This document shows positions 1-64,000 of a stretch of DNA of 64,000 nt, piece after piece. Each line of letters begins with the position of its first letter. The stretch's first letter is position 1. The position numbers and the translations under genes are program-made. The notes beneath the pieces were generated by a model. It saw only the letters and a list, made by a program, of their open reading frames with translations. It was not told the DNA's origin and did no database searches. Source of the stretch: Rathayibacter oskolensis (GTDB taxonomy: Bacteria > Actinomycetota > Actinomycetes > Actinomycetales > Microbacteriaceae); NCBI RefSeq assembly GCF_900177245.1, contig NZ_FXBM01000002.1, forward strand, positions 248,001 through 312,000. Reading direction: 5' to 3'.

Positions 1-549
1 ACGACTCTCGATCTGCTCGCCGAACGCGCCTACGAGCGCGTCACCCTCGACGACGTCGCCACCCGCACCGGCAAGGCCAAGACGACCCTCTACCGCCGTT
101 GGCCCACGAAGGACGCCCTCGTCCTGGCCGCGATCCGCTCGATCGGACGACCCCCGGAGATCGATCTCCTCCCCGACCGGGGGTCTCTGCGGTCTGATCT
201 GCTCGCCGTGATCGACTCCCCCTGGCTCGGCGGGGCCGACCGGCGGTCGTCGATCTTCGCCGGTCTCATGGTCGCCGCTCGAAGCTCTGGGAGCCTGGCC
301 GACGTGATCAGGGCCGAGGTCACCGAACCGTACGTCGAGATCTATCGTCGCCTCCTCGAGAGGGCGATCGACCAGGGCCGGGTGCCTCGGGAGACGACGG
401 AACGCGTGGCCGTCCTGGCAGAGGTGATCCCCGCGATGAGTACCCACCGCCTCGGTGCCGGCAGCGAACCCCTCCGACGCGATTTCTTCGTCTCCGTGCT
501 CGACGACGTCGTACTCGCAGCACTCCGAGGATCGGGCGGCAGTCTGTAA
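1..549 (+). CDS. TetR family transcriptional regulator, 5' end outside window
   Basis: A ligand-controlled DNA-binding repressor. The frame is open from base 1, so the start codon and first part of the helix-turn-helix lie outside the window. The visible N-terminus reads through a TetR HTH (LDDVATRTGKAKTTLYRRW, then KDALV) within the first 45 codons. The rest, about 135 residues, fits the all-helical ligand-binding domain of this family (VTEPYVEIYRRLLERAIDQG). It ends at a TAA and is followed by a 9-bp inverted repeat. The target genes are probably upstream of the window and cannot be seen. Confidence 0.9.
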   Translation, partial: TTLDLLAERAYERVTLDDVATRTGKAKTTLYRRWPTKDALVLAAIRSIGRPPEIDLLPDRGSLRSDLLAVIDSPWLGGADRRSSIFAGLMVAARSSGSLADVIRAEVTEPYVEIYRRLLERAIDQGRVPRETTERVAVLAEVIPAMSTHRLGAGSEPLRRDFFVSVLDDVVLAALRGSGGSL

Positions 550-609
550 CGCTCCAGCACAGATGACTCAGAGCGGAACGCTCACCCGGTGCAGGTCATC
601 GCCCGGATC

Positions 610-634
610 CGAGACGCGCATCACCCGCGTCTCG
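610..634 (+). terminator. Hairpin downstream of the TetR gene
   Basis: Perfect 9-bp inverted repeat (CGAGACGCG at 610-618 and CGCGTCTCG at 626-634) with a 7-nt loop, 60 bp after the TetR stop codon and before the convergent TetR remnant. There is no T tract, which is usual for GC-rich actinobacterial terminators. Confidence 0.5.
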
Positions 635-679
635 ACCAGGTGCTGCAGTGGATCGTCCCGAGAGGGGCAGCCGGAGTCG

Positions 680-870
680 TCAGGGCTTGCCTGGGCGGAG
701 TCGATCCACCATCAGGTCGATGCGGTCCAGATGCTGATCCGGCCGGAGACGCCCGCCCTGGCCGAGCAGGACGAGCCCGTGCAACGCAGCCCAGAACACC
801 TCCGTGAGGACCTCGGCGTCGTCGTCGTCGACTCGCGGCCCGATCGCCGCCCGCATCTCGTCACCGGACG
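680..870 (-). pseudogene. TetR regulator remnant (C-terminal part only)
   Basis: Minus-strand codons ending at the stop at 680 read EVLTEVFWAALHGLVLL followed by DLMVDRL, which is the typical end of a TetR ligand-binding domain. About 60 residues are recognisable. The HTH and most of the ligand-binding domain are absent, because towards higher coordinates the similarity stops near 850-870, where a plus-strand hydrolase fragment begins. No start codon with a credible ribosome site precedes it. I read it as the 3' end of a gene cut by a deletion or rearrangement. Confidence 0.55.
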
Positions 871-1143
871 CCGTCGATGGCGTCGGCCGCGAACCACTTC
901 CTCGTCGCGGAGAGCGCGCCTCCTCTCGACCTCTCCGTGCTGCGCGGGGTGCCGACGCTGGTCGTCCACGGCTCGTCCGATCCCCTCTTCCCGCCGGCGC
1001 ACGGTGAGGCGCTCGCGGAGGCGCTCGGAGCGAGCCTGATGGTGCTCGACGGCGTCGGCCACCAGGCACCGCCGCCCGCGACGTGGGTCGAGCTCGTGCC
1101 GGCGATCGCCGGCCATGTGCGGAAGCACGGCTCCCGAGCCTGA
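865..1143 (+). pseudogene. Alpha/beta hydrolase remnant (C-terminal part)
   Basis: The plus-strand frame reads VPTLVVHGSSDPLFPPAHGE and then LDGVGHQAPPPATW. These are the acid-residue strand (HG-SDP-FP) and catalytic-histidine loop (GVGH) of an alpha/beta hydrolase. The first two thirds, with the HG oxyanion motif and nucleophile elbow GxSxG, are missing. An ATG exists at 877 but would start inside the fold. The fragment begins where the minus-strand TetR remnant ends, so the two broken genes share one breakpoint near 850-876. Confidence 0.6.
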
Positions 1144-1176
1144 CGTCGTCGTCCGCTCGGGTCACGCGGTGCTAGC

Positions 1177-1470
1177 GTGCGCCAGTCACATGATCGGACG
1201 CGGGCCGTCCTCTTCGGAGTCGCCGTGCATCTGGCGCGGTTCGGCGTCATCACGGGCGCCCTCGCCGCGGCGGCCGCGATCGGGATTCCAGGCTGGTACC
1301 TCGGCCTGACCGCGAACGTCGCGTGCGTCGTCTTCGCGTCAGCGCTCGTGACCTGGCGGCGGCTGTGGCGCACGAGCGGGATCCTCGCCGCCGGTCGCGG
1401 CCGGACCGCGCTGCTGCTCGTGTTCTTCGCGGCTGCGACTGCTCGGCTGAGTGACCGGTGCCCGCACTGA
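1177..1470 (+). CDS. Small putative membrane protein
   Basis: I do not recognise this family. From GTG 1177 it would be 97 residues with two hydrophobic segments (VHLARFGVITGALAAAAAIG and LTANVACVVFASALVTW) separated by a short loop, plus a third weaker one (TALLLVFFAAATA). A TAGCGT box at 1173-1178 overlaps this start. If that box is a -10 element, the true start is more likely the GTG at 1225, which has a GGAG six bases upstream and gives 81 residues. It stands alone between the broken hydrolase and a convergent LuxR gene. Confidence 0.4.
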   Translation: MRQSHDRTRAVLFGVAVHLARFGVITGALAAAAAIGIPGWYLGLTANVACVVFASALVTWRRLWRTSGILAAGRGRTALLLVFFAAATARLSDRCPH

Positions 1471-1572
1471 CGCCGCGGTGACAGACGGCGCGCGGAACGA
1501 GCGGTGGGTCGGCTCCCGCTGAGTGCGTCACCTCTCACGCGGATCCGGGCGGCCCATTGTCAGCAGCGCCTC

Positions 1573-2682
1573 TCAGAGGTGGACGACCTCCGGGCCGGCC
1601 GCATGCGAGTACTCGAAGAACAGGTGGGACACCAGGGCGGCCCGGGACGACACGCCGGTTTTCATGAGCACGGCTTTGACGTGATCCCGCACGGTGTGCT
1701 CGGAGAGGAACAGGGAGTCCGCGATCGCGGTCGTCGACTCTCCTCGTGCCAATCTCAGCGTGACCTCGAGCTCGCGACGCGACAACCCGTAGGCCTCTGC
1801 GAGCATCGGTGCGAGGTCTCGGCGGGTCGTCGGATCGATGGTCACCGCGAAGGCCCGTGGTTCACCTGTCGATCCGCGCAGCGCTGATGCCCGGATCCGC
1901 AACCACTGCCCTGAGCGCGATGGCAGCAGCATCTCGCCGGTTCCGTGTGCGCGACCGTGCTCGACGGCCCTGGCGTGCGCGAGCGCGGTGGTCAGCGCGG
2001 TCGGCATCTCGTCGGTGATCACGCTGTTCGGCAGTTGATCCAGCCAGTGCAGTGCGTCGTCGTTCGCGGCGAGGAGAACGCCGTCGAGATCGAAGGTCAG
2101 GATGCCCGGGCCGGTATCGGGGCGCTGCCCTGCGCCGTCGACCAGGAGCTTCTGGCGCATGACCTCGGCCAGCGGCTGCGAGAGGGTCTCGAAGAAGTGC
2201 ACTTCTGCCGGTGAGAACGCGGGCAGGTCGTCGCGGCGCAAGAGGACGACCACTCCCCACGTCGAGTCGCCAGTGCGGAAGGCGGAGCGCAGCTCGTCGT
2301 GGAAGCCGTTGGGCTCCAGGTACTCCCGGTACCGGGCGCTGCGGGCCATGAGCCCGCCGAGTTCGGCCTGCATGGCCCCGGTGGAGCGCGGCCCGACCGC
2401 GAGGTCCTTGACCAGGAGGGTGTCGTCCTCGAGGAACTCGCGCCTCCAGTACGTCTCGCACTGCCCGGCCTCGACGTTCTCGATGCGGGCGGGCCAGGAA
2501 GGAAGCAACGTGGTCGGGTCCACCCCGAACCAGCCGGAGGCGTCCGCCGGCACGAACTCGGCAAGGCCTGCGGACACCGAGCTGAACAATGCCTGGGCCG
2601 TCGGTGCCGCCTCAGCGGCTGCGATGATCCGGCTCCTGGCTCGGCCGAGCTCATCAGAGGACAGGAGCTCGGGGATGGGCAT
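1573..2682 (-). CDS. LuxR family regulator with GAF- and PAS-like sensor regions
   Basis: A transcription factor of about 369 residues. The C-terminal LuxR HTH lies near residues 300-360 (LSRRELEVTLRLARGEST, then FLSEHTVRDHVKAVL). Residues 30-165 look like a GAF domain and 180-285 like a PAS domain (ILTFDLDGVLLAANDDALHW), so it probably senses a small molecule. There is no phosphoacceptor receiver domain. I chose the ATG at 2682 (MPIPELLSS); an upstream ATG at 2751 would add 23 residues of low-complexity sequence. It is transcribed away from the FAD oxidase operon that starts 160 bp upstream, so it may control that operon. It resembles the LuxR at 39929-40939 in architecture. Confidence 0.85.
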   Translation of the reverse strand: MPIPELLSSDELGRARSRIIAAAEAAPTAQALFSSVSAGLAEFVPADASGWFGVDPTTLLPSWPARIENVEAGQCETYWRREFLEDDTLLVKDLAVGPRSTGAMQAELGGLMARSARYREYLEPNGFHDELRSAFRTGDSTWGVVVLLRRDDLPAFSPAEVHFFETLSQPLAEVMRQKLLVDGAGQRPDTGPGILTFDLDGVLLAANDDALHWLDQLPNSVITDEMPTALTTALAHARAVEHGRAHGTGEMLLPSRSGQWLRIRASALRGSTGEPRAFAVTIDPTTRRDLAPMLAEAYGLSRRELEVTLRLARGESTTAIADSLFLSEHTVRDHVKAVLMKTGVSSRAALVSHLFFEYSHAAGPEVVHL

Positions 2683-2842
2683 GCCACAGAGTCGCACGCG
2701 CCTGCCCCGTACACCATCCCCGAGATGAGGGATCTGCCGACAGGCATCCACTCGTGCGCGGGGATGGTCGCGATGTGCGCCTCGCCGTCATCGTTGCCTC
2801 GGTCGCGGATACCGCTGCGATCCCCCCTTCTCAGGAGCACTC

Positions 2843-4318
2843 ATGACCGTCGCCGGCCCCCACCGTCTTCCCCAGCACAACCCCCGCACTCCCCTCGAGG
2901 ATCTCGAGTTCACTCTTCTCGGTTCCGTGGTCGGACCCGCCGACCCCCACTGGGACAAGGCCCGGGCGGCGTGGAACCTCACCGCCGATCAGCAGCCCGC
3001 CGCTGTGGTCTTCACTGTGGACGCGGCCGACGTCAGCGCGACCGTCCGGTACGCGACAGCTCTCGGCCTCAACGTCCTTGCGCAGTCGACCGGGCACCTC
3101 GCCACGGCCGTCGGCGACCTCGCCGGGACCGTGCTCATCCGGACGGCGCGCATGCGCTCGGTCCGAGTCGATGCGGAGAAGCAGACGATGCGCGTGGAAG
3201 CGGGAGCGACGTGGGGCGTCGCCACCGCCGCGCTGGAGGGCACTGGCCTCGCCGCACTCGCCGGATCCTCCGGCGAGGTCGGCATCGTGGGCTACACGCT
3301 GGGCGGCGGCTACAGCTGGCTGTCCCGATCGCGCGGCCTCGCCGCGTCCTCCGTGACCGCCATCGAGCTGGTGCTCGCCGATGGAAACCTCCTCCGAGCG
3401 ACCGCGGAAGAGCACGCCGAGCTCTTCTGGGCTGTTCGAGGAGGCGGAGGCAACTTCGGCATCGTCACCGCGCTCGAGTTCCGGGTGTATCCCGTCTCCG
3501 AGGTCTCCGCAGGCATGCTCCTCTTCCCCCTCGAACAGACACGATCCGTCCTCGAGGAGTACGCCCGCTGGACGGAGGACCTCGATGAGCGCGCGACGAC
3601 CTGCTTCCGCATTCTTCACTTCCCTCGGCTGCCCGACCTTCCCGACTTCCTGCGCGGACAGTCCTTCGTCGGCGTCGACGGTGCGATCGATGCTCCGGAG
3701 GACGTCGCCCAGCGGCTGCTGGCCCCCCTTCGAGCTCTGGAGCCCAGCATCGACACGTTCACGCGGATCCCCGCCACCGCCCTCGCCGGACTCCACCTCG
3801 ACCCCTCGGACCCTGTCCCCGTGATCGGCGACGGGATGATCCTGGACTCGCTCACGCCCGAGGTCGTCGACGCGCTGCTCGGCTCGGCCGCGGGGATGGA
3901 TCCGAGCGCCCTGCTCATCGTCGACCTCCGTCACCTGGGTGGCGCCCTCGGGCGACCAGCGGGCGGCGGCGCCGTCGACCACCTCCCGGGTCGATTCCTC
4001 CTGTACGCGGCCGGTATCGCGCCGTCTCCGCAGGCGGCCGCTGCCGTGATCACCGCGATCACCTCCGTCCGCCTGGCTCTCGCACCGTGGGCTTCCTCGA
4101 TCGACTACAGCAACTTCCGCGAGGTCCGCGAGGCACCGGAGCGCTTCTGGGCGCCCGACGTGCTCGAGCGGCTCCGGGCCGTCAAGAAGTCCGTGGATCC
4201 CCGCGGCATCATCCGGAGCGCGCACACCCTCGAACCGCGAACCTCCACGAGCAGCCGCGCGCTCTCGGCCGACGCCGCGCCGGACGACCTCGCGCACCGG
4301 ATCCCGGCCGAACGATGA
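2843..4318 (+). CDS. FAD-linked oxidase of the berberine-bridge / 6-hydroxynicotine oxidase type
   Basis: A 491-residue flavoprotein with an FAD_binding_4 (PCMH) domain at about residues 50-220 and a C-terminal BBE segment (RLRAVKKSVDPRGIIRSAHT). The His that is usually attached to FAD is present in QSTGHLA. The second attachment Cys of bicovalent members is replaced (GSSGEVGIVGYTLGGGYSW), so a single covalent link is predicted. Family members oxidise sugars, alkaloids or alcohols with O2, and the substrate here cannot be told. There is no signal peptide, so it is cytoplasmic. An AGGAG sits just upstream of the ATG. Its stop overlaps the next start by 4 bp (ATGA), so it is the first gene of a three-gene operon. 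Confidence 0.85.
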   Translation: MTVAGPHRLPQHNPRTPLEDLEFTLLGSVVGPADPHWDKARAAWNLTADQQPAAVVFTVDAADVSATVRYATALGLNVLAQSTGHLATAVGDLAGTVLIRTARMRSVRVDAEKQTMRVEAGATWGVATAALEGTGLAALAGSSGEVGIVGYTLGGGYSWLSRSRGLAASSVTAIELVLADGNLLRATAEEHAELFWAVRGGGGNFGIVTALEFRVYPVSEVSAGMLLFPLEQTRSVLEEYARWTEDLDERATTCFRILHFPRLPDLPDFLRGQSFVGVDGAIDAPEDVAQRLLAPLRALEPSIDTFTRIPATALAGLHLDPSDPVPVIGDGMILDSLTPEVVDALLGSAAGMDPSALLIVDLRHLGGALGRPAGGGAVDHLPGRFLLYAAGIAPSPQAAAAVITAITSVRLALAPWASSIDYSNFREVREAPERFWAPDVLERLRAVKKSVDPRGIIRSAHTLEPRTSTSSRALSADAAPDDLAHRIPAER

Positions 4319-7074
4319 GCGCCGTCGACCTGCTCGCGACCCCGTCGGCGTCCCTTCCGCTCAGCGCACACCGCGATCGAGCACCGGATCACAGTCCTCT
4401 GTCGATCCGCACCCCCGATCAGCTTCTCCGGGTGTTCGTGAGCTCCACGCTCCGCGAACTCGCGGAGGAGCGCCGGGCCGTGCGCGCGGCAGTCGAGCGG
4501 ATGCGACTCGCGCCGGTGATGTTCGAGCTCGGCGCTCGCCCGCACCCCCCACGGGACCTGTACCGCGCATACCTGCAGCGCAGCGAGATCTTCCTCGGCG
4601 TGTACGGGCACCGATACGGCTGGGTCGCCCCTGACGAGACCGTGTCCGGCCTCGAGGACGAGTACAACCTCGCGCCGGCGACCATGCCCCGCCTCATCTA
4701 CATCAAGGAGACCGGCGAGCCGCCCGAAGCCCGCCTGGTCGCGCTCCTCCAGCGCATCCGCAACGACGACCGCGCCTCCTACAAGTCCTTCGAGACGGTG
4801 GACGAGCTGCGCGAGCTCGTCGAGGCGGATCTCGCCACGCTCCTCGCCGACCGCTTCGACGCTGCCCGAGCACACCTCGACGCCGGCGATGACCGAGCAT
4901 CGGACGACGACCGCTCGATCGTGATCCGCCCGGGTGAGGGCCGTCGAGCACCTCAAGCACTCCCGACGGCGCTGACGGCGTTCGTCGGGCGAGAAGAGGA
5001 ACTCACTGCGATCGACACTCTTCTCGTACACGACCGCGCGCGCCTGGTGACCCTCACCGGACCCGGCGGCATCGGCAAGAGCCGCCTCGCCATCGAGGCG
5101 GGCCGGTCATCGCGCAGCGCCTTCCCCGATGGAGTGGTCTTCGTGCCGCTCGCGTCCGTGACGGATGCAGCCCTCGTCCCCGCAGCGATGGCAGAGGCAC
5201 TCGGCGTGCGCGATACGGGCTCCGAACGCTTGATCGACACCCTCGAGAGGGCTCTCCGCGAGCGCACGATGCTGATCATCGCGGACAACCTCGAGCAGGT
5301 CCTCGGTGCGACGGACACGATCACCGCTCTCCTCGCCGCTGTACCCGGGCTCTCCTTCCTCGTCACCAGCAGGACGCTGCTGCGGATCGTCGGCGAGCAC
5401 ATGGTCCCGATCAGACCTCTTGCGCTTCCCACCGGGTCGCATCCTGATCCCGATCAGGCACTGGAGTCTCCCGCGGTGCAACTGTTCGTGCAGCGCGCGA
5501 GGTCCCTGAGACCCGACTTCGAGGTGACCGACGAGAACGTCGAAGCGATCGTCGGCGTGTGCAAGCACCTGGACGGCGTGCCTCTCGCTCTGGAGCTGGC
5601 CGCCGCCAGCATCCGACTTCTCCCCCCCTCTGCGCTACTGCTCAGGCTCCGCCAGCATCGTCCTCTTCCCGGAGCCGCCCGCGACCTCCCCACCCGCCAG
5701 CACACCATCGAGGAGACGATCGCGTGGAGCGTGCAGCTGCTCACCGATCACGAGAGGACGCTGATGCACCGCCTCGGCGTGTTCGCCGGAGGATTCTCCC
5801 TCGAGGCGGCGGAACATCTCGCCGACGACAGCGCCGACGTGCTGAGCGACCTCGGCGCCCTCGTGGACGCGAGCCTGATCCAGCAGCAGGACAGGGGAGA
5901 CCGCGCACTCTTCACGATGCTCCGCTCCGTGCAGGACTTCGCGCGTCGCGTCCTCCAGGACACCGGCTCGCTCGAGTCGGCGCGCCTGTCCCACGCTCAC
6001 TACTACACCGCCCGAGCCCTCTCGCTTGCGCCACAGCTCAAGGGCCGACACCAAGCCGAGACCGTCATCGCGCTGGCAGACGAGCGAGACGATCTGCGTG
6101 CAGTGGTCCGATACCTCATCGAGCGGCGTCAGTGGGACCACCTCTCGAATTTCGCCTGGAACCTCTACGTCTACTGGTGGGTCGGCGGGCTTCTCGGCGA
6201 GGTCCACGGATGGATGCACGAGATGCTGAACTCCGAGGATGACCTCCCCGAGCTCAGCCGTGCCACCAGTCTCTACTTCACCCGCGCGATCACGTTCTGG
6301 CAGGACCCGGATCGAGGGGTCCTCCCCGGACTCACCGAGAGCGCCCAGCTCTTCCGCTCCACCGGTGCGTCGGCCCACGAGGCTCTCGCGCGGACGTCCA
6401 TGGCGCTCGCGCTCCTCGCCGGCACGCCATCGGACCCGGATCGCGCAGACGAGGAACTCGAGACCGCGCTGACCCTCTTCCGCACCGCCGACGATGCCTG
6501 GGGACAAGCGCTCGCCCTGGTGACCCTCGGCCGCTCGGCGATGCTCGCAGGCAAGATCCAGCGCGCACTCAACAGGTTCGACGAGAGCATGTCCCTGTCC
6601 CACCAGCAGGAGGACACCCTGAGCGAGGCGATCGCCGTTCACCACCTCGGCTGGGCGCAGCTCTTGCTCGGCGACACCGACAGTGCCTGCTCCCGATTCG
6701 AGCAGAGTCTTGCCGCGTCCTCCCGCTCCGGGCACGCCGAAGGCATGGCCTACGGTCTCGAGGGACTCGTCGCCATCGCCGCGACTCGCGGCGAGATCGA
6801 TCGGGCGGGGCGACTGCTCGGGGCTGCAGAGGTGCTGCGAGAACGGACCGGCCTCTACAACGCCCCCTCGTTCTCCTTCCACCAGCAGGTGATCGCCCCG
6901 ATCCTCGCCGGTGACGACCGGACGGAGTTCGAGAGCGCACGAGCCGAAGGACGCCGACTCGAGACATCGGACGCGGTCCAGTTCGCACTGCATCCGAGCC
7001 CGCCGACTCGGGCGCCGGTGACCCTCGAGGTCACGGCGCCGTCCGCGGACCGGTCGGAAGGCTCTTCGCTGTGA
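4315..7074 (+). CDS. DUF4062 - STAND (NB-ARC) ATPase - TPR regulator
   Basis: A 919-residue signalling protein. Residues ~38-125 match DUF4062 (LRVFVSSTLRELAEERRAV, FLGVYGHRYGWV, PRLIYIKE), a TIR-like Rossmann module. A STAND NTPase follows, with Walker A GPGGIGKSRLA near residue 250, Walker B MLIIADNLEQV, sensor LSFLVTSRT and the GxP motif GVPLALELAAA. Roughly the last 350 residues are helical repeats of TPR type. No DNA-binding domain is visible, so it is not a classical AfsR or LAL activator. The start codon overlaps the upstream oxidase stop by 4 bp, and its own stop overlaps the next GTG by 4 bp. It may sense a ligand for the operon. DUF4062-STAND proteins are also found in conflict systems, but nothing else here supports defence. 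Confidence 0.85.
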   Translation: MSAVDLLATPSASLPLSAHRDRAPDHSPLSIRTPDQLLRVFVSSTLRELAEERRAVRAAVERMRLAPVMFELGARPHPPRDLYRAYLQRSEIFLGVYGHRYGWVAPDETVSGLEDEYNLAPATMPRLIYIKETGEPPEARLVALLQRIRNDDRASYKSFETVDELRELVEADLATLLADRFDAARAHLDAGDDRASDDDRSIVIRPGEGRRAPQALPTALTAFVGREEELTAIDTLLVHDRARLVTLTGPGGIGKSRLAIEAGRSSRSAFPDGVVFVPLASVTDAALVPAAMAEALGVRDTGSERLIDTLERALRERTMLIIADNLEQVLGATDTITALLAAVPGLSFLVTSRTLLRIVGEHMVPIRPLALPTGSHPDPDQALESPAVQLFVQRARSLRPDFEVTDENVEAIVGVCKHLDGVPLALELAAASIRLLPPSALLLRLRQHRPLPGAARDLPTRQHTIEETIAWSVQLLTDHERTLMHRLGVFAGGFSLEAAEHLADDSADVLSDLGALVDASLIQQQDRGDRALFTMLRSVQDFARRVLQDTGSLESARLSHAHYYTARALSLAPQLKGRHQAETVIALADERDDLRAVVRYLIERRQWDHLSNFAWNLYVYWWVGGLLGEVHGWMHEMLNSEDDLPELSRATSLYFTRAITFWQDPDRGVLPGLTESAQLFRSTGASAHEALARTSMALALLAGTPSDPDRADEELETALTLFRTADDAWGQALALVTLGRSAMLAGKIQRALNRFDESMSLSHQQEDTLSEAIAVHHLGWAQLLLGDTDSACSRFEQSLAASSRSGHAEGMAYGLEGLVAIAATRGEIDRAGRLLGAAEVLRERTGLYNAPSFSFHQQVIAPILAGDDRTEFESARAEGRRLETSDAVQFALHPSPPTRAPVTLEVTAPSADRSEGSSL

Positions 7075-8033
7075 GAGGGCAGACCCGCCTGGCCGGAGCA
7101 CGGGCCGTACGCCGAGCAAGCGCCGTCGCTGTCTACCACCGATCGCTCGCTCTGGTCCTCCTTCCGTTCCTCGTCGTCGCGAGCTTCCTGCTCTACGTGC
7201 TGCCGGGCGAGACCGACACGCTCTTCGCCTGGACCATCGAGCCGCCCCTCACCGCGATGCTCCTGGGGAGCGCCTACCTCGGTGGCATCTGGTTCTTCGG
7301 TGCGAGCACTCGAGTCGGAAGCTGGCGAGCCGTACGACGAGGAATGCCCGCGGTGCTCGTCTTCGCCTCCCTCCTCCTCGCCGCGACGCTCCAGCACCTC
7401 GACCGCTTCCACGCCGGGCATCCCTCCTTCATCGCCTGGATCGCCCTGTACCTCGTCGCCCCGGTATTCGTCCTGATCGAGATCCGGCTCCATCGACGCG
7501 TCGACGACGGCTCGGACGCGCCCCGGGAGTACAGGATCCCGCTGCCCCTCCGAGTGATGCTCGCCACGCTCGGTCTGATCGTCACGGCCGCGGGACTCGC
7601 CTTGTTCCTCGCGCCCGCACTCGTGCTCGACGCCTGGCCCTGGGCACTCACCCCTCTCACAGCTCAGGTGATCGGAGCCGTGCTCACTCTGCCCGGTGTC
7701 GTGAACGCGCACCTGCTGATCGACGCCCGATGGAGCGCCTTCCGCACCGTCTTCCAAGCCCAGCTCTTCAGCCTCGTGTTCATCATCGGCGCCCTTCTCG
7801 TGACCGGGAAGGAACTCGGCGAGACACCCGGCGCCGTGGCTCTCCCCACCTTCATCGGGATCGCCGCGCTCGCCTACGCGTCGTTCTACATCCACTGCGA
7901 GACGCGCATCGCAACGCCCGGCGCGTCACCCGATCGAGACGGCCGGCGTTCTACGACCCGACAGCGTGTCACCCCACCGGGAGGAGCGGTGCGGCGCGCG
8001 CGGGCGGCCGCGGGGCACCGGGCCGCCCGCTGA
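7071..8033 (+). CDS. Eight-helix integral membrane protein of unknown function
   Basis: A 320-residue protein with about eight predicted transmembrane segments (for example LALVLLPFLVVASFLLYVLP and LTAQVIGAVLTLPGVVNAHL) and an Arg-rich cytoplasmic tail of about 40 residues. I see no transporter, kinase or enzyme motif. The GTG start overlaps the TGA of the STAND gene (GTGA, 7071-7074), so translation is coupled to it. The strict coupling in the order oxidase, STAND ATPase, membrane protein suggests the last protein is a membrane partner or sensor for the pathway. The tail codons are very GC-rich, and the exact end could differ if a frameshift is present. Confidence 0.75.
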   Translation: MRGQTRLAGARAVRRASAVAVYHRSLALVLLPFLVVASFLLYVLPGETDTLFAWTIEPPLTAMLLGSAYLGGIWFFGASTRVGSWRAVRRGMPAVLVFASLLLAATLQHLDRFHAGHPSFIAWIALYLVAPVFVLIEIRLHRRVDDGSDAPREYRIPLPLRVMLATLGLIVTAAGLALFLAPALVLDAWPWALTPLTAQVIGAVLTLPGVVNAHLLIDARWSAFRTVFQAQLFSLVFIIGALLVTGKELGETPGAVALPTFIGIAALAYASFYIHCETRIATPGASPDRDGRRSTTRQRVTPPGGAVRRARAAAGHRAAR

Positions 8034-8119
8034 GCTCCTCGTGTCGGCAGGGATGGAGGCGGAGCGCTCCCGTTGAGGGGCAGTACATCGCCCGCTGCGC
8101 CTGACGTCGCGTCATTCGA

Positions 8120-8154
8120 GGAGCGGTCGCAGGCGTCACGTCGGCGACCGCTCC
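8120..8154 (+). terminator. Hairpin between convergent genes
   Basis: Perfect 11-bp inverted repeat (GGAGCGGTCGC at 8120-8130 and GCGACCGCTCC at 8144-8154) with a 13-nt loop. It lies in the 238-bp gap between the membrane protein (+) and the convergent small membrane protein (-), where it could end transcription from both sides. Nothing else is evident in this gap. Confidence 0.6.
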
Positions 8155-8271
8155 TGCCTGATCGCCGCAGATCTTCGAGCGGTCGGTCGCGGGCGATCTC
8201 CGGGTCTCCGAAGGTGCCGGCGGGACGGACGCCCCGACCTCCTCCGCACGCTGCCGGGACGCGGAGCCGAG

Positions 8272-8766
8272 TCAGGAGGGCGGTCTGCGATCCGGGATCG
8301 CGACACGGAGCATCAGTGCTCCGGCGATGGCGAGGAAGGCGGCGCCGATCAGCCCGAAACCCGGCGGGTCGTCCGCCGAGGAGTAGCCCCCGTTGACCAC
8401 CGGAGTGAGGACGTAGTCGATCAGGAGGTTCGACGCCAGCACGGCGACGAGGGCGAGGCCGGCGGACCGGAGGCGTCTGCCCGCTGCGACGGAGGCGCCG
8501 ATCGCGACGAGGGCGAGCAGCACCTCCACGAACCACATCCAGAACGGCAGGAGCGACACCGGCGACGGCGTTTCGTACTGCAGGGAGGAGCACTCTGCGC
8601 TCTCGTATCCTTCGGACCAGCAGGGTCTCCAGAACATCACCGCGCCGACCCCCTGCAGCGCGGCATGCCCCAGCAGGAGGACCCCGACCACCACCGAGAG
8701 CACTGTCAGCAGGATCGACGCCCGGCTCCGGTGGGTCCGGGCAGACGCGGTTCTGGTCATCGCCAC
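8272..8766 (-). CDS. Small four-helix membrane protein
   Basis: About 162-164 residues with four hydrophobic segments: ILLTVLSVVVGVLLLGHAAL, FWMWFVEVLLALVAIGASVA, LALVAVLASNLLIDYVL and a C-terminal FGLIGAAFLAIAGALMLRV. The loop after helix 1 carries two Cys in CWSEGYESAEC that could form a disulfide outside the cell. I do not recognise the family. The start is supported by a TAGCCT box 7 nt before a GTG at 8766; the ATG two codons later (8760) is the alternative. It is a single gene, divergent from an NTF2-like gene. Confidence 0.7.
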   Translation of the reverse strand: MAMTRTASARTHRSRASILLTVLSVVVGVLLLGHAALQGVGAVMFWRPCWSEGYESAECSSLQYETPSPVSLLPFWMWFVEVLLALVAIGASVAAGRRLRSAGLALVAVLASNLLIDYVLTPVVNGGYSSADDPPGFGLIGAAFLAIAGALMLRVAIPDRRPPS

Positions 8767-8773
8767 AGCGGTG

Positions 8774-8779
8774 AGGCTA
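8774..8779 (-). promoter_or_regulatory. TANNNT -10 box of a probably leaderless mRNA
   Basis: TAGCCT on the minus strand ends 7 nt before the GTG at 8766, so transcription should begin at or next to the start codon. Confidence 0.5.
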
Positions 8780-9026
8780 GGGGTGTCCAGTGAACAGCGG
8801 GAGATCGCCGGAGCACCGTTCCGGCGAGCAGCCGCCGACCGGTCGACGCCTCTCACGGCAACCGACCGGCAGGTACCGCCGCAGCCTCCGGAGTAGGACC
8901 CGCCGACCATCCGTCGTCCGCTTCCGGACATGGCCGCTAGAGGGCATTGCCCCCGCGATCCGACACCTGTCACGGTCGCAGAGCGACCGCCGACGGTCCA
9001 CCGACTCGAAGGACCGAAGTTCACTG

Positions 9027-9443
9027 ATGAATGATTCCTCGTCGACCGACCAGAGCACGAGCGAGATGACGCCCGAAGTGCTGGCGGCGTTCAGTGACGC
9101 CTGGACCCGCCACGACCTCGAGGCGCTGATGAGTCACGTCACCGACGACTGCGTCTACAGCGCGTCCGTCGGCCCCGAGCCCGGCCGGACCTGGTCCGGG
9201 AAGGAGCAGGTCCGCGAGGGCTTCGCGCTCATGCTCGCCTTCGACACCGGACAGGAGCGGCACGAGGAGGAGCGGCCCATCATCGCCGGGTCCCGCGGTG
9301 CGGCCACCTGGTCCTTCACCGGACCCGGCCCCGACGGAGAACCCCAGGTCACGCGAGGCTGCGACATCTACGAGTTCCGCGGCGGGAAGATCGCTCGCAA
9401 GGACGCGTTCCGGAAGGTCTACCAGCCCGACGTGGATGAGTAG
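9027..9443 (+). CDS. SnoaL/NTF2-like protein
   Basis: A 138-residue protein with the NTF2-like cone fold signature: VLAAFSDAWTRHDLEALMSH, DDCVYSAS, WSGKEQVREGF, and the final strand pair CDIYEFRGGKIARKDAFRKV. Such proteins bind or transform small hydrophobic ligands, and many act as isomerases or cyclases. The Asp and His positions in the pocket do not let me name a substrate. The start at ATG 9027 is the first in frame with the domain. Its stop lies inside the next gene (8-bp overlap), so it is co-transcribed with the MFS transporter. Confidence 0.8.
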   Translation: MNDSSSTDQSTSEMTPEVLAAFSDAWTRHDLEALMSHVTDDCVYSASVGPEPGRTWSGKEQVREGFALMLAFDTGQERHEEERPIIAGSRGAATWSFTGPGPDGEPQVTRGCDIYEFRGGKIARKDAFRKVYQPDVDE

Positions 9444-10683
9444 TTCCCCCCTCCGCGGCACAGCCGGCGAAGCGGACCCCGTCATCGATGTCCCGCGCAC
9501 CCGGTCCTGGCTCCTCGTCGCCCCCGCGCTCATCGTCCTCGGCTGGGGTGGCAACCACTTCCTGCCGCTGATGCAGTACTACCGGCAGGTGGAGGGCTTC
9601 TCGCAAGTGCAGGTCGACATCCTGCTCGGAACCTACGTCCTCGGGATCGTTCCCGGGTTCGCGCTCTCGGGAGCGTGGTCGGACCGCTACGGACGGCGAC
9701 CGGTGCTGATCGTGGGTCTCGTCCTCGGAATCCTCGGAAGCGTCGTGCTCGCGGGTTCGAGCTCGAGCTTCGTCGGGCTCTGCGTCGGACGCTTCATCTG
9801 CGGCCTCAGTGTCGCGGCCGGGATGGTGGTCGGCACCTCCTGGATCAAGGAGCTCTCGATCGCGGAGGGATGGTCGACGGCGGGTGCCCGGCGCGCCGCC
9901 GGCATGCTCACCATCGGCTTCGGGGGCGGCGCCGGCATCGGCGGGGCCCTGGCCCAGTGGGGTCCGTGGCCTGCGGTGCTGCCGTACCTCGTGCAGATCG
10001 CCGCGTGCGCGGTCGCCGTGATCGTCCTGCTGTGGGCGTCCGAGACCCGACGGTTCGACCCCGGCGCGAAGAGGCTGCTCGGGAATCTGCGCGTCCCGCG
10101 AACGGCCCGGTCGACGTTCCTCCGGGTCGTCCTCCCTCTCGCCCCCTGGGTGTTCGCGGCACCGGCTCTGTCGTTCGCCGTCGGTCCGAGCCTGGTGAGT
10201 GATCGCATCCCCGGTTTCACCGTCGGCTTCGCCACCCTCGTGACGGTCATCACTCTCGGTGTCGGCTGGGTGACGCAGTTCTTCTCGGGCCACCTCGCCA
10301 AGTACCTCCGCGGGGGCATGGGGTTGGTGGGGGGATCCCTCATCGCCGCGGGCGCACTCCTGCTGATTCCCGCCGCCTCCTCGCACCAGGTGTGGATCGT
10401 GCTCGTCGCCGCGCCCGTCTTCGGAGCCGGCTACGGGCTCGCGATGGTCTCGGGACTCGCCAGAGCCCAGGCCCTGGCGTCCCCCCAGGATCTCGCGGGC
10501 ATCACGGCGGCGTACTACTCGCTGACGTACGTGGGATTCCTTCTGCCGGCGGCTCTCGCGGCTCTGACCTCGTTCGCGCCGATGTGGATCCTCCTCGGGG
10601 CGACTGCGGCCGCGTGCGCTCTGTGCACGGCAGTCGCGGCCCGCGGCATGCGGCGCGACATCGCCCTCGTCTCCGCCTCCTGA
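9436..10683 (+). CDS. MFS transporter
   Basis: A 415-residue major facilitator with about twelve transmembrane helices and the signature loop between helices 2 and 3 (GAWSDRYGRRPVLIVG). The N-terminal segment before helix 1 (LLVAPALIVLGWGGNHFLPL) is short. The substrate is unknown. Translation starts at ATG 9436, inside the 3' end of the NTF2-like gene, which implies coupling. A small molecule bound or changed by the NTF2 protein could be the transported substrate, but this is inference from position only. Confidence 0.85.
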   Translation: MSSSPLRGTAGEADPVIDVPRTRSWLLVAPALIVLGWGGNHFLPLMQYYRQVEGFSQVQVDILLGTYVLGIVPGFALSGAWSDRYGRRPVLIVGLVLGILGSVVLAGSSSSFVGLCVGRFICGLSVAAGMVVGTSWIKELSIAEGWSTAGARRAAGMLTIGFGGGAGIGGALAQWGPWPAVLPYLVQIAACAVAVIVLLWASETRRFDPGAKRLLGNLRVPRTARSTFLRVVLPLAPWVFAAPALSFAVGPSLVSDRIPGFTVGFATLVTVITLGVGWVTQFFSGHLAKYLRGGMGLVGGSLIAAGALLLIPAASSHQVWIVLVAAPVFGAGYGLAMVSGLARAQALASPQDLAGITAAYYSLTYVGFLLPAALAALTSFAPMWILLGATAAACALCTAVAARGMRRDIALVSAS

Positions 10684-10692
10684 GCCCGTCGC

Positions 10693-10716
10693 CGGCACCC
10701 CGGAACCGGTGTGCCG
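10693..10716 (+). terminator. Hairpin between convergent genes
   Basis: Inverted repeat with 11-bp arms (10693-10703 and 10706-10716, one mismatch) lying directly after the MFS stop and 22 bp before the stop of the convergent propeller-protein gene. It is likely a bidirectional terminator. Confidence 0.45.
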
Positions 10717-10738
10717 CTCGGGTCGGTGCGGGCGTCCC

Positions 10739-11785
10739 TCACGGCCGCACGACCGACGGCGACCAGGCGTGCTCGAGGTACAGCTCGGGTGCGGCCCCGC
10801 CGTCGACGGGGATCGACCACACGTCGGTGTCGCCGGCGGCGTCCTCGCGCGGGAGCCCGTAGAGGAGGGTGCCGTCGTCGAGCCAGACCACCTGGTCGTC
10901 GACGCTGCGCTCCTCGGGGAGGATCGTCTCGGTCCCCGAGGCGAGATCGAGCACGGCGATCCGCCAGTCGGGGACCGCTCCGCCGGCGTCCTTCTTGTAG
11001 GCGATCCGGGTGCCGTCCGGCGAGAGGGACGGGCACTCCGCGGTGTCCTGAATCGCGGTCAGCGTCCGCGCCGCGATGCTCCCGCGCACCAGCCAGGTGC
11101 GCGAGCCCGAGGCGGCGGTCGCGTAGAAGGTGTCGCCGTCGTCGGCGAAGGTGACCCCCCAGAGGTTGCGGTCGACGGCGGTCAGCGGCTCGCCGGCGAC
11201 GCTCAGCGCGAAGGACTCCAGATCGCCCGGGTCCGGGACCGCCGGGTCCATCGACCGGATCACGGTCTGGGTCGAGAAGGTGGTCGGCGCGTAGGAGTGG
11301 CCGGTGACGAACGCGGTCGTGCTCAGCATCCCGTCGCCGATCCGGGCCCGGCTGGGGATGCCCGGCAGCGGCCACTGGAGCAGCGTCGCCCCCTCGGCAT
11401 CGGTCAGCACAGCCTCGAAGGTCGTCAGCACGCCGCGGTCGGTCCGGAGGCACAGCTCCCTCTCCGCGGTCGCCGCCACCCGGTCGCAGGCCCGGTCGCT
11501 GACCGTGCGCGCCGCGCCCGGATCCGACAGCGGCACGGAGGCGACCATCCCGTAGCCCTCCCCGCTCGCGGTGTTGCGGAACACGACCCGGTCGCCGTCC
11601 GCCGGCGCGCCGGTGTCGACCGCGACCGCGGAGTCGGCCGAGGAGCGCGCCTCGAAGCGCTGCCACGCACCCACGCCGTAGGCGGCCGCGCCCCCGAGCA
11701 GCGCGACGGCGGACACGACAGCGATGATCCAGCGCGCGCGGTCCGAGAGGCGGGAGGTCGGCGCGGTCGGCGGTCCCTCCGTCAT
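10739..11785 (-). CDS. Membrane-anchored TolB/WD40-like beta-propeller protein
   Basis: A 348-residue protein with one N-terminal transmembrane anchor (WIIAVVSAVALLGGAAAYGV, residues ~18-38). The rest is extracellular and contains propeller blades of TolB type (CPSLSPDGTRIAYKKD, VVWLDDGTLLYGL, DTDVWSIPVDGG). Two Cys pairs are present. Propellers of this kind bind ligands or partner proteins, and no enzyme motif is visible. It is the last gene of a three-gene operon; its ATG overlaps the stop of the MFS gene by 4 bp. Confidence 0.75.
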   Translation of the reverse strand: MTEGPPTAPTSRLSDRARWIIAVVSAVALLGGAAAYGVGAWQRFEARSSADSAVAVDTGAPADGDRVVFRNTASGEGYGMVASVPLSDPGAARTVSDRACDRVAATAERELCLRTDRGVLTTFEAVLTDAEGATLLQWPLPGIPSRARIGDGMLSTTAFVTGHSYAPTTFSTQTVIRSMDPAVPDPGDLESFALSVAGEPLTAVDRNLWGVTFADDGDTFYATAASGSRTWLVRGSIAARTLTAIQDTAECPSLSPDGTRIAYKKDAGGAVPDWRIAVLDLASGTETILPEERSVDDQVVWLDDGTLLYGLPREDAAGDTDVWSIPVDGGAAPELYLEHAWSPSVVRP

Positions 11786-13029
11786 CGCGCCCCCTCCGCG
11801 AACCGCTCGCGCAGCAGCAGCGCGGCCACAGGGAGCGCCGCAGTGAGCGCCACGGCGACCGCGATCATCGCGCCCTCCCGCCCGAGCCACAGCCACAACG
11901 CCCCGAAGCCCACCGAGGCGATCAGACGGGCGACCGCGACGACCGTCTGCGCCGCCGCGATCCCACTCGCCCGGATCTCGGCGGGCACGCTCGCCCCGGC
12001 GACGGCCGCCAGCACTCCGTCGGTCGCCGCGTAGAAGGCGCCGAGCAGCAGCAGGCAGGCGAGGGTCGCGGGCAGCCCGGAGGCGGGCGAGGCGGCCAGC
12101 ACGTAGACGGCGAGCAGCAGCACATGGCCGGCCGCGAACATCCGCGCCCGACCCCAGCGGTCGGCGAGGCGCCCGAACGGGATCGCGAGGGCGAGGTAGG
12201 CCGCGTTGGTCCCCACGTACAGCAGCGGGAACCACTGCGCCGCGAAGCCGCTCCGGCTCTGCAGGACGAGGTAGACGAAGCCGTCGCCGACCGTGAGCAC
12301 GCCGAGGAGCCCTGCGGCCAGCAGGAGGCGGCGCGGGCGCCGATCCCACAGCCGGCGCCACGGCAGCCGCACCCGGGCCGGGACGCCGGCCGGGCGCGTC
12401 CGCAGATCCGGCACGAACAGCAGCAGGACGACCACCCCGAGGGTCGCGAACGCGGCCGACACCACGAAGACCGTCGCGTAGCCGTCGGGCACGAGCAGGA
12501 GCACGACGAAGGCCAGGAGCGGCCCGATCGTCGCGCCGACGGTGTCGAGCATCCGGTGCACGCCGAACGAGCGCGCGAGCGACGCGGAGTCGGAGGAGGC
12601 CGAGATCATCGCGTCCCGCGGCGCGGTGCGGATCCCCTTCCCGACGCGGTCGACGGCGACCACGGCGGTGAGGGCGGCCGGCCCGCTGCCGGCCAGGAGG
12701 CCCAGCCGCGCCAGCATCGACAGCCCGTAGCCGGCGAGCGCGACGGCCTTGGGCCGGTCGGTGCGGTCCGCCGTCCAGCCGGCGCCGATCCTGACGAACG
12801 CGCTGACGCCCTGGTACAGGCCGTCGAGGAAGCCGTAGGCGAGGGTCGACATCCCGAGCGCCGCCGTGATGTAAAACGGCAGGATCGCCGCGGTCGACTC
12901 CGACGAGACGTCGGTGAACAGGCTCACGATGCCCAGGGCGATCACGGCCGGGGTGACCCGCGCCGGTCCCGAGGTGCGCTCGGGCTTCTCCGCCGGGCCG
13001 TCCGGCCGATCGGACAGCGAGATGTACAT
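11782..13029 (-). CDS. MFS transporter
   Basis: A 415-residue permease with twelve predicted helices. It has the loop 2-3 motif GAGWTADRTDRPKAVALAG and a second loop 8-9 copy (FGRLADRWGRARMF). The segment VGKGIRTAPRDAMI is shared with a subgroup of MFS proteins often annotated as related to multidrug or metal-resistance transporters. The start at 13029 (MYISLSDRP) lies 2 bp after the stop of the upstream anchored protein. The downstream propeller gene overlaps by 4 bp. The three genes therefore form one transcript and may build an export and surface-protein unit. Confidence 0.85.
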   Translation of the reverse strand: MYISLSDRPDGPAEKPERTSGPARVTPAVIALGIVSLFTDVSSESTAAILPFYITAALGMSTLAYGFLDGLYQGVSAFVRIGAGWTADRTDRPKAVALAGYGLSMLARLGLLAGSGPAALTAVVAVDRVGKGIRTAPRDAMISASSDSASLARSFGVHRMLDTVGATIGPLLAFVVLLLVPDGYATVFVVSAAFATLGVVVLLLFVPDLRTRPAGVPARVRLPWRRLWDRRPRRLLLAAGLLGVLTVGDGFVYLVLQSRSGFAAQWFPLLYVGTNAAYLALAIPFGRLADRWGRARMFAAGHVLLLAVYVLAASPASGLPATLACLLLLGAFYAATDGVLAAVAGASVPAEIRASGIAAAQTVVAVARLIASVGFGALWLWLGREGAMIAVAVALTAALPVAALLLRERFAEGAR

Positions 13030-13031
13030 GC

Positions 13032-13727
13032 CTAGCCGCCGCTCGGAGCGTGCAGGACGGAGAGCAGCGAGTAGCTCATCCGCGGCGTGCCGGTCGGCGC
13101 CACCGCGAGGCTCACCGTGTCCTGGCCCGCAGTGAAGAGCATCGCGGAGCCGCCCTCGGGCGCCTCGACGGCCGCCGAGGTGAAGCCCCGCTCGGCCAGC
13201 GAGCTCCGGTACTGCTCGGTGATCTGCTCCGCGGTGAGGGCGACCGTCGCCGTGAGGCCCGAGCGCAGCACCTCGCCCGCGGGCTCGACCGAGCTCGAGG
13301 CCACGATCGAGCCGGGAAGCGGAGCGACGACGTCCGACGGGTAGCCCGCCACCACCGCGCGGTCGGCGCTCGCCGCGGCCGGCAGCGGCAGCGCGATCAG
13401 CGCCGCGCGCGGGGCCGAGCTCGGCAGCCCGGTCTCGACGGGCGCCGGCCCCGAGACCTCGAGCGGAGCCGAGGGGTCGGCCGCCGCGACCGGGGCCGCC
13501 GGCGTCGGCGGGCTCACGGAGGCGGGGACGCCGGGGGAGGCGGCGCCGGTCGCCTGCGCAGTCGCTGCGGCGCCGGGTGCGGGCGTCTCGCTCGCGCCGA
13601 TCGGGCGGCTCGAGGAGGCGTCGCCGCCCGCGGGGCTCCCCGCGGACACGTCGAGCACGACCGCGCCCGCCACGAGCACCGCCGCGACGGCACCGGCTGC
13701 GACCAGCAGTCGTCGTCGAGCATCCAT
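13032..13727 (-). CDS. Membrane-anchored extracellular protein with Ala/Pro/Ser-rich linker
   Basis: About 231 residues. An N-terminal anchor follows a positive start (MDARRRLLVAAGAVAAVLVA). A low-complexity Ala/Pro/Ser linker runs to about residue 95. A C-terminal domain of about 130 residues follows (LTAEQITEQYRSSLAERGFT, then VSLAVAPTGTPRMSYSLLSV). I do not recognise the domain. The ATG at 13727 is preferred over an upstream ATG at 13781, which adds 18 residues without hydrophobic character. It is the first gene of the operon with the MFS transporter and the propeller protein. Confidence 0.7.
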   Translation of the reverse strand: MDARRRLLVAAGAVAAVLVAGAVVLDVSAGSPAGGDASSSRPIGASETPAPGAAATAQATGAASPGVPASVSPPTPAAPVAAADPSAPLEVSGPAPVETGLPSSAPRAALIALPLPAAASADRAVVAGYPSDVVAPLPGSIVASSSVEPAGEVLRSGLTATVALTAEQITEQYRSSLAERGFTSAAVEAPEGGSAMLFTAGQDTVSLAVAPTGTPRMSYSLLSVLHAPSGG

Positions 13728-13952
13728 GGGGCCACCACGTTCCGGCGCGCCGACGATCGTGGCCGGCCGGGTTCCGTCCATCCGCGTCGGGTCGCGTCCC
13801 GCGAATCCTAGCCCGCGACCGGCCTCGACGGCTCGGCGATGTCCGGAGTGCGCGGCAAGTCTCCCGTTCGCCCCCTGTGACCGAGCGGCACCCCGCCCAT
13901 CCCGTGTGGGACGGTGACGTCGACGTCGGTCACGACGCGCGACGGCCCGGCG

Positions 13953-15824
13953 TCACTCCTCCGGGTCAACCACGAGCGCGACGCCGCCGCCGCGCCGCTC
14001 GGGTTCGGCGACCGCGGTCATGAGCCCCGAGGCGTCGACCTCGATCGCGGCGACCGCGCCGATCTCGGCGGCCGACGTGAAGGTATCGCCCGAGGGGGTC
14101 AGCTGCTGCCCGAAGGGGGCGAGGTCGTCGGCGTACGCCTCGATGAACCCGGGCTCGGCCGAGGTCGACTCGGTGTTGCGCTGGGACGCCCGGGGCGCCG
14201 CGACCGCCTCCGGCAGCGTCATCCCGAGGTCGATGCGGTTGACCAGCGTCTGGAGCACCGTCGTGATGATCGTCGCCCCTCCCGGTGAGCCGATGACCAA
14301 CTTCACCGCGCCGTCGTCGAGCACGATCGTCGGCGACATCGACGACCGCGGCCGCTTGCCCGGCTCGATCCGGTTCGGGTCCGCCTCGTCGTACACCGGG
14401 GAGAAGTCGGTGAGCTCGTTGTTGAGGAGGAATCCGCGCCCGGGGACCGTCATCGCCGAGCCGCCGGTCTGCTCGATCGTCAGCGTGTAGGAGGCGGCGT
14501 TGCCCCACTTGTCGACGACGGAGAGGTGGGTGGTCGAGACGTTCTCGGTGTCCGGCTGCTCCGCTGTGAGTGCGGTCGAGCATCCGGATCCGTCGATCGC
14601 GCCCGAGGCGACCGGCCGCACGGACGCCGTCGTCGGGTCGATCGTGCAGTCCCGCGAGTCCGCGAACTCCTGGCTGAGCAGCGTCTCGGTCGGCACCTCG
14701 GTGAAGGCCGGGTCGCCGACGTAGGCGCCCCGGTCGGCGAAGGCGCGGGCGGACGACTCCAGGTAGAGGTGCAGGGCGCTGCCGGTCTCCTCCGCCCCGA
14801 GGTCGTGGTTCTCGAGGATGTTCAGCGCCTCGCCGACCGCGATCCCGCCCGAGGAGGAGGGGGCCATGCCGTAGACGTCGAGTCCGCGGTAGGAGACGTG
14901 GGTGGGGGCCTGCTCGAGCACCGAGTAGGCGGCGAGGTCGGCCTCGGTGAGCGAGCCGGCCGGCGCGGGCAGGGCCGAGTCGGAGGCGACCCGCGGGTTC
15001 TGGACCGTGTCGGCGATCTCGGCGGCCAGCGGGCCGCCGTAGAACGCGCTCGGTCCGCGGAGCGCGATGCCGGTCAGCGTCTTCGCGAGATCGGGATTGC
15101 GGAAGGTGCTGCCCACCTCCGGTGCATCGCCGCCGGGGAGGAACAGCTCGGCGGTGTCGGGGAACGCCTGGAAGCGCTCGAGGTTGTCGAGCGTCTGACT
15201 GCGGAAGGTCTCGTCGACCGGGAAGCCCGCCGCGGCGAGCGCGATGGACGGCGCCAGCACGACCCCGAGCGGGAGGGTGCCGAAGCGGTCTGCAGCGGCG
15301 TCCCAGGTGGCGACCGTGCCGGGGACCCCGACCGCCACACCGGAGGACACGAGGTCGGGGGTGAAGGGGTACGGCTCACCCGTCGCCGGGTCGATGAACG
15401 CGTCGGAGGTGATGCCGGCCGGCGCGGTCTCGCGCCCGTCGATGGTGCTCACCGAGCCCGTCGCCGCATCGAAGTAGACGAAGTACCCGCCGCCGCCGAT
15501 GCCGGCACTGTAGGGCTCGGTCACGCCGAGAGCGGAGGCCGTCGCGACCGCGGCGTCGGCGGCGTTGCCTCCGCGCTTCAGTACCTCGAGGCCCACCCGG
15601 CTCGCGATCGCGTCGACCGACGAGACCGCGCCGCCGTACCCGACCGAGGTCGACGGCGAGACGAGCGGACCCCCGAGGAGGTCGCGGATGTCCGCGGGCG
15701 AGAGCCTCGAGAAGCCGGGTATCGGCCCGTCGAGAGCGGCGGCCGGCGCGGCACCCGCCACCCCGAGAGAGACGACCGCGACCAGCGCGAGCGCGGTCCG
15801 TCGGAGCCGGGATGTCGTGACCAT
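13953..15824 (-). CDS. ggt: Secreted gamma-glutamyltransferase
   Basis: A 623-residue N-terminal nucleophile hydrolase that removes or transfers the gamma-glutamyl group of glutathione-like peptides outside the cell. It has a Sec signal peptide (RRTALALVAVVSLGVAGAAP, cleaved near AAALDG). The autoprocessing and catalytic Thr lies in STTHLSVVD near residue 440. The downstream glycine motif is GSPGGATIITTVL. Length and order match the family. A GGAGG 8 nt before the ATG at 15824 sets the start. It is divergent from a gamma-glutamylcyclotransferase-like gene. Mycothiol rather than glutathione is the main thiol in Actinobacteria, so peptide or glutathione scavenging is a likely role. Confidence 0.9.
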   Translation of the reverse strand: MVTTSRLRRTALALVAVVSLGVAGAAPAAALDGPIPGFSRLSPADIRDLLGGPLVSPSTSVGYGGAVSSVDAIASRVGLEVLKRGGNAADAAVATASALGVTEPYSAGIGGGGYFVYFDAATGSVSTIDGRETAPAGITSDAFIDPATGEPYPFTPDLVSSGVAVGVPGTVATWDAAADRFGTLPLGVVLAPSIALAAAGFPVDETFRSQTLDNLERFQAFPDTAELFLPGGDAPEVGSTFRNPDLAKTLTGIALRGPSAFYGGPLAAEIADTVQNPRVASDSALPAPAGSLTEADLAAYSVLEQAPTHVSYRGLDVYGMAPSSSGGIAVGEALNILENHDLGAEETGSALHLYLESSARAFADRGAYVGDPAFTEVPTETLLSQEFADSRDCTIDPTTASVRPVASGAIDGSGCSTALTAEQPDTENVSTTHLSVVDKWGNAASYTLTIEQTGGSAMTVPGRGFLLNNELTDFSPVYDEADPNRIEPGKRPRSSMSPTIVLDDGAVKLVIGSPGGATIITTVLQTLVNRIDLGMTLPEAVAAPRASQRNTESTSAEPGFIEAYADDLAPFGQQLTPSGDTFTSAAEIGAVAAIEVDASGLMTAVAEPERRGGGVALVVDPEE

Positions 15825-15975
15825 GGCGTTCCTCCGTTGGAACTCGGTGGCGTGCGGGGCGGGTTCCCCCAACCTAGGGGGTGCCGGGCCCGCGGGCTAC
15901 CGTGGGGCCAGCGGCACAGCCGGGGTCGAGACGCCGTCGAACTCGAGACGGTCGCCTCCTGCAGACGGCGGTCGC

Positions 15976-15981
15976 TACGGT
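15976..15981 (+). promoter_or_regulatory. TANNNT -10 box, leaderless
   Basis: TACGGT ends 6 nt before the ATG at 15988 of the cyclotransferase-like gene. The AGGGG between them is too close to the ATG to serve as a ribosome site. Confidence 0.5.
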
Positions 15982-15987
15982 GAGGGG

Positions 15988-16323
15988 ATGCCAGAGATCG
16001 TCTTCTCCTTCGGGACTCTCCAGCTCCCCGAGGTGCAGCGAGCGCTGTTCGGCCGGGCCGTGGAGACCACTCCCGACGCCCTCGCCGGCTATGTCGTCGG
16101 CGAGCTGCGCATCACCGATCCCGAGGTGATCGCGATGAGCGGAGCCGACGTGCATCCGGCGCTTAGGGCCGGAGGCGAACGGGACGTCGTGACCGGCGTC
16201 GCGCTCGAGATCACCTCTGAGGAGCTCGCGGCCGCCGACCGGTACGAACGGGTGTCGTACCGGCGCGCCTCCGTGACGCTGCTGTCCGGCAGAGCGGCCT
16301 GGGTCTACCTCCCGAAGGTGTGA
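15988..16323 (+). CDS. Gamma-glutamylcyclotransferase (AIG2-like) family protein
   Basis: A 111-residue protein of the GGCT/AIG2 fold. It carries the substrate loop as FSFGTLQLPEVQ (the family has YGTL) and the conserved D-x-x-E-x-x-x-Y-x-R segment in ADRYERVSYRR, which includes the usual catalytic Glu. Family members form 5-oxoproline from gamma-glutamyl amines or peptides in the cytoplasm. It is divergent from the secreted gamma-glutamyltransferase, so imported gamma-glutamyl dipeptides could be its substrate; this link is inference. Confidence 0.8.
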   Translation: MPEIVFSFGTLQLPEVQRALFGRAVETTPDALAGYVVGELRITDPEVIAMSGADVHPALRAGGERDVVTGVALEITSEELAAADRYERVSYRRASVTLLSGRAAWVYLPKV

Positions 16324-16337
16324 GCGCGCAGAGGTGA

Positions 16338-17177
16338 TCACTTCGCGGCGGACGTGATCAGGGAGACGACCTTCTGCGGCTGGCTGAGCATCGGGACGTG
16401 CGAGCTGTTCACCTCGACGACCGTGGAGCCGGCGCGCTCGGCCATGGCCCGCTCCGCCTCCGGCGGGATGATGCGGTCGTTCTTCGCGACCATGTACCAG
16501 CTGGGGATGGTCTCCCAGGCGGGGATGCCGGACGGGGTGACGAGGGAGGAGAGAGCGCCGGGCCGCTGGCTGGTCGCGAGGACCTTCGTGACGGCCCTGG
16601 GGAGGTCCTGCGCGAACAGCTCGGGGAAGAAGGCGGGGTCGATGGAGGCGTCGGCGTCTCCCTCGGCGGCGCCGGGGAAGGGCCGGATGACGAGGTGATC
16701 GGTGAGGTCGCTGTGGCCGCCGCCGAGCGCGTTCGCGGCCTGCACGGACTCGCCGTCGGCGAGGGCGTACGCGGCGACGTACACGAGCGACGTCACGTTC
16801 GGGTTGCCGGTGGCGGCATTGGTGATCAGGGCGCCTCCGTAGGAGTGGCCGACGAGGACGACCGGGCCCTGGATCGTGCTGAGGAAGTCCCGGAGGTACT
16901 GGCTGTCGTAGTCGAGGCCTCGGAGGGGGTTCGAGAACGCGATCACCGGGTAGCCCTGCGCCTGGAGCGCGGGCGCGACGATGCTCCACCCGCTCGAGTC
17001 GGCGAAGGCGCCGTGCACGAGGACGACGGTGGGCTTGGCGGCGCGGGAAGCGAGGACACCGCCGGAGGAGGCGGGGTCCGCCGAGGCGGGCAGCGCCGCC
17101 GTTCCGAAGAGGGCCAGGGAGGCAGCGAGTGCTGCGGCGGTGAGGCCGAGCAGTCCTCGGCGTCGATGAGCGGTCAC
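16338..17177 (-). CDS. Secreted (Tat-type signal) alpha/beta hydrolase
   Basis: A 279-residue hydrolase. The N-terminus AHRRRGLLGLTAAALAASL has the twin-arginine pattern followed by a hydrophobic stretch and an ASA cleavage site. Catalytic elements are VVLVHGAFADSSGW (oxyanion loop), the nucleophile elbow GHSYGGALIT, an acid region near VAKNDRIIPP and the His in NSSHVPML. It is a close relative in motif pattern of the cytoplasmic hydrolase at 49489-50205. The GTG at 17177 overlaps the stop of the MBL gene by 4 bp and is preceded by AAAGGA. The substrate is unknown, likely an ester. Confidence 0.85.
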   Translation of the reverse strand: MTAHRRRGLLGLTAAALAASLALFGTAALPASADPASSGGVLASRAAKPTVVLVHGAFADSSGWSIVAPALQAQGYPVIAFSNPLRGLDYDSQYLRDFLSTIQGPVVLVGHSYGGALITNAATGNPNVTSLVYVAAYALADGESVQAANALGGGHSDLTDHLVIRPFPGAAEGDADASIDPAFFPELFAQDLPRAVTKVLATSQRPGALSSLVTPSGIPAWETIPSWYMVAKNDRIIPPEAERAMAERAGSTVVEVNSSHVPMLSQPQKVVSLITSAAK

Positions 17178-17998
17178 GGTCGTGTCCTTTCGGAGGGGGG
17201 AGAGCTGTGCGGAGGGGTCGAGAGATCGACGGAGCGTCCGTCGGGGAGCCACCGGAACCGTTCGCGGACGTCGGCCGGCGCGCGTCGGATCGCGGCGCGC
17301 ATGCCTCCCTCGCCGTCGCGGAAGTGGGACCAGCCGTCGTAGTGGGCGGGGATCGCCACCCGGGGTCGAAGGGCGGTGACGAGGCCGACTGCGTCCGCGC
17401 CGGTCATCGAGTACCGGATCGGTCCCGTGAGGCCGAAGCGGACGCCTCCGGCGTTCACGATCGCGACGTCCACGTCGAGCCGGCGGGCGGTCTGCAGGAG
17501 GTTGCGGTGGAGCACCGTGTCACCGGTGACCCACAGGTCGTGGTGCCCTCTGCCCTGGAGGCGGAGGGCGAAGCCGATGACGTCCCCGACCAGGGGACCG
17601 CTCAGCGGAGGACCGTGTCGACAGGGAGTGGCGGTGATCCGGAGAGCACCCTTGCCGGGGGACTCGATCGACGTCGTCTCTCCGGCGGCGAGCCCGCGCG
17701 CGTGCGCGAGGTCCAGCCGTCGCGCTCCACTCGTCGTGGTGATGACGTGGGTCGCTCGGGGGAGGGCTGCGCGGCCCGCGGTGTCGAGGTTGTCGGCGTG
17801 ATGGTCGTGGCTGACGAGGACCACGTCGAGCGGTCCGAGCGCCTCGAGCGGGAGCGCCGGCCCGAGCGTCTTCACGCTGGACGTGCCGAGGCCGAAGTCG
17901 TAGCGCTGTCCGGGTGGGTCGAAGGTGGGATCGATGAGGATGCGCCACCCGTCGAGCTCGACGAGGAGGGTCGGGCCCCCGATCCGCGTGATCTGCAC
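17174..17998 (-). CDS. Metallo-beta-lactamase-fold hydrolase (UlaG-like)
   Basis: A 274-residue metal-dependent hydrolase. The metal ligands are visible as SHDHHADNLD (HxHxDH variant), CRHG, the Asp in VTGDTVLH and the late His in IPAHYDGW. The first strand pair (QITRIGGPTLLVELDG, then ILIDPTFD) is typical of UlaG-type members that open lactones or cleave phosphodiesters. There is no signal peptide. The stop overlaps the start of the secreted hydrolase by 4 bp, so the pair is translated together. The other hydrolases and the LAL regulator upstream on the same strand suggest a shared ester or lactone degradation role. Confidence 0.8.
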   Translation of the reverse strand: MQITRIGGPTLLVELDGWRILIDPTFDPPGQRYDFGLGTSSVKTLGPALPLEALGPLDVVLVSHDHHADNLDTAGRAALPRATHVITTTSGARRLDLAHARGLAAGETTSIESPGKGALRITATPCRHGPPLSGPLVGDVIGFALRLQGRGHHDLWVTGDTVLHRNLLQTARRLDVDVAIVNAGGVRFGLTGPIRYSMTGADAVGLVTALRPRVAIPAHYDGWSHFRDGEGGMRAAIRRAPADVRERFRWLPDGRSVDLSTPPHSSPPSERTRP

Positions 17999-18038
17999 GG
18001 TGCTCCTTCACGTGAACCGGAGGCTCGAGCCCGAGCGG

Positions 18039-18872
18039 CTAGGCGTTCGCGCTCGTCGAGACGGGCTGCGCGTGGGCGAGGGCCCAGGCGAGGGCGTAGT
18101 CGGCGACCTCTTCCCAGCCGGGTTCACCGCAGGTCCAGTGGCCGCGCCCCTCGAACTCGTGGTACTCGGTGAGTGCGGGCGACTTCGCCCAGTGCTTCGC
18201 GTTCGACTTGTTCACCGCGGGCGGCATGATGTGGTCCTCGCCGCCGCCGATGAAGAGCAGGGGCGCGCGATCGACCGAGTAGTCCACCCAGGTCGCCTGG
18301 CGGCCGGGTTGGAAGTTCGCCAGCAGCCCGTAGGCCCAGACCCAGTTGCCGGGTGCCGGGATCGCGTAGCGCTCGTACGCGGCGTCGGACTCTTCACGGC
18401 TGAGCGTGTTCGTGAACGCGTAGTGCCACTCATCGGGGGTGAAGCCCACCGCCCGGTGGAAGTTCGCCGGGTTCTTCAGCGCCGGGAAGAGCGATCGGGC
18501 CTGCGACAGCGGAGTCACGCGAACGCCCTCGGTCGGGGCGGAGTCGATCACAGCGCCGGCGGCGCCGAGCCCGCGGGCCAGGAGCATCTGCGTGAGCAGA
18601 CCCCCGAAGGAGTGGCCCATGATGATCGGAGGCTTCGGAAGGGCCTCGACGACGCCGGCGAGGTGGTCCAGCGTCTCGGGAACCGTGAGGTTCGCGATGA
18701 CGTCGGGGTTCTCGCGGAGTGCCTCGACCTCGATGTCGAACCCGGGGTAGGCGGGGGTGAGGACGGTGAAGCCCTCGGCCTCGTAGTGCGCTCTCCACTC
18801 CTCCCAGCTGCGCGGGGTGACCCAGAGGCCGTGGACGAGGACGATCGTGTCGGGTGCTTCTCGGGTGCTCAT
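18039..18872 (-). CDS. Alpha/beta hydrolase
   Basis: A 277-residue cytoplasmic hydrolase with the oxyanion motif LVHGLWVTPRSW, nucleophile elbow MGHSFGGLLTQ, acid region IGGGEDHIMPP and catalytic His in FEGRGHWTCGE. The lid region is rich in aromatic residues (NWVWAYGLLANF). No cofactor site is seen. It lies 40 bp upstream of the MBL gene and 30 bp downstream of the haloperoxidase-like gene on the same strand, consistent with one transcript. Esterase or lactonase activity is a fair guess, and no specific substrate can be named. Confidence 0.85.
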   Translation of the reverse strand: MSTREAPDTIVLVHGLWVTPRSWEEWRAHYEAEGFTVLTPAYPGFDIEVEALRENPDVIANLTVPETLDHLAGVVEALPKPPIIMGHSFGGLLTQMLLARGLGAAGAVIDSAPTEGVRVTPLSQARSLFPALKNPANFHRAVGFTPDEWHYAFTNTLSREESDAAYERYAIPAPGNWVWAYGLLANFQPGRQATWVDYSVDRAPLLFIGGGEDHIMPPAVNKSNAKHWAKSPALTEYHEFEGRGHWTCGEPGWEEVADYALAWALAHAQPVSTSANA

Positions 18873-18902
18873 GGCGGGTTGCCCTTCGGTGTCGGTGGGT
18901 GG

Positions 18903-19730
18903 TCAGGACTCGAGGAAGGAGAGGATGTCGGCGTGCAGGCGGTCGCGGTCCGTGTCCGGCAGGCCGTGCGCTCCGCCCTCGTAGACGACGAGGCGCGCGC
19001 CGGGGACGAGCTGCGCGGAGAGCTTGCCGCTGATCTCGAACGGCACGATCTGGTCGTCGTCGCCGTGGATGACGAGGGTGGGCACGTCGATCTGCGCGAG
19101 GTCGCCGCGGAAGTCGGTCGCCGAGAACGCGGCGATGCACTCGTAGGCGTTGCGGGTGCCGGAGGCGAGGCCCTGCAGCCAGAACGCGTCCCGGGTGCCC
19201 TGCGGGACGTCGCCGGTGCGGTTGTTGCCGAAGAACGGCCCGTCGGCGAGGTCGCGGTACAGCTGCGACCGATCGGCCGCCTCCCCGGCGCGGATGCCGT
19301 CGAAGACCTCGATCGGGAGACCGGCCGGGTTGCTGTCGGTGCGGAGCATGAGCGGCGGGACCGCCGAGACCAGAACGACCTTCGCCACGCGGTCGCTGCC
19401 GTGGCGTCCGACGTAGTGGGTGATCTCGCCGCCACCGGTCGAGTGCCCGATCAGGGTCACTCCGCTCACATCGAGAGTGGTGATGAGGCAGGCGAGATCG
19501 TCGGCGTACGAGTCCATCTCGTTGCCGTTCCAGGTCTGGGTGGACTTGCCGTGCCCGCGTCGATCGTGCGCGATCGCGCGGTAGCCGCGGGTGGCGAGGA
19601 AGAGGGCCGTCGCCTCCCATGCGTCGCTGTTCAGCGGCCAGCCGTGGCTGAGGAGGACGACGGGACCGTCGGCGGGTCCCCAGTCCTTGTAGAAGATCTC
19701 TGCACCGTCATCGGTTCGCACGAACGGCAT
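18903..19730 (-). CDS. Alpha/beta hydrolase of the cofactor-free haloperoxidase/arylesterase type
   Basis: A 275-residue protein. The N-terminus [15 protein letters not shown] and the block [48 protein letters not shown] are the hallmark of bacterial non-heme chloroperoxidase-like hydrolases. The acid is in HGDDDQIVP and the His in [10 protein letters not shown]. These enzymes hydrolyse esters or lactones, and peracid-dependent halogenation is a side reaction. The start at ATG 19730 has AAGGAG at good spacing; the ATG five codons upstream overlaps that site. A paralogue lies at 48603-49439. Confidence 0.9.
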
Positions 19731-19822
19731 CTGCTTCTCCTTCATCGAGTGTCGCCTGGTGTGATCACCCTGGCGCGACGCCCGACGGGGCGGACCACGT
19801 GCCGTGCGTAGTCGGGAGAGCG

Positions 19823-22627
19823 CTAGTCGTGGTGCCTCTCGAGGAGCTGGCGCCGCGAGGCGATGCCGAGCTTCCGGAACACCTTCCGGAGGTGGTAGTC
19901 CACCGTGTTGGGAGAGATGAACAGCGCCGCCGCGATCTCCTGGTTGCTCCGTCCCTCTCCAGCCAGATCCGCGACGAGGGTCTCCTGCGGCGTCAGCTCC
20001 GCGACAGACGCCGGGGGAGGCATCGCCTCGCCCGTCGCCGCGAACTCCCGTCGAGCGCGGGAGGCGAACGGGACCACTCCGAGCGCGTCGAACTCGCGAA
20101 CCGCGATCGCCAGATGCTCGCGGGCCTCCCGGCGTCGACGTCGGCGCCGCAGCCACTCGCCGAAGAGGAGGTGCGCCCTGGCGAGGTCTCCGCGGACAGC
20201 GGCGAGTGTCGAGGACTCGATCGCGGCGAGGTACTCGTCCTCCGCTGACGCGCTCGCGTCGAGGAGAGCGCGGGAGCGTCTCGCGAGGCCGACGATCCAG
20301 GGAGTCGAGGCGACGGACGCGAGGGCGTCGAGTGCGTCGACGGCAGCCGACGCCTCCTCCCTGCGCCCGCTCCGAGCGGCGGCCTCGGCGAGATCAGCGA
20401 GTGCCAGGCGGGAGATGTGGGGGAATCCTCCGTCCGTCACCGATCTCAGGCGTCCGTAGGCGGCGTCGTACTCCCCGTCCGCGAGGAGGCGGACACCGGC
20501 GCCCATCTGCACGATCGTCCACGCCCCTCCGAAGCCGGTGCTGAGGATGGTGGAGGCGACCGAGTCGACGGTCTCCACCGGCACGCCCGTCAGTGCGAGG
20601 TAGGCGGCATTGACGACGTGCTCGGCGGGGTACCCGATCGCTCGTCTCAGTTCGCGGACGTTCTCGAGCGAACGGCCGGCGGCGGCGACGTCCAGGAGCT
20701 GGAGGTGCGTCGTGGACTGCGTCCAGTAGATGGTGTCGAGGGACTGGAGGGCACCGCGGCTCGTCGCGTGCTCGATCATGCGTCGAGTGAGCTGCAGGGC
20801 CGCGCTCGGGTCCCACACGGCGAGAGCGAGCGGGATCGGGCACATGCCCAGCTGCATCAGCGTCTCGTCGTCGGCGGCGCGAGCGGCCGACACGGCCTGA
20901 CGGAGGAGGGGAGCCGCCTCCTGGTAGGGAAGGAGGAGATGGGCGTGGATCCCCCGGAGGACGTCGGAGACGACCCCGTCCGTCGAGGACGCGCCGGCGA
21001 GTGCCCGCTGTCCGAGTTCGCGGGCCGTGACGCCCTCGGTCGACCTCTCGGTGGCGAGCGCGTAGGCGAACGCCGTGAGGAGGCTCCGCTGCTCGAGCTC
21101 GGCTGAGCCCGACGAGAACGCGTCGGCGGCGCGGGTCAGGGTCTGGGGTGCGAACGGGATCCTCGCCGGGTCGCCCACGAACATCGCCAGAGCGGCCTGG
21201 GCCGAGAGGAGTCGTCCGCGACTCATCGGTGCGAGGCCGCTCTCCTCCACGTCACCGAGCAGGTCGCCGGCGAGGACGGCGGCACCGGCACCGAGAGCGG
21301 CCTCCGCGGCAGCGAGGCGGCGCTCGTCCCTGAGCGCGCCGCTCCGGGTCAGCTCGCTGGAGCGTGCGAGGAGGCCGGCTCGTGAGAGCAGGGCGCCGCG
21401 GGCGCCGGATTCGTCGGCCAGACTCGCGAGTCGGCCCGCGACCTCCTCATCCGGGGTCACCGCCACGACGGAGGCGTGCATGGTGGCCGCGACCGAGAAG
21501 CCGTGGTCCGCCGACGCTGCCTCGAGCGCCAGATGCGCCCGTCGCCGGTCGACCGAGGAGGCGGTGGCGTACACGGCCGGGCGCACCAGCTGGTGGCGGA
21601 ACCGCACGCGCTCCGCGAACTCGACCAGGCCGGTGTCCTCGAAAGGGCCGGTCGCCTCGTCGGGAACGCCGAGGAGGCGTGCGGCGCTGCGCACGACCTG
21701 GATGTCACCGGTCGTGTCGGTGACCGCGAGGAGCGCGACGAGCCGGGAGTCCTCGGGGAGGGCATCGATCTTCTGCCGGTAGAAGCCCTGGACGAGCGCT
21801 CCCGGCGGGAGCGGTTCGACCGAGAGCGCGCGCAGCGCCAGTCGACCGGCGTCGGCGTGCCGGGCGAGATCCGTGATGGCGAGCGGATGGCCGCCCAGCT
21901 GCTCGACGACCTTGACGGCGAGGTGCGGGTCGACACCGGGTGCCCTGCGGGAGTTCAGCAGCACGACCGCCGACGCGTCGTCGAGTCCAGCGAGGTGCAG
22001 GACCTCGATCCCGGCGAGCGTCTCGAGCACGGCGGGCTCGGGGCGAGTGGCGAAGACCAGCAGGACCGGTTCGGCCTTCACCCGCCGCGCCACGAAAGCC
22101 AGGATGGCGAGCGACGCGTCGTCCAGGAGGTGTGCGTCGTCGATCACGCACGCGAGTGGACCCTCGGCGGAGCCGAGGAGCGAGAGCAGCGCCGCCCCGA
22201 TCTGGAACCGGTCGGGCGGGTCGCCCGCCGCTCGCCCCGTGGCGACCGTCAACGCGTGTCGAAGCGGCTCCGACAGGGCGAGCAGTTCGTCGTGCATCTC
22301 CACCAGGAGCCGATCGACACCGGCGTAGGGAAGGTCGGCCTCGGAGGAGTAGCCGACGAGCCGGACGATCCGGCACTGCGCCGGCCAGTCCCGGTCGAGG
22401 AAGGCGCGCACGAGAGCGGTCTTGCCGATGCCCGGTTCGCCCTCCACGACGAGCGCCGTCGCCCGGTGATTCCGGGCAGCACTCGAGGCCGCGCTGAGTC
22501 GGTCCAGCTCCTCAGAGCGGCCGACGAAGAGGGCCGCGAGTGCATCGATGACGGCAGAGTACCGAATGACGGCAGAGTACCGAAGGGCCCGCTCCGGAGG
22601 GAACGGTCCTCTTCGAGTCGACGGCAC
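19823..22627 (-). CDS. LAL-type LuxR regulator (AAA/STAND ATPase with LuxR HTH)
   Basis: A regulator of about 934 residues. The N-terminal ATPase has Walker [16 protein letters not shown] and Walker [15 protein letters not shown] long helical sensor region follows. The C-terminal LuxR HTH is [20 protein letters not shown] followed by [19 protein letters not shown]. Such proteins are MalT-like, ATP-dependent activators triggered by a ligand. The start is uncertain. There is no in-frame ATG near the domain, GTG 22627 is the nearest plausible codon, and a TTG at 22693 is the longest option. An in-frame duplicated hexapeptide (RYSAVI twice) sits in the N-terminus. The hydrolase genes downstream on the same strand are the likely targets. 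Confidence 0.85.
22547..22582 (-). repeat. 18-bp perfect tandem duplication in the LAL regulator N-terminus
   Basis: The 18-bp unit at 22547-22564 is repeated without change at 22565-22582. It encodes six residues twice in frame, before the FVGRSEEL block of the ATPase. If translation begins after it, the repeat lies in the 5' untranslated region. Confidence 0.8.
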
Positions 22628-22870
22628 ACCTCGCCGGCGTCGCGCGAGCCGACGGCCGTGGTGCCTGAGGGCGACGATCCCTCGGGTGCGCAAGGGATCC
22701 CGAGGAGGGCGCCGGCGCGTTCGAGTGAGCCCGGTGCGGTTCGACCGCTTCTCCGAGCGTCTGTCAAGTGCGTAGTGGACCGTGCGGTTCGGAGCCTATG
22801 GTCGACTCATCGTGTCCCTGTCCCCGATGCGCTGAATCCAGCTCGCTCCACCGACAGAGGACGTCCACTC

Positions 22871-23218
22871 ATGAAGACCCTGTTCCATACCGGCGGTTTC
22901 GTCGACCTCGAGGACGAGACTGCTGCGGCGGTCCTCCGCTACTCCCTCACCCTCGCCCGGCATCGAGAGATGGGCACCGTCACGCTCGACGATGCCAGCC
23001 GGCCGGAGACGCGCTCGCAGGTGCTGATCGTCGTCGGTCTCGGCGTGCCTCTGTCGGTCCACGGGATCCGCAGTCCCGACGAGACGCTGCAGGACGGCGA
23101 CACGGTCGCCGATATCGACACTCGCACCGAGCGACTCGACGCCCCTCGGTTCGTCGCCTTCGAGACCGATCCCGGCGGAAGCCCGTACGAGATGGATCTC
23201 GATTTCGGGATGCTCTGA
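22871..23218 (+). CDS. Small conserved-looking hypothetical protein
   Basis: I do not recognise this 115-residue acidic protein. It has a plausible alternating strand-helix pattern (KTLFHTGGFVDLEDETAAAV, LRYSLTLARHREMGTVTLDD, VLIVVGLGVPLSVHGIRSPD) and no signal peptide or membrane segment. A GAGG lies about 9 nt before the ATG, and a TATGGT box at 22797-22802 may be its promoter. It is divergent from the LAL regulator across a 240-bp gap. The pattern of repeated short strands could suit a ubiquitin-like or ligand-binding fold, but this is only an impression. Confidence 0.6.
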   Translation: MKTLFHTGGFVDLEDETAAAVLRYSLTLARHREMGTVTLDDASRPETRSQVLIVVGLGVPLSVHGIRSPDETLQDGDTVADIDTRTERLDAPRFVAFETDPGGSPYEMDLDFGML

Positions 23219-23309
23219 GAGGACCTCTCCCTGCCTGCGCGACCCCGCTTCCGGCGAGCACCCACGGCTCGCCCGCGGACTTCTTCGGAGGAGTGCGAGA
23301 AGGCCGACG

Positions 23310-23621
23310 CTAGGACAGCGTCGTCCACCAGGCGTGGACCTCGCGGGCGAAGGCGATCTCGGCGGAGTCGTCCGGGACGCTGAGTCCGTACCACTGCCGG
23401 AGGACGCCGACCAGGCCGGTGCTGAGCTCCTCCGGCGAGGCGCCCGCCTCGAGCCAGGCACGGAGCGGGGCGACCAGATCGTCGTACTCCTCGTCGTCGG
23501 AGGGGCGGATCTCGTCCGCGTAGACGCCGAGCACGTCCCACTGGCGGAGGCGATCCGCTAGCGCGCGCGATCGCTCGTCGAACCCTTCTCGCCGCGATGC
23601 GCGGCCGCCGAGGCTGATCAT
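23310..23621 (-). CDS. Small acidic hypothetical protein
   Basis: A 103-residue, mostly helical, acidic protein (ERSRALADRLRQWDVLGVY, DDEEYDDLVAPLRAWLEAGA, AREVHAWWTTLS at the end). It has no signal peptide. The arrangement of a variable head and conserved Trp-rich helices is seen in small actinobacterial proteins of unknown role, sometimes immunity-like, but I cannot assign a family. Codon use matches its neighbours. No clear Shine-Dalgarno site precedes the ATG at 23621. Confidence 0.6.
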   Translation of the reverse strand: MISLGGRASRREGFDERSRALADRLRQWDVLGVYADEIRPSDDEEYDDLVAPLRAWLEAGASPEELSTGLVGVLRQWYGLSVPDDSAEIAFAREVHAWWTTLS

Positions 23622-23651
23622 GGAGTCACCGACTCGACGTGTCCCGACCGG

Positions 23652-23942
23652 TCAGAAGGGGTCGGATCCGCCCTCATCGTTCCACCGGTCGATGTCCCTC
23701 TCGGCCCGCGCAGCCGCGGCAGGGCTCCGCCAGGCGGTCGTGGTCGCGTCGGCCCAGGCGGTCGCCGAGGTGGGGGCGGAGTCGTAGGACGCCCAGAACC
23801 GGGCCTCGCGAGCGGTCTCCTCCCCGAGGAGCCTGAGCCGGCCGGTGTGCGCGGACCGTGCGGTGATCGAGAGCGGCGTCGTGGCGCCGCTGCGGGCTTT
23901 CTGCTCGGCCGGAGCCGGGGTCGTGCTGATCAGTGCAGCCAT
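23652..23942 (-). CDS. Small hypothetical protein, probably leaderless
   Basis: A 96-residue Ala-rich protein without recognisable domain. The middle (LRLLGEETAREARFWASYDS) and the acidic tail (ERDIDRWNDEGGSDPF) look like real coding sequence. The start ATG at 23942 lies exactly 6 nt after a TACAGT box. The gene follows the 103-residue gene's region on the same strand but has its own promoter. Confidence 0.55.
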   Translation of the reverse strand: MAALISTTPAPAEQKARSGATTPLSITARSAHTGRLRLLGEETAREARFWASYDSAPTSATAWADATTTAWRSPAAAARAERDIDRWNDEGGSDPF

Positions 23943-23948
23943 GCTCGG

Positions 23949-23954
23949 ACTGTA
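23949..23954 (-). promoter_or_regulatory. TANNNT -10 box, leaderless
   Basis: TACAGT (minus strand) ends 6 nt before the ATG at 23942. Confidence 0.5.
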
Positions 23955-24243
23955 CGCCTCAGCACGCTCTCGATACCGGATCCATCGACTCCGGGTGCTC
24001 GTCCTTCGACGTCCTGCTCGACGAACGCGACCGTGACGCCGTCTGCGCGGAGGCTGACGCCGCCGAGAGCGGTCAGGACTCGTGCTCGGCCGTGCCACCG
24101 TCGACCGGAGGCGTAGTGTGGGCAGCACTCGACCACGGCACTCATGGCCCGGAAGCGGCTCTCTCCCGCTTCCCGCCCCGCGGAGTCTCCCCCCGCAGCA
24201 GACGATGACCTACTGGCACAGCCGACAGCATCGAGGCCCCTCC

Positions 24244-24552
24244 ATGGGACAGCTCATCTACGGCGCCTGGCGATGGCGCATCGATTTCGACGACCGGACC
24301 CTCCATCACCTCCGGATCGCTCTCGAGCGTCGAGTGAGGATCGGAGCGTCGTTCCGACTGACCTGGGCGCATCGCGGGCCGGCTGAGCACCACCCGAACG
24401 CGATCACCATCCATCCGGGCACCCCGCTCGAGTACCACTTCGACGAACGCGAGACGAGCGGGAGCAACCCGCTCTGGCTGCGCGCCCTCCTCCGCCCGAT
24501 CGCGAACCAGGACATGGTCGTCACTCGCGAGCCCGCAGCGGTCGCACCGTGA
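24244..24552 (+). CDS. DUF7882-like small protein
   Basis: A 102-residue protein beginning GQLIYGAWRWRIDFDDRTLH and ending with a helix and strand (NPLWLRALLRPIAN, MVVTREP). This layout, a GxxxYG start, a DDRxLxHL helix, a RxGxSFxLxW strand and a late WLxAL helix, is that of a small family common in Microbacteriaceae (I recall DUF7882). Family members are often mislabelled ATP-dependent DNA ligase, but there is no ligase motif here. The role is unknown. It is cytoplasmic by lack of signal or membrane segments. Confidence 0.7.
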   Translation: MGQLIYGAWRWRIDFDDRTLHHLRIALERRVRIGASFRLTWAHRGPAEHHPNAITIHPGTPLEYHFDERETSGSNPLWLRALLRPIANQDMVVTREPAAVAP

Positions 24553-24652
24553 TCACCTCCGCGCCGGAGCACGATGCGACCCGCGTCGGCTCCGAGCCCT
24601 GCCCGCGAGCCCGGCCCGATGCCGGAGCCGCGACGGCCGTAACGAGGACACC

Positions 24653-24889
24653 GTGAAGACCATGACCTGCCGCGACCTCGGTGGCCCCTGCTCTCTCGAG
24701 CTGCAGGGCGCGACCGCCGACGACGTCATCAAGGCCCAGGACCGGCATCTGAAAGACGCGGTCGAGGCCGGTGATCGAGCGCACGTCCCCGCACGCGAGG
24801 AGATGAAGGGCCGCTGGAGGCACCCGAGGACGTCCCTCGACTGGTACACCGGCGTCAAGCGCGCCTTCGCCGCACGTCCGGCGACCTGA
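24653..24889 (+). CDS. DUF1059 family small protein
   Basis: A 78-residue protein that starts MKTMTCRDLGGPC and contains TADDVIKAQDRHLKDAV, the signature of DUF1059, whose members share two or more Cys near the N-terminus and a HxxxH-like stretch. Two Cys (C6, C13) could bind a metal, but the function is unknown. The start is GTG 24653 with GAGG upstream. Confidence 0.75.
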   Translation: MKTMTCRDLGGPCSLELQGATADDVIKAQDRHLKDAVEAGDRAHVPAREEMKGRWRHPRTSLDWYTGVKRAFAARPAT

Positions 24890-24936
24890 CCGGTCGCGCG
24901 GTCGCACTCGCCGCACGCAGCGCGCCGGTCACCGTG

Positions 24937-25200
24937 TCAGTGCGGCTCGAGCGTGGTCATCGAGCGGACGGGGGAGAGGGCGACGGGCAGGGTGGCTGCG
25001 GCCATGAGTGCTGCGCCGATCAGGGCCGCCTGCCACGGTCCGAGGAGGGTGGCGAGGGCGCCTCCGGCGATCGCGCCCCACGAGATGAACCGGTAGGCGG
25101 CGTTCACCCTTCCGCGCAGGTCCGGGGCGGTGGCGAGTTGGCGCAGGCTGACAGCCTGGCTGTTCGCGACGAGGAACGCGGTCGCGAGGCCGGCTTCCCG
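24937..25200 (-). pseudogene. MFS transporter remnant (C-terminal helices)
   Basis: The minus strand reads FLVANSQAVSLRQLATAPDL, RGRVNAAYRFISWGAIAGG and LATLLGPWQAALIGAALMA. This is the loop 10-11 region and last two helices of an MFS transporter of about 400 residues. Similarity ends near 25195-25200, after which the frame is unrelated. The first ten helices are gone. No start codon is suitably placed, so it is a decayed gene tail next to the GNAT gene. Confidence 0.6.
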
Positions 25201-25296
25201 AGCGCCGACCGGCGCACGAAGAGAATGCCGCTCCGGTGTCGCGTCGAGCGGCACGCCGCGTTCTTCCCGCCGGTGCCCCGCTCCGGATCGGGATGG

Positions 25297-25872
25297 TCAG
25301 CCGGTCGGGGAGGAGCGCCGCCGCTTCTCCCTCCACTCCTCGGCGAGGATCGCGTAGACCGCGCAGTCGATCCAGGCCTCTCCGCGTCGCTCGCTCTGGA
25401 GGAACAGGGCCTCCCGCCGGAGGCCCATCCGTTCCATCGCGTGCACGGAGCCGCGGTTCTGCGCTGCAGCCCGACCGATGACGCGGTGGAGGTCGAGCGG
25501 CCCGAACGCGAGGTCGAGGAGGGCGGAGCCCGCCTCGAGCGAGTAGCCGAGCCCCGCGGTGTCGGGGTGGAGGAACATGCCGATCTCGCCCTGGTGTCCG
25601 TCCGCGGATCGGAGGAGGACGGCGTCACCGACCAGCGCCCGCGATGCTCGGACTTCGATCCCGTAGAAGCGGCGGTGGCCCGGTTCGCGCAGCTCCCATT
25701 CGGCTGCTCGCTCTTCGAGCCACGGCACGTACTGTCCCTCCGCCAGCGGCGGATGCGCGAGGTGGCGGGAGGCGTGCGCGTCCCCTCGATAGGCCATGAC
25801 CGCCTGCTCGTCTTCTCTTCGGAGGGGGCGCAGTCGGAGACGCCTCGTGAGGAGATCGACCTCGGCTTCCAT
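25297..25872 (-). CDS. GNAT family N-acetyltransferase (RimJ/RimL type)
   Basis: A 191-residue acetyl-CoA-dependent acetyltransferase. The N-terminal LLTRRLRLRPLRREDEQAVM, the central EIGMFLHPDTAGLGYSLEAG and the late motif RAAAQNRGSVHAMERMGLRR match the ribosomal-protein alanine acetyltransferase branch. The acetyl-CoA loop has GLGYSLE in place of the usual R/Q-G-x-G-x-A, so binding may be less typical. A TAGCCT box 6 nt upstream of the ATG gives a leaderless start. Confidence 0.85.
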   Translation of the reverse strand: MEAEVDLLTRRLRLRPLRREDEQAVMAYRGDAHASRHLAHPPLAEGQYVPWLEERAAEWELREPGHRRFYGIEVRASRALVGDAVLLRSADGHQGEIGMFLHPDTAGLGYSLEAGSALLDLAFGPLDLHRVIGRAAAQNRGSVHAMERMGLRREALFLQSERRGEAWIDCAVYAILAEEWREKRRRSSPTG

Positions 25873-25878
25873 CTTCCC

Positions 25879-25884
25879 AGGCTA
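25879..25884 (-). promoter_or_regulatory. TANNNT -10 box, leaderless
   Basis: TAGCCT (minus strand) ends 6 nt before the ATG at 25872 of the GNAT gene. Confidence 0.5.
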
Positions 25885-26075
25885 GGGGTGGCGACCGGCC
25901 GACTGGAGTGTCGTCCCCTCCGGGATCACCTCGCGAGACGGCTCGCGCGGCCGGACTCCCGAGCTCCATCGTGGACAGCACTCAGCCTCGCTCGTCGAGC
26001 CGCGTTGTGTTGTCGGCCAGTGCGAGAGCGTCTTCGCATCGGTGTCAGGCTGAGTCGGGGGTCGGAGGGGGATCA

Positions 26076-26402
26076 GTGGTCACCAGCGGGGAGCTCCGTC
26101 GGGTCCTCGACCCTGTCTTCGAGGCGATGCTGGACGAGCGCGAGCTCGCATCGCTGCGGCTGCACGTCACTCGACTCTTCCTCGACGGCACGGAACGTCC
26201 CCTCCGTCCCGACGAGCAGCTGGAGGACGGCGACGTCCGCGTCCACTGGGAGGTCCTCAGCGAGAAGGGCGCGTCTCGCGCGCTGCAGAGCGGCGCCGAT
26301 CTCTCCGACTTCGCGCTCGCCGCGCAGAGCGACCTGCAGGACTTCATCGCGGAGAGCTCGTTCGGCTGGGGTCAGCTCCGCGGACCTCGATCATCCGGAT
26401 GA
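26076..26402 (+). CDS. Small hypothetical protein
   Basis: A 108-residue protein that I do not recognise. It is acidic, with a helix (ELRRVLDPVFEAMLDERELA), two strands (LRLHVTRLFLDG, DVRVHWEVLSEKG) and a C-terminal helix (DFALAAQSDLQDFIAESSFG). The GTG at 26076 has GGAGGGG about six bases upstream and is preferred to upstream ATGs in the same frame, which would add low-complexity residues. No membrane or signal segment. Confidence 0.55.
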   Translation: MVTSGELRRVLDPVFEAMLDERELASLRLHVTRLFLDGTERPLRPDEQLEDGDVRVHWEVLSEKGASRALQSGADLSDFALAAQSDLQDFIAESSFGWGQLRGPRSSG

Positions 26403-26466
26403 TGCGCGACCACCGTGCGGCCGCACCCGCCTCCCGTGACGGTTGGCCTGGCGTTTGCCGACCCGC

Positions 26467-26472
26467 TACGGT
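26467..26472 (+). promoter_or_regulatory. TANNNT -10 box, leaderless
   Basis: TACGGT ends 6 nt before the GTG at 26479 of the uridine-kinase-like gene. Confidence 0.5.
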
Positions 26473-26478
26473 GCCTGC

Positions 26479-27162
26479 GTGTCCGATGTTCCCGCTCTTG
26501 ATCGCGTGGTCGACGCGATCGTCGCTGCCGAGACCGGCGGGGCCCGCAAGATGGTCGCTGTCGACGGGATCGGCGCCAGCGGGAAGACCACTCTCGCCCG
26601 ATTGCTCCAGGACGAGCTCGGGATCCGGCAGCCCGTCGTCGTCGTTCATGCCGACGACTTCTTCAACCCTGTCGCGGTGCGTCGAGCACGGGGCCGGTAC
26701 TCCCCGGAGGGCTTCTGGCTCGACACCTACGACCTGGTCGAGTTCGAGCGGTCGGCGCTCGCCCCACTCCGGTCAGGAGAGGACATGTTCCGGCCTGCGT
26801 CCTTCGATCGTGAGGCAGGGGTCGCGAGGCTCGCTCGACCCGTGCACGCGGAATCGAGCGCCGTCGTCATCGTCGAAGGCACGTTCCTGCACCGCGACGA
26901 GCTCGCAGAGTACTGGGACTACTCGATCTTCCTCGACGTCCCGTTCGACGTCGCGGCCCAGCGGATGCAGGCCCGGGCCGGCGCCGCTGACGCGCTGGAG
27001 GAGCGTCTGCTCGGCCGCTACTTCGGCGCTCAACGGCTGTACTTCGAGGCCGCACACCCGTGGGTGCGCGCGTCGATCATCCTCGACAACAGCTCCGCAG
27101 GTGACCCGCGCGTCATCACCGCCGAAGAGAGCGTCGCCCGGCGGGACACTCCGCGAGCGTGA
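26479..27162 (+). CDS. Uridine-kinase-like P-loop NTPase
   Basis: A 227-residue P-loop kinase of the uridine kinase/phosphoribulokinase superfamily. Walker A is VDGIGASGKTTLARLL near residue 30, the Walker B-like acidic segment HADDFFN follows, and VEGTFLHRDEL plus IFLDVPFDVAAQRMQAR form the lid and phosphate-binding region. It would transfer phosphate from ATP to a nucleoside or other hydroxyl compound. The start is set by a TACGGT box 6 nt before the GTG. It is the first of three kinase-type genes on this strand; 50 bp separate it from the next start. Confidence 0.8.
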   Translation: MSDVPALDRVVDAIVAAETGGARKMVAVDGIGASGKTTLARLLQDELGIRQPVVVVHADDFFNPVAVRRARGRYSPEGFWLDTYDLVEFERSALAPLRSGEDMFRPASFDREAGVARLARPVHAESSAVVIVEGTFLHRDELAEYWDYSIFLDVPFDVAAQRMQARAGAADALEERLLGRYFGAQRLYFEAAHPWVRASIILDNSSAGDPRVITAEESVARRDTPRA

Positions 27163-27199
27163 GCCCACGGGAGGGGCTGGTCAGAGCCTCGGACGTCGG

Positions 27200-27205
27200 T
27201 AGCGT
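27200..27205 (+). promoter_or_regulatory. TANNNT -10 box, leaderless
   Basis: TAGCGT ends 7 nt before the ATG at 27213 of the double P-loop kinase gene. Confidence 0.5.
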
Positions 27206-27212
27206 GTCGCTC

Positions 27213-28274
27213 ATGACGCTCGCTCTGATGTGCGGTCTCTCCTTCGCAGGCAAGAGCACGTTCGCCGGCGCGCTCGCAGGCGAGCTCGACGCCGTGCTGA
27301 TCAGCCTCGATCTCATCAACGCCGAGCGAGGTCTTCACGGCGGCCAGGGCATCCCCCTGGAGGAATGGGCGACGACGAATCGACTCGCCCACGAGCGCGC
27401 ACGCGATCGCCTAGCCGAGGGCAGGCACGTCGTCGTGGACGACACCGGGTCGCCCCGGTTCATCCGCGACGGCTGGCGTGAAGTCGCGGACGCGGCGGGC
27501 GCTGTGTTCGTGATCGTCTGGGTCCGCATCGATCCTGCCCTGCAACGCGAACGAGTGCTCGCGAACCGCGCACAGAAGGAACGCCCCGACGTCATCGACG
27601 CCGTCCTGACCGGGCATGCCGAGAGCTTCGAGCCGCCCCTCGATGAGGAGCCCATCGCTGTCGACGCGGAGGCCACGCGCGACCCCGTGCGAGCCGCGGC
27701 CGTCGCCGACGAGATCCGCGCGATGAGCGCGCACCCCTCCGACGATGAGATCGGCACTGACGTGCTGTTCCTCGGCGGACGATCCGGCGTGGGGAAGTCG
27801 TCCGTCGCCGCCGAGGTGTCTCGTCTGCTGGCGATGGACGACGTGAGCCACGCGGTGATCGAGGGGGACAACCTCGATCAGGCGCATCCGGAGCCCTGGC
27901 GGAGAGGGCTCGGTCTCGCCGAGCGCAATCTCGCGTCGATGTGGCAGAACTACCGCGCCGCCGGCTACCACCGGCTCATCTACACGAACACCGTCAGCGT
28001 CATCGAGATGGAGCCTCTCGCCGCAGTCCTCGGACCTGCTGTCTCGACTACCGGCGTGCTCCTCACCGCGGAGGACGCGACCGCCGAGCAACGCCTCGCC
28101 GGACGAGAACTCGGGACGGGGTTGGGGGACGCGATCCTGCGCAGCCGTGCCGCGGCGGCGATGCTCGACTCCGATGCGCCTCCGACCGTCCACCGGCTGC
28201 GGACCGACGGCCGAGCAGTCCACGACATCGCTCTCGACGTTCTCGCTCTCACCAGCTGGAGCAGGATCCTGTAG
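27213..28274 (+). CDS. Protein with two tandem P-loop kinase domains
   Basis: A 353-residue protein built from two kinase-like P-loop domains. Domain 1 (residues ~1-175) has Walker A CGLSFAGKSTFAGAL, an acidic LISLDLIN and VVVDDTGSPRFIRDGW. Domain 2 (from ~185) has Walker A LGGRSGVGKSSVAAE, VIEGDNLDQAHPEPWR and YHRLIYTNTVSVIE. Both resemble AAA_33/shikimate-kinase-like phosphotransferases. The second domain is, to my recollection, found alone in many Actinobacteria, so this could be a fusion of two genes. Substrates are unknown, perhaps antibiotics, nucleosides or RNA ends. The TAGCGT-N7-ATG pattern sets the start. The downstream APH-like gene begins 14 bp after the stop. Confidence 0.75.
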   Translation: MTLALMCGLSFAGKSTFAGALAGELDAVLISLDLINAERGLHGGQGIPLEEWATTNRLAHERARDRLAEGRHVVVDDTGSPRFIRDGWREVADAAGAVFVIVWVRIDPALQRERVLANRAQKERPDVIDAVLTGHAESFEPPLDEEPIAVDAEATRDPVRAAAVADEIRAMSAHPSDDEIGTDVLFLGGRSGVGKSSVAAEVSRLLAMDDVSHAVIEGDNLDQAHPEPWRRGLGLAERNLASMWQNYRAAGYHRLIYTNTVSVIEMEPLAAVLGPAVSTTGVLLTAEDATAEQRLAGRELGTGLGDAILRSRAAAAMLDSDAPPTVHRLRTDGRAVHDIALDVLALTSWSRIL

Positions 28275-28288
28275 CGGAGGGGGTGCTG

Positions 28289-29017
28289 ATGGAGGACGCA
28301 CTGCAGGGCGGCAACACGACGGCCGGCGTGGTTCGCGTCGGTGACACGGTGCGGCGACCTCGCAGTTACCGCTCCTCGTTCATCGCAGCGCTGCTCCAAG
28401 AGCTGCAGGCGGCCGAGCTCGGTTGGGCGCCCCGCTACCTCGGAGTGGACGAGCGTGGCCGCGACTCGTTCGCCTACGTCGACGGCACCACCACAGACCA
28501 CCCGAGTCAGCGCGATGAGGCCGCCTACCGCTCAGTGGGGACGATGCTGCGCGAGCTCCACGAGTCCACCCGCACCAGCCCTCTCGCGTCCGGCGGAGCA
28601 TGCGTGGTCCACGGCGACCCGGGCCCCTACAACGTCATCGTGGCGAGTGGACTGCCTGTGGCACTCATCGACTGGGACAGCGCTCACGCAGGCGACCCGC
28701 TCGAGGACGTCGGCTACGCGGGCTGGACGTGGTGCGTCCAGTCCGTCGGCCACATCCCGGTGGCGGACCAGGCGCGACGACTCCGCGAACTCGTCGACGG
28801 ATACGGTGCCGCCTACGCACCGGACGTCGTTCTGACCGCCGTCGAAGCCGCTCAGAACCGGATCATCGACGCGGAGTCGACGATCGTCGCCGACACCCGT
28901 TCCGGCGCTCGACGCAGGGCACACGCTGCGGCCGCCATCGAGTGGGCCCGGGGGGACCGCACCCAGCTGCGTCGCCACCGCGAGACGTTCCGCATCGCGC
29001 TCGACCGCGACCCGTAG
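28289..29017 (+). CDS. Aminoglycoside-phosphotransferase-like kinase
   Basis: A 242-residue protein of the APH/choline kinase family. It has the Brenner motif VVHGDPGPYNVIV (family HGDLxxxN) and the metal-binding ALIDWDSAHAGDP (family DW/DxxxxGxxxxD). The N-lobe is short. It would phosphorylate a small hydroxylated molecule, and resistance to an aminoglycoside is possible but not shown. A GGAGGG precedes the ATG at 28289. Spacing of 14 bp to the upstream double kinase suggests co-transcription. Confidence 0.8.
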   Translation: MEDALQGGNTTAGVVRVGDTVRRPRSYRSSFIAALLQELQAAELGWAPRYLGVDERGRDSFAYVDGTTTDHPSQRDEAAYRSVGTMLRELHESTRTSPLASGGACVVHGDPGPYNVIVASGLPVALIDWDSAHAGDPLEDVGYAGWTWCVQSVGHIPVADQARRLRELVDGYGAAYAPDVVLTAVEAAQNRIIDAESTIVADTRSGARRRAHAAAAIEWARGDRTQLRRHRETFRIALDRDP

Positions 29018-29029
29018 GGGGATCGTCTC

Positions 29030-29061
29030 GCGGGCGCTGGACCGGGGAGGGCGGCGCCCGC
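29030..29061 (+). terminator. Hairpin downstream of the APH-like gene
   Basis: Perfect 8-bp inverted repeat (GCGGGCGC at 29030-29037 and GCGCCCGC at 29054-29061) with a 16-nt loop, 12 bp after the stop codon. Confidence 0.4.
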
Positions 29062-29153
29062 AGCTGATCTGCGGCGAGGGGTCGAGTCTTCTCTGAGACG
29101 AAAGCGGCGTCGCCGACGTTACTGAGTGTGAGTGTTCAGAGAGGGGGGAACTG

Positions 29154-29597
29154 ATGGGGGCATCGGCTCAGGAGGACGTGGTGCTCGCTCGCGTCGAGGA
29201 GCGACTCGGTGCGCAGATCACCAGAGCGGCGCGCGTCGCTCGACGGCGCCGGGCGTGCGCTGTCCTCGCCGGAGTGGGCCTCGCGGCTGCCTGCGTCGGG
29301 GCGGGAATCAGCAGCTTCGAGGCGGCGACGCCCGCCACCGTGCGCGACGGCGCCGCCTGTTACCGGACGGCCGATCTGAACGAGCCGGATCTGGCGGTGT
29401 CGAGCGTCATCGAGGGTCTTCCCGAGGACATCGCCGAGCGGGTGGAGACTGCGACCGCGTTGTGCGGCACCGACGAGTCGGTGAGCGCGGTCTGCGTCCG
29501 ACCCGACGGCCTCGCCGCTGTGTTCCCGACGGCGCGGGATGCGCCTGACGGCGAGTGGTGTGCTCGCCTGGGCCTCGATGCTCTCGCGTCGCGATGA
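29154..29597 (+). CDS. Single-pass membrane protein, possible anti-sigma factor
   Basis: A 147-residue protein with a cytoplasmic N-terminal helix (DVVLARVEERLGAQITRAAR), one transmembrane segment (ACAVLAGVGLAAACVGAGIS, residues ~34-53) and an extracellular domain with four Cys. GAGAGGGGGGAA before the ATG is a strong ribosome site. The stop overlaps the start of an ECF sigma gene by 4 bp. A membrane protein co-translated with an ECF factor is usually its inhibitor, but there is no ZAS zinc motif and the gene lies upstream rather than downstream, which is the less common order. The role is inference. Confidence 0.65.
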   Translation: MGASAQEDVVLARVEERLGAQITRAARVARRRRACAVLAGVGLAAACVGAGISSFEAATPATVRDGAACYRTADLNEPDLAVSSVIEGLPEDIAERVETATALCGTDESVSAVCVRPDGLAAVFPTARDAPDGEWCARLGLDALASR

Positions 29598-30142
29598 GGG
29601 AGGAGACCACCGAGTCGGATGTCGCCCTCCTCGATGACATGGCCGGCGGCTCGCGCGAGGCGTTCTCCACGCTGTACCGCCGGCATGCATCGGCTGTGTA
29701 CCGCTACGCGGTCGCGCGGCTCCGGAGTGAAGACGATGCCGAGGATGTGCTGCAGACCGTCTTCTTCGCCTTCTGGAAGAAGCGAGCGACTACGCACTTC
29801 GTCGGCGCGTCAGCTCTTCCCTGGCTGCTCGTCGCGACGCGTCTCGAGTGCAACAACGTCTTGCGCGCCGCCATCCGCCGGGGAGAGCGCGATCGGCCTT
29901 CTCTGTACGTCGACGCCGGATTCTCGACCGAACGGCTGGCGGAGGCGCGCCTGGTGCTCGAGGACGTCGCCCGTGCGGTCTCCCGCCTTCCTGAGCTCGA
30001 TCAGCAGATCTTCCGCCTCTGCCTCGTCGAGGACCTGACCTACGCGGCCGCGGCGGCCGAGCTCGACGTCCAGGTCGGATCGGTCCGCAATCGCCTCTCC
30101 CGGTTGCGCCGCCTCCTCGGCAGCCGACTCGAAGTCGGCTGA
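29594..30142 (+). CDS. ECF RNA polymerase sigma factor
   Basis: A 182-residue sigma-70 family factor with only regions 2 and 4. Region 2 includes AFSTLYRRHASAVYRYAVAR and EDDAEDVLQTVFFAFWKKR. Region 4 includes LPELDQQIFRLCLVEDLTYA and VQVGSVRNRLSRLRRLL. The ATG overlaps the stop of the membrane protein gene (ATGA at 29594-29597). It would direct RNA polymerase to a small regulon, possibly including its own operon. It converges with a second, unrelated ECF module downstream. Confidence 0.9.
   Translation: MREETTESDVALLDDMAGGSREAFSTLYRRHASAVYRYAVARLRSEDDAEDVLQTVFFAFWKKRATTHFVGASALPWLLVATRLECNNVLRAAIRRGERDRPSLYVDAGFSTERLAEARLVLEDVARAVSRLPELDQQIFRLCLVEDLTYAAAAAELDVQVGSVRNRLSRLRRLLGSRLEVG
30122..30140 (+). 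terminator. Hairpin overlapping the end of the sigma gene
   Basis: Inverted repeat with 8-bp arms (AGCCGACT at 30122-30129 and AGTCGGCT at 30133-30140) and a CGA loop. It includes the last codons of the sigma gene. A second small stem at 30173-30187 follows. Together they separate the two convergent sigma operons. Confidence 0.4.
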
Positions 30143-30252
30143 AGACGCTGTGCCCACTCGACGCTGAGCGCGGGAGCGTGACGCTCCGACCTGGTCACCG
30201 ATCGAACCTCGCCGCTGGGGTGCTGCGCGGCGTCGCCGGCGGCTCCGTCGAG

Positions 30253-31107
30253 TCAGGTGATCCTCCGGGCTTCGCGGATCACCTCGTCGACGTCGTCACG
30301 GAGCTGCTGCAGCTCGCTCCGGTGCGCGTCGATGAAGTCGAGTTGGATCCGCGTCTCCAGAGCTGCGAGCGTGTCGACGGTGCCGAGCTGGTCCTTGCAG
30401 GTGACGTCGATGACCGCGATCGCGACCTGCTCCGGTCCGGCCGCCGCGAAGTCGAAGTCGGGGATCAGGACCTCGTCGGAGGGAAGGGCGGTCAGGCCCT
30501 CCTCCTCGATGCACTCGGTCCAGAGGGTTCGCTGCCGTGAGAACTCGGCGCCGGCCAGCAGGTCGGATCGAGCCTCGAGCGAGCCCTTGTCCGCGATGGT
30601 CGGTTCGGGTGTGGAGTTGATGACCATGGTCGGCAGGGTGTCGGAGGTGCGCAGGCACGTCCTGGCCGTGGCCCACCAGTCGGTTCCGAGCGCTTCGTGC
30701 TGGGCCTCCAGGGCAGCGGCGGCAGGAGTGAGGGGCGTCTCGTACCCGTTGGTCCGGGCTTCTTCCATTGCCCACAGGCCGTAGGGGCGGTCGGGAGTGG
30801 GAGAGGCCTCGCGTTCGGCCACCCAGTCGACCTCCGCCTGCGGGTAGGGCAGCCCCTGCTCAGCCATGCACGCGCCGACGAGGACGTCGTTCGCGTGCTG
30901 CACCAGGGCCGCCTCGGCCGCGCTCATCACGTAGTCCTCGAGCGGGAAGTGGATCTGACCGGTCTCGCGGTCGAGATCCGCAGGCGCGGTCACGGCGGGA
31001 TCGGAGGTGCTCGCGGTGCAGCCGGCGAGCAGCAGGGCGAGCACCACGCCGGCGCCGAGGCTCGCGCGAAGCCGACGAGCGGGAGACGGTGGAGGAGAGG
31101 ATCGCAT
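30253..31107 (-). CDS. Putative lipoprotein
   Basis: A 284-residue exported protein. The signal peptide ends in a lipobox (VVLALLLAGCTAS), so the mature protein is anchored to the outer face of the membrane by the Cys at about residue 29. The mature part has four further Cys (GACMAEQGLPYP, TARTCLRTS, LWTECIEEEG, VTCKDQLG), probably two disulfides. I do not recognise the fold. An AGAAGGG precedes the ATG. It is the last gene of the operon with an ECF sigma factor and a CU044_5270-like protein. Confidence 0.8.
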   Translation of the reverse strand: MRSSPPPSPARRLRASLGAGVVLALLLAGCTASTSDPAVTAPADLDRETGQIHFPLEDYVMSAAEAALVQHANDVLVGACMAEQGLPYPQAEVDWVAEREASPTPDRPYGLWAMEEARTNGYETPLTPAAAALEAQHEALGTDWWATARTCLRTSDTLPTMVINSTPEPTIADKGSLEARSDLLAGAEFSRQRTLWTECIEEEGLTALPSDEVLIPDFDFAAAGPEQVAIAVIDVTCKDQLGTVDTLAALETRIQLDFIDAHRSELQQLRDDVDEVIREARRIT

Positions 31108-31154
31108 GGGCTGCCCTTCTGTCGTCGAAGAGGTGGGGGAGGGGGTGTGCCGGG

Positions 31155-32222
31155 TCAGCACTGGAACTGTCCGTTCCCGAAGACGGTGCAGCCCTCGAGG
31201 GCGCCGTCTGGTGTTCCGCCGGCGGGCGCCTCGTCGACGACGCGGGTCGTGACGGACGTCGTCGAGAGGGTGGCGCCCGCGGGGAGGCCGTAGCCCGGGT
31301 CGACCAGCACCCTCCGCTCCCCGATCAGCCGGCCGGTATCGGGATCGATGAGGATCTCCTGCCGAGTGCCGGTCCTCGACTCCCACCGTCCGATCGCGAC
31401 TCCGGTCGCACCCTCGAAGGTCGCCTGCTGGTCCGTGATGGTCACTCCGGGGATCTCGGCCGCCGCGTCGAACAGTGCCGCGCGCAGCTCCGCGGGAACG
31501 GCGCCGCTCCGCAGCGCGGTCGCGATGAACTCCAACGCCTCCCCCTCCCGGGACGAACCGGTGCTCCCGATCAGGGTGTAGATGCGCTCCAAGAGCTCGT
31601 CCGGGTCGCGGGGGAGCCCGGTGAACTCGGTCATCTGCGACAGCTGGTCGCCGCCGTAGAAGCGTCCTCCCGCAGCTCGTAGAAGCTCGGTGCCGTCGCG
31701 ACCCTCCGCCGCGCGGAGAGCGAAGTCCGCCGCCGCTGCCTGCTCGCTCTCGGGCGAGAACGTCTCGTACAGCTCCTCGGCCGGCCGGACCCAGACCCAC
31801 TCGTCCGCGGTGTCGGCCGGGATGTAGAGCTGGTCGCGGGTGAGAACGAGGTAGCTCGCGGCGGTGTCGCTGGACACGGGACTCACCGCCGCGGTCGACA
31901 CCATCAGGAACTGCCCCGGTCCGAGAACCGGATCCGTGGTCTCGATCGCCCGTGCGGCCGCCTCGTGCAGAACGGCCGCGGCCGCCGACGAGGCGCCTCC
32001 GGAGCCCGGCCCGAGGACGTTCACGCTCACGAGGACCGTCGCGATCGCGCCGACACCGACCGCGGCGAGCACGAGCCGGCGGGGGAGGACGGCCGGGCGC
32101 GGCGGAGCCACCGTCTCGCCCTGGATCCGCTCGAACAGCGCCGCCCGGCCACGAGCGAGGACGGCCTCGTCGGGATCGTCCACGGTTCCGCTAAGACTGC
32201 GCAGCAGCGTCAGGCCGTCCAT
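31155..32222 (-). CDS. CU044_5270-like membrane-anchored protein
   Basis: A 355-residue protein with a cytoplasmic head (residues 1-48), one transmembrane helix (RLVLAAVGVGAIATVLVSVN) and an extracellular domain containing LLERIYTLIGSTG and a C-terminal pair of strands (GRWESRTGTRQEILIDPDTG, LIGERRVLV). Proteins of this layout, called CU044_5270 family, are often encoded directly after an ECF sigma factor and may sense envelope conditions. The 32-bp overlap with the sigma gene fits this. The direct role as anti-sigma factor is not established. Confidence 0.8.
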   Translation of the reverse strand: MDGLTLLRSLSGTVDDPDEAVLARGRAALFERIQGETVAPPRPAVLPRRLVLAAVGVGAIATVLVSVNVLGPGSGGASSAAAAVLHEAAARAIETTDPVLGPGQFLMVSTAAVSPVSSDTAASYLVLTRDQLYIPADTADEWVWVRPAEELYETFSPESEQAAAADFALRAAEGRDGTELLRAAGGRFYGGDQLSQMTEFTGLPRDPDELLERIYTLIGSTGSSREGEALEFIATALRSGAVPAELRAALFDAAAEIPGVTITDQQATFEGATGVAIGRWESRTGTRQEILIDPDTGRLIGERRVLVDPGYGLPAGATLSTTSVTTRVVDEAPAGGTPDGALEGCTVFGNGQFQC

Positions 32223-32793
32223 GCTCCACCTCCACCTCGCGGGTCGTCTCCGCGTCCAGGACGCGCCGCAGCTTCGTGCGCGCGCGGTTCAACCGTGAAC
32301 GGACGGTCCCGATCGGGACGTCCAGAGCGTCGGCGATGCCCTGGTAGTCGAGATCCGCCCACGCGTGCAGCAGCAGCATGTCCCTCTCCCCGGCCGGGAG
32401 CCGACGCAGCACGCGCCCCAACCGGCGCAGGGCAGCGGACGCGTCCAACCGGGATGCGGCGGCATCGACCGGATCGACTTCGAGGACCTGCGCGACGTGC
32501 TCGGCGAACATGCCCTTCCACGCCTTCGCCTCCAGTCGAGCGCGCTTGCGCAGCAGGACCGTCGCGATCCCCAGCAGCCACGCGCGGACGTCTCCCCGGG
32601 CGGCATCGAACTGCGCTCGGGCCTCGAACGCGACGAGGAACGTCTCGGACGAGACGTCCTCTGCCGCGCCGACACCCACCCGCAGCGCTGCATACCGGTG
32701 GACGAGCCGCGCGTGCCGGTCGTAGAGCACGGCGAAGGCGGCCGGCTCCCTCAGGGACCGACCGATGACCTCACCGTCCGTCTCGACGCTCAC
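32191..32793 (-). CDS. ECF RNA polymerase sigma factor
   Basis: A 200-residue sigma factor with region 2 (AFAVLYDRHARLVHRYAALR, AAEDVSSETFLVAFEARAQF, RAWLLGIATVLLRKR) and region 4 (LPAGERDMLLLHAWADLDYQ, DVPIGTVRSRLNRARTKLRR). The start is GTG at 32793. It leads a three-gene operon, and the CU044_5270-like gene begins inside it. The region between regions 2 and 4 (EAKAWKGMFAEHVAQVL) is typical of the sigma groups paired with such proteins. Confidence 0.9.
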   Translation of the reverse strand: MSVETDGEVIGRSLREPAAFAVLYDRHARLVHRYAALRVGVGAAEDVSSETFLVAFEARAQFDAARGDVRAWLLGIATVLLRKRARLEAKAWKGMFAEHVAQVLEVDPVDAAASRLDASAALRRLGRVLRRLPAGERDMLLLHAWADLDYQGIADALDVPIGTVRSRLNRARTKLRRVLDAETTREVEVEHGRPDAAAQS

Positions 32794-32859
32794 ATCAGGT
32801 ATTGCACGATCAGCGCCCGGGAGTTCCCACGGTCTTCGTCATCCTGAGATCACCGGGCG

Positions 32860-33093
32860 TCACTCGCCCTTCCGGCTCTGGTTCGCCAGCCACCCGCCGA
32901 GCCCGATCGCCAGGAACGTCAGCAGGAGCGCCGAGCGTCCGAGCCACTCGCGCGCAGGATCCTCGAGCAGAGCTCCGAGCAGCAGGCACGCGACGACACC
33001 GCCCCCGACGGCCGCGATGGTCCACCACGAGGGCCGGAGCGGGCGACGCCTCCGTCGGCCGGCGTCAGCGGAGGGAGTGACGGGCTCGCTCAC
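32860..33093 (-). CDS. Small two-helix membrane protein
   Basis: A 77-residue protein: a basic head (AGRRRRRPLRPSW), transmembrane segment 1 (TIAAVGGGVVACLLLGALL), a short loop, segment 2 (SALLLTFLAIGLGGWLAN) and a basic tail. No family recognised. It starts at GTG 33093, three bases after the stop of the LysE gene, so both are on one transcript. Confidence 0.65.
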   Translation of the reverse strand: MSEPVTPSADAGRRRRRPLRPSWWTIAAVGGGVVACLLLGALLEDPAREWLGRSALLLTFLAIGLGGWLANQSRKGE

Positions 33094-33096
33094 CGG

Positions 33097-33729
33097 TCAG
33101 CTCTGGGAGCCGGTGAGTGCGAGCGTGCCGCCGAGACCGATCATCATGACGCCGCCGGTCCCGGTGAGAGTGGACATCCGCCGGGGAGAGGAGGCGAACC
33201 AGGCGCGCGCCGTGCCCGCTGCGAGGGCCCACACGCTGTCGCAGATCAGCGCCAGCGCTTGGAAGGTGAGGCCGAGGAGGAGCAGCTGCGTCCAGACGGG
33301 GCCGGCGGCCGGGTCCACGAACTGCGGCAGGACCGCGACGAAGAAGGCGATCGTCTTCGGATTCGTCAGTGCGACGACGAATCCCTGGCGGAGGAGTGTC
33401 CACGAGGACACGGGAGCAACGGATGACGTGCCGGTGTGCGCGTGGCGGTGACGGATCGCGTGCACCCCGAGCCACACGAGGTAGACGGCCCCCGCCAGTT
33501 TGACGACGGTGAAGGCGAGGACCGAGGACGCCACGACAGCACCCACGCCGAACGCGACGGCCAGGACCGCCGGCGTGACTCCGAGTGCGTTCCCGAGCAC
33601 GCTCAGCACGCCGGCGCGGCGACCGAAAGCGATCGATCGGCTGATGGTGAAGAGGACACTCGGCCCGGGAACCACGATCAGAGCGACCGACGCGAGGACG
33701 AACGCCAGGAAGTGCTCAGGGGAGATCAT
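33097..33729 (-). CDS. LysE/RhtB family exporter
   Basis: A 210-residue amino acid or metabolite exporter. The family signature VPGPSVLFTISRSIAFGRRA is near the N-terminus, followed by VYLVWLGVHAIRH and ALTNPKTIAFFVAVLPQFVD. Six transmembrane segments are predicted. The substrate is unknown. The start ATG at 33729 is 6 nt after a TACCGT box. It is followed on the same strand by the 77-residue membrane protein. Confidence 0.9.
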   Translation of the reverse strand: MISPEHFLAFVLASVALIVVPGPSVLFTISRSIAFGRRAGVLSVLGNALGVTPAVLAVAFGVGAVVASSVLAFTVVKLAGAVYLVWLGVHAIRHRHAHTGTSSVAPVSSWTLLRQGFVVALTNPKTIAFFVAVLPQFVDPAAGPVWTQLLLLGLTFQALALICDSVWALAAGTARAWFASSPRRMSTLTGTGGVMMIGLGGTLALTGSQS

Positions 33730-34084
33730 GGGCACACGGTACCGCTGCGCGGCGTCGTCAGCCGGCTCTGAGGGGGAGCGGACATCGCCGTCGTGACGAG
33801 CGGCAGTGGACCGGGCGCAGGGCGGTGCTCCTTCGGGTGAAGCCCCGCCCTGACTGGACCCAGGTATCCGGATGTCATTCGCAGCGATCACGTGATCGGT
33901 TTGCCTCTCGCCGTGGGCGACACGCGACGAGGCACGTCGCCTGACCACGAGCACTGGTCGCCCGGCGAGCGGGCCACGAGGCGCGGACATCCGAAGCGGC
34001 GCGAGCGCGGAGACCGCAGAGCTCTTGAAGTCACATCGTCACTCCCCTTGACTGGAGCGCACCGCATCGACCGAGGGAGTGCCC
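33730..34084. other. 355-bp intergenic region with palindromes
   Basis: No convincing gene. It holds the LysE promoter on the minus strand, an 8-bp inverted repeat with a 19-nt loop (33818-33825 and 33845-33852) and a perfect 14-bp palindrome (CGATCACGTGATCG at 33885-33898) that looks like an operator for a dimeric regulator. A GAGGGA at 34073-34078 serves the VOC gene. Confidence 0.5.
33736..33741 (-). promoter_or_regulatory. TANNNT -10 box, leaderless
   Basis: TACCGT (minus strand) ends 6 nt before the ATG at 33729 of the LysE exporter gene. Confidence 0.5.
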
Positions 34085-34432
34085 GTGAAGCCGACCTACA
34101 TCTACCTGCCGACCGATGACCTCGCGCGATCCAGTCGGTACTACCGCGAGACCCTGGGTCTGGAAGAGGCGTGGCGCGAAGGCGACGACACTGTCGCTTT
34201 CGCGGTGCCGGGGGGCGGACTGCAGCTGATGCTCTCCACGGCGCCGGGCGCTCAGGGCGTCATGTACCTCGTCCCCTCCGTGCAGCAGTTCCTCGACAGC
34301 CGCCACGCCATCACCGTCGTCTCTCCGCCCGAGGCGATTCCCGGAGGCGTCGTCGTCGGTCTCGAAGACGTCTCCGGCAACGCCTTCTACGTGTTCGACC
34401 AGGTCGACCCGGAGGCGCCCGCCGGCTCCTGA
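34085..34432 (+). CDS. VOC (glyoxalase/bleomycin-resistance) family protein
   Basis: A 115-residue single-domain-pair VOC protein: TYIYLPTDDLARSSRYYRET, LGLEEAWREGDDTVAFAVPG, then GGVVVGLEDVSGNAFYVFDQ. The usual metal ligands (H/Q...E) are not all present: the first strand lacks His, and the last motif has D in place of E. It may bind a ligand rather than catalyse. GTG 34085 with GAGGGA upstream is preferred over the GTG at 34079, which would overlap the ribosome site. Confidence 0.75.
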   Translation: MKPTYIYLPTDDLARSSRYYRETLGLEEAWREGDDTVAFAVPGGGLQLMLSTAPGAQGVMYLVPSVQQFLDSRHAITVVSPPEAIPGGVVVGLEDVSGNAFYVFDQVDPEAPAGS

Positions 34433-34526
34433 CTCCCGTCGCCGCGCGGAACGGCCGAATCACGCCGCGGCCTGCTCGGGCGATCGCTGTCAGTGTTCGC
34501 ACCGCGTCGAGCCCGATGATGGGGCG

Positions 34527-35752
34527 ATGTTCATCCCGACCAGAGCCGCCGGTCTCGAGGCGCTCGACGAGTTCGTCGCCCGCGCCGGCGGAGCCTATGC
34601 GCGCGACCGCAATCACGACCTCGGACCGTCTCGCGACAACGTGTCCGGGCTCTCCCCGTACCTCCGCCATCGACTCGTGACCGAGCGCGAAGTCGTCGCG
34701 GCGGTCCTCGCGCGACACCGGCTCACCGCAGCCGAGAAGTTCGTCCAGGAAGTGTTCTGGCGCACCTATTGGAAGGGCTGGCTCGAGCAGAACCCGGAGG
34801 TGTGGCGCCGCTACCGCCGCGAAGTGGACGACCTCGCGGCGGTCGGTCTCCCGTCGGGATACCGCGACGCGATCAGTGGGCGAAGCGGTGTCGAGGCGAT
34901 GGACGCGTGGGTGCGCGAGCTCGTCGAGACCGGCTATCTCCACAATCACACGCGCATGTGGTTCGCGAGCATCTGGATCTTCACCCTCGACCTGCCCTGG
35001 CAGCTCGGGCCGACTTCTTCTACCGGCACCTGCTCGACGGCGACGCCGCCTCCAACACCCTGTCCTGGCGGTGGGTCGCCGGCCTTCAGACCCCGGGGAA
35101 GACGTATCTGGCGTCCGCGTCGAACATCGCCCGGTACACCGACGGGCGCTTCTCTCCGCAAGGCCTCGCCACCACGGCCCCCGCGCTCACCGAGCGGCCC
35201 TTCCCACCGCGAGAACCGATCGAACCGGACGACGTCGTCGGGACCCTCGGTTCTCGGGTCGGCCTTCTGCTGCACGAAGAGGATCTCGACGCGGGAAGCC
35301 TCCTCGCCGAGCAGCCCGGCCTCGCGGAGCGGCTCGTGACGAGCGCTGCGTTCGCCGACGCCGGAGAACGCTCCCCCTTCGGTGTCTCCGATGCGGTGCA
35401 CGCCTTCACCGCAGCAGCACTCGTCGACGCCGCGGAACGCGTGCAGGACGGGAGCGGTCGACCGGCGCGAGTGCTGGCGGACACGCGACCCGCGACGGTC
35501 GCCGGCTGGGTCTCGTCCGAGCGGCTCGACACAGTGCTGGTCCCCTACGCGCCGATCGGTCCCGTTCACGAGCGACTGAAGTCGCTCCGGACGGCCCTCG
35601 CGGAAGAAGGAGTCGCACTCGTGACCGTCCGCCGCCGGTGGGACAGCACCGCGTGGCCCTCGGCATCGCGGGGGTTCTTCCCCTTCCGGAAGCGGATCCC
35701 GGCGCTGGTGCGTGGCCTGGACGACACCTCCGACCCGGTCCGCCTCTTCTGA
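34527..35752 (+). pseudogene. Photolyase/cryptochrome-like FAD-binding protein, interrupted by a -1 frameshift
   Basis: The protein is of the photolyase FAD-binding-domain type without the N-terminal antenna domain. The first frame, from ATG 34527, gives NVSGLSPYLRHRLVTEREVV, FVQEVFWRTYWKGWLE and HNHTRMWFASIWIFTLDLPW. Near 35007-35010 the reading shifts by one base. The next frame resumes with ADFFYRHLLDGDAASNTLSW and the photolyase signature VAGLQTPGKTYLASASNIARY, and runs to a TGA at 35752. Adding one G to the GGG at 35007 restores a protein of about 409 residues. The change is either a true mutation or a base-call error in a G run. Codon use on both sides is normal, which favours a recent event or an error. 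Confidence 0.8.
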
Positions 35753-35769
35753 ACCCCACTCCGTGAGAT

Positions 35770-35813
35770 CCGCGGCCGACCGACACTCCCCGGGGAGCAT
35801 CGGTCGGCCGCGG
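35770..35813 (+). terminator. Strong hairpin between convergent genes
   Basis: Perfect 14-bp inverted repeat (35770-35783 and 35800-35813, core CCGCGGCCGACCGA) with a 16-nt loop. It lies 18 bp after the photolyase-like stop and 25 bp from the stop of the convergent DUF4394 gene, so it probably ends both transcripts. Confidence 0.7.
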
Positions 35814-35837
35814 AGTGACTGCCGACAGCGAGTCGGG

Positions 35838-36764
35838 TCAGCGCTGGACGAGCGGAACCGCGATGTCGGTGACGTCCGCGCCGATGACACCGAGGGAGGT
35901 GGCAGTGCCGTTCAGCAGGCCGACCTCGTAGAGCGAGCCGTTGACGGCGGCGAGGCCGATGGAGCCGACGGAGCTGCCGTTCCGGAGGACGGAGTAGACG
36001 TCGAAGCCGGTCACGCCCGAGGCGTCGACGCCGAGCTTCCCGGTCGGTGCCAGCGAACCCGCGTTGGCGGGCGACTGGATGGCCACCTGGTCGAGAGCGG
36101 TGTCGAGCACGAAGAGCGTGGTCGCCGTGTTCGGGTCGAGATCGTTGTTGGTGTACGCCGCCCCGTTGACGCCGGTGGCGGTGGCGGGCGCGGCGTAGCT
36201 CAGCGCGCCGTCGGCCACCGTCGCCGCACCGGGGGTGGCGAACGGCTGACGGAGGTTCTGGCCGGCGTCGCTGACCACGCGGAGGGCGTTGGCGGCGGGG
36301 TTGAAGTCGACACCGAAGGTGGTGCCGCTCAACGCCACGGTGAGCCGGGTGACCTGGGTGGCCACGCCGGTGCTGGCGTTGATGGAGTAGACGCCGGCGC
36401 TCGCCGCGTTGTCGCCGACACCGTAGAGGTTGCCGTCCTGGACCCGGTAGTCGATCCCGACGAGCGCGGTGTCGCCGCCGGTCAGGCCGCTCACGGCGAC
36501 GCTGCCCGTGATCCTGCCGGGCTTGAGGGGATTGAACTGCACCAGCGTGTCGCCGCCATCGGCCAGACCGACGACGCGCAGCGTGCCCGCCACCGAGCGG
36601 GCGGCGCTGATCAGATTCTTGGCGGCGGCGTTGACCGAAGCGCTGCTGGAATCACTGGTCGCCGCGGCGGGAGCAACACTGCTCACACCGGCCAGCACGG
36701 GTGCCACGGCCATCACACCGGCCACGGCGACGGCTGCGATGCCGACTTTGAAGGACCTGCTCAT
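35838..36764 (-). CDS. Secreted DUF4394 protein
   Basis: A 308-residue exported protein. The signal peptide is FKVGIAAVAVAGVMAVAPVL with cleavage near APAAATS. The mature part is a beta-rich DUF4394 domain, shown by TLVQFNPLKPGRITGSVAV, GTTFGVDFNPAANALRVVSD and TTLFVLDTALDQVAIQSP. This domain is propeller-like and often found in extracellular proteins, with unknown function. AAGGAG precedes the ATG at 36764, which is chosen over an upstream ATG at 36809 for that reason. Confidence 0.85.
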   Translation of the reverse strand: MSRSFKVGIAAVAVAGVMAVAPVLAGVSSVAPAAATSDSSSASVNAAAKNLISAARSVAGTLRVVGLADGGDTLVQFNPLKPGRITGSVAVSGLTGGDTALVGIDYRVQDGNLYGVGDNAASAGVYSINASTGVATQVTRLTVALSGTTFGVDFNPAANALRVVSDAGQNLRQPFATPGAATVADGALSYAAPATATGVNGAAYTNNDLDPNTATTLFVLDTALDQVAIQSPANAGSLAPTGKLGVDASGVTGFDVYSVLRNGSSVGSIGLAAVNGSLYEVGLLNGTATSLGVIGADVTDIAVPLVQR

Positions 36765-36969
36765 CGTGTACTCCTTGAGACTGTCGGTCGCCGGAGATCG
36801 ACGACTCACAGGGGTGTACCGTCCGGCCCCCGCGAGCGTTCATCCCGGTGCGAGAAACTTCTCGGGCGGGTGCACCGTCGTCTCGGTTCCGCGCTCTTCG
36901 CAGACGCGGGCGCTTCGCTCACGGCACGCGGGCCGCCTTCTGCATCGGGCCGCCTAGGGCAGGCGGGGC

Positions 36970-37422
36970 TCAGCTGTGCGTCGTGTTCTCCCGCATCTCC
37001 TCGAGGCTGAGCTCCGGTGCGCCGCCGGCCGCCGCCTCCGGGTCCATCCAGACGTAGTCCCAGTGGTGGCCGTCCAGGTCGTCGAAGCTCTTCGAGTACA
37101 TGAACCCGTGGTCCTGCTCGCCGGCCGGCGTCGCGCCCGCTGCGAGGGCCTTCTCGTGAACGGCGTCGACCTCCTCCTTGCTCTCAGCGCTGAGAGCGAG
37201 CTGCACCTCGGTCGAGGTGGTGGCGTCGATGATCGACTTGCTGGTGAACTCGGCGAAGAACTCCCGCGTGAGCAGCATCGCGGTGATCGTGTCGCTGATC
37301 ACCACGCTCACGGCGTTGTCGTCGCTGAACCCCTCGTTGATGGAGTATCCGAGCGACTCGAAGAACTCCCGCGATCGAGCGAGGTCACTCACGGCCAGGT
37401 TGACGAAGAGCGTGGTGGGCAT
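36970..37422 (-). CDS. VOC family (glyoxalase-like) protein
   Basis: A 150-residue VOC protein: TLFVNLAVSDLARSREFFES at the start, KEEVDAVHEKALAAGATPAG in the middle and FDDLDGHHWDYVWMDPEA at the end. This is the subgroup annotated as lactoylglutathione-lyase-like or extradiol-dioxygenase-like. The late motif DLDGHHW retains a His where canonical members often have H or E. The start ATG at 37422 has GAAGGGA upstream. The role is unknown; it may sequester or detoxify a small molecule. Confidence 0.85.
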   Translation of the reverse strand: MPTTLFVNLAVSDLARSREFFESLGYSINEGFSDDNAVSVVISDTITAMLLTREFFAEFTSKSIIDATTSTEVQLALSAESKEEVDAVHEKALAAGATPAGEQDHGFMYSKSFDDLDGHHWDYVWMDPEAAAGGAPELSLEEMRENTTHS

Positions 37423-37551
37423 CGGTGCGCCGTCCCTTCCAGGGTGCCGGTGGCCCGACGCCGCCGATCGTCCCTGCATGATGCTGAGCGCTCGGCGACG
37501 GTGTCAAGTGACGGAGAGTTCCCCGCGCCCGAAGGCCGGCCGACACCCCCG

Positions 37552-38766
37552 TCAGCGGTGGGCGAGGAGGGCGCGCGCCGCGTGGGTGACCAGCTCGCGG
37601 TCGGTGGTGAGGACGAAGTCGTACTCGCCCTCGGCGTGCCTGGAGGCGTCGACCTCGCGGGCGGTGAGGGCCGCCGCGTGATCGGCGGTGAGCACGATCA
37701 CGTCCCACTCGGCGGCGAGCCTGTCGTCGGCGGCGATCACCCGGTTGAGCGCTCCGGCGGGGAGGCCGGGGGCGCCGCCCACCGTGTACACGGTGAGCAG
37801 GCAGCCGCTGTCGGCGAGCCGCTCGTAGCGGCTCCGTGTGGCCGGCGACACGTTCGAGTCGCGCTGGAACGTCGCGAGGAGCACGGCGCTGTCGCCGCCC
37901 GAGTGCGCGCGCTCCTCGAGGAAGGTGCTCACCTGCAGCAGGAGGGCCCGATCCGCTCGCCGGGCGGGGACGGCTGCGCTGACGATCTCGAAGGGAGTCG
38001 CCGCGCGAGAGGACGACGCGGCCGCCGAGCGCGCGATCCGAGCCCGCCACTCGCGTCGTTCCGTGGGGCTCGTGACGACCCGCGTGGCCGCCTCCGCCGG
38101 GCCGGGACGGCCGTAGTGCCAGCCCTGCCCGAGGGTGGCGCCGAGGGCGCGCGCGGTCAGTTCGTGCCGCTCGTTCTCGATGCCCTCGGCGAGCACGACG
38201 GTCTCGTTGCGGCCGGAGTAGTCGGCGACCGCCGTCATGATGCGGGCGGCGTGCACGTCGGGCTGCTGCCGGATGAGGCCCATGTCGAGCTTGATCACGT
38301 CGGGAGCGATCAGCGGCAGCAGCGCGAGCGTCGCGGGCTCGGCCCCGAGGTCGTCGACGGCGATGGCGTGCCCGAGCTCGCGCAGTCGCTCGATGGCGGC
38401 GAGCAGCCGGCCGGTGTCCTTCCCGAGCGCCCGCTCGGTGATCTCGATCGTCAGCGGCAGTCCGCTCGTGAGACCGGCGGGCAGCCGCTCGCGCCAGAGC
38501 GTCGGCGGCTCCACGTTCACGAACAGCTCGTGCGCGTCCCGGCCGCCGAGCTCGTCCGCGGCCACCACCGCGCGGCCGATGCACCGGTCGTCCACGCTCT
38601 CGACGGCTCCACGGCGGTAGGCGTCCTCGAAAGCCGAGTCGGGGGAGACCGGGCCGGAGTCGTCCGCGAAGCGCGAGAGCGCCTCGTGCGCCACGACCCG
38701 GCCCGACGCGAGATCGACGATGGGCTGGAAATGCGTGGCGACGACATCGATCCGCCCGACAACCAT
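37552..38766 (-). CDS. EAL-domain cyclic-di-GMP phosphodiesterase with C-terminal DICT-like domain
   Basis: A 404-residue protein. Residues ~10-235 form an EAL domain with all catalytic residues in place: HEALSRF, FVNVEP, IEITERA, VDDLGAEP, VIKLDMGLI, LAEGIEN and GQGWHYG. It should hydrolyse cyclic-di-GMP. Residues ~250-400 fit the DICT sensory domain (LLLQVSTFLEERA, VLLATFQRDSNVS, ERLADSGCLLTVYTVG, DWDVIVLTADHAAAL-like). No membrane segment, so a cytoplasmic sensor controls the enzyme. The ATG at 38766 lies back to back with the divergent NTF2-like gene, and a GATACT box is 6 nt upstream. Confidence 0.9.
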   Translation of the reverse strand: MVVGRIDVVATHFQPIVDLASGRVVAHEALSRFADDSGPVSPDSAFEDAYRRGAVESVDDRCIGRAVVAADELGGRDAHELFVNVEPPTLWRERLPAGLTSGLPLTIEITERALGKDTGRLLAAIERLRELGHAIAVDDLGAEPATLALLPLIAPDVIKLDMGLIRQQPDVHAARIMTAVADYSGRNETVVLAEGIENERHELTARALGATLGQGWHYGRPGPAEAATRVVTSPTERREWRARIARSAAASSSRAATPFEIVSAAVPARRADRALLLQVSTFLEERAHSGGDSAVLLATFQRDSNVSPATRSRYERLADSGCLLTVYTVGGAPGLPAGALNRVIAADDRLAAEWDVIVLTADHAAALTAREVDASRHAEGEYDFVLTTDRELVTHAARALLAHR

Positions 38767-39199
38767 GGGACAAGTATCAGTGACGCTCTCGCCGAACCGG
38801 ACCGCTCAGTTCGCGGAACTGCTCGCGTCCTGCTCCGACGGCATCAGCCACCGCTTCGGCGGCGACCACGCCCTCGGCGGGCAGCGGCACACGAAGGTCG
38901 CCCTCGCGCTGTGGCTCGACCGCCTCGGCCGACTCGTCCCCGAGCTGCGCCTCAGCGTGACCGACATGTGGGTGAAGGGCTGGCCGTGGAGCACGGTCGT
39001 GTTCATCCGCTGGACCGGCGCCGCGACCTTCCCCGACGGCACCCCCTACCGCCAGCACGGCGTCCACATCGTCACCCTGCGCTGGGGCGAGGTCACCGCC
39101 ATCGACGCCAACGAGGACTCCCAGGCCGTCGCCGAACTCCTGACCGCCCTCGCCGCCACAGGCATGGCCGAGGCCGCGGCGGACCCGATCACGAGCTGA
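38765..39199 (+). CDS. NTF2/SnoaL-like protein
   Basis: A protein of about 144 residues with the NTF2-like pattern: an N-terminal helix (RTAQFAELLASCSDGISHRF), HTKVALALWLDRLGRLVPEL, the strands SVTDMWVKGWPWSTVVFIRW and YRQHGVHIVTLRWGEVTAID, and a C-terminal helix. The start is unclear. ATG 38765 overlaps the divergent EAL gene's start, and GTG 38780 is an alternative that leaves room for a promoter. The function is unknown. The shared promoter region suggests joint control with the EAL gene. Confidence 0.7.
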   Translation: MGQVSVTLSPNRTAQFAELLASCSDGISHRFGGDHALGGQRHTKVALALWLDRLGRLVPELRLSVTDMWVKGWPWSTVVFIRWTGAATFPDGTPYRQHGVHIVTLRWGEVTAIDANEDSQAVAELLTALAATGMAEAAADPITS

Positions 39200-39232
39200 G
39201 GGGCCGGCGAAGCGGCGCCTCCCACGACACGC

Positions 39233-39862
39233 TCACCCTCCCTGGGTGAGGCCGGTGATCAGGTTGATGGCGACGGCGACGACGAACGTGCCGAAGAAGT
39301 AGGACAGCAGGGCGTGGGCCAGGGCGATGCGGCGTGAAGGGGTGGAGGACTGGGTGATGTTGCCTGCGCTGTACGCCATCCCGATCGAGAACGCCGTGTA
39401 GGCGAAGTCGCTGTAGGACGGGTCCTCGTCCTGGTCGAAGTCGAAGCGGTGGCGGTCGTCGAGGTAGTACATGCGCGCGTATTTGAAGGCGTAGACGGTG
39501 TTGATGAGCGCCCAGGCCGCGACGACCCCGACGACCGCGAGGATCGCTGCCGCGGATCCGACGGGGTCCTTCTGCTGGCTGCGGAGGAGCGCGATGACCA
39601 CGAGGACGAGGCTGAGGAAGGTGGCGGCGATGATGAGCGAGTCGACCAGCTTCCGGGACCGGTCCTCGTGACGGGCGAGGTCGCGGGTGCGCTCGGGGCC
39701 GGCCGGCCACGCCGTCGACCAGGCCCAGACGAGGAACACCGCCGCAGCGACCGCCCAGCCGAGCAGAGGCGACAGATCGGGGATGCCGAGGAACGCGGCG
39801 ATCGCGGCGACGGCTGCGCCGACGAGGGCGGCGACACCGGCCTTGACGGACAGGTGAGACAT
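39233..39862 (-). CDS. DUF1345 membrane protein
   Basis: A 209-residue protein with about five transmembrane segments and the DUF1345 block (YARMYYLDDRHRFDFDQDED, YSDFAYTAFSIGMAYSAGNI). The conserved HxRxDF and DFxYxAFxxGxxxQ features are recognisable. The biochemical role of DUF1345 is not known. AGAAGGG precedes the ATG at 39862. It is a single gene in the same direction as the LuxR gene upstream. Confidence 0.9.
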   Translation of the reverse strand: MSHLSVKAGVAALVGAAVAAIAAFLGIPDLSPLLGWAVAAAVFLVWAWSTAWPAGPERTRDLARHEDRSRKLVDSLIIAATFLSLVLVVIALLRSQQKDPVGSAAAILAVVGVVAAWALINTVYAFKYARMYYLDDRHRFDFDQDEDPSYSDFAYTAFSIGMAYSAGNITQSSTPSRRIALAHALLSYFFGTFVVAVAINLITGLTQGG

Positions 39863-39928
39863 GACGGTTCCCTTCTGAACGGTGGTTCGTCGTCCGGTCG
39901 CGCAGTGCAGTGATGCCCCGCGCGAAGC

Positions 39929-40939
39929 TCACCCCCGCCGGACTCGCGTGAGGGGGACGTAGAGGCCGGCGCGCTCGGCGCAAACGGCGGCGAGCGTGCG
40001 CGACGTAGCGTCCAGCTTGACCAGGATGTGCTCGAGGTGAGCGGCGACCGTGCGGGGAGCGACTCTCAGCGCCCGGGCGATCTCGAGATTGGAGCACCCC
40101 TCGATCACGTGGCCCAGCACCTCGAGCTCCCGCGGTGTCAGGCCCCGCAGGCGCGTCGCGGGGGAGAGCACGACGACTCCGCGGGTCACTGCGGCGAGGT
40201 CTCTCCCGCAGGCCAGCACCGTCACCCGCACGTAGCCGTCCGGCGACTGCCGGCGTCCGCGGGGCCACAGGAACGAGGCGTAGTTCTGGCCCTCGGCGAG
40301 GGCGTCCCTGGCGGCGTCGATCAGAGCCGAATCGGCGGCGAGGAGCTCGTCCTCGGACAGTCCCGGGAGGTGAGCGACCCCGTCGTCGGGAAGGAGGACC
40401 ACGCCTGCGCCGGCTCCGCCGACGAGGACTGCCGACGCTGCAAGGGACCGGACCGGGTCGATGCCCGACGCGAGCTTCGGCACGAGTCGGGCGAGTCTTC
40501 GTCGGAGAGTCTGCGACGGCGGATCCGCGCTCTGGAACAGCACTGTCAGGAAGCCCACGTGCCGGCCCCCGTCCTCGAACAGGGCGACGGACAGGGTCTC
40601 CCGGAATCCCGCGGGGAGCAGGCACTCCGCCCAGGTCCGGAGGTCCCCCGACGAGAAGGGCACATCCGACACGCTGATGGGAGGCCGTTCGCGATCGGCA
40701 CCGGTCATCTCGATGTCGTGCACCATCTGCGGACCGCTCAGATAGCGGATGCTCGACTCGTCGAGGTCGATGCTCGCAACCGAGCTGTAGCCGGCGGGAC
40801 CCGGTGCGGCCAGCGCCATCCATGCGCCGTCGAAGGGGACGTGTCGGCGCAATTCGTCCAGCAGCGCCTGAGCCCGCTCGTGGACAGGACCTGGGCGCGC
40901 CGCGATGTCGGCGAACTGAAGCGCAGCGCTGCGTGTCAT
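39929..40939 (-). CDS. LuxR family regulator with GAF-like sensor region
   Basis: A regulator of about 336 residues (346 if the ATG at 40969 is used). The N-terminal two thirds resemble a GAF ligand-binding domain (FDGAWMALAAPGPAGYSSVA, VALFEDGGRHVGFLTVLFQS). The C-terminal LuxR HTH is GLTPRELEVLGHVIEGCSNL followed by RVAPRTVAAHLEHILVKLDA. The architecture is like that of 1573-2682. It is divergent from the alcohol dehydrogenase operon starting at 41165, so it is the natural candidate to control that operon. Confidence 0.85.
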   Translation of the reverse strand: MTRSAALQFADIAARPGPVHERAQALLDELRRHVPFDGAWMALAAPGPAGYSSVASIDLDESSIRYLSGPQMVHDIEMTGADRERPPISVSDVPFSSGDLRTWAECLLPAGFRETLSVALFEDGGRHVGFLTVLFQSADPPSQTLRRRLARLVPKLASGIDPVRSLAASAVLVGGAGAGVVLLPDDGVAHLPGLSEDELLAADSALIDAARDALAEGQNYASFLWPRGRRQSPDGYVRVTVLACGRDLAAVTRGVVVLSPATRLRGLTPRELEVLGHVIEGCSNLEIARALRVAPRTVAAHLEHILVKLDATSRTLAAVCAERAGLYVPLTRVRRG

Positions 40940-41164
40940 GGGAGTCGACCACCTCAGGACCATCGGCATGGCGTCGGAGAGGACGTCCGCGATCAGTCGC
41001 TCACTGGTCTATCACGATGGTCGGCTCCTGTCTGTCCTTCTCCGGAACACGGGATGGGCAGGTCTGCCTATGGCGATTCCGCGGGGTGCGGCGTGAGATC
41101 GACGTGTCGCTGTCCGCCGGGCGGCGGAGCATTCGAGAGCACATCCCGCACGGGAGGAACGACC

Positions 41165-42316
41165 ATGAGAGCAGTCGTCTACGAGGGGCCGCGCACGGTC
41201 GCGGTGAGAGACGTCCCGGATGCGCGGATCGAGCGCTCCACCGACGTGCTGGTGCGCATCACGACCACGAACATCTGCGGATCCGACCTGCACATGTACG
41301 AGGGGCGCACCAGCTTCGAGACCGGGCGGTGGTTCGGACACGAGAACATGGGCGAGGTGATCGAGGTCGGCGACGGCGTCGACAAGATCGCGGTGGGGGA
41401 CCACGTCGTCCTGCCGTTCAACGTGGCGTGCGGGCACTGCAAGAACTGCGAGCGAGGGCTCACCAACTACTGCCTCACCGCTCAGCCCGTCCCGGAGTGG
41501 GCCGGTGCGGCGTACGGATTCGCCGACATGGGACCGTGGGCCGGAGGCCAGGCCGAGCTCCTGCGGGTGCCGTGGGGCGACTTCAACTGCCTCCGTCTGG
41601 GTGAGGACGCGGAGGAGAAAGCGACCGACTACGTAATGCTCGCCGACATCTTCCCGACCGGCTATCACGCGACCGAGATGGCGGGAGTGAAGCCGGGGGA
41701 TCAGACCGTCATCTACGGCGCCGGCCCCGTCGGCTTGATGGCCGCCCTGTCTGCCACCATCCGGGGTGCGAGCAGAGTCATGGTCGTGGATCGGCATCCG
41801 GATCGACTCCGACTGGCGGAATCGATCGGCGCCATCGCCATTGACGACTCGAAGGTCGACCCCGTGCAGGCTGTACTCGAGCACACGATGGGGCTCGGCG
41901 CCGACAACGGTTGCGAGTGCGTCGGCTATCAGGCGCACGACCCCGGCGGCGACGAGCAGCCGAACCTCACGCTGAACCGCCTGGTCCAGTCGGTGCGTTT
42001 CACCGGGCGGATCGGCACCGTCGGCGTCTTCGTGCCGCAGGACCCCGGTGGTCCCGACGAGCTCGCGAAGGAGGGGCGGATCGCCTTCGACATCGGCCTG
42101 CACTGGTTCAAAGGCCAGACCATGGGAACCGGGCAGGCGCCCGTCAAGAAGTACAACCGCCGGCTGCGCGACCTGATCGCCGCAGGCAAGGCGACGCCGT
42201 CCTTCATCGTGAGTCACCAGCTGCCGCTCGAGCAGGCACCGGACGCCTACGAGCACTTCGACAACCGGGACGACGGGTGGACCAAGGTCGTCCTCAAGCC
42301 GGGAAAGGCGGCGTGA
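41165..42316 (+). CDS. Zinc-dependent alcohol dehydrogenase, formaldehyde-dehydrogenase-like
   Basis: A 383-residue medium-chain dehydrogenase. Catalytic zinc ligands are in ICGSDLH and FGHENMGEV. The structural zinc loop has four Cys (CGHCKNCERGLTNYC). The NAD(P) site is YGAGPVGLMAA followed by VVDRHPDRL. The long insertions near residues 120 and 230 resemble the glutathione-independent formaldehyde dehydrogenase branch, some of which are aldehyde dismutases. GGGAGG precedes the ATG. Its stop overlaps or nearly touches the next gene. Confidence 0.85.
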   Translation: MRAVVYEGPRTVAVRDVPDARIERSTDVLVRITTTNICGSDLHMYEGRTSFETGRWFGHENMGEVIEVGDGVDKIAVGDHVVLPFNVACGHCKNCERGLTNYCLTAQPVPEWAGAAYGFADMGPWAGGQAELLRVPWGDFNCLRLGEDAEEKATDYVMLADIFPTGYHATEMAGVKPGDQTVIYGAGPVGLMAALSATIRGASRVMVVDRHPDRLRLAESIGAIAIDDSKVDPVQAVLEHTMGLGADNGCECVGYQAHDPGGDEQPNLTLNRLVQSVRFTGRIGTVGVFVPQDPGGPDELAKEGRIAFDIGLHWFKGQTMGTGQAPVKKYNRRLRDLIAAGKATPSFIVSHQLPLEQAPDAYEHFDNRDDGWTKVVLKPGKAA

Positions 42317-42318
42317 TC

Positions 42319-42777
42319 ATGGCGGGCAGAGCGGCCGCGGCGGTCGGCATCGTCGGGGTCGCGGTGGGCCTCGTCGCCCGGTCCCTCGTGAAGAAGGAAC
42401 GGGAGTCCGACGGGGACGGGGCCCACCCGGAAGGGTGGAAGGCGGTCACCGTCCTGGGCGAGGCCCGGGACTTCGAGAGCGGCGGGTATCCCGAGCCGCT
42501 GGCGCGTCTGGCGGAGTCGCTCGAGATCCGGATCGATCCGGCCCCCGGGGACAAGGGCTTCGAGGTGCACGCCCGATTCCGCGAGGGTGCCGATCCCCGG
42601 GTGGGCGACGACCCGGGCAAGGCGCTGCGCGAGGCTCTGCGCGACGCCAAGCAGATCTTCGAGACGGGCGAGGTCCTGCGGGCGACCCCGAGACCGCACG
42701 GAGAACGACCGCGCACCCTCCTCGGGGGCGCGGTCGACGAAGCAGAGGACGAGGCGAAAGGCGAGGGTGTGCTGTGA
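42319..42777 (+). CDS. Unknown small protein encoded between two alcohol dehydrogenases
   Basis: A 152-residue protein with an N-terminal hydrophobic segment (AAAAVGIVGVAVGLVARSLV) followed by a basic KKER stop, then a soluble domain (KAVTVLGEARDFESGGYPEP, LEIRIDPAPGDKGFEVHARF, KALREALRDAKQIFETGEVL). The domain order of strands and a long final helix could suit a SRPBCC- or ferredoxin-like fold, but I recognise no named family. It starts at ATG 42319 or at GTG 42313, which would overlap the upstream stop by 4 bp. It ends in a 4-bp overlap with the second dehydrogenase, so the three genes are translated together. Confidence 0.65.
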   Translation: MAGRAAAAVGIVGVAVGLVARSLVKKERESDGDGAHPEGWKAVTVLGEARDFESGGYPEPLARLAESLEIRIDPAPGDKGFEVHARFREGADPRVGDDPGKALREALRDAKQIFETGEVLRATPRPHGERPRTLLGGAVDEAEDEAKGEGVL

Positions 42778-43943
42778 AGGCTCTGTGCTGGACCGGAGTG
42801 AACGAGCTCTCGGTCGAGACCGTCGAGGATCCCGGGATCCTCAATGCTCAGGACGCGATCGTCAAGGTGACCCTGAGCACGAGCTGCGGGTCCGATCTCC
42901 ACCTCCTCGGCGGGTACGTCCCGACCATGCGAGCGGGCGACGTGCTCGGGCACGAGTTCATCGGTGAGATCGTCGAGGTCGGATCGGCCGTCACCAAGCA
43001 CCGGGCCGGCGACCGTGTCGTCGTCTGCTCGTTCATCAGCTGCGGGAAGTGCTGGTACTGCCGCAACGAGCTCTACTCCCTGTGCGACAACGGCAACCCG
43101 AACGCGGGGATCCCCGAGATGCTCTGGGGCCAGGCGCCCGGCGGTTGCTACGGCTACTCCCACGCGCTGGGCGGGTGGGCCGGCAGCCACGCCGAGTACA
43201 TCCGCGTGCCGTACGCCGACCAGGGCGCCTTCGCCGTTCCTGAGGGGATCAGCGACGAGCGGGCGCTCTTCGCCTCCGATGCCGCTCCGACAGGATGGAT
43301 GGGAGCGGACCTCGGCGGCGTCCGGCCCGGAGACACCGTCGCGGTCTGGGGCGCCGGCGGTGTCGGGCAGATGGCGGCGCGCGCGTCGCTGCTGCTCGGT
43401 GCCGAGCGCGTCATCGTGATCGACCGCTTCCAGGAGCGGCTGACCCAGGTCGAGCAGGTCATCGGCGCGGAGACCATGAACTACGAGACCAGCGAGGTGA
43501 CGGCCGAGCTCCGCGAGCTGACGGGCGGACGCGGCCCCGACGTGTGCATCGAGGCGGTCGGCATGGAGGCGCACCGCGACGGACCCGACTTCGCCTACGA
43601 CCAGCTGAAGCAGCAGCTGCGGCTGCAGACGGACAGGCCCACCGCCGTCCGCGAGGCGATCTTCGCCGCACGCAAGGGCGGCAGCCTCTTCGTGCTGGGC
43701 GTCTTCGGCGGCTTCGTCGACAAGTTCCCCCTGGGGGCGGTGATGAACAAGGGCCTCACGCTCCGGTCCGCTCAGCAGCACGGGCACCGGTACATCCCGA
43801 TGCTCCTCGAGAGGATGGCGCGAGACGAGATCGTCACCGAGCACCTCGCCACGCACGTCATGCCGCTCGAGGACGGCCCCGCCGGCTACGCCATGTTCAA
43901 GGAGAAGACCGACGGGTGCGTGCGGGCCGTCTTCCGACCCTGA
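42774..43943 (+). CDS. Zinc-dependent alcohol dehydrogenase
   Basis: A 389-residue medium-chain dehydrogenase with catalytic zinc ligands in SCGSDLHLL and LGHEFIGEI, a structural zinc loop (SCGKCWYCRNELYSLC) and a cofactor site (WGAGGVGQMAA, VIDRFQERL). It is a relative of, but clearly distinct from, the enzyme at 41165. The GTG start overlaps the upstream stop by 4 bp (GTGA). A role in aldehyde or alcohol detoxification together with the first dehydrogenase is likely. Confidence 0.85.
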   Translation: MKALCWTGVNELSVETVEDPGILNAQDAIVKVTLSTSCGSDLHLLGGYVPTMRAGDVLGHEFIGEIVEVGSAVTKHRAGDRVVVCSFISCGKCWYCRNELYSLCDNGNPNAGIPEMLWGQAPGGCYGYSHALGGWAGSHAEYIRVPYADQGAFAVPEGISDERALFASDAAPTGWMGADLGGVRPGDTVAVWGAGGVGQMAARASLLLGAERVIVIDRFQERLTQVEQVIGAETMNYETSEVTAELRELTGGRGPDVCIEAVGMEAHRDGPDFAYDQLKQQLRLQTDRPTAVREAIFAARKGGSLFVLGVFGGFVDKFPLGAVMNKGLTLRSAQQHGHRYIPMLLERMARDEIVTEHLATHVMPLEDGPAGYAMFKEKTDGCVRAVFRP

Positions 43944-44044
43944 GCGTCGAGGAACCGCCCCCCTCCACCCGGAGGAGCAGGGGCGATTCCGATGGCGACG
44001 CCGCGGAAGGCCGCGGTCGCCCTGCTCACGCCCGTGACCAGGGG

Positions 44045-44229
44045 TCAGCGTGCCTCGGGCGCCTCCAGAGCCCAGACCACGCCGAAGCGGTCGAGGAGCT
44101 GACCGGCGAGCGGTGACCACGCAGAGGGGCCGAGCGGCTGGCGGATCTCGGCTCCGAGTGAGCGCCTCCTGGTCGGTACTCTCGACGTAGGCGTAGAACG
44201 CGTTCGAGCCCTGGTCGTAGGGCTGGTGC
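44045..44229 (-). pseudogene. VOC/PhnB-like protein remnant with frameshift
   Basis: Two minus-strand frames together spell the end of a PhnB-like VOC protein. One gives YDQGSNAFYAYVESTDQEAL (44229 to about 44165). The other gives LGAEIRQPLGPSAWSPLAGQ and then LLDRFGVVWALE to the stop at 44045. The family motif is a conserved W-S-P-x-x-G-x-L-x-D-R-F-G-V-x-W block. A frameshift lies near 44155, and the first 90 or so residues are absent. It is clearly decayed. Confidence 0.6.
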
Positions 44230-44294
44230 GGGCCGCAGTGGGCACGATGGCACCGTCACCGGGCGGACGTGATCCAGGGCCGGCTACGCCGACC

Positions 44295-44358
44295 GAGCAA
44301 GGGAGACCGATGATGGCAACCCAGATGAGCAAGGGAGACCGATGATGGCAACCCAGGT
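44295..44358 (+). repeat. 32-bp tandem duplication covering a ribosome site and start codon
   Basis: The segment 44295-44326 is repeated at 44327-44358 with one change near its end (A/G). A third partial unit (GAGCAAGG) follows. Each copy contains GGGAGACC and ATGATGGCAACC. The first copy starts an 11-codon reading frame (MMATQMSKGDR) at 44310 whose TGA overlaps the ATG of the second copy at 44342. Confidence 0.9.
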
Positions 44359-44653
44359 GAGCAAGGCACTCCTCGTCCGTCTGGAGGCGCTGCCCGGCAA
44401 GGCGGACGACCTGCGGGCGTTCCTGAACCAGGGGCTAACGATCGTGGAAGGGGAGCCGAAGACGGTCCGGTGGTTCGCGCTGCAGTTCGGACCCACGTCG
44501 TTCGGCATCTTCGACGCGTTCCCCGACGACTCCGGGCGCCAGGCGCACCTGTCGGGCGAGGTCGGCCGAGCGCTCGGCGAGAATACCGGGGTCCTGTTCG
44601 GGGAGCCCACCGTCGAAGAGGTCGATGTCGTCGCCGAGAAGCAGCCCGCGTAG
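44342..44653 (+). CDS. Antibiotic biosynthesis monooxygenase (ABM) domain protein
   Basis: A 103-residue dimeric alpha-beta barrel protein: KALLVRLEALPGKADDLRAF, GLTIVEGEPKTVRWFALQFG and PTSFGIFDAFPDDSGRQAHL. This is the ABM fold. Members act as cofactor-free monooxygenases or small-molecule stress proteins. GGGAGACC precedes tandem ATGs at 44342 and 44345. The upstream 32-bp duplication places a short reading frame that ends on this start codon. Downstream lies an aldo/keto reductase on the same strand, 20 bp away. Confidence 0.8.
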   Translation: MMATQVSKALLVRLEALPGKADDLRAFLNQGLTIVEGEPKTVRWFALQFGPTSFGIFDAFPDDSGRQAHLSGEVGRALGENTGVLFGEPTVEEVDVVAEKQPA

Positions 44654-44672
44654 GCGCGGCAGGACGACGCTC

Positions 44673-45512
44673 ATGGAGCACCGCCCCTTTGGCCGCCCTC
44701 CGTCGGAGGTCTCCGTGATCGGGCAGGGCACCTGGTACATCGACGAGGCCCACCGCTCGACCGCCGTGGCCGCGCTGCGTCACGGGATCGACAGCGGCAT
44801 GACTCACATCGACACCGCCGAGATGTACGGCGACGCCGAGCCGGTGGTCGGTGCGGCGATCGCCGGACGGCGGGACGAGGTCTTCCTCGTCTCGAAGGTG
44901 CTCCCGAGCAACGCCTCGCGTGCCGGAGTGGTGGCGGCGTGCGAGCGCACGCTGACGCGGTTGGGCACCGACAGGCTGGACTGCTACCTCCTGCACTGGC
45001 GCGGCTCGCACCCCCTGGAGGAGACGTTCGCCGGCTTCGAGCAGCTGCGCGAGCAGGGCAAGATCCGGTCGTGGGGCGTGAGCAACTTCGATGTCGACGA
45101 TCTGGAGGAGGCCTGGCGGTCGGGCGGGGAAGGGCACCTCGCCTGCAATCAGGTGCTGTACCACCTCGAGGAGCGCGCGATCGAGCACGCCGTGCTCCCG
45201 TGGTGCGAGCGGCAGGGCGTCGCCGTCGTCGCGTACAGTCCCTTCGGTCACGACCGCTTCCCCGATCCGCGGACGCCGGGGGGCCGCGTGCTGGAGCAGA
45301 TCGCGGCGGAGCACGGTGCGAGCGTCCGGCAGGTCGCCCTGCGCTTCCTCGTGCGTCGGCCGGCCGTCTTCGCCATCCCCAAGGCCTCCACCGTCGCGCA
45401 CGCCGCCGACAATGCAGGGGCGGGCGCGCTGAAGCTCAGCACCGCCGAACTCGACCGGATCGACGCCGCGTTCCCCCGCGGCCCGCGACCGCGCCGGCTG
45501 CCCATGCTGTGA
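44673..45512 (+). CDS. Aldo/keto reductase
   Basis: A 279-residue NADPH-dependent TIM-barrel oxidoreductase. The catalytic tetrad is visible: Asp and Tyr in THIDTAEMYGDAE, Lys in FLVSKVLPSN and His in CYLLHWRGSH. The cofactor region near AIPKASTVAHAADN is intact. It reduces aldehydes or ketones. Start at ATG 44673 with AGGA upstream. It follows the ABM gene and may act with the two alcohol dehydrogenases in the same direction. Confidence 0.9.
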   Translation: MEHRPFGRPPSEVSVIGQGTWYIDEAHRSTAVAALRHGIDSGMTHIDTAEMYGDAEPVVGAAIAGRRDEVFLVSKVLPSNASRAGVVAACERTLTRLGTDRLDCYLLHWRGSHPLEETFAGFEQLREQGKIRSWGVSNFDVDDLEEAWRSGGEGHLACNQVLYHLEERAIEHAVLPWCERQGVAVVAYSPFGHDRFPDPRTPGGRVLEQIAAEHGASVRQVALRFLVRRPAVFAIPKASTVAHAADNAGAGALKLSTAELDRIDAAFPRGPRPRRLPML

Positions 45513-45515
45513 CGT

Positions 45516-45551
45516 CACCCTCTGCTCGACGCGCGCTACGAGCGGAGGGTG
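45516..45551 (+). terminator. Hairpin shared by the aldo/keto reductase and the AraC remnant
   Basis: Inverted repeat with 13-bp arms (45516-45528 and 45539-45551, one mismatch) and a 10-nt loop. The right arm overlaps the last codons of the AraC remnant on the minus strand. It follows the AKR stop by 3 bp. Confidence 0.6.
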
Positions 45552-45910
45552 TCGGAGGGGTTCTCGGAGAACGCTGCGCGATAGATGGCGGCAAATCGGC
45601 TGAGGTGGATGAAGCCCCGCCGAGTGGCCACCTCGGTCACGCTGACAGCTCCCGCCGCGGTGACGAGCAGTTCCTCGCGGACCCGCTCGAGTCGCTGCCG
45701 ACGCAGGTAGGCCATCGGTGTCGTGTCGAGAGTGCGGCGGAACGCCTCCTGAAGGCTGCGAACACTCGTCGATACGGCCGCCGCCAGTTCGGATACGGTC
45801 CACGGATGCTCAGGCCGGCTCCGCAGGAGCTCCACCGCCTGCGAGAGAGGGCGTGGGCCGGCCGTCGGTGCTGGTCGAGTCAGCTCCGACGAGTAGTTGT
45901 GCGGCATCCC
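45536..45910 (-). pseudogene. AraC family regulator remnant (C-terminal HTH part)
   Basis: The minus strand gives MPHNYSSELTRP, then WTVSELAAAVSTSVRSLQEA, YLRRQRLERVREELL and VTEVATRRGFIHLSRFAAIY. This is a complete AraC double HTH with the short linker that in full-length members follows a ~200-residue AraC_binding_2 sensor domain. The sensor is missing: upstream of 45910 the frame is unrelated and runs into a GNAT gene that ends at 45931. The ATG at 45907 is internal to the usual protein, so this is a truncated gene, though the HTH part could still be made. Confidence 0.65.
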
Positions 45911-45930
45911 GAAAGGGGCCGTGGGCCGTG

Positions 45931-46485
45931 CTACGGGCACCTGCGCCGAAGATGTAATCGGAGTAGGAGGGAGTCGCCGTGCGCCGCGTCGTGCTCCTTG
46001 TCCTCGGTGATGACGAATCCGAGCTTGTCGAGCACGTTGAGCGACGCCGTGTTCCACTCACGGACAGTGGACGCCAAGCTGTCGTAGCCGACTGCCGATA
46101 CGAGGTCGATGACCACTCGCGATGCCTCGGTCGCGAACCCCCTACCCCAAGACTCCCGCAGGAACTCGAACGCCAGCTCCGGCTCCTCCGGGTGACCGAC
46201 ACTGTTCTCGACCAGCCCGCAGTACCCAACCGGCTCCGCCGTGCCTAGCTGCTCCACGACGAACAAGCCCGGTGCCGGTATCTGCTCGTATCCGCGAAGC
46301 CACATCTGCATCTCGGCGATAGTGGGGTGACCGTCGGCGGTGATACGACGCTGTGCGGGCACGCGCTCGTCGCGCTCCTCCCACAGTCGGCGGTGGAATG
46401 CGGCGTCGGCAACCTGCCACGGGCGCAGTCTCAGGCGCTCCGAACGCAACTCGACCGGTTCCGGATTCGCGTCCTGAATGTTCAC
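45931..46485 (-). CDS. GNAT family N-acetyltransferase
   Basis: A 184-residue acetyltransferase of the RimJ/RimL type: RSERLRLRPWQVADAAFHRR, GYCGLVENSVGHPEEPELAF, the acetyl-CoA loop SWGRGFATEASRVVID and the final REWNTASLNVLDKLGFV. The start is GTG 46485, with a CAGACT box 6 nt upstream, which could give a leaderless mRNA. It is intact, although both neighbours (AraC and the methyltransferase) are truncated. Confidence 0.85.
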   Translation of the reverse strand: MNIQDANPEPVELRSERLRLRPWQVADAAFHRRLWEERDERVPAQRRITADGHPTIAEMQMWLRGYEQIPAPGLFVVEQLGTAEPVGYCGLVENSVGHPEEPELAFEFLRESWGRGFATEASRVVIDLVSAVGYDSLASTVREWNTASLNVLDKLGFVITEDKEHDAAHGDSLLLRLHLRRRCP

Positions 46486-46559
46486 GGGAGCAGTCTGCCG
46501 TGCCCGATAGCTCAGCCTGAGACCGTCCGTCAGCCGATCCAGTAACGGGCCCCCCGCTC

Positions 46560-47090
46560 CTACACCGCGCGGAGCAGGTACTTCGCGAAGATTCCGTCGT
46601 CGTCGTACTCGGCGCTCTCGATCGAGAAGCCGGCCTGAGTGAACATCGGTTCCAGGAGCCATGTGAAAGTCGAGTGCTCGTAGGTGACGTGCTCCTCGAG
46701 GTCGGCGCGCGTCCACCCGCCCTCTTCGTCGGAGTACCCGGTCGAGCACCAATGCTCGATGCGCTCGACAGCTGCGGAGACGGGGAAGTTGTAGGCCACA
46801 TCCCAGACGCGCAGGATCCCGCCGGTCCGCAGCATGCGCCGCATCCGGTCGAGCGCGAGCGCCTTCCAGAAGTCGGGGAGGTGGTGCAGGGCGTAACGCG
46901 AGTACACGAGGTCAGCGCTCCCCGCCGGCCACTCGAAGGTGAGGTAGCCGCCCTCCGCGACCGTGACCGGCGCACCCGTCGCCGCGACCTTGCGGCGCAG
47001 CTCGCTCAGCATCAGGGGCGAAGGGTCGACGGCGACCACGTTCGACCAGTACCCGGCGGCGAGGAGCGCGAACTGTCCCGTTCCCGCACC
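46560..47090 (-). pseudogene. SAM-dependent methyltransferase, 5' part missing
   Basis: About 176 residues of a class I methyltransferase. They begin in the middle of motif I (GAGTGQFALLAA) and continue with NVVAVDPSPLMLSELRRK, SADLVYSRYALHHLPDFWKA, LDRMRRMLRTGGILRVWDVA and a C-terminal helical part. The stop at 46560 is normal. The usual 40-60 residues before motif I are absent: at 47090/47091 the sequence changes abruptly into a plus-strand glycoside hydrolase. No start codon is correctly placed, so the gene is broken. Confidence 0.7.
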
Positions 47091-48230
47091 CCCCAGCAGC
47101 CCGACTGGAACTGGGACCACCCGGGCGTGCGCGAGGACTTCGTGCGGACCCTGCGCTTCTGGGGTGACCGCGGCGTCGACGGCTTCCGAGTCGACGTCGC
47201 GATGTGCCTCGCCAAGGACCTCTCCGAGCCCTACGCCGGCTGGGACGAGGTGCGCGCGAACCTGCCCGCCCCCCTCGGGCTCGCGGGCCCGAGCGCCTTC
47301 GCGGACGGCGCGCACCCGTTCCTCGATCGCGACGAGCTGAGCGGGATCTACGCCTCCTGGCGGGAGGTCTTCGACAGCTACGACCCGCCGCTCTTCGCCG
47401 TCGGCGAGACCTGGGTCGAGAATCACCGCCGGATCAGGTACTCCAGTCCGAACTCGCTCGGTCAGGCCTTCAACTTCGAGTTCCTCTGGAACCCGTGGGA
47501 AGCCCAGTCGTTCGTCGACGTGGTTCGCGAGAACCTCGAGCTGGCGGCTGCAGCCGGCACCTCGAGCACCTGGGTGCTCTCGAATCACGACATCATCCGC
47601 CATCCAACCCGCTACGCCCCCAGCGCCGTGCCCCCCGCGCTGCGGACGACTGTCGCAATCCCCCTGGGGAAGGCCGAGCGGGCACAGGGCCTCCGGCGCG
47701 CGAGAGCGGCGACGATGCTCGCACTCGCGCTGCCGGGCAGCGCCTACGTCTACCAGGGCGAGGAGCTGGGGCTGCACGAGGTGGTCGACATTTCGGGCTC
47801 GGACGGTCAGGACCCTCAGGCCCGGACGGTCCAGGGATTCGTCGCGACCCGCGACGGCAGCCGCGTCCCCCTCCCGTGGTCGACGGAGAGGCCGTTCTAC
47901 GGCTTCAGCACGTCCGCATCCCACCTACCGCAGCCGGCCTGGTTCGGCGAGGTCAGCGTGGCGGCGCAGACAGACGCCCCCGACTCGACGCTCTCGTTCT
48001 ACCGTGCCGCACTGCACCTCCGGCGCCGTCTCCTCACGGAGGAGGCGATCGAGTGGCTCGAGACGAGCGACGTCGTCGCCTTCCGCAGGCAGAACGGCTG
48101 GGTCTCCGTCACCAACTTCGGAACCGCGCCCACAGCGCTGCCCGCCGGTGCCGTCGTCCTCACCAGCGAGCCACTGGTCGACGGTCTCCTGCCTCCCGAT
48201 AGCGGGGCCTGGCTCATCCCGCTCGACTGA
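47091..48230 (+). pseudogene. GH13 alpha-glucosidase, 5' part missing
   Basis: About 379 residues of a GH13 alpha-glucosidase. The first preserved residues are PQQPDWNWDHPGVREDFVRT. The nucleophile Asp is in GVDGFRVDVAM, the acid/base Glu in LFAVGETW and the transition-state Asp in LSNHDIIRHP. The C-terminal beta domain is complete to the TGA. Full-length enzymes have about 170 more N-terminal residues, including the start of the TIM barrel and the D-x-V-x-N-H motif, which are absent. The join to the methyltransferase remnant is at 47090/47091. Without the first barrel strands it is very unlikely to be active. Confidence 0.8.
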
Positions 48231-48392
48231 CGGCGATCCACCGTGGCGCCCGGTAGCCGGTGCTCGACCGCTTCACCAGCCTCAGGGACGTCCGGCGCGG
48301 ACGGGCGCGGGCATCGGTGTCCCGCATGACCCGCCCGCTGACGAGCCCGATGACGGGGCGGCTACCGGGTTGCGGGTGGGATGCCGACGAGG

Positions 48393-48492
48393 CCAGCGCC
48401 TGCGGAGGACTTGTCGGATGACATCCGAAGCGCGAATGCCCGACCCTCGGACGCCGGCAGCGGGCGCGACACCGACCCTGCCGCCGGCCCTG
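48393..48492 (+). repeat. 100-bp dispersed repeat, copy 1 (orphan 5' end of a serine hydrolase gene)
   Basis: 48393-48492 matches 55485-55584 at 98 of 100 positions by eye. In copy 2 the segment is the upstream region and first 19 codons of the serine hydrolase (MPDPRTPAAGATPTLPPAL). In copy 1 the same reading frame ends at a TGA directly after that Leu. Copy 1 is therefore a fragment, not a gene. Confidence 0.9.
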
Positions 48493-48548
48493 TGAGGACC
48501 GGTGACCAGGACTCGTCCAAGCCGTGTGCAGAGCGCGACTGAGCAGAA

Positions 48549-48586
48549 GAGCGGTGCGGGTGGGCCTGACGCCCCCCGCACCGCTC
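48549..48586 (+). terminator. Strong hairpin
   Basis: Perfect 12-bp inverted repeat (GAGCGGTGCGGG at 48549-48560 and CCCGCACCGCTC at 48575-48586) with a 14-nt loop, 17 bp after the stop of the minus-strand hydrolase at 48603. It is likely that gene's terminator. Confidence 0.65.
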
Positions 48587-48602
48587 CTCCGGCTCGGCGG
48601 CG

Positions 48603-49439
48603 TCAGCCTTGGATGAACGCGAGGATGTCGGGGTTGATGACGTCGGCGTGGGTCGTCAGCATCCCGTGCGGGTAGCCCTCGTAGATCGTCAGGGTCGCGT
48701 CGCTGAGGAGTTCGGCCTGTTTCACGGCGGCGTCCCGGTAGGGCACGACCTGGTCGTCGTCGCCCTGCAGGACGAGGACGGGGACGGTGATGGCGCGCAG
48801 GTCCTCGGTCTGGTCGGTCTCCGAGAACGCCTTGATGCCCTCGTAGTGAGCGAGGGCGCTGCCCGTCATGCCCTGTCGCCACCAGTTGTCGATGATCGGC
48901 TCGGAGATCGTGGCGCCGGGGCGGTTGAAGCCGTAGAACGGGCCAGAGGCGACGGCTCGGAAGAACTCGGCGCGGTTCGCGGCCAGTGCTTCGCGGAACC
49001 CGTCGAAGACCGTGATGTCGGTGCCCTCGGGGTTGGCCTCCGTCTTCACCATCAGCGGCGGGACGGCGGAGACCAGGACCGCCTTCGCCACCCGGTCCTG
49101 CGGCTGCCCGTGCTGGGCGACGTATCGGGCGACCTGTCCGCCTCCAGTGGAGTGGCCGATGTGGACCGCGTTGCGCAGATCGAGGTACTCGACGACGGCG
49201 GACACGTCACTGGCGTAGTGGTCCATGTCGTGGCCGGTGCCGATCTGCGACGAGCGACCGTGGCCCCGCCGGTCGGTCGCGATCACGCGGAAGCCCTCGG
49301 CCAGGAAGTACAGCATCTGCGCATCCCAGTCGTCCGAGGACAGCGGCCAGCCGTGGTGGAACACGATGGGTTGCGCGTCGCGGCTCCCCCAGTCCTTGAA
49401 GTAGATCTCTGCACCGTCGTCTGTGGTCACGTATCCCAT
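48603..49439 (-). CDS. Alpha/beta hydrolase of the cofactor-free haloperoxidase/arylesterase type
   Basis: A 278-residue hydrolase with [66 protein letters not shown], acid in LQGDDDQVVPY and His in EGYPHGMLTTH. The pattern is the same as in 18903-19730, making the two genes paralogues. AGGAGG precedes the ATG. It lies 49 bp downstream of another hydrolase on the same strand and near the second LAL regulator. Confidence 0.9.
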   Translation of the reverse strand: MGYVTTDDGAEIYFKDWGSRDAQPIVFHHGWPLSSDDWDAQMLYFLAEGFRVIATDRRGHGRSSQIGTGHDMDHYASDVSAVVEYLDLRNAVHIGHSTGGGQVARYVAQHGQPQDRVAKAVLVSAVPPLMVKTEANPEGTDITVFDGFREALAANRAEFFRAVASGPFYGFNRPGATISEPIIDNWWRQGMTGSALAHYEGIKAFSETDQTEDLRAITVPVLVLQGDDDQVVPYRDAAVKQAELLSDATLTIYEGYPHGMLTTHADVINPDILAFIQG

Positions 49440-49488
49440 GGTCGCCCTCCTGAGGCTGTTCTTCGGTGGTGGTGCGATCGGCTCGAGG

Positions 49489-50205
49489 TCAGCCGAGTTC
49501 GGCGATGGCCTCGGTGATGAACGCGGCGACCTCGGCGGGGTGCGTCTGCATCACCAGATGAGGTCCGTCGATCTCGATCACCCTGCGGACCCCGGCGCGC
49601 TTGTAACCGAAGCGTTCGACGTCCGGGTTGATGGTGCGGTCGGCGCTGGAGACGATGCCCCAGGACGGCGTGGTCCTCCACGCGGCCACGGACGCTGATT
49701 CGCCGAAGGCGACTGCGGACAACGGACGCTGCGAGACCGCGAGGACCTTCGCCTTCTCGAGCTCGAGCCCGTCCGCGAACACGGCGGGGAAGGCATCGAT
49801 CGCCACGGAGACGTCGGTTCCGGGCTCGGCGCCGTCGATCGGGTACGGCGCGTACACGAGGTTCGCCGCGAGGTCGCTGTCGGGGAACCCTCCCTGCAGG
49901 GCGCCGAGGCTCTCGCCCTCCTCGAGTGCGTAGGCCGCGACGAACACGAGGCCGACGACGTTCTCGGCGACGCCGGCGACGGTGAGGATCGCCCCGCCGT
50001 AGGAGTGCCCGGCGAGGAGGACCGGTCCGTCGATCTGCTCGACGAAGGACTTGATGTAGGCCGCATCCCCGGACAGGCTGCGGTTGAACACCGGCGGAAC
50101 GAAGACCTGGTGGCCCTGGTCCAGGAGGAGCTTCGTGACGGGCGCCCAGCTGGCGGCGTCGGCGAACGCTCCGTGGACGAGGACGATGGTGGGGGAGTCG
50201 GGCAT
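49489..50205 (-). CDS. Alpha/beta hydrolase
   Basis: A 238-residue cytoplasmic hydrolase: IVLVHGAFADAASWAPVTKL, nucleophile elbow AGHSYGGAILTVAG, VFVAAYALEEGES, acid region VSSADRTINP and His in IDGPHLVMQTHP. It is a paralogue of the exported 16338-17177 enzyme but has no signal peptide. The start is ATG 50205 with GGAAGGA upstream, and the ATG at 50229 is less likely. The next gene downstream on the strand is the haloperoxidase-like paralogue. Confidence 0.9.
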   Translation of the reverse strand: MPDSPTIVLVHGAFADAASWAPVTKLLLDQGHQVFVPPVFNRSLSGDAAYIKSFVEQIDGPVLLAGHSYGGAILTVAGVAENVVGLVFVAAYALEEGESLGALQGGFPDSDLAANLVYAPYPIDGAEPGTDVSVAIDAFPAVFADGLELEKAKVLAVSQRPLSAVAFGESASVAAWRTTPSWGIVSSADRTINPDVERFGYKRAGVRRVIEIDGPHLVMQTHPAEVAAFITEAIAELG

Positions 50206-50343
50206 GGCGATGTCCTTCCTGAACCGCACCTGGTGGCGCGGGACTGTGCCGGTAGCGGAGGTGCGTGATTCCGCTCGTGACGGTACGGCCGCGCGCCGCG
50301 GCGGCGCATCGGTCGCGATGACCGAGATCCGGCGCCGAGTGAC

Positions 50344-53082
50344 TTAGTCGTCCGCGGACGGATTCAGGGTGCCGTCGGTCGACAGGACCATCGGCAGCTG
50401 CTGCCGGCGCGAGATCCCGAGCTTCTGGAACGCCGCGTACAGGTGCGAACCCACCGTCCGAGGCGAGACGAAGAGGCGCTCACCGATGGCGCGGTTGCTC
50501 ATACCTCGCGCCGCGAGTGTGCAGACACGAAGCTCCTGCGGGGTGAGCAGTTCGAGGCTTCGCCGCCCGGAGGCCGACGATCTCTCCCCAGCGGCCCGGA
50601 GTGCTTCTCGCACACGTTCCTCCCAGGCCGGCGCGGGCATCGCCTCGAAGAGATCGAGGGCGGCGTGCAGAACGGAGCGGGCAGCATCGCCCCGGCCTGT
50701 CCGGTGAAGACGTCGGCCCAGTCGGAGGAGCGCGCGAGCCTGGAAGTACGGGATCGGCCAGCGCTCGTGACGCACCGCCTCCCACGCCGACTCGAGTCGG
50801 TCGTCGGTCACGAGCGCGAGCCGGGCGTAGTCGACGGCCGCCCGAACCATGGGTGCGTGCCAGCGCGCGTGGAGCACTTCGAGGTCCGCCAGCCGTCGCT
50901 CGGCGTCTGTGCGCTTGCCGGACTCCAGCGCGGCGTCGACGAAGTCGTGGGAGGTCACGACGGCGAACCACGGGTGATAAGCATCGTCATCGGGGTCGAA
51001 GAGGCAGCGGAGGTACTCGAGGGCATCCGCCGCTCGGCCGGAGACGAGATGCGCGGCCCCGGCCGCCCCGAGGACTGTCGCTCGCATCGCGCTGGAGCGG
51101 AGGACTTGGCGGCCCGCCTCGCTCCCGCCCGCGATCCGCTCGATGTCCGGCGATTGACCGTCGAGGGCGTCGAACCAGGCGAGCGCGCATCGCGCCGCGG
51201 CAGAGAAGCCCGGGTCTCCCAGGTCGCGGCCGAGCATCACGGCCTGCTCTGCGAGGACACGGGCCGTCGTGACGTCGCCGGCGAGGTAGGTGGTCATGGA
51301 ATCGCCCATGAGCGCCTGAGGAAACGTCCGTAGGTCCCCCCGCGCCCGCATGCTCGCGAGAGCCCGATCGAGCAGGACGCGGGCCGTGTCGATCTCGCCG
51401 ACGAGGTTGAGCGCATACCCGAGGAGCCATGCCGATTCCTCGTCCAGGGCCGTCGGAGCCGAGGCGAGCGCATGTTCCAGCACGCTGTCGCCGCGAGCCA
51501 CCGGCTCGGTCCGGGCCGCCAAGAGGATCGACCGCGGATCGTCGTCCGGGAGCGCGAGGGCCTCGATGACGACGAGCATCGGGTCGCCCGGGTTCGCCTC
51601 GGAGGTGTGATCCCACGCGATAGCGGCCAGATGCAGCAGAGCGGCCGCAGCGAGTTCTCTCCCGCCGGCCGCCTGCATCTCGGAGACGGCGTGCAGCGCC
51701 GGCTCGAGGTCGCCAGCAGCGAGCCGGTTCGTGCTGGTGGGCAGGGTCTCGGCGACCCACTTCGCGCGCGCCGCGAGCAGCCGATCAGGCGCCTCGTCGC
51801 GTGCCCGCTGCACCAGGAGCGACGCTTCCGAGATCCTCCCCGACAGGCCGGCGAGTTCCGCGGCGACGACACGCCGTTCGACTCGGCGGGCGACGTCCGA
51901 TGTCAGTTCGGCCGCGCGCTCGTAGGCGCGGCTCGCGGCGAACGGGTCGGACATCGCCGCGCTGCCGTCGCCGAGCGCGGCGATCTCCTCTGCGAGCGGA
52001 TCGTCGTGGCCGGTGGCCAGCTCGGCACGCCACCAGATCGTCCGCGCCGGATCGTGCTCGTGCTCGAGCACGAGCGACCGCAGAACTGCGGCCCGCTCGG
52101 TCGGCGACGCCGCTGTCAGCACCGCCGACTGGACGAGCGGATGGCGGAACCGGATGGCGCGCGGAGCGCCCCACTCGAGGAGTGAGGACGCTGACGCCTG
52201 CTCCGTCCATGTCGGCGCGGGGAACCGCCCGATGGTGCGCGCGGCCACGCGCGCCGCTTCCTCCGCGCTGGTGCCCTCGGACAGCGCGACGGCGAGCACG
52301 GCCAGCCTGATCGTCTGGTCCAGCTTCGCGTATCGATCGGCGAACTCCTGCTCGACCCTGCCCACGGTGGGTCGATCCCGCGTCCGGCCCGCTGATGCCG
52401 AGCGGCCGAGTTCGCGCAGCGCCAGCGGATTGCCCTCGGCTCGAAGCAAGAGGTCGCGTCGAGCCTGACCCCGGGGAGCCTCGGGAATCCCCTCGAGAAG
52501 TTCGTCGGCAGCCGCCTCGTCCAGCGGGGCGAGATGCAGGCGTCGAAGCCCCGTCTCCACCGCAGTGTCCGTGTCCCGTGTGGTCATGACCATGACGATC
52601 GGATCCTCGGCGACACGTCGCGCCATCATCCGCAGTGCCCACTCGGACGGCACGTCGATCCAGTGCAGGTCTTCGGCGACGACCAGGAGGGGATGCTCGG
52701 CGGCGGCATCGGAGAGCAGGGTCAGCGCCGCGAGTCCTGCGAGCAGCGGCGAGGGCTGGACACCAGTCTCGACCCCGAATGCGACGTCCAGCGCGTGTCG
52801 CTGCGGTGCAGGCAGCGACGCGATGCTGCCCCGCAGCGGGTACAGGAGCATGTGCAGCGCGGCGTACGGCTCCGTCGACTCGGCTATGGTGCCGATGGTC
52901 GTGAGGATCCGTGCGCCGCGGCCGGTCGCGTACTCGATGACGTCCGTGACCAGCGACGACTTGCCGATCCCCGCTTCTCCGTCGATCACGAACGCGGAAC
53001 CGCCGTTGTCGACGTCGCGGATGGCGTCTCGGAGGGCCTCTGTCTCCCGCTCGCGTCCGACGACGGGCTTGGCCACCGTCAT
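50344..53082 (-). CDS. LAL-type LuxR regulator (AAA/STAND ATPase with LuxR HTH)
   Basis: A 912-residue MalT-like regulator. Walker A is VIDGEAGIGKSSLVTD (residues ~32-47), Walker B LLVVAEDLHWIDV, and the sensor region VMVMTTRDTD. A helical repeat region extends to about residue 830. The LuxR HTH is LLTPQELRVCTLAARGMSNR followed by FVSPRTVGSHLYAAFQKLG. The ATG at 53082 is 6 nt after a CATACT box. It lies directly upstream, on the same strand, of two hydrolase genes (138-bp gap), which are probably its targets. It is a paralogue of 19823-22627. Confidence 0.9.
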   Translation of the reverse strand: MTVAKPVVGRERETEALRDAIRDVDNGGSAFVIDGEAGIGKSSLVTDVIEYATGRGARILTTIGTIAESTEPYAALHMLLYPLRGSIASLPAPQRHALDVAFGVETGVQPSPLLAGLAALTLLSDAAAEHPLLVVAEDLHWIDVPSEWALRMMARRVAEDPIVMVMTTRDTDTAVETGLRRLHLAPLDEAAADELLEGIPEAPRGQARRDLLLRAEGNPLALRELGRSASAGRTRDRPTVGRVEQEFADRYAKLDQTIRLAVLAVALSEGTSAEEAARVAARTIGRFPAPTWTEQASASSLLEWGAPRAIRFRHPLVQSAVLTAASPTERAAVLRSLVLEHEHDPARTIWWRAELATGHDDPLAEEIAALGDGSAAMSDPFAASRAYERAAELTSDVARRVERRVVAAELAGLSGRISEASLLVQRARDEAPDRLLAARAKWVAETLPTSTNRLAAGDLEPALHAVSEMQAAGGRELAAAALLHLAAIAWDHTSEANPGDPMLVVIEALALPDDDPRSILLAARTEPVARGDSVLEHALASAPTALDEESAWLLGYALNLVGEIDTARVLLDRALASMRARGDLRTFPQALMGDSMTTYLAGDVTTARVLAEQAVMLGRDLGDPGFSAAARCALAWFDALDGQSPDIERIAGGSEAGRQVLRSSAMRATVLGAAGAAHLVSGRAADALEYLRCLFDPDDDAYHPWFAVVTSHDFVDAALESGKRTDAERRLADLEVLHARWHAPMVRAAVDYARLALVTDDRLESAWEAVRHERWPIPYFQARALLRLGRRLHRTGRGDAARSVLHAALDLFEAMPAPAWEERVREALRAAGERSSASGRRSLELLTPQELRVCTLAARGMSNRAIGERLFVSPRTVGSHLYAAFQKLGISRRQQLPMVLSTDGTLNPSADD

Positions 53083-53271
53083 GCGGCAAGTATGTCAGCG
53101 ACGCTCGTTCTCGCCAGTGCGTAGCTGGTCCCCGGCCGTACCGTGGCTCCCCGATCGGCACATCCGCGTTCGAATGATTCTCGTCCTGTGAACCGCAGCG
53201 ATAAGCGGCGGCTTTTCTGTCGCCCCGGTCACCCGTGAGCCGATCGCCCGACGGGCACTGAGAACCCTCTG

Positions 53272-53318
53272 GGCGGGGATCCCGGATCCCCGCCGAGGCC
53301 GAGGCGCGGTGACGCCTC
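53272..53318 (-). terminator. Two adjacent hairpins downstream of the aldo/keto reductase
   Basis: A perfect 10-bp inverted repeat (53272-53281 and 53285-53294, loop CCG) and a 6-bp one (53301-53306 and 53313-53318) lie 57-103 bp beyond the stop of the minus-strand AKR gene at 53375. The rest of the 292-bp gap 53083-53374 holds the LAL regulator promoter region and nothing else I can identify. Confidence 0.5.
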
Positions 53319-53374
53319 AGCCTTGGTCCCGCGAGAAGACTGCGCTGGCATTGCTCTCAGGGGGGCGTTGCGAG

Positions 53375-54761
<1,387 letters not shown>

Positions 54762-54771
54762 CGATGCTCCT

Positions 54772-54791
54772 AAGTAAGTGGTCTCTTACTT
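54772..54791. promoter_or_regulatory. Palindromic operator between the DUF385 and TetR genes
   Basis: AAGTAAG (54772-54778), a 6-nt spacer and CTTACTT (54785-54791) form a perfect inverted repeat. A further related half site (GTAAGAAGAC near 54806-54815) is close to the TetR -10 box. It lies in the 73-bp divergent gap and is the likely binding site of the adjacent TetR protein, allowing repression of both directions. Confidence 0.65.
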
Positions 54792-54822
54792 GGAGACTAG
54801 CGTATGTAAGAAGACGTTTCAC

Positions 54823-54828
54823 TAGGCT
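54823..54828 (+). promoter_or_regulatory. TANNNT -10 box, leaderless
   Basis: TAGGCT ends 6 nt before the ATG at 54835 of the TetR gene. Confidence 0.5.
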
Positions 54829-54834
54829 GGGTGG

Positions 54835-55461
54835 ATGAAGCGAGACGCCGAGGCGACCAGGGAGCGGATTCTGGCAGCCGCTTCGATCGAGTTCGCCGAG
54901 CGCGGGCTCGCCGGCGCTCGTATCGACCGGATCGCTGCGGGCGCCGCATCCAATGTCCGTCTCATCTACGCCCACTTCGTCAGCAAGGAGAACCTCTTCG
55001 CCCTGACGCTCGACCGCGAGTTGACAGCGATGGCAACGGCCGTCCCGGTCGATGTCGACGACCTGCCCGGCTGGGTCGGGCGGTTGTTCGACTACCACCA
55101 CGCGCGCCCCTCCGGGGTGCGGATCAGCCTGTGGCGGGAGCTCGAGCGACCCGATCTCGGACCGGACGATGCTCGCGTCTATGCCGAGAAGGTCGAGTCG
55201 ATGCTGCCGGTCTTCGGTGATCGAGCGGCTGCGATCGACGTGCTCGTGCTCCTTTACGGCATGGCGCAGGCCTGGTTCTTCACCCCTGTCGGACTACGAG
55301 GAGTGGACGGAAGCGACCCGCTGGGCGACGACCGCATCCTCAACCATCGACGCACCCTGATCGCAGCCGCCAGCGCCCTCACCGAGAATCGCCAGCGTGT
55401 GCAGAGTCACCCGCCGGTGCAGCATGACAGTCGAATGGTCTCGCAGAACACAGCTCGCTGA
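54835..55461 (+). CDS. TetR family transcriptional regulator
   Basis: A 208-residue repressor. The HTH is at residues ~5-50 (RDAEATRERILAAASIEFAE, RIDRIAAGAASNVRLIYAHF, KENLFALTL). The ligand-binding part is of the TetR_C type with WVGRLFDYHHARPSGVRISL. Its last 25 residues (NRQRVQSHPPVQHDSRMVSQ) are not typical and may be read-through past an older end point. It is divergent from the DUF385-AKR operon across a palindromic operator and probably represses that operon and itself. Confidence 0.85.
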   Translation: MKRDAEATRERILAAASIEFAERGLAGARIDRIAAGAASNVRLIYAHFVSKENLFALTLDRELTAMATAVPVDVDDLPGWVGRLFDYHHARPSGVRISLWRELERPDLGPDDARVYAEKVESMLPVFGDRAAAIDVLVLLYGMAQAWFFTPVGLRGVDGSDPLGDDRILNHRRTLIAAASALTENRQRVQSHPPVQHDSRMVSQNTAR

Positions 55462-55484
55462 CGCGACTTCGACGCGATGAACGC

Positions 55485-55584
55485 CCAGCGCCTGCGGAAG
55501 ACTTGCCGGATGACATCCGAAGCGCGAATGCCCGACCCTCGGACGCCGGCAGCGGGCGCGACACCGACCCTGCCGCCGGCCCTG
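55485..55584 (+). repeat. 100-bp dispersed repeat, copy 2 (start of the serine hydrolase gene)
   Basis: Matches 48393-48492 at 98 of 100 positions. Here it forms the region before and including the first 19 codons of the serine hydrolase. It starts 24 bp after the TetR stop. Confidence 0.9.
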
Positions 55585-57048
55585 GTCGACGCGCTCGTGC
55601 AGCGCCTCGCCTCCTCGCCGCCGACCGCGCCGTCGACGACGTTCGCCCTCTTCGACCGCGAGGGGGTCCTCCTCCACCACAGCATCGGCGAGCACGGCAC
55701 CGACGGGCGCCCGCCCGCGCTCGGGACGGTCTACCGGATCGCGTCGATGTCGAAGAGCGTCGAGGCGGCGGCGGTGCTGGTGCTGCGCGACCGCGGGCTT
55801 CTCGACCTCGACGACCTCGTGTCGGCGCACGTGCCGGAGTTCGCCGATCCGGTCGACGACGGCTCCGTCGTGCCGGTCACGCTGCGGATGCTCCTGACCA
55901 ACTGCTCGGGGCTTCCGGAGGACAACGGCTGGGCCGACCACGTCATGGGGATGACGCGCGACGAGTTCCTCGCCGTCGTCGCGCGGGGCCTGGCCTTCAC
56001 CGAGCGGCCGGGAGGCGTGTACCAGTACTCGAACATCGGCTTCTGGCTGCTCGGGGTCGTCGTCGAGAACCTCACGGGGCAGACGTTCGCCGAGTTCGCG
56101 ACCTGCGCGCTCCTCGAGCCGCTCGGGCTCGACGACACGCGCTACGCAGTGTCCGACTACGACGACGACGACGACGTCGCGCGCGGGTTCAGCACCTACG
56201 ACGAGGGGGCGACCTGGGTCGAGCGGCCCGTCGTCGCCTCGGGAGCGGGCGCCTGCGCGGCGAGCCTGTTCAGCACGGTCACCGACATCGCCCGCTGGAG
56301 CGCCTGGCTCTCGAGCGCGTTCGACCCCGCGGAGTCGGGGGACGCGGTGCTCAGCCGGGCCTCCCGGCGCGAGATGCAGCGGGGCGCCACGATCATGCCG
56401 TCGATCACCGATCGGAGCGCGGAGGGCAGGGCCGAGGGCACCGCCTACGGGATGGGCCTCGTCCTCGAGCAGGACGTGCGGTTCGGCGCGATCGCGCAGC
56501 ACTCGGGCGGTCTGCCCGGCTGGTCGTCGAACATGCGCTGGCACCTCGCGTCGGGGATCGGGGTCGTCGTGTTCGCCAACGCCGACGGTGCGAAGCTCGG
56601 CCCCACGGCCGCCGCGCTGCTGCGCGCCGCACTGGAGGAGTTCGAGCCTCCCGCCCGCGAGATCGTGCTGCTGCCGTCGACGGTCGAGGCGGCACGGGCG
56701 ATCGAGGCTGCGATCGCCTCGGGCGACCTGACGGACGCCTCGGCGCTCTTCAGTCCGAACCTGCTCAGCGACGTCCCGGCCGAGGTGCGCGCCCGCCGCC
56801 TCGCCGCCGCGATCGCCGAGGTGGGCGGTCTCGCGGACGAACCCCGCCCGCTCGCCGACCGGCTGCTCTGGAGCGCCTCCGCCGCCCAGCTCTCGTTCGC
56901 CGTGCCGGGCCGCGAGGGCGAGCTGGAGTGCCGGTTCGAGATGACGCCGACAACGCCGGCCCTCGTGCAGCGCCTCGTCATCGTGAAGCGCGAGCCGACG
57001 ACTCCGCTCTCACCCGTGACGAGGAGCTACCGGCCGCGCCTGCCGTGA
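55528..57048 (+). CDS. Beta-lactamase-related serine hydrolase
   Basis: A 506-residue protein of the class C beta-lactamase/D-aminopeptidase/esterase group. The active-site motif SMSK (in YRIASMSKSVEAAA), the Y-S-N triad (YQYSN) and the KTG-equivalent HSGGLPG are all present in the right order. No signal peptide, so it is likely cytoplasmic. The C-terminal 110 residues are a lipocalin-like extra domain (TVEAARAIEAAIASG, LECRFEMTPTTPALVQRL). The start at ATG 55528 (MPDPRTP) is chosen over ATGs at 55477 and 55510 because the upstream residues are low-complexity. Esterase or peptidase activity is more likely than antibiotic hydrolysis. Confidence 0.85.
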   Translation: MPDPRTPAAGATPTLPPALVDALVQRLASSPPTAPSTTFALFDREGVLLHHSIGEHGTDGRPPALGTVYRIASMSKSVEAAAVLVLRDRGLLDLDDLVSAHVPEFADPVDDGSVVPVTLRMLLTNCSGLPEDNGWADHVMGMTRDEFLAVVARGLAFTERPGGVYQYSNIGFWLLGVVVENLTGQTFAEFATCALLEPLGLDDTRYAVSDYDDDDDVARGFSTYDEGATWVERPVVASGAGACAASLFSTVTDIARWSAWLSSAFDPAESGDAVLSRASRREMQRGATIMPSITDRSAEGRAEGTAYGMGLVLEQDVRFGAIAQHSGGLPGWSSNMRWHLASGIGVVVFANADGAKLGPTAAALLRAALEEFEPPAREIVLLPSTVEAARAIEAAIASGDLTDASALFSPNLLSDVPAEVRARRLAAAIAEVGGLADEPRPLADRLLWSASAAQLSFAVPGREGELECRFEMTPTTPALVQRLVIVKREPTTPLSPVTRSYRPRLP

Positions 57049-57056
57049 TGCCGCCC

Positions 57057-59396
57057 TCATTCCCTCCACTCGAGCTCGACGTGCACGGGCTCGCGGCCGA
57101 CGCGCAGGCGTGACCCCTCCGCGGCGACGCCGCCGATCCGGAGGGAGGCTCCGCGCGGACCGCGCACCAGGGTCCCCTCCACGGGTGCGAGCCACTCGGC
57201 GCCCGGCACGCGCCGCACGGTCAGCGAGGCGCGTCCCGGCGCCCACTCCAGCCGATCGACGATCAGACCGCCGCGCGCCCGCAGCCCCATGACGGAGCCG
57301 CTCGCCCACGCCGAGGGCAGCGCCGGCAGCACCGTCAGGGAGTCGCCCGTCGAGCCGAGCAGCATGGCCGCGACCAGTCCCGGCAGACCGCCGCTCGCGT
57401 CGAGGTTGAAGATGCGCCCGGCGTCGTGCCGGGTCGTCAGCGTCGGGCTCCAGTGCTCCACGGCGAGCCACTCGGCGCAGGTCAGTGCCGCCTCCGCGTC
57501 GCCGAGGGCCGCCGCCGCCGTGCCGACCTGGACCAGGCCGAACGCCATCTCCATGCGTCCCGGGGGAGCGGTGGGCGCCTCCGCCCGCCAGGCGATCTTG
57601 TCTGCGACGGTCCGGGCCGCCGCCGCGCGCAGTCGCGCCGCGCCGTCGCCCTCGAACGCGGGGTCGAGCTCGTACCAGAGCGGGTAGAGCTGGGAGGCGT
57701 GACGGTGCGCGATCTGCTCGGGCCACTGGGGGTCGAGCCACTCGGCGAGGGTGCCGTCGTCGGCCACCCGGTAGGGCGGCAGATCGCGCACGACCTCGGC
57801 CCAGCGAACATCGAGCGAGTCGTCGCCGCGCGCCCGGCCGAGCAGCGCCGTCGCCCGCGCGGCATCGCGGAGGATCGCCACGTCGATCGTCGCGTCGGTC
57901 GCGATCGGGACCCGCGCGCCTCCGGGAGTGTTCTCGGGGGAGTAGGACGGGATGAGGCGGCGGACACCGTCGACCACGGTCGTCGCGGTCTCGGCGAAGC
58001 GCAGCACCCCCTCCGTCAGCTCCCACAGCCGGTCGTCGACGAGGGAGCGGTCGCCCGTGGCCGACACGGCGTCGGCGGCGATCCGCAGCGCCCAGCCGCC
58101 GCAACCCGTCCAGAACAGGTGCGGGTAGGCCTCGCCGAAGTGGTCCGCCCGGCCGTGCGTCGACATCCTCGACGGCAGGAGCATCCCCTCGGCGCCGAAG
58201 ACGAGGCGCGCGTTGTCGCGGTAGTCGTCGAGGTGCGCGAGCAGCAGCTCGAGGAGGGAGAGGGCGAGCTCGGGCGTGCCCGTCGCGATCATCCCGGCCA
58301 TCGCGCCGTTCTGCACGTTGCCGTTGAGCGTGTAGTCGGCCGACCAGGCGGGCCGCCAGGTGCCCTGCCAGACGCCCTGGAGGGTCGGCGGCAGCTCGCC
58401 CGTCGACGCGATGATGTTCGCGCGCCCGCTGAGGTAGGCGATCTCGACGACGCGGCGTCGCGCGGCGTCGTCGCCCTCGCGGGCCCGTGCCCAGAGGTCC
58501 TCGGTGAGCGACGCCGAGGAGGCGCCGTGCAGGTCGAGGGCCGAGGCTCCCACGAGCTCGCCGTGCGCCGCCAGCTGCGTCCTCCGCAGCTCGTCCCACG
58601 ACGCGGCGCCCGCGGGCTCTCCGATCGCGTCGGGAGCGAGCGCGATCCTCAGGCGGGCCAGTCCCGGCGCACCGGGGCCGCTGGTCACGCTCGAGCGGGT
58701 GACGCCTCCGACGACCTGCCAGGCGGCTCCGGAGTCGGCGGCGACGCTCGCGCGGACGGCGTCACGCCCCTCGCCCGCGTCGGCGATCAGGAGGCCGCGG
58801 TCGCCGCCCTCGACCCGCGCGGTGACCGCGGCCGAGGCGTCGGGCACGCCGGTGTCGAACGAGGTGGCGTCGCCGGCGCCCAGGCCGAGCTCGATCGTGG
58901 TCGTGGTCTCGCGGTCGGACTCGAGCGCGAACCACGCGGACTCCCCGCCCCGCGGAGCGAGCAGGCGGAGCGCGTGACGCCCGCCCTCGAGGTCGGTCCA
59001 CTCGACGGCGGCCTCGCCCGCGAGCGGGTCGATCAGGCGTCGGGTCTCGGTGACGCCTCCGGGAGTGCGGATCGTGAGGGTGGCGCAGAGGCCCAGCGGA
59101 TCGGTCCAGATCAGGCCCTCGCCGTAGCCGCTCGCGCGGGCGCCGTCGGCGAGCGCGGCGCTCGCGGCGTCGGCGTCGCCTGCGAGGAGCGCGCGGTGCA
59201 GATCGTCGCGGACGGGCGAGAGATCGGGGGCATCGGGGCGCGCGTTCACCGGGAGGAACCATCGCTCGTGCGCCAGCGAGACGGTGATCGCGTCGGACGG
59301 GCCGTGCGCGACGGCTCCGATCCGACCGCTGCCGACGATCAGTCCCTCCTCCCAGGTCGGGGCGTCGGTCGCAGTGACGAAGACGGAGGCGGTCAT
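57057..59396 (-). CDS. Glycoside hydrolase family 95 (alpha-L-fucosidase/galactosidase type)
   Basis: A protein of about 779 residues. The N-terminal beta-domain has TWEEGLIVGSGRIGAVAHGP. The (alpha/alpha)6 barrel has LPPTLQGVWQGTWRPAWSAD, YTLNGNVQNG, GWALRIAADAV and RLIPSYSPENTP. These match GH95, which hydrolyses alpha-1,2-linked L-fucose or L-galactose. There is no signal peptide, so oligosaccharides would be imported first. The ATG at 59396 gives enough N-terminus. A TTG at 59501 with GGAGG five bases upstream is a serious alternative. It is divergent from a sugar isomerase. Three genes of L-arabinose use lie beyond. Confidence 0.85.
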   Translation of the reverse strand: MTASVFVTATDAPTWEEGLIVGSGRIGAVAHGPSDAITVSLAHERWFLPVNARPDAPDLSPVRDDLHRALLAGDADAASAALADGARASGYGEGLIWTDPLGLCATLTIRTPGGVTETRRLIDPLAGEAAVEWTDLEGGRHALRLLAPRGGESAWFALESDRETTTTIELGLGAGDATSFDTGVPDASAAVTARVEGGDRGLLIADAGEGRDAVRASVAADSGAAWQVVGGVTRSSVTSGPGAPGLARLRIALAPDAIGEPAGAASWDELRRTQLAAHGELVGASALDLHGASSASLTEDLWARAREGDDAARRRVVEIAYLSGRANIIASTGELPPTLQGVWQGTWRPAWSADYTLNGNVQNGAMAGMIATGTPELALSLLELLLAHLDDYRDNARLVFGAEGMLLPSRMSTHGRADHFGEAYPHLFWTGCGGWALRIAADAVSATGDRSLVDDRLWELTEGVLRFAETATTVVDGVRRLIPSYSPENTPGGARVPIATDATIDVAILRDAARATALLGRARGDDSLDVRWAEVVRDLPPYRVADDGTLAEWLDPQWPEQIAHRHASQLYPLWYELDPAFEGDGAARLRAAAARTVADKIAWRAEAPTAPPGRMEMAFGLVQVGTAAAALGDAEAALTCAEWLAVEHWSPTLTTRHDAGRIFNLDASGGLPGLVAAMLLGSTGDSLTVLPALPSAWASGSVMGLRARGGLIVDRLEWAPGRASLTVRRVPGAEWLAPVEGTLVRGPRGASLRIGGVAAEGSRLRVGREPVHVELEWRE

Positions 59397-59490
59397 GAGG
59401 CGGTGCGCGACGGTGCGCAGGTGGTCGAACGGATGGGTCGTTCCTTCCGGTGACGGCCTCCTGCCGAGCAGGGGGTCCTGATATGTTGCG

Positions 59491-59501
59491 TTGAACTTCA
59501 A
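59491..59501. promoter_or_regulatory. Palindrome in the GH95 / isomerase divergent region
   Basis: TTGAACTTCAA is a perfect 11-bp palindrome located between the divergent GH95 and sugar isomerase genes. It could be an operator, but no regulator gene is in the window beside it. It also overlaps the possible TTG start of the GH95 gene. Confidence 0.35.
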
Positions 59502-59561
59502 ATCATCCTCCCTGCGGCTCGCGGGCGCGCGGGGAATCGGCGACGAGAGTAAGGAACCGCA

Positions 59562-60566
59562 ATGACGCGACCGATCACGCTGTTCACGGGCCAGTGGGCC
59601 GACCTCCCCTTCGAGGAGGTGGCGCGCCTCGCAGGAGAGTGGGGCTACGACGGCCTCGAGATCGCCTGCTGGGGCGACCACATCGACGTCGCCCGCTGGG
59701 ACGACGCGGAGTACGTGCAGAGCCGGAAGGACATCCTCGCCCGCAACGGGCTCCAGGTCTTCGCCATCTCGAACCACCTCACCGGGCAGGCCGTCTGCGA
59801 CGACCCGATCGACGCCCGGCACCGCGACATCCTCAGCGACCGCGTCTGGGGCGACGGCGATCCGGAGGGCGTGCGGCAGCGCGCCGCGCAGGACCTCAAG
59901 GACACCGCGCGCTTCGCCGCCGCCCTCGGGGTGACGCAGGTCAACGGCTTCTCGGGCTCCTCGATCTGGAAGGGCGTCGCGATGTTCCCGCCCGCCTCCG
60001 ACGAGTGGATCGCCGCCGGCTACCAGGACTTCGCCGACCGCTTCGGCCCGATCCTCGACGTCTTCGAGGAGGTGGGCGTCCGCTTCGCCCTCGAGGTGCA
60101 CCCGAGCGAGATCGCCTACGACTACTGGACCGCGAAGCGCACGCTCGAGGCGATCGGGCACCGCGCGTCGTTCGGCTTCAACTTCGACCCCTCGCACTTC
60201 GTCTGGCAGCAGCTCGACAGCGTCGCGTTCATCCTCGACTTCGCCGACCACATCTTCCACGTGCACGTGAAGGAGTCGGTCACGAACCTCGACGGACGCA
60301 ACGGCGTGCTCGGCTCGCACCTGCCGTGGGCGAACCCGCGCCGCGGCTGGACCTTCGTCTCGACCGGGCACGGCGCGGTGCCGTGGGAGCCGGTGTTCCG
60401 CGCGCTCAACGCGATCGGCTACTCCGGCCCGACGAGCGTCGAGTGGGAGGACGCGGGCATGGACCGCCTGAGCGGTGCACCCGAGGCGCTCGCCTTCGTG
60501 CGCAAGCTCAACGCGATCACGCCCCCGGCCGACGCCTTCGACGCCGCCTTCTCGACCTCGCGCTGA
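59562..60566 (+). CDS. Sugar phosphate isomerase/epimerase family protein (xylose-isomerase-like TIM barrel)
   Basis: A 334-residue TIM-barrel protein. It starts [20 protein letters not shown] and has the AP-endonuclease-2/xylose isomerase-like metal-ligand pattern: Glu in LEIACWGDH, Glu in [13 protein letters not shown], Asp and His in [11 protein letters not shown] and HVHVKES, and the final Glu in TSVEWEDAG. Members isomerise or epimerise sugars or inositols. TAAGGA precedes the ATG. It is divergent from the GH95 gene and convergent with araA. Confidence 0.85.
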
Positions 60567-60572
60567 CGGGAG

Positions 60573-60646
60573 CCGCACAAGTAAGGCTGAAAGCCCGGAA
60601 CCGCCGAGGAATCGGAGGAATCGGGCTCTCAGCCTTACTTGTGCGG
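60573..60646. terminator. Long inverted repeat between convergent isomerase and araA genes
   Basis: 24-bp arms (60573-60596 and 60623-60646, one mismatch) with a 26-nt loop. The motif inside is ACAAGTAAGGCTGA. It starts 7 bp after the isomerase stop and ends 11 bp before the araA stop, so it probably ends both transcripts. The unusual length could also mean a mobile palindromic repeat. Confidence 0.7.
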
Positions 60647-60656
60647 ACCGGAGGAC

Positions 60657-62174
60657 CTACAGGCCCTGGGCGAGGCGGTAGTAGGCCGCGTTCGAGCGGA
60701 TGTCGGCCTCGAAGCCGCGCAGCGTGGTCGACTCGTCGATGACGAGCAGCTCGACGCCGGCGATGCGGGCGAAGTCCTCCCACGCCTCCAGACCGATCTG
60801 GGTCGTCATCACCGTGTGGTGCGCGGCGCCGGCCGTGATCCACGCGGCGGCGCTCGTGCCGAAGTCGGGGGCGGGCTGCCAGACGGCGCGGCCGACGGGC
60901 AGGTGCGGCAGCGTCTGCGGCGGCACGACCGTCGTCACCTTGTTGGCGACCAGGCGGAAGCGCTCGCGCACGTCGCTCAGCGCGACCACGACCGCGTCAC
61001 CGGCGTCAGCGGTGAAGACCAGGCGCACCGGGTCCTCGCGGCCGCCGATGCCCAGCGGGTGGATCTCGAGCGACGCGCGCGTCGACGACAGCGCGGGCGA
61101 CACCTCCAGCATGTGGGCGCCGAGGATCAGCTCCTCGCCGGGCGTCATGTCGTAGGTGTAGTCCTCCATGAGGCTCGTGCCGCCGGGGAGCCCGGCTCCC
61201 ATGACGGCGGCGATGCGGATGAGGACGGCCGTCTTCCAGTCGCCCTCGCCTCCGAAGCCGTAGCCGTCGGCCATCAGGCGCTGCACCGCGAGGCCGGGCA
61301 GCTGGCGCAGCCCGCCCAGGTCCTCGAAGCTGTCGGTGAACGCCTCGAAGCCGCCCTCCTCGAGGAACGAGCGCAGGCCGATCTCGATCGCGGCGCCGTA
61401 GCGCAGCGACTCGTGGCGCTCGCCGCCGGGGAGCAGCTCGGGCACGACGTCGTAGCTCTCGACGTACTCGGCGACGAGGGCGTCGATCTGCTCGGAGGAC
61501 GCCGCGTCGACGCGCTCGACGAGCTCGTTCACGCCCCAGGTGTTGACGCTGACGCCGAGACGGATCTCGGCCTCGGTCTTGTCGCCCTCGGTGACGGCGA
61601 CGTTGCGCATGTTGTCGCCGAAGCGGGCGACCTTCATGCCCTGCGATGCCGACCAGCCGGCGGCCGCACGCGACCAGATGCCGATCTTCCCGGTGACGCG
61701 GGGGTCGCTCGCGTGACCGACGACGGTCTTCCGCGGGACGCTCATCCGGCTGAGGATGTAGCCGTGCTCGCGGTCGCCGTGCGCGGCCTGGTTGAGGTTC
61801 ATGAAGTCGAAGTCGATGTCCTGCCACGGCAGGGCGACGTTCGCCTGGGTGTGGAAGTGCAGCAGCGGCTTCGCGAGCGCGTCGAAGCCGTGGATCCACA
61901 TCTTCGAGGGGCTGAAGGTGTGCATCCAGGTGATGACGCCCACGACGGAGTCGTCGGAGTTGGCCTCGATCATGGTGCGGCGGATCGCACCGGAGCTCTT
62001 CAGCACCGGCTTCCACTCGATCGTCACGGGGATGGACGACGACTCGTTCAGCTGCGCGACGACGGCCTGCGACTGCTGGGCGACCTGGCGGAGCGTGTCC
62101 TCGCCGTAGAGGTCCTGGCTGCCGGTGAGGAACCAGACGGTGCGGGTGGTGAGGTCGGGAATGATGCTCGTCAT
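60657..62174 (-). CDS. araA: L-arabinose isomerase
   Basis: A 505-residue enzyme that converts L-arabinose to L-ribulose in the cytoplasm. The N-terminus [20 protein letters not shown] is diagnostic. The metal-ligand residues are visible in [13 protein letters not shown] (Glu), SLMEDYTYD (Glu), [10 protein letters not shown] (His) and [11 protein letters not shown] (His). The length matches the family (about 500). Its ATG overlaps the stop of araD by 4 bp, and it is the last gene of the operon. Confidence 0.97.
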
Positions 62175-62893
62175 GCGAGGGCTCCGGTCGGGTTCTGTCC
62201 GTAGACGTTCTGGTAGCGGTCGAACAGGGCGTCGATCGACTCCTGCGGGATGGGGACGACCTCGCCGCCCTGGCGCGCGAGGTGCACGGTGCGGGCGACG
62301 TCCTCGGCCATGACGGCCGCCTTCACGGCGTCCTTCGCGTCCTTGCCGATGGTGAAGACTCCGTGGTTCTGCATCAGGACCGCGCGCGAGCGGTGGCCGG
62401 TCAGCGTCGCGACGATGCCGCGGCCGATGGAGTCGTCGCCGATGATCGCGAACGGGCCGATGGGGATCTCGCCGCCGAACTCGTCGGCCATCGCGGTGAT
62501 GACGCAGGGGATCGCCTCGGCGCGCGCCGCCCAGGCGGTCGCATAGGTGGAGTGCGTGTGCACGACTCCGCCGACCTCGGGCATCTGGCGGTACACGTAG
62601 GCGTGCGCCGCGGTGTCGCTCGAGGGGCCGCGCTCGCTCCCGAGGCTGCCCGGCACGACGACTCCGTCGAGGTCGCAGAGGATCATGTTCTCGGGGGCGA
62701 GGTCGTCGTAGGAGACGCCGCTCGGCTTGATCACGAACAGGTCGGCGCCGGGCACGCGGCCCGAGATGTTGCCGCCCGTCCAGATGACGAGGCCGTAGCG
62801 GACCAGCTCGGCGTGGAGGCGGGCGACGTCCTCGCGGACGCGCGTGATCGCCTCCTCGATGTCGGGGCCGAAGCCCGTGCTCTCGGAACTCAT
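62171..62893 (-). CDS. araD: L-ribulose-5-phosphate 4-epimerase
   Basis: A 240-residue class II aldolase family enzyme that makes D-xylulose 5-phosphate. Motifs: [24 protein letters not shown], zinc ligands in [13 protein letters not shown] and [10 protein letters not shown], and the C-terminal [10 protein letters not shown]. The ATG at 62893 overlaps the stop of araB by 4 bp and the stop overlaps the araA start by 4 bp, so the operon is fully coupled. Confidence 0.95.
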
Positions 62894-64000
62894 GCGGTGT
62901 CTCCTTGCGTGGTGAGGGTGTCGACGGCGGTGCGCTCGACGGCGAGGCCGGCGCGGTAGCGCTCGAGGTAGGCGGTGAATCCGGCGACGTCGTCGCGGTC
63001 GGGCGCGACGGTCTCGAACTCGCCGTCTCCGAAGACCTGGTCGGTCAGGTAGGCGTCGAGCGCGACTCCGTCGGTCAGGCGGTAGGCGGCGAGCACCGCC
63101 ATGCCCCACGGTCCGCCCTCGGAGGCGGTCGCGGCGACCGAGACGGGCGCGTCGAGCGCACCGGCCAGGAAGCGCTGAGCGACCCCGGCCGTGCGGAACA
63201 TGCCACCGTGCGCGAACATCTCGTCGATGACGACGCCCTCGCCCGCGAGCACGCGCATGCCGAGCGCGAGGGTGCCGAACACCCCGTAGAGCTGGGCGCG
63301 CATGAAGTTGGCGAGGGTGAGGCGGGAGTCGGGGGTGCGCACGACGAGCGGGCGGCCCTCGTCGAGCCCGGCGATCGGCTCGCCCGCGAGGTGGTTGTAG
63401 GCGAGGAGCCCGCCGGCGTCGGCCTCGCCCGCGAGCGCCTCCGCGAAGAGGGTGCCGTAGACGGCGTCGCTGTCGGAGGGGGCGCCCTGCGCCTGGGCGA
63501 AGCGCGAGAACAGGCCCACCCAGGTCGCGAGCTCGCTGGCCCCGTTGTTGCAGTGCACCATCGCGACGAGGTCGCCGGCCGGAGTCGCGACCAGGTCGAG
63601 CTCGTGGTGGACGCTCTCGAGCGGGCGCTCCAGCACGACCATCGCGAAGATGCTCGTTCCGGCGCTGACGTTGCCGGTGCGCGGGGCGACGGAGTTGGTG
63701 GCGACCATGCCGGTGCCGGCGTCGCCCTCGGGCGGGCAGAACGGGACTCCGGGCTCGAGCGCGCCGGTCGGGTCGAGCAGCAGCGCGCCCTCGGCTGTGA
63801 GCTCGCCGGCGGCGGCGCCGGCGGGGAGGACGGTCGGCAGCAGGTCGCGCAGCGGCGGCAGGGCGCCGGCGACCTTCGCGTCGTAGCGCTCGAGCACGGT
63901 CTCGTCGTAGTCGCGGGTCGCGGGGTCGGTCGGGACCATGCCCGACGCGTCGCCGACTCCGAGGACCTTCTCGCCCGTCAGCCTCCAGTGCACGTAGCCG
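62890..64000 (-). CDS. araB: FGGY-family ribulokinase, 5' part outside window
   Basis: About 370 residues of the C-terminal two thirds of an FGGY carbohydrate kinase, open to the window edge. Visible elements are [18 protein letters not shown], the glycine-rich [20 protein letters not shown] and the C-terminal ATPase strand with [17 protein letters not shown]. Position before araD and araA, with 4-bp overlap, identifies it as L-ribulokinase, which phosphorylates L-ribulose. The start and N-terminal domain are beyond base 64000. Confidence 0.9.

Follow-up and report, generated by a model that had tools for sequence, protein, structure and literature searches.

A conserved STAND-membrane protein gene pair with an N-terminal DUF4062 domain, preceded by a berberine-bridge-type oxidase in Rathayibacter oskolensis

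In a 64-kb stretch of the Rathayibacter oskolensis genome (hereafter, the window), a flavin-dependent oxidase, a large STAND ATPase carrying a DUF4062 domain, and a membrane protein (hereafter, MEM) are encoded by consecutive overlapping genes, with a LuxR-type regulator on the opposite strand. Which of these genes belong together, and what could such a combination do? A reading made from the sequence alone had suggested that the three coupled genes could be one signalling or defense unit with the oxidase as effector, or else a metabolic pathway with an unusual sensor. The features of the locus are listed in Table 1.

Table 1. Genes and leader at the oxidase-STAND-MEM locus (positions in the window)
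Feature	Position	Strand	Remarks
LuxR-type regulator (GAF/PAS-like + GerE)	1573..2751	-	Divergent from oxidase; Pfam, NCBIfam
Berberine-bridge-type FAD oxidase	2843..4318	+	Pfam FAD_binding_4 + BBE; NCBIfam
STAND leader, 30 codons	4315..4404	+	Most aligns with DNA preceding the likely STAND ATG in L041/L044
STAND (DUF4062-NB-ARC-TPR), 919 residues	4315..7074	+	Pfam; 4-bp overlap at each end
MEM, eight-helix membrane protein	7071..8033	+	Built of two four-helix halves related to each other; no match to a Pfam family

The gene descriptions of the sequence-only reading were borne out. Both overlaps are present, ATGA at 4315 (oxidase/STAND) and GTGA at 7071 (STAND/MEM), of 4 bp each. Our home-made gene caller wrongly placed the STAND start at GTG 4432, within the DUF4062 domain. 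Between GTG 4087 and GTG 4432 there is no in-frame ATG, GTG, or TTG other than ATG 4315, and STAND therefore truly overlaps the oxidase stop. The first gene is indeed of the berberine-bridge type, with FAD_binding_4 (E value of 2.4e-20, 73.1 bits, cut-off 26.4) and BBE (2e-4, 21.7 bits, cut-off 20.6) both above the Pfam cut-offs. The regulator is on the minus strand and has a GerE domain, as read, while the GAF and PAS_4 domains also ascribed to it score slightly below the Pfam cut-offs. BagK/FevA1 (NF041226) and BagY/FevT are the best-scoring NCBIfam models for the oxidase and the regulator, respectively, but both scores are far under the cut-offs (303 versus 800 bits, which places the oxidase outside that equivalog, and 251 versus 700 bits). 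A consensus search of the window found neither promoters nor terminators, a result that is uninformative because only 0.2 and 1.0, respectively, would be expected by chance.

The pairing of STAND with MEM is conserved in many actinobacteria. A MEM profile search found the gene, one copy each, in at least 34 of 398 Microbacteriaceae genomes (six candidates were scored per genome, hence a lower bound), and in all 34 a STAND gene lies directly upstream on the same strand. The gaps given by the home-made gene caller range from -11 to +250 bp, with -4 in 20 of the 34; the +250-bp value comes from Naasia aerilata (L011), where the caller split the last STAND gene. DUF4062 was detected in 68 of the 398 genomes, including 33 of the 34 with MEM (Fisher p of 5e-28, relatedness uncorrected, genome lists compared by hand), and the single MEM genome with no DUF4062 match (G117) is represented by a 3.1-kb cut contig on which STAND was matched at its C-terminal part only. 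The STAND-MEM junction is thus more than chance, and the two genes form a conserved module.

STAND proteins also occur without MEM. A genome scan for STAND returned 53 loci, 46 of them titled Microbacteriaceae, comprising 14 with MEM, 38 with STAND and no MEM (29 of these with 2 kb or more on each side), and one without a called STAND gene. In a tree built from 94 STAND proteins, labeling each by the presence of an adjoining MEM requires 3 changes versus 31.5 for shuffled labels (one locus, L149, was labeled as lacking MEM owing to a missed gene), and the window protein is sister to those of Leifsonia sp. ALI-44-B (L041) and Okibacterium fritillariae (L044), with 62% identity to the latter. 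MEM itself was found in actinobacteria, on one Chloroflexota plasmid, and on one haloarchaeal plasmid. Among 198 genomes from the family to which Microlunatus flavus (G005) belongs, at least 8 carry MEM. Three of these have an adjoining STAND, in the reversed order MEM-STAND; the two genes overlap by 4 bp in two of them (L046/L151 and L148), and the third is L149. At the phylum level, at least 18 of 396 sampled genomes carry MEM, and STAND adjoins it only in G005 and G084, some loci being cut by contig ends. Since most MEM genes outside the Microbacteriaceae were found with no neighboring STAND, MEM has a life of its own.

The oxidase does not follow this pattern. No homolog (E ≤ 1e-5) was found in the 34 other Microbacteriaceae STAND-MEM loci (2.5 to 22.8 kb each) or in the sister loci L041 and L044, and neither STAND nor MEM was present at any of the 30 best-scoring oxidase loci (40 to 60% identity to the window oxidase by BLAST; about 1.5 kb on each side, loci of 2.9 to 4.4 kb). 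We therefore rejected a conserved oxidase-STAND-MEM trio. The sequence-only reading had proposed to test whether the three genes recur in the same order, and would have given up the unit if they adjoined only in this strain or its closest relatives; STAND-MEM recurred in 34 of 34 loci and the oxidase in 0 of 34, so that by this test the adjacency is local on the oxidase side. Such oxidases are common in the Microbacteriaceae (matches at 1e-60 in at least 96 of 398 genomes, three candidates scored per genome), and a LuxR regulator 27 to 34% identical to that of the window adjoins 5 of the 30 oxidase homologs. As the LuxR-oxidase pair recurs on its own, it was discarded as a founding part of the STAND module.

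The makeup of the oxidase-STAND junction, found in the window only among the loci sampled, points in the same direction. The oxidase tail past residue 478 of 491 is unaligned in all 30 nearest loci, and a few more distant alignments extend to residues 480 to 489. Most of the 30 nonconserved N-terminal residues of STAND match the DNA before the likely STAND ATG of L041 and L044; this ATG is not kept in the window, so that STAND translation has to begin within the oxidase stop, at 4315. From these alignments, the junction looks recent, STAND having apparently adopted a start within the oxidase stop, and the oxidase would be the newcomer, its placement being seemingly local to the window as far as sampled. 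It is probably a lineage-specific passenger or substitute and probably not a founding part of the STAND-MEM module. One other case has to be considered. In M. flavus, a second MEM (L087) shares 4 bp with the end of the oxidase gene before it; this oxidase is 39% identical to that of the window and also has BagK/FevA1 as its best NCBIfam model. This coupling, one case in about 70 MEM loci, counts against pure accident, although it is suggestive only, because oxidases of this kind are common. An MFS gene common to the window and Microlunatus was considered and rejected (29% identity over 128 residues, E value of 0.009).

A different redox protein is more closely tied to MEM. This flavoprotein has ca. 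560 residues, matches Pyr_redox_2, and is thioredoxin-reductase-like (with a FYGASAVEA-type sequence), but lacks CxxC in the region preceding the GGGNSA motif. Leaving the window aside, 19 of 40 Microbacteriaceae MEM loci encode it, versus 0 of 39 MEM-less loci from the STAND scan, some of which are short (the tested set also holds L046, with MEM and no match). In 16 loci it was called as a gene divergent from STAND, and in L005, L089, and L111, where the gene caller missed it, it was detected by tblastn only; Pyr_redox_2 also leads the Pfam tally of the scanned STAND-locus neighbors, with 16 members. Close homologs (>450 bits, 51 to 100% identity) occur in 15 of 199 Microbacteriaceae genomes, a lower bound with seven candidates scored per genome, and all 15 are MEM positive (Fisher p of 4e-17 with 23 MEM genomes among the 199, relatedness uncorrected). 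Two of them have it apart from MEM, some 18 kb off (G084) or on another contig (G194), and weaker relatives (≤337 bits) are found in many MEM-less genomes. Outside the Microbacteriaceae, the flavoprotein (41 to 48% identity) lies just upstream of MEM with no STAND in L158, L160, L163, and L166, is cut by the contig end upstream of MEM in L150, and in L149 is separated from STAND by a MEM that the gene caller missed and that was placed there by coordinates. The flavoprotein is a third partner, better supported than the oxidase, and probably part of the same module as STAND-MEM in many species. None of this kind was found within the 64 kb of the window, and a literature search for a fused response regulator/thioredoxin-disulfide reductase returned no paper.

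As the sequence-only reading had it, MEM has eight helices and no known family. The AlphaFold model (mean pLDDT of 86.6) contains eight membrane-length helices, counted from the helix list, and the two halves of the protein are related (hhalign E value of 1.6e-7 versus 0.029 for the best of 30 column shuffles). Neither Pfam, searched with 15 members (best E value of 0.0097), nor NCBIfam, searched with the window copy, gave a match close to a curated cut-off; a PDB sequence search gave nothing up to an E value of 1, and a fold search gave no convincing match. Kinship with a DUF998 membrane protein that overlaps a MEM-less STAND by 4 bp (L037) was rejected (hhalign probability of 3.5). Near MEM outside the Microbacteriaceae, we found a cluster of ca. 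250-residue proteins in six loci (the two members tested match DUF5995), MpaB/Lcp-type oxygenases (L153 and L159), and, on the Chloroflexota plasmid, an NAD-dependent epimerase that MEM precedes.

Pfam agrees with the domain assignment made earlier for STAND, namely DUF4062 (1.5e-20, residues 39 to 120), NB-ARC/AAA, and TPR, with no DNA-binding domain. The features of an NB-ARC ATPase of the STAND class are all present: Walker A (G249, G251, G252, G254, and K255) and the Walker B Asp (D324), invariant in 40 sequences, and C-terminal TPR repeats. NB-ARC and TPR are homologous to those of the actinobacterial AfsR/HaaT-type proteins, but the N terminus is different, being a SARP DNA-binding domain in AfsR and DUF4062 in the window protein.

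A preprint (PMC13174449) demonstrated that DUF4062 is a TIR-like NADase that acts in phage defense (KpSwz, Swarozyc) and in human TEP1. A PDB search with the window domain recovered KpSwz (10wc, E value of 0.0013) and, as a weak second match, a TEP1 chain (11gz, E value of 0.14). Glu114 of the window protein (motif SGLEDEY) falls opposite the Glu in the SFTEKAF motif of KpSwz, taken as the catalytic E97 on the assumption that the 10wc chain starts at residue 16 (an offset derived from construct names in the preprint). Of 47 MEM-linked STANDs, 5 have Ala in place of this Glu (L090, L091, L109 with two, and L116), and they belong to a single clade that retains MEM and the flavoprotein; two others of the 47, both in L023, have Gln. 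Glu116 is kept in 94 of 94 STANDs. Not all MEM-linked STANDs can therefore be active NADases, unless Glu116 takes over.

The window protein shares with Swarozyc the N-terminal DUF4062 with an alignable catalytic Glu. However, KpSwz is reported to have a small C-terminal HTH/winged portal-binding AUX domain (PMC13174449), whereas the window STAND has NB-ARC and TPR, with no HTH family by Pfam, and STANDs of its type come with MEM as a second protein and, in many cases, with a gene for the flavoprotein. In the human proteins TEP1, NWD1, NWD2, and NPHP3, as presented in the preprint, DUF4062 also stands by a STAND-class (NACHT) ATPase with repeats as the sensor, and the domain order of the window STAND is the APAF-1-like order discussed there for TEP1 and NWD1. 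These proteins are eukaryotic, though, those discussed have WD40 repeats, and the word "membrane" is absent from the main text of PMC13174449.

Across the STAND family, mean identity falls from 72% in DUF4062 to 54% in NB-ARC and 42% in TPR. The same gradient is found where several STAND genes accompany one MEM, with 81 to 88%, 63 to 74%, and 39 to 53% for the four copies of a Naasia locus (L008) and 86 to 89%, 71 to 74%, and 44 to 54% for three copies in L004. A conserved DUF4062 and a divergent TPR in tandem copies is the pattern that would be expected of receptors that share a single output and differ in their inputs. A tandem array with no MEM (L025) shows it as well (69 to 82%, 51 to 83%, and 34 to 64%), so that the pattern belongs to the whole STAND family and not to the STAND-MEM pair. 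No phage copies of the DUF4062 domain were found at 1e-5.

It had been proposed to look for defense genes near the homologs. We scanned 150 of 188 neighbors at 41 loci (leaving aside the neighbors in the window itself, four of great length, and loci with a shared context), and they are not visibly rich in known defense genes. Among 25 of the 34 matched PADLOC families, mad2 leads with six members, and HerA-type and GajB-type models have one member each; some models are possibly generic, and these counts stand with no background set. According to PMC13174449, over half of Swarozyc genes adjoin a homolog of a known defense gene. In L026, genes for a CHAT protein and a caspase come after the MEM-less STAND relative; the same partners accompany those in L040 (CHAT tested) and L027 (caspase tested), the other gene being assigned by clustering in each. 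In many Microbacterium loci, MEM-less copies adjoin probable rpoB/rpoC genes, named by size and position.

Considering all this, the reading that we prefer, with a probability of roughly 0.5, is that STAND-MEM is a two-gene NLR-like NADase module in which the membrane partner is new, and that the oxidase is a passenger or substitute. The divergent TPR part would sense a trigger, after which the NB-ARC ATPase would oligomerize and switch on the N-terminal DUF4062, and this TIR-like NADase would deplete NAD+. MEM, made in step with STAND through coupled translation, may be an obligate membrane partner acting as anchor, transmitter of the trigger, or second effector, and in many species the CxxC-less flavoprotein would join the same module. 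The oxidase and the LuxR regulator would be a separate metabolic pair that landed before STAND-MEM and took over the STAND start, so that the oxidase may now coexpress the module. Given the description of DUF4062 as a TIR-like NADase (PMC13174449), a role in signaling or defense is plausible; this part of the sequence-only reading gains ground, and the oxidase as effector loses it. We infer that defense is the leading candidate for the function of STAND-MEM.

The main rival is a sensor of redox or metabolic stress outside defense, in which MEM would be a redox protein or an NAD(P)-linked protein of the membrane that cooperates with flavoenzymes, with STAND as its ligand-sensing switch. We consider this reading possible, if somewhat unlikely. 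It would account for the flavoprotein at 19 of 40 MEM loci versus 0 of 39, its restriction in 15 of 199 genomes to MEM-positive ones, MEM behind the flavoprotein with no STAND in L158, L160, L163, and L166, MEM behind an oxidase in L087 and before the epimerase on the Chloroflexota plasmid, and the Glu-lacking clade that keeps both partners. However, it predicts neither the tandem copies, alike in DUF4062 but diverging in TPR, nor the caspase and CHAT neighbors of the MEM-less relatives, and the NADase activity and phage-defense function reported for DUF4062 elsewhere (PMC13174449) argue against it. A tentative and broader version of the module, to which we give a rather low probability, is a three-part NAD(P)-centered system of the DUF4062 NLR-like NADase, MEM, and the CxxC-less flavoprotein; STAND would guard or gate a membrane redox pair, and the window oxidase would have taken the flavoprotein slot.

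That slot also figures in a functional trio, with the oxidase as effector or signal source for STAND-MEM in the place held elsewhere by the thioredoxin-reductase-like flavoprotein. The 4-bp coupling of oxidase and STAND, the BagK/FevA1-like oxidase coupled in the same manner to MEM in Microlunatus, and the recurrence of flavoproteins beside MEM, with none of that kind in the window, speak for it, but the trio is improbable given the oxidase-free 34 loci, the sister loci that lack it too, the 30 oxidase loci with neither STAND nor MEM, and a Microlunatus case that is one genome against oxidases in at least 96 of 398. STAND could also be a transcription-associated or housekeeping regulator of the AfsR type, unrelated to immunity or redox. 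NB-ARC and TPR do resemble AfsR in sequence, and the MEM-less copies by probable rpoB/rpoC would fit, yet a protein with no DNA-binding domain whose most conserved part is DUF4062 (72% versus 42% for TPR) makes this reading very unlikely.

Titles and abstract openings retrieved by a literature search on DUF4062/STAND, defense, and anti-phage STAND operons revealed no STAND-MEM pair and no three-part system. The function of DUF4062 was assigned only in a 2026 preprint, which deals with short bacterial proteins and human TEP1 (PMC13174449); what is new here is an NLR-shaped variant of this kind of NADase with an unclassified membrane partner. Bacterial NLR-shaped DUF4062 proteins would allow the switching of a DUF4062 NADase by a STAND ATPase to be tested in bacteria, and MEM, a protein of no known family, gains its first functional context from the STAND-MEM module.

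One clade of MEM-linked STAND genes (DUF4062-NB-ARC-TPR proteins accompanied by the eight-helix membrane protein MEM) has Ala where a catalytic Glu is predicted (SGLADEY; L090, L091, two copies in L109, and L116), and it retains both MEM and the flavoprotein, of thioredoxin-reductase fold without CxxC, despite this replacement. This flavoprotein was also found directly before MEM in four loci of actinobacteria outside the Microbacteriaceae (L158, L160, L163, and L166), from which STAND is absent. In six actinobacterial loci (L144 to L146, L148, L151, and L159), a cluster of ~250-residue proteins is encoded at most two genes from MEM, and the two members tested matched DUF5995. The Chloroflexota plasmid relative of MEM adjoins an NAD-dependent epimerase.

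Coordinates of features at MEM and STAND loci
Locus	Position	Feature
L026	7389-17331	Microbacterium; MEM-less DUF4062-STAND, then CHAT-protease and caspase (Peptidase_C14) genes
L037	1181-5052	MEM-less STAND, 4-bp-coupled to another membrane protein (DUF998 match)
L165	9792-11480	Tandem MEM pair, 8-bp overlap
L200	4860-5741	MEM relative, 39% identity, Chloroflexota bacterium plasmid
L201	4872-5741	MEM relative, 33% identity, haloarchaeon plasmid

The STAND of L037 is long-branched. The arrangement of L026 recurs in Microbacterium L027 and L040 (the caspase and the CHAT protease, respectively, were tested, and their partner genes assigned by clustering), and in all three loci the STAND gene adjoins probable rpoB/rpoC, named by size and position.
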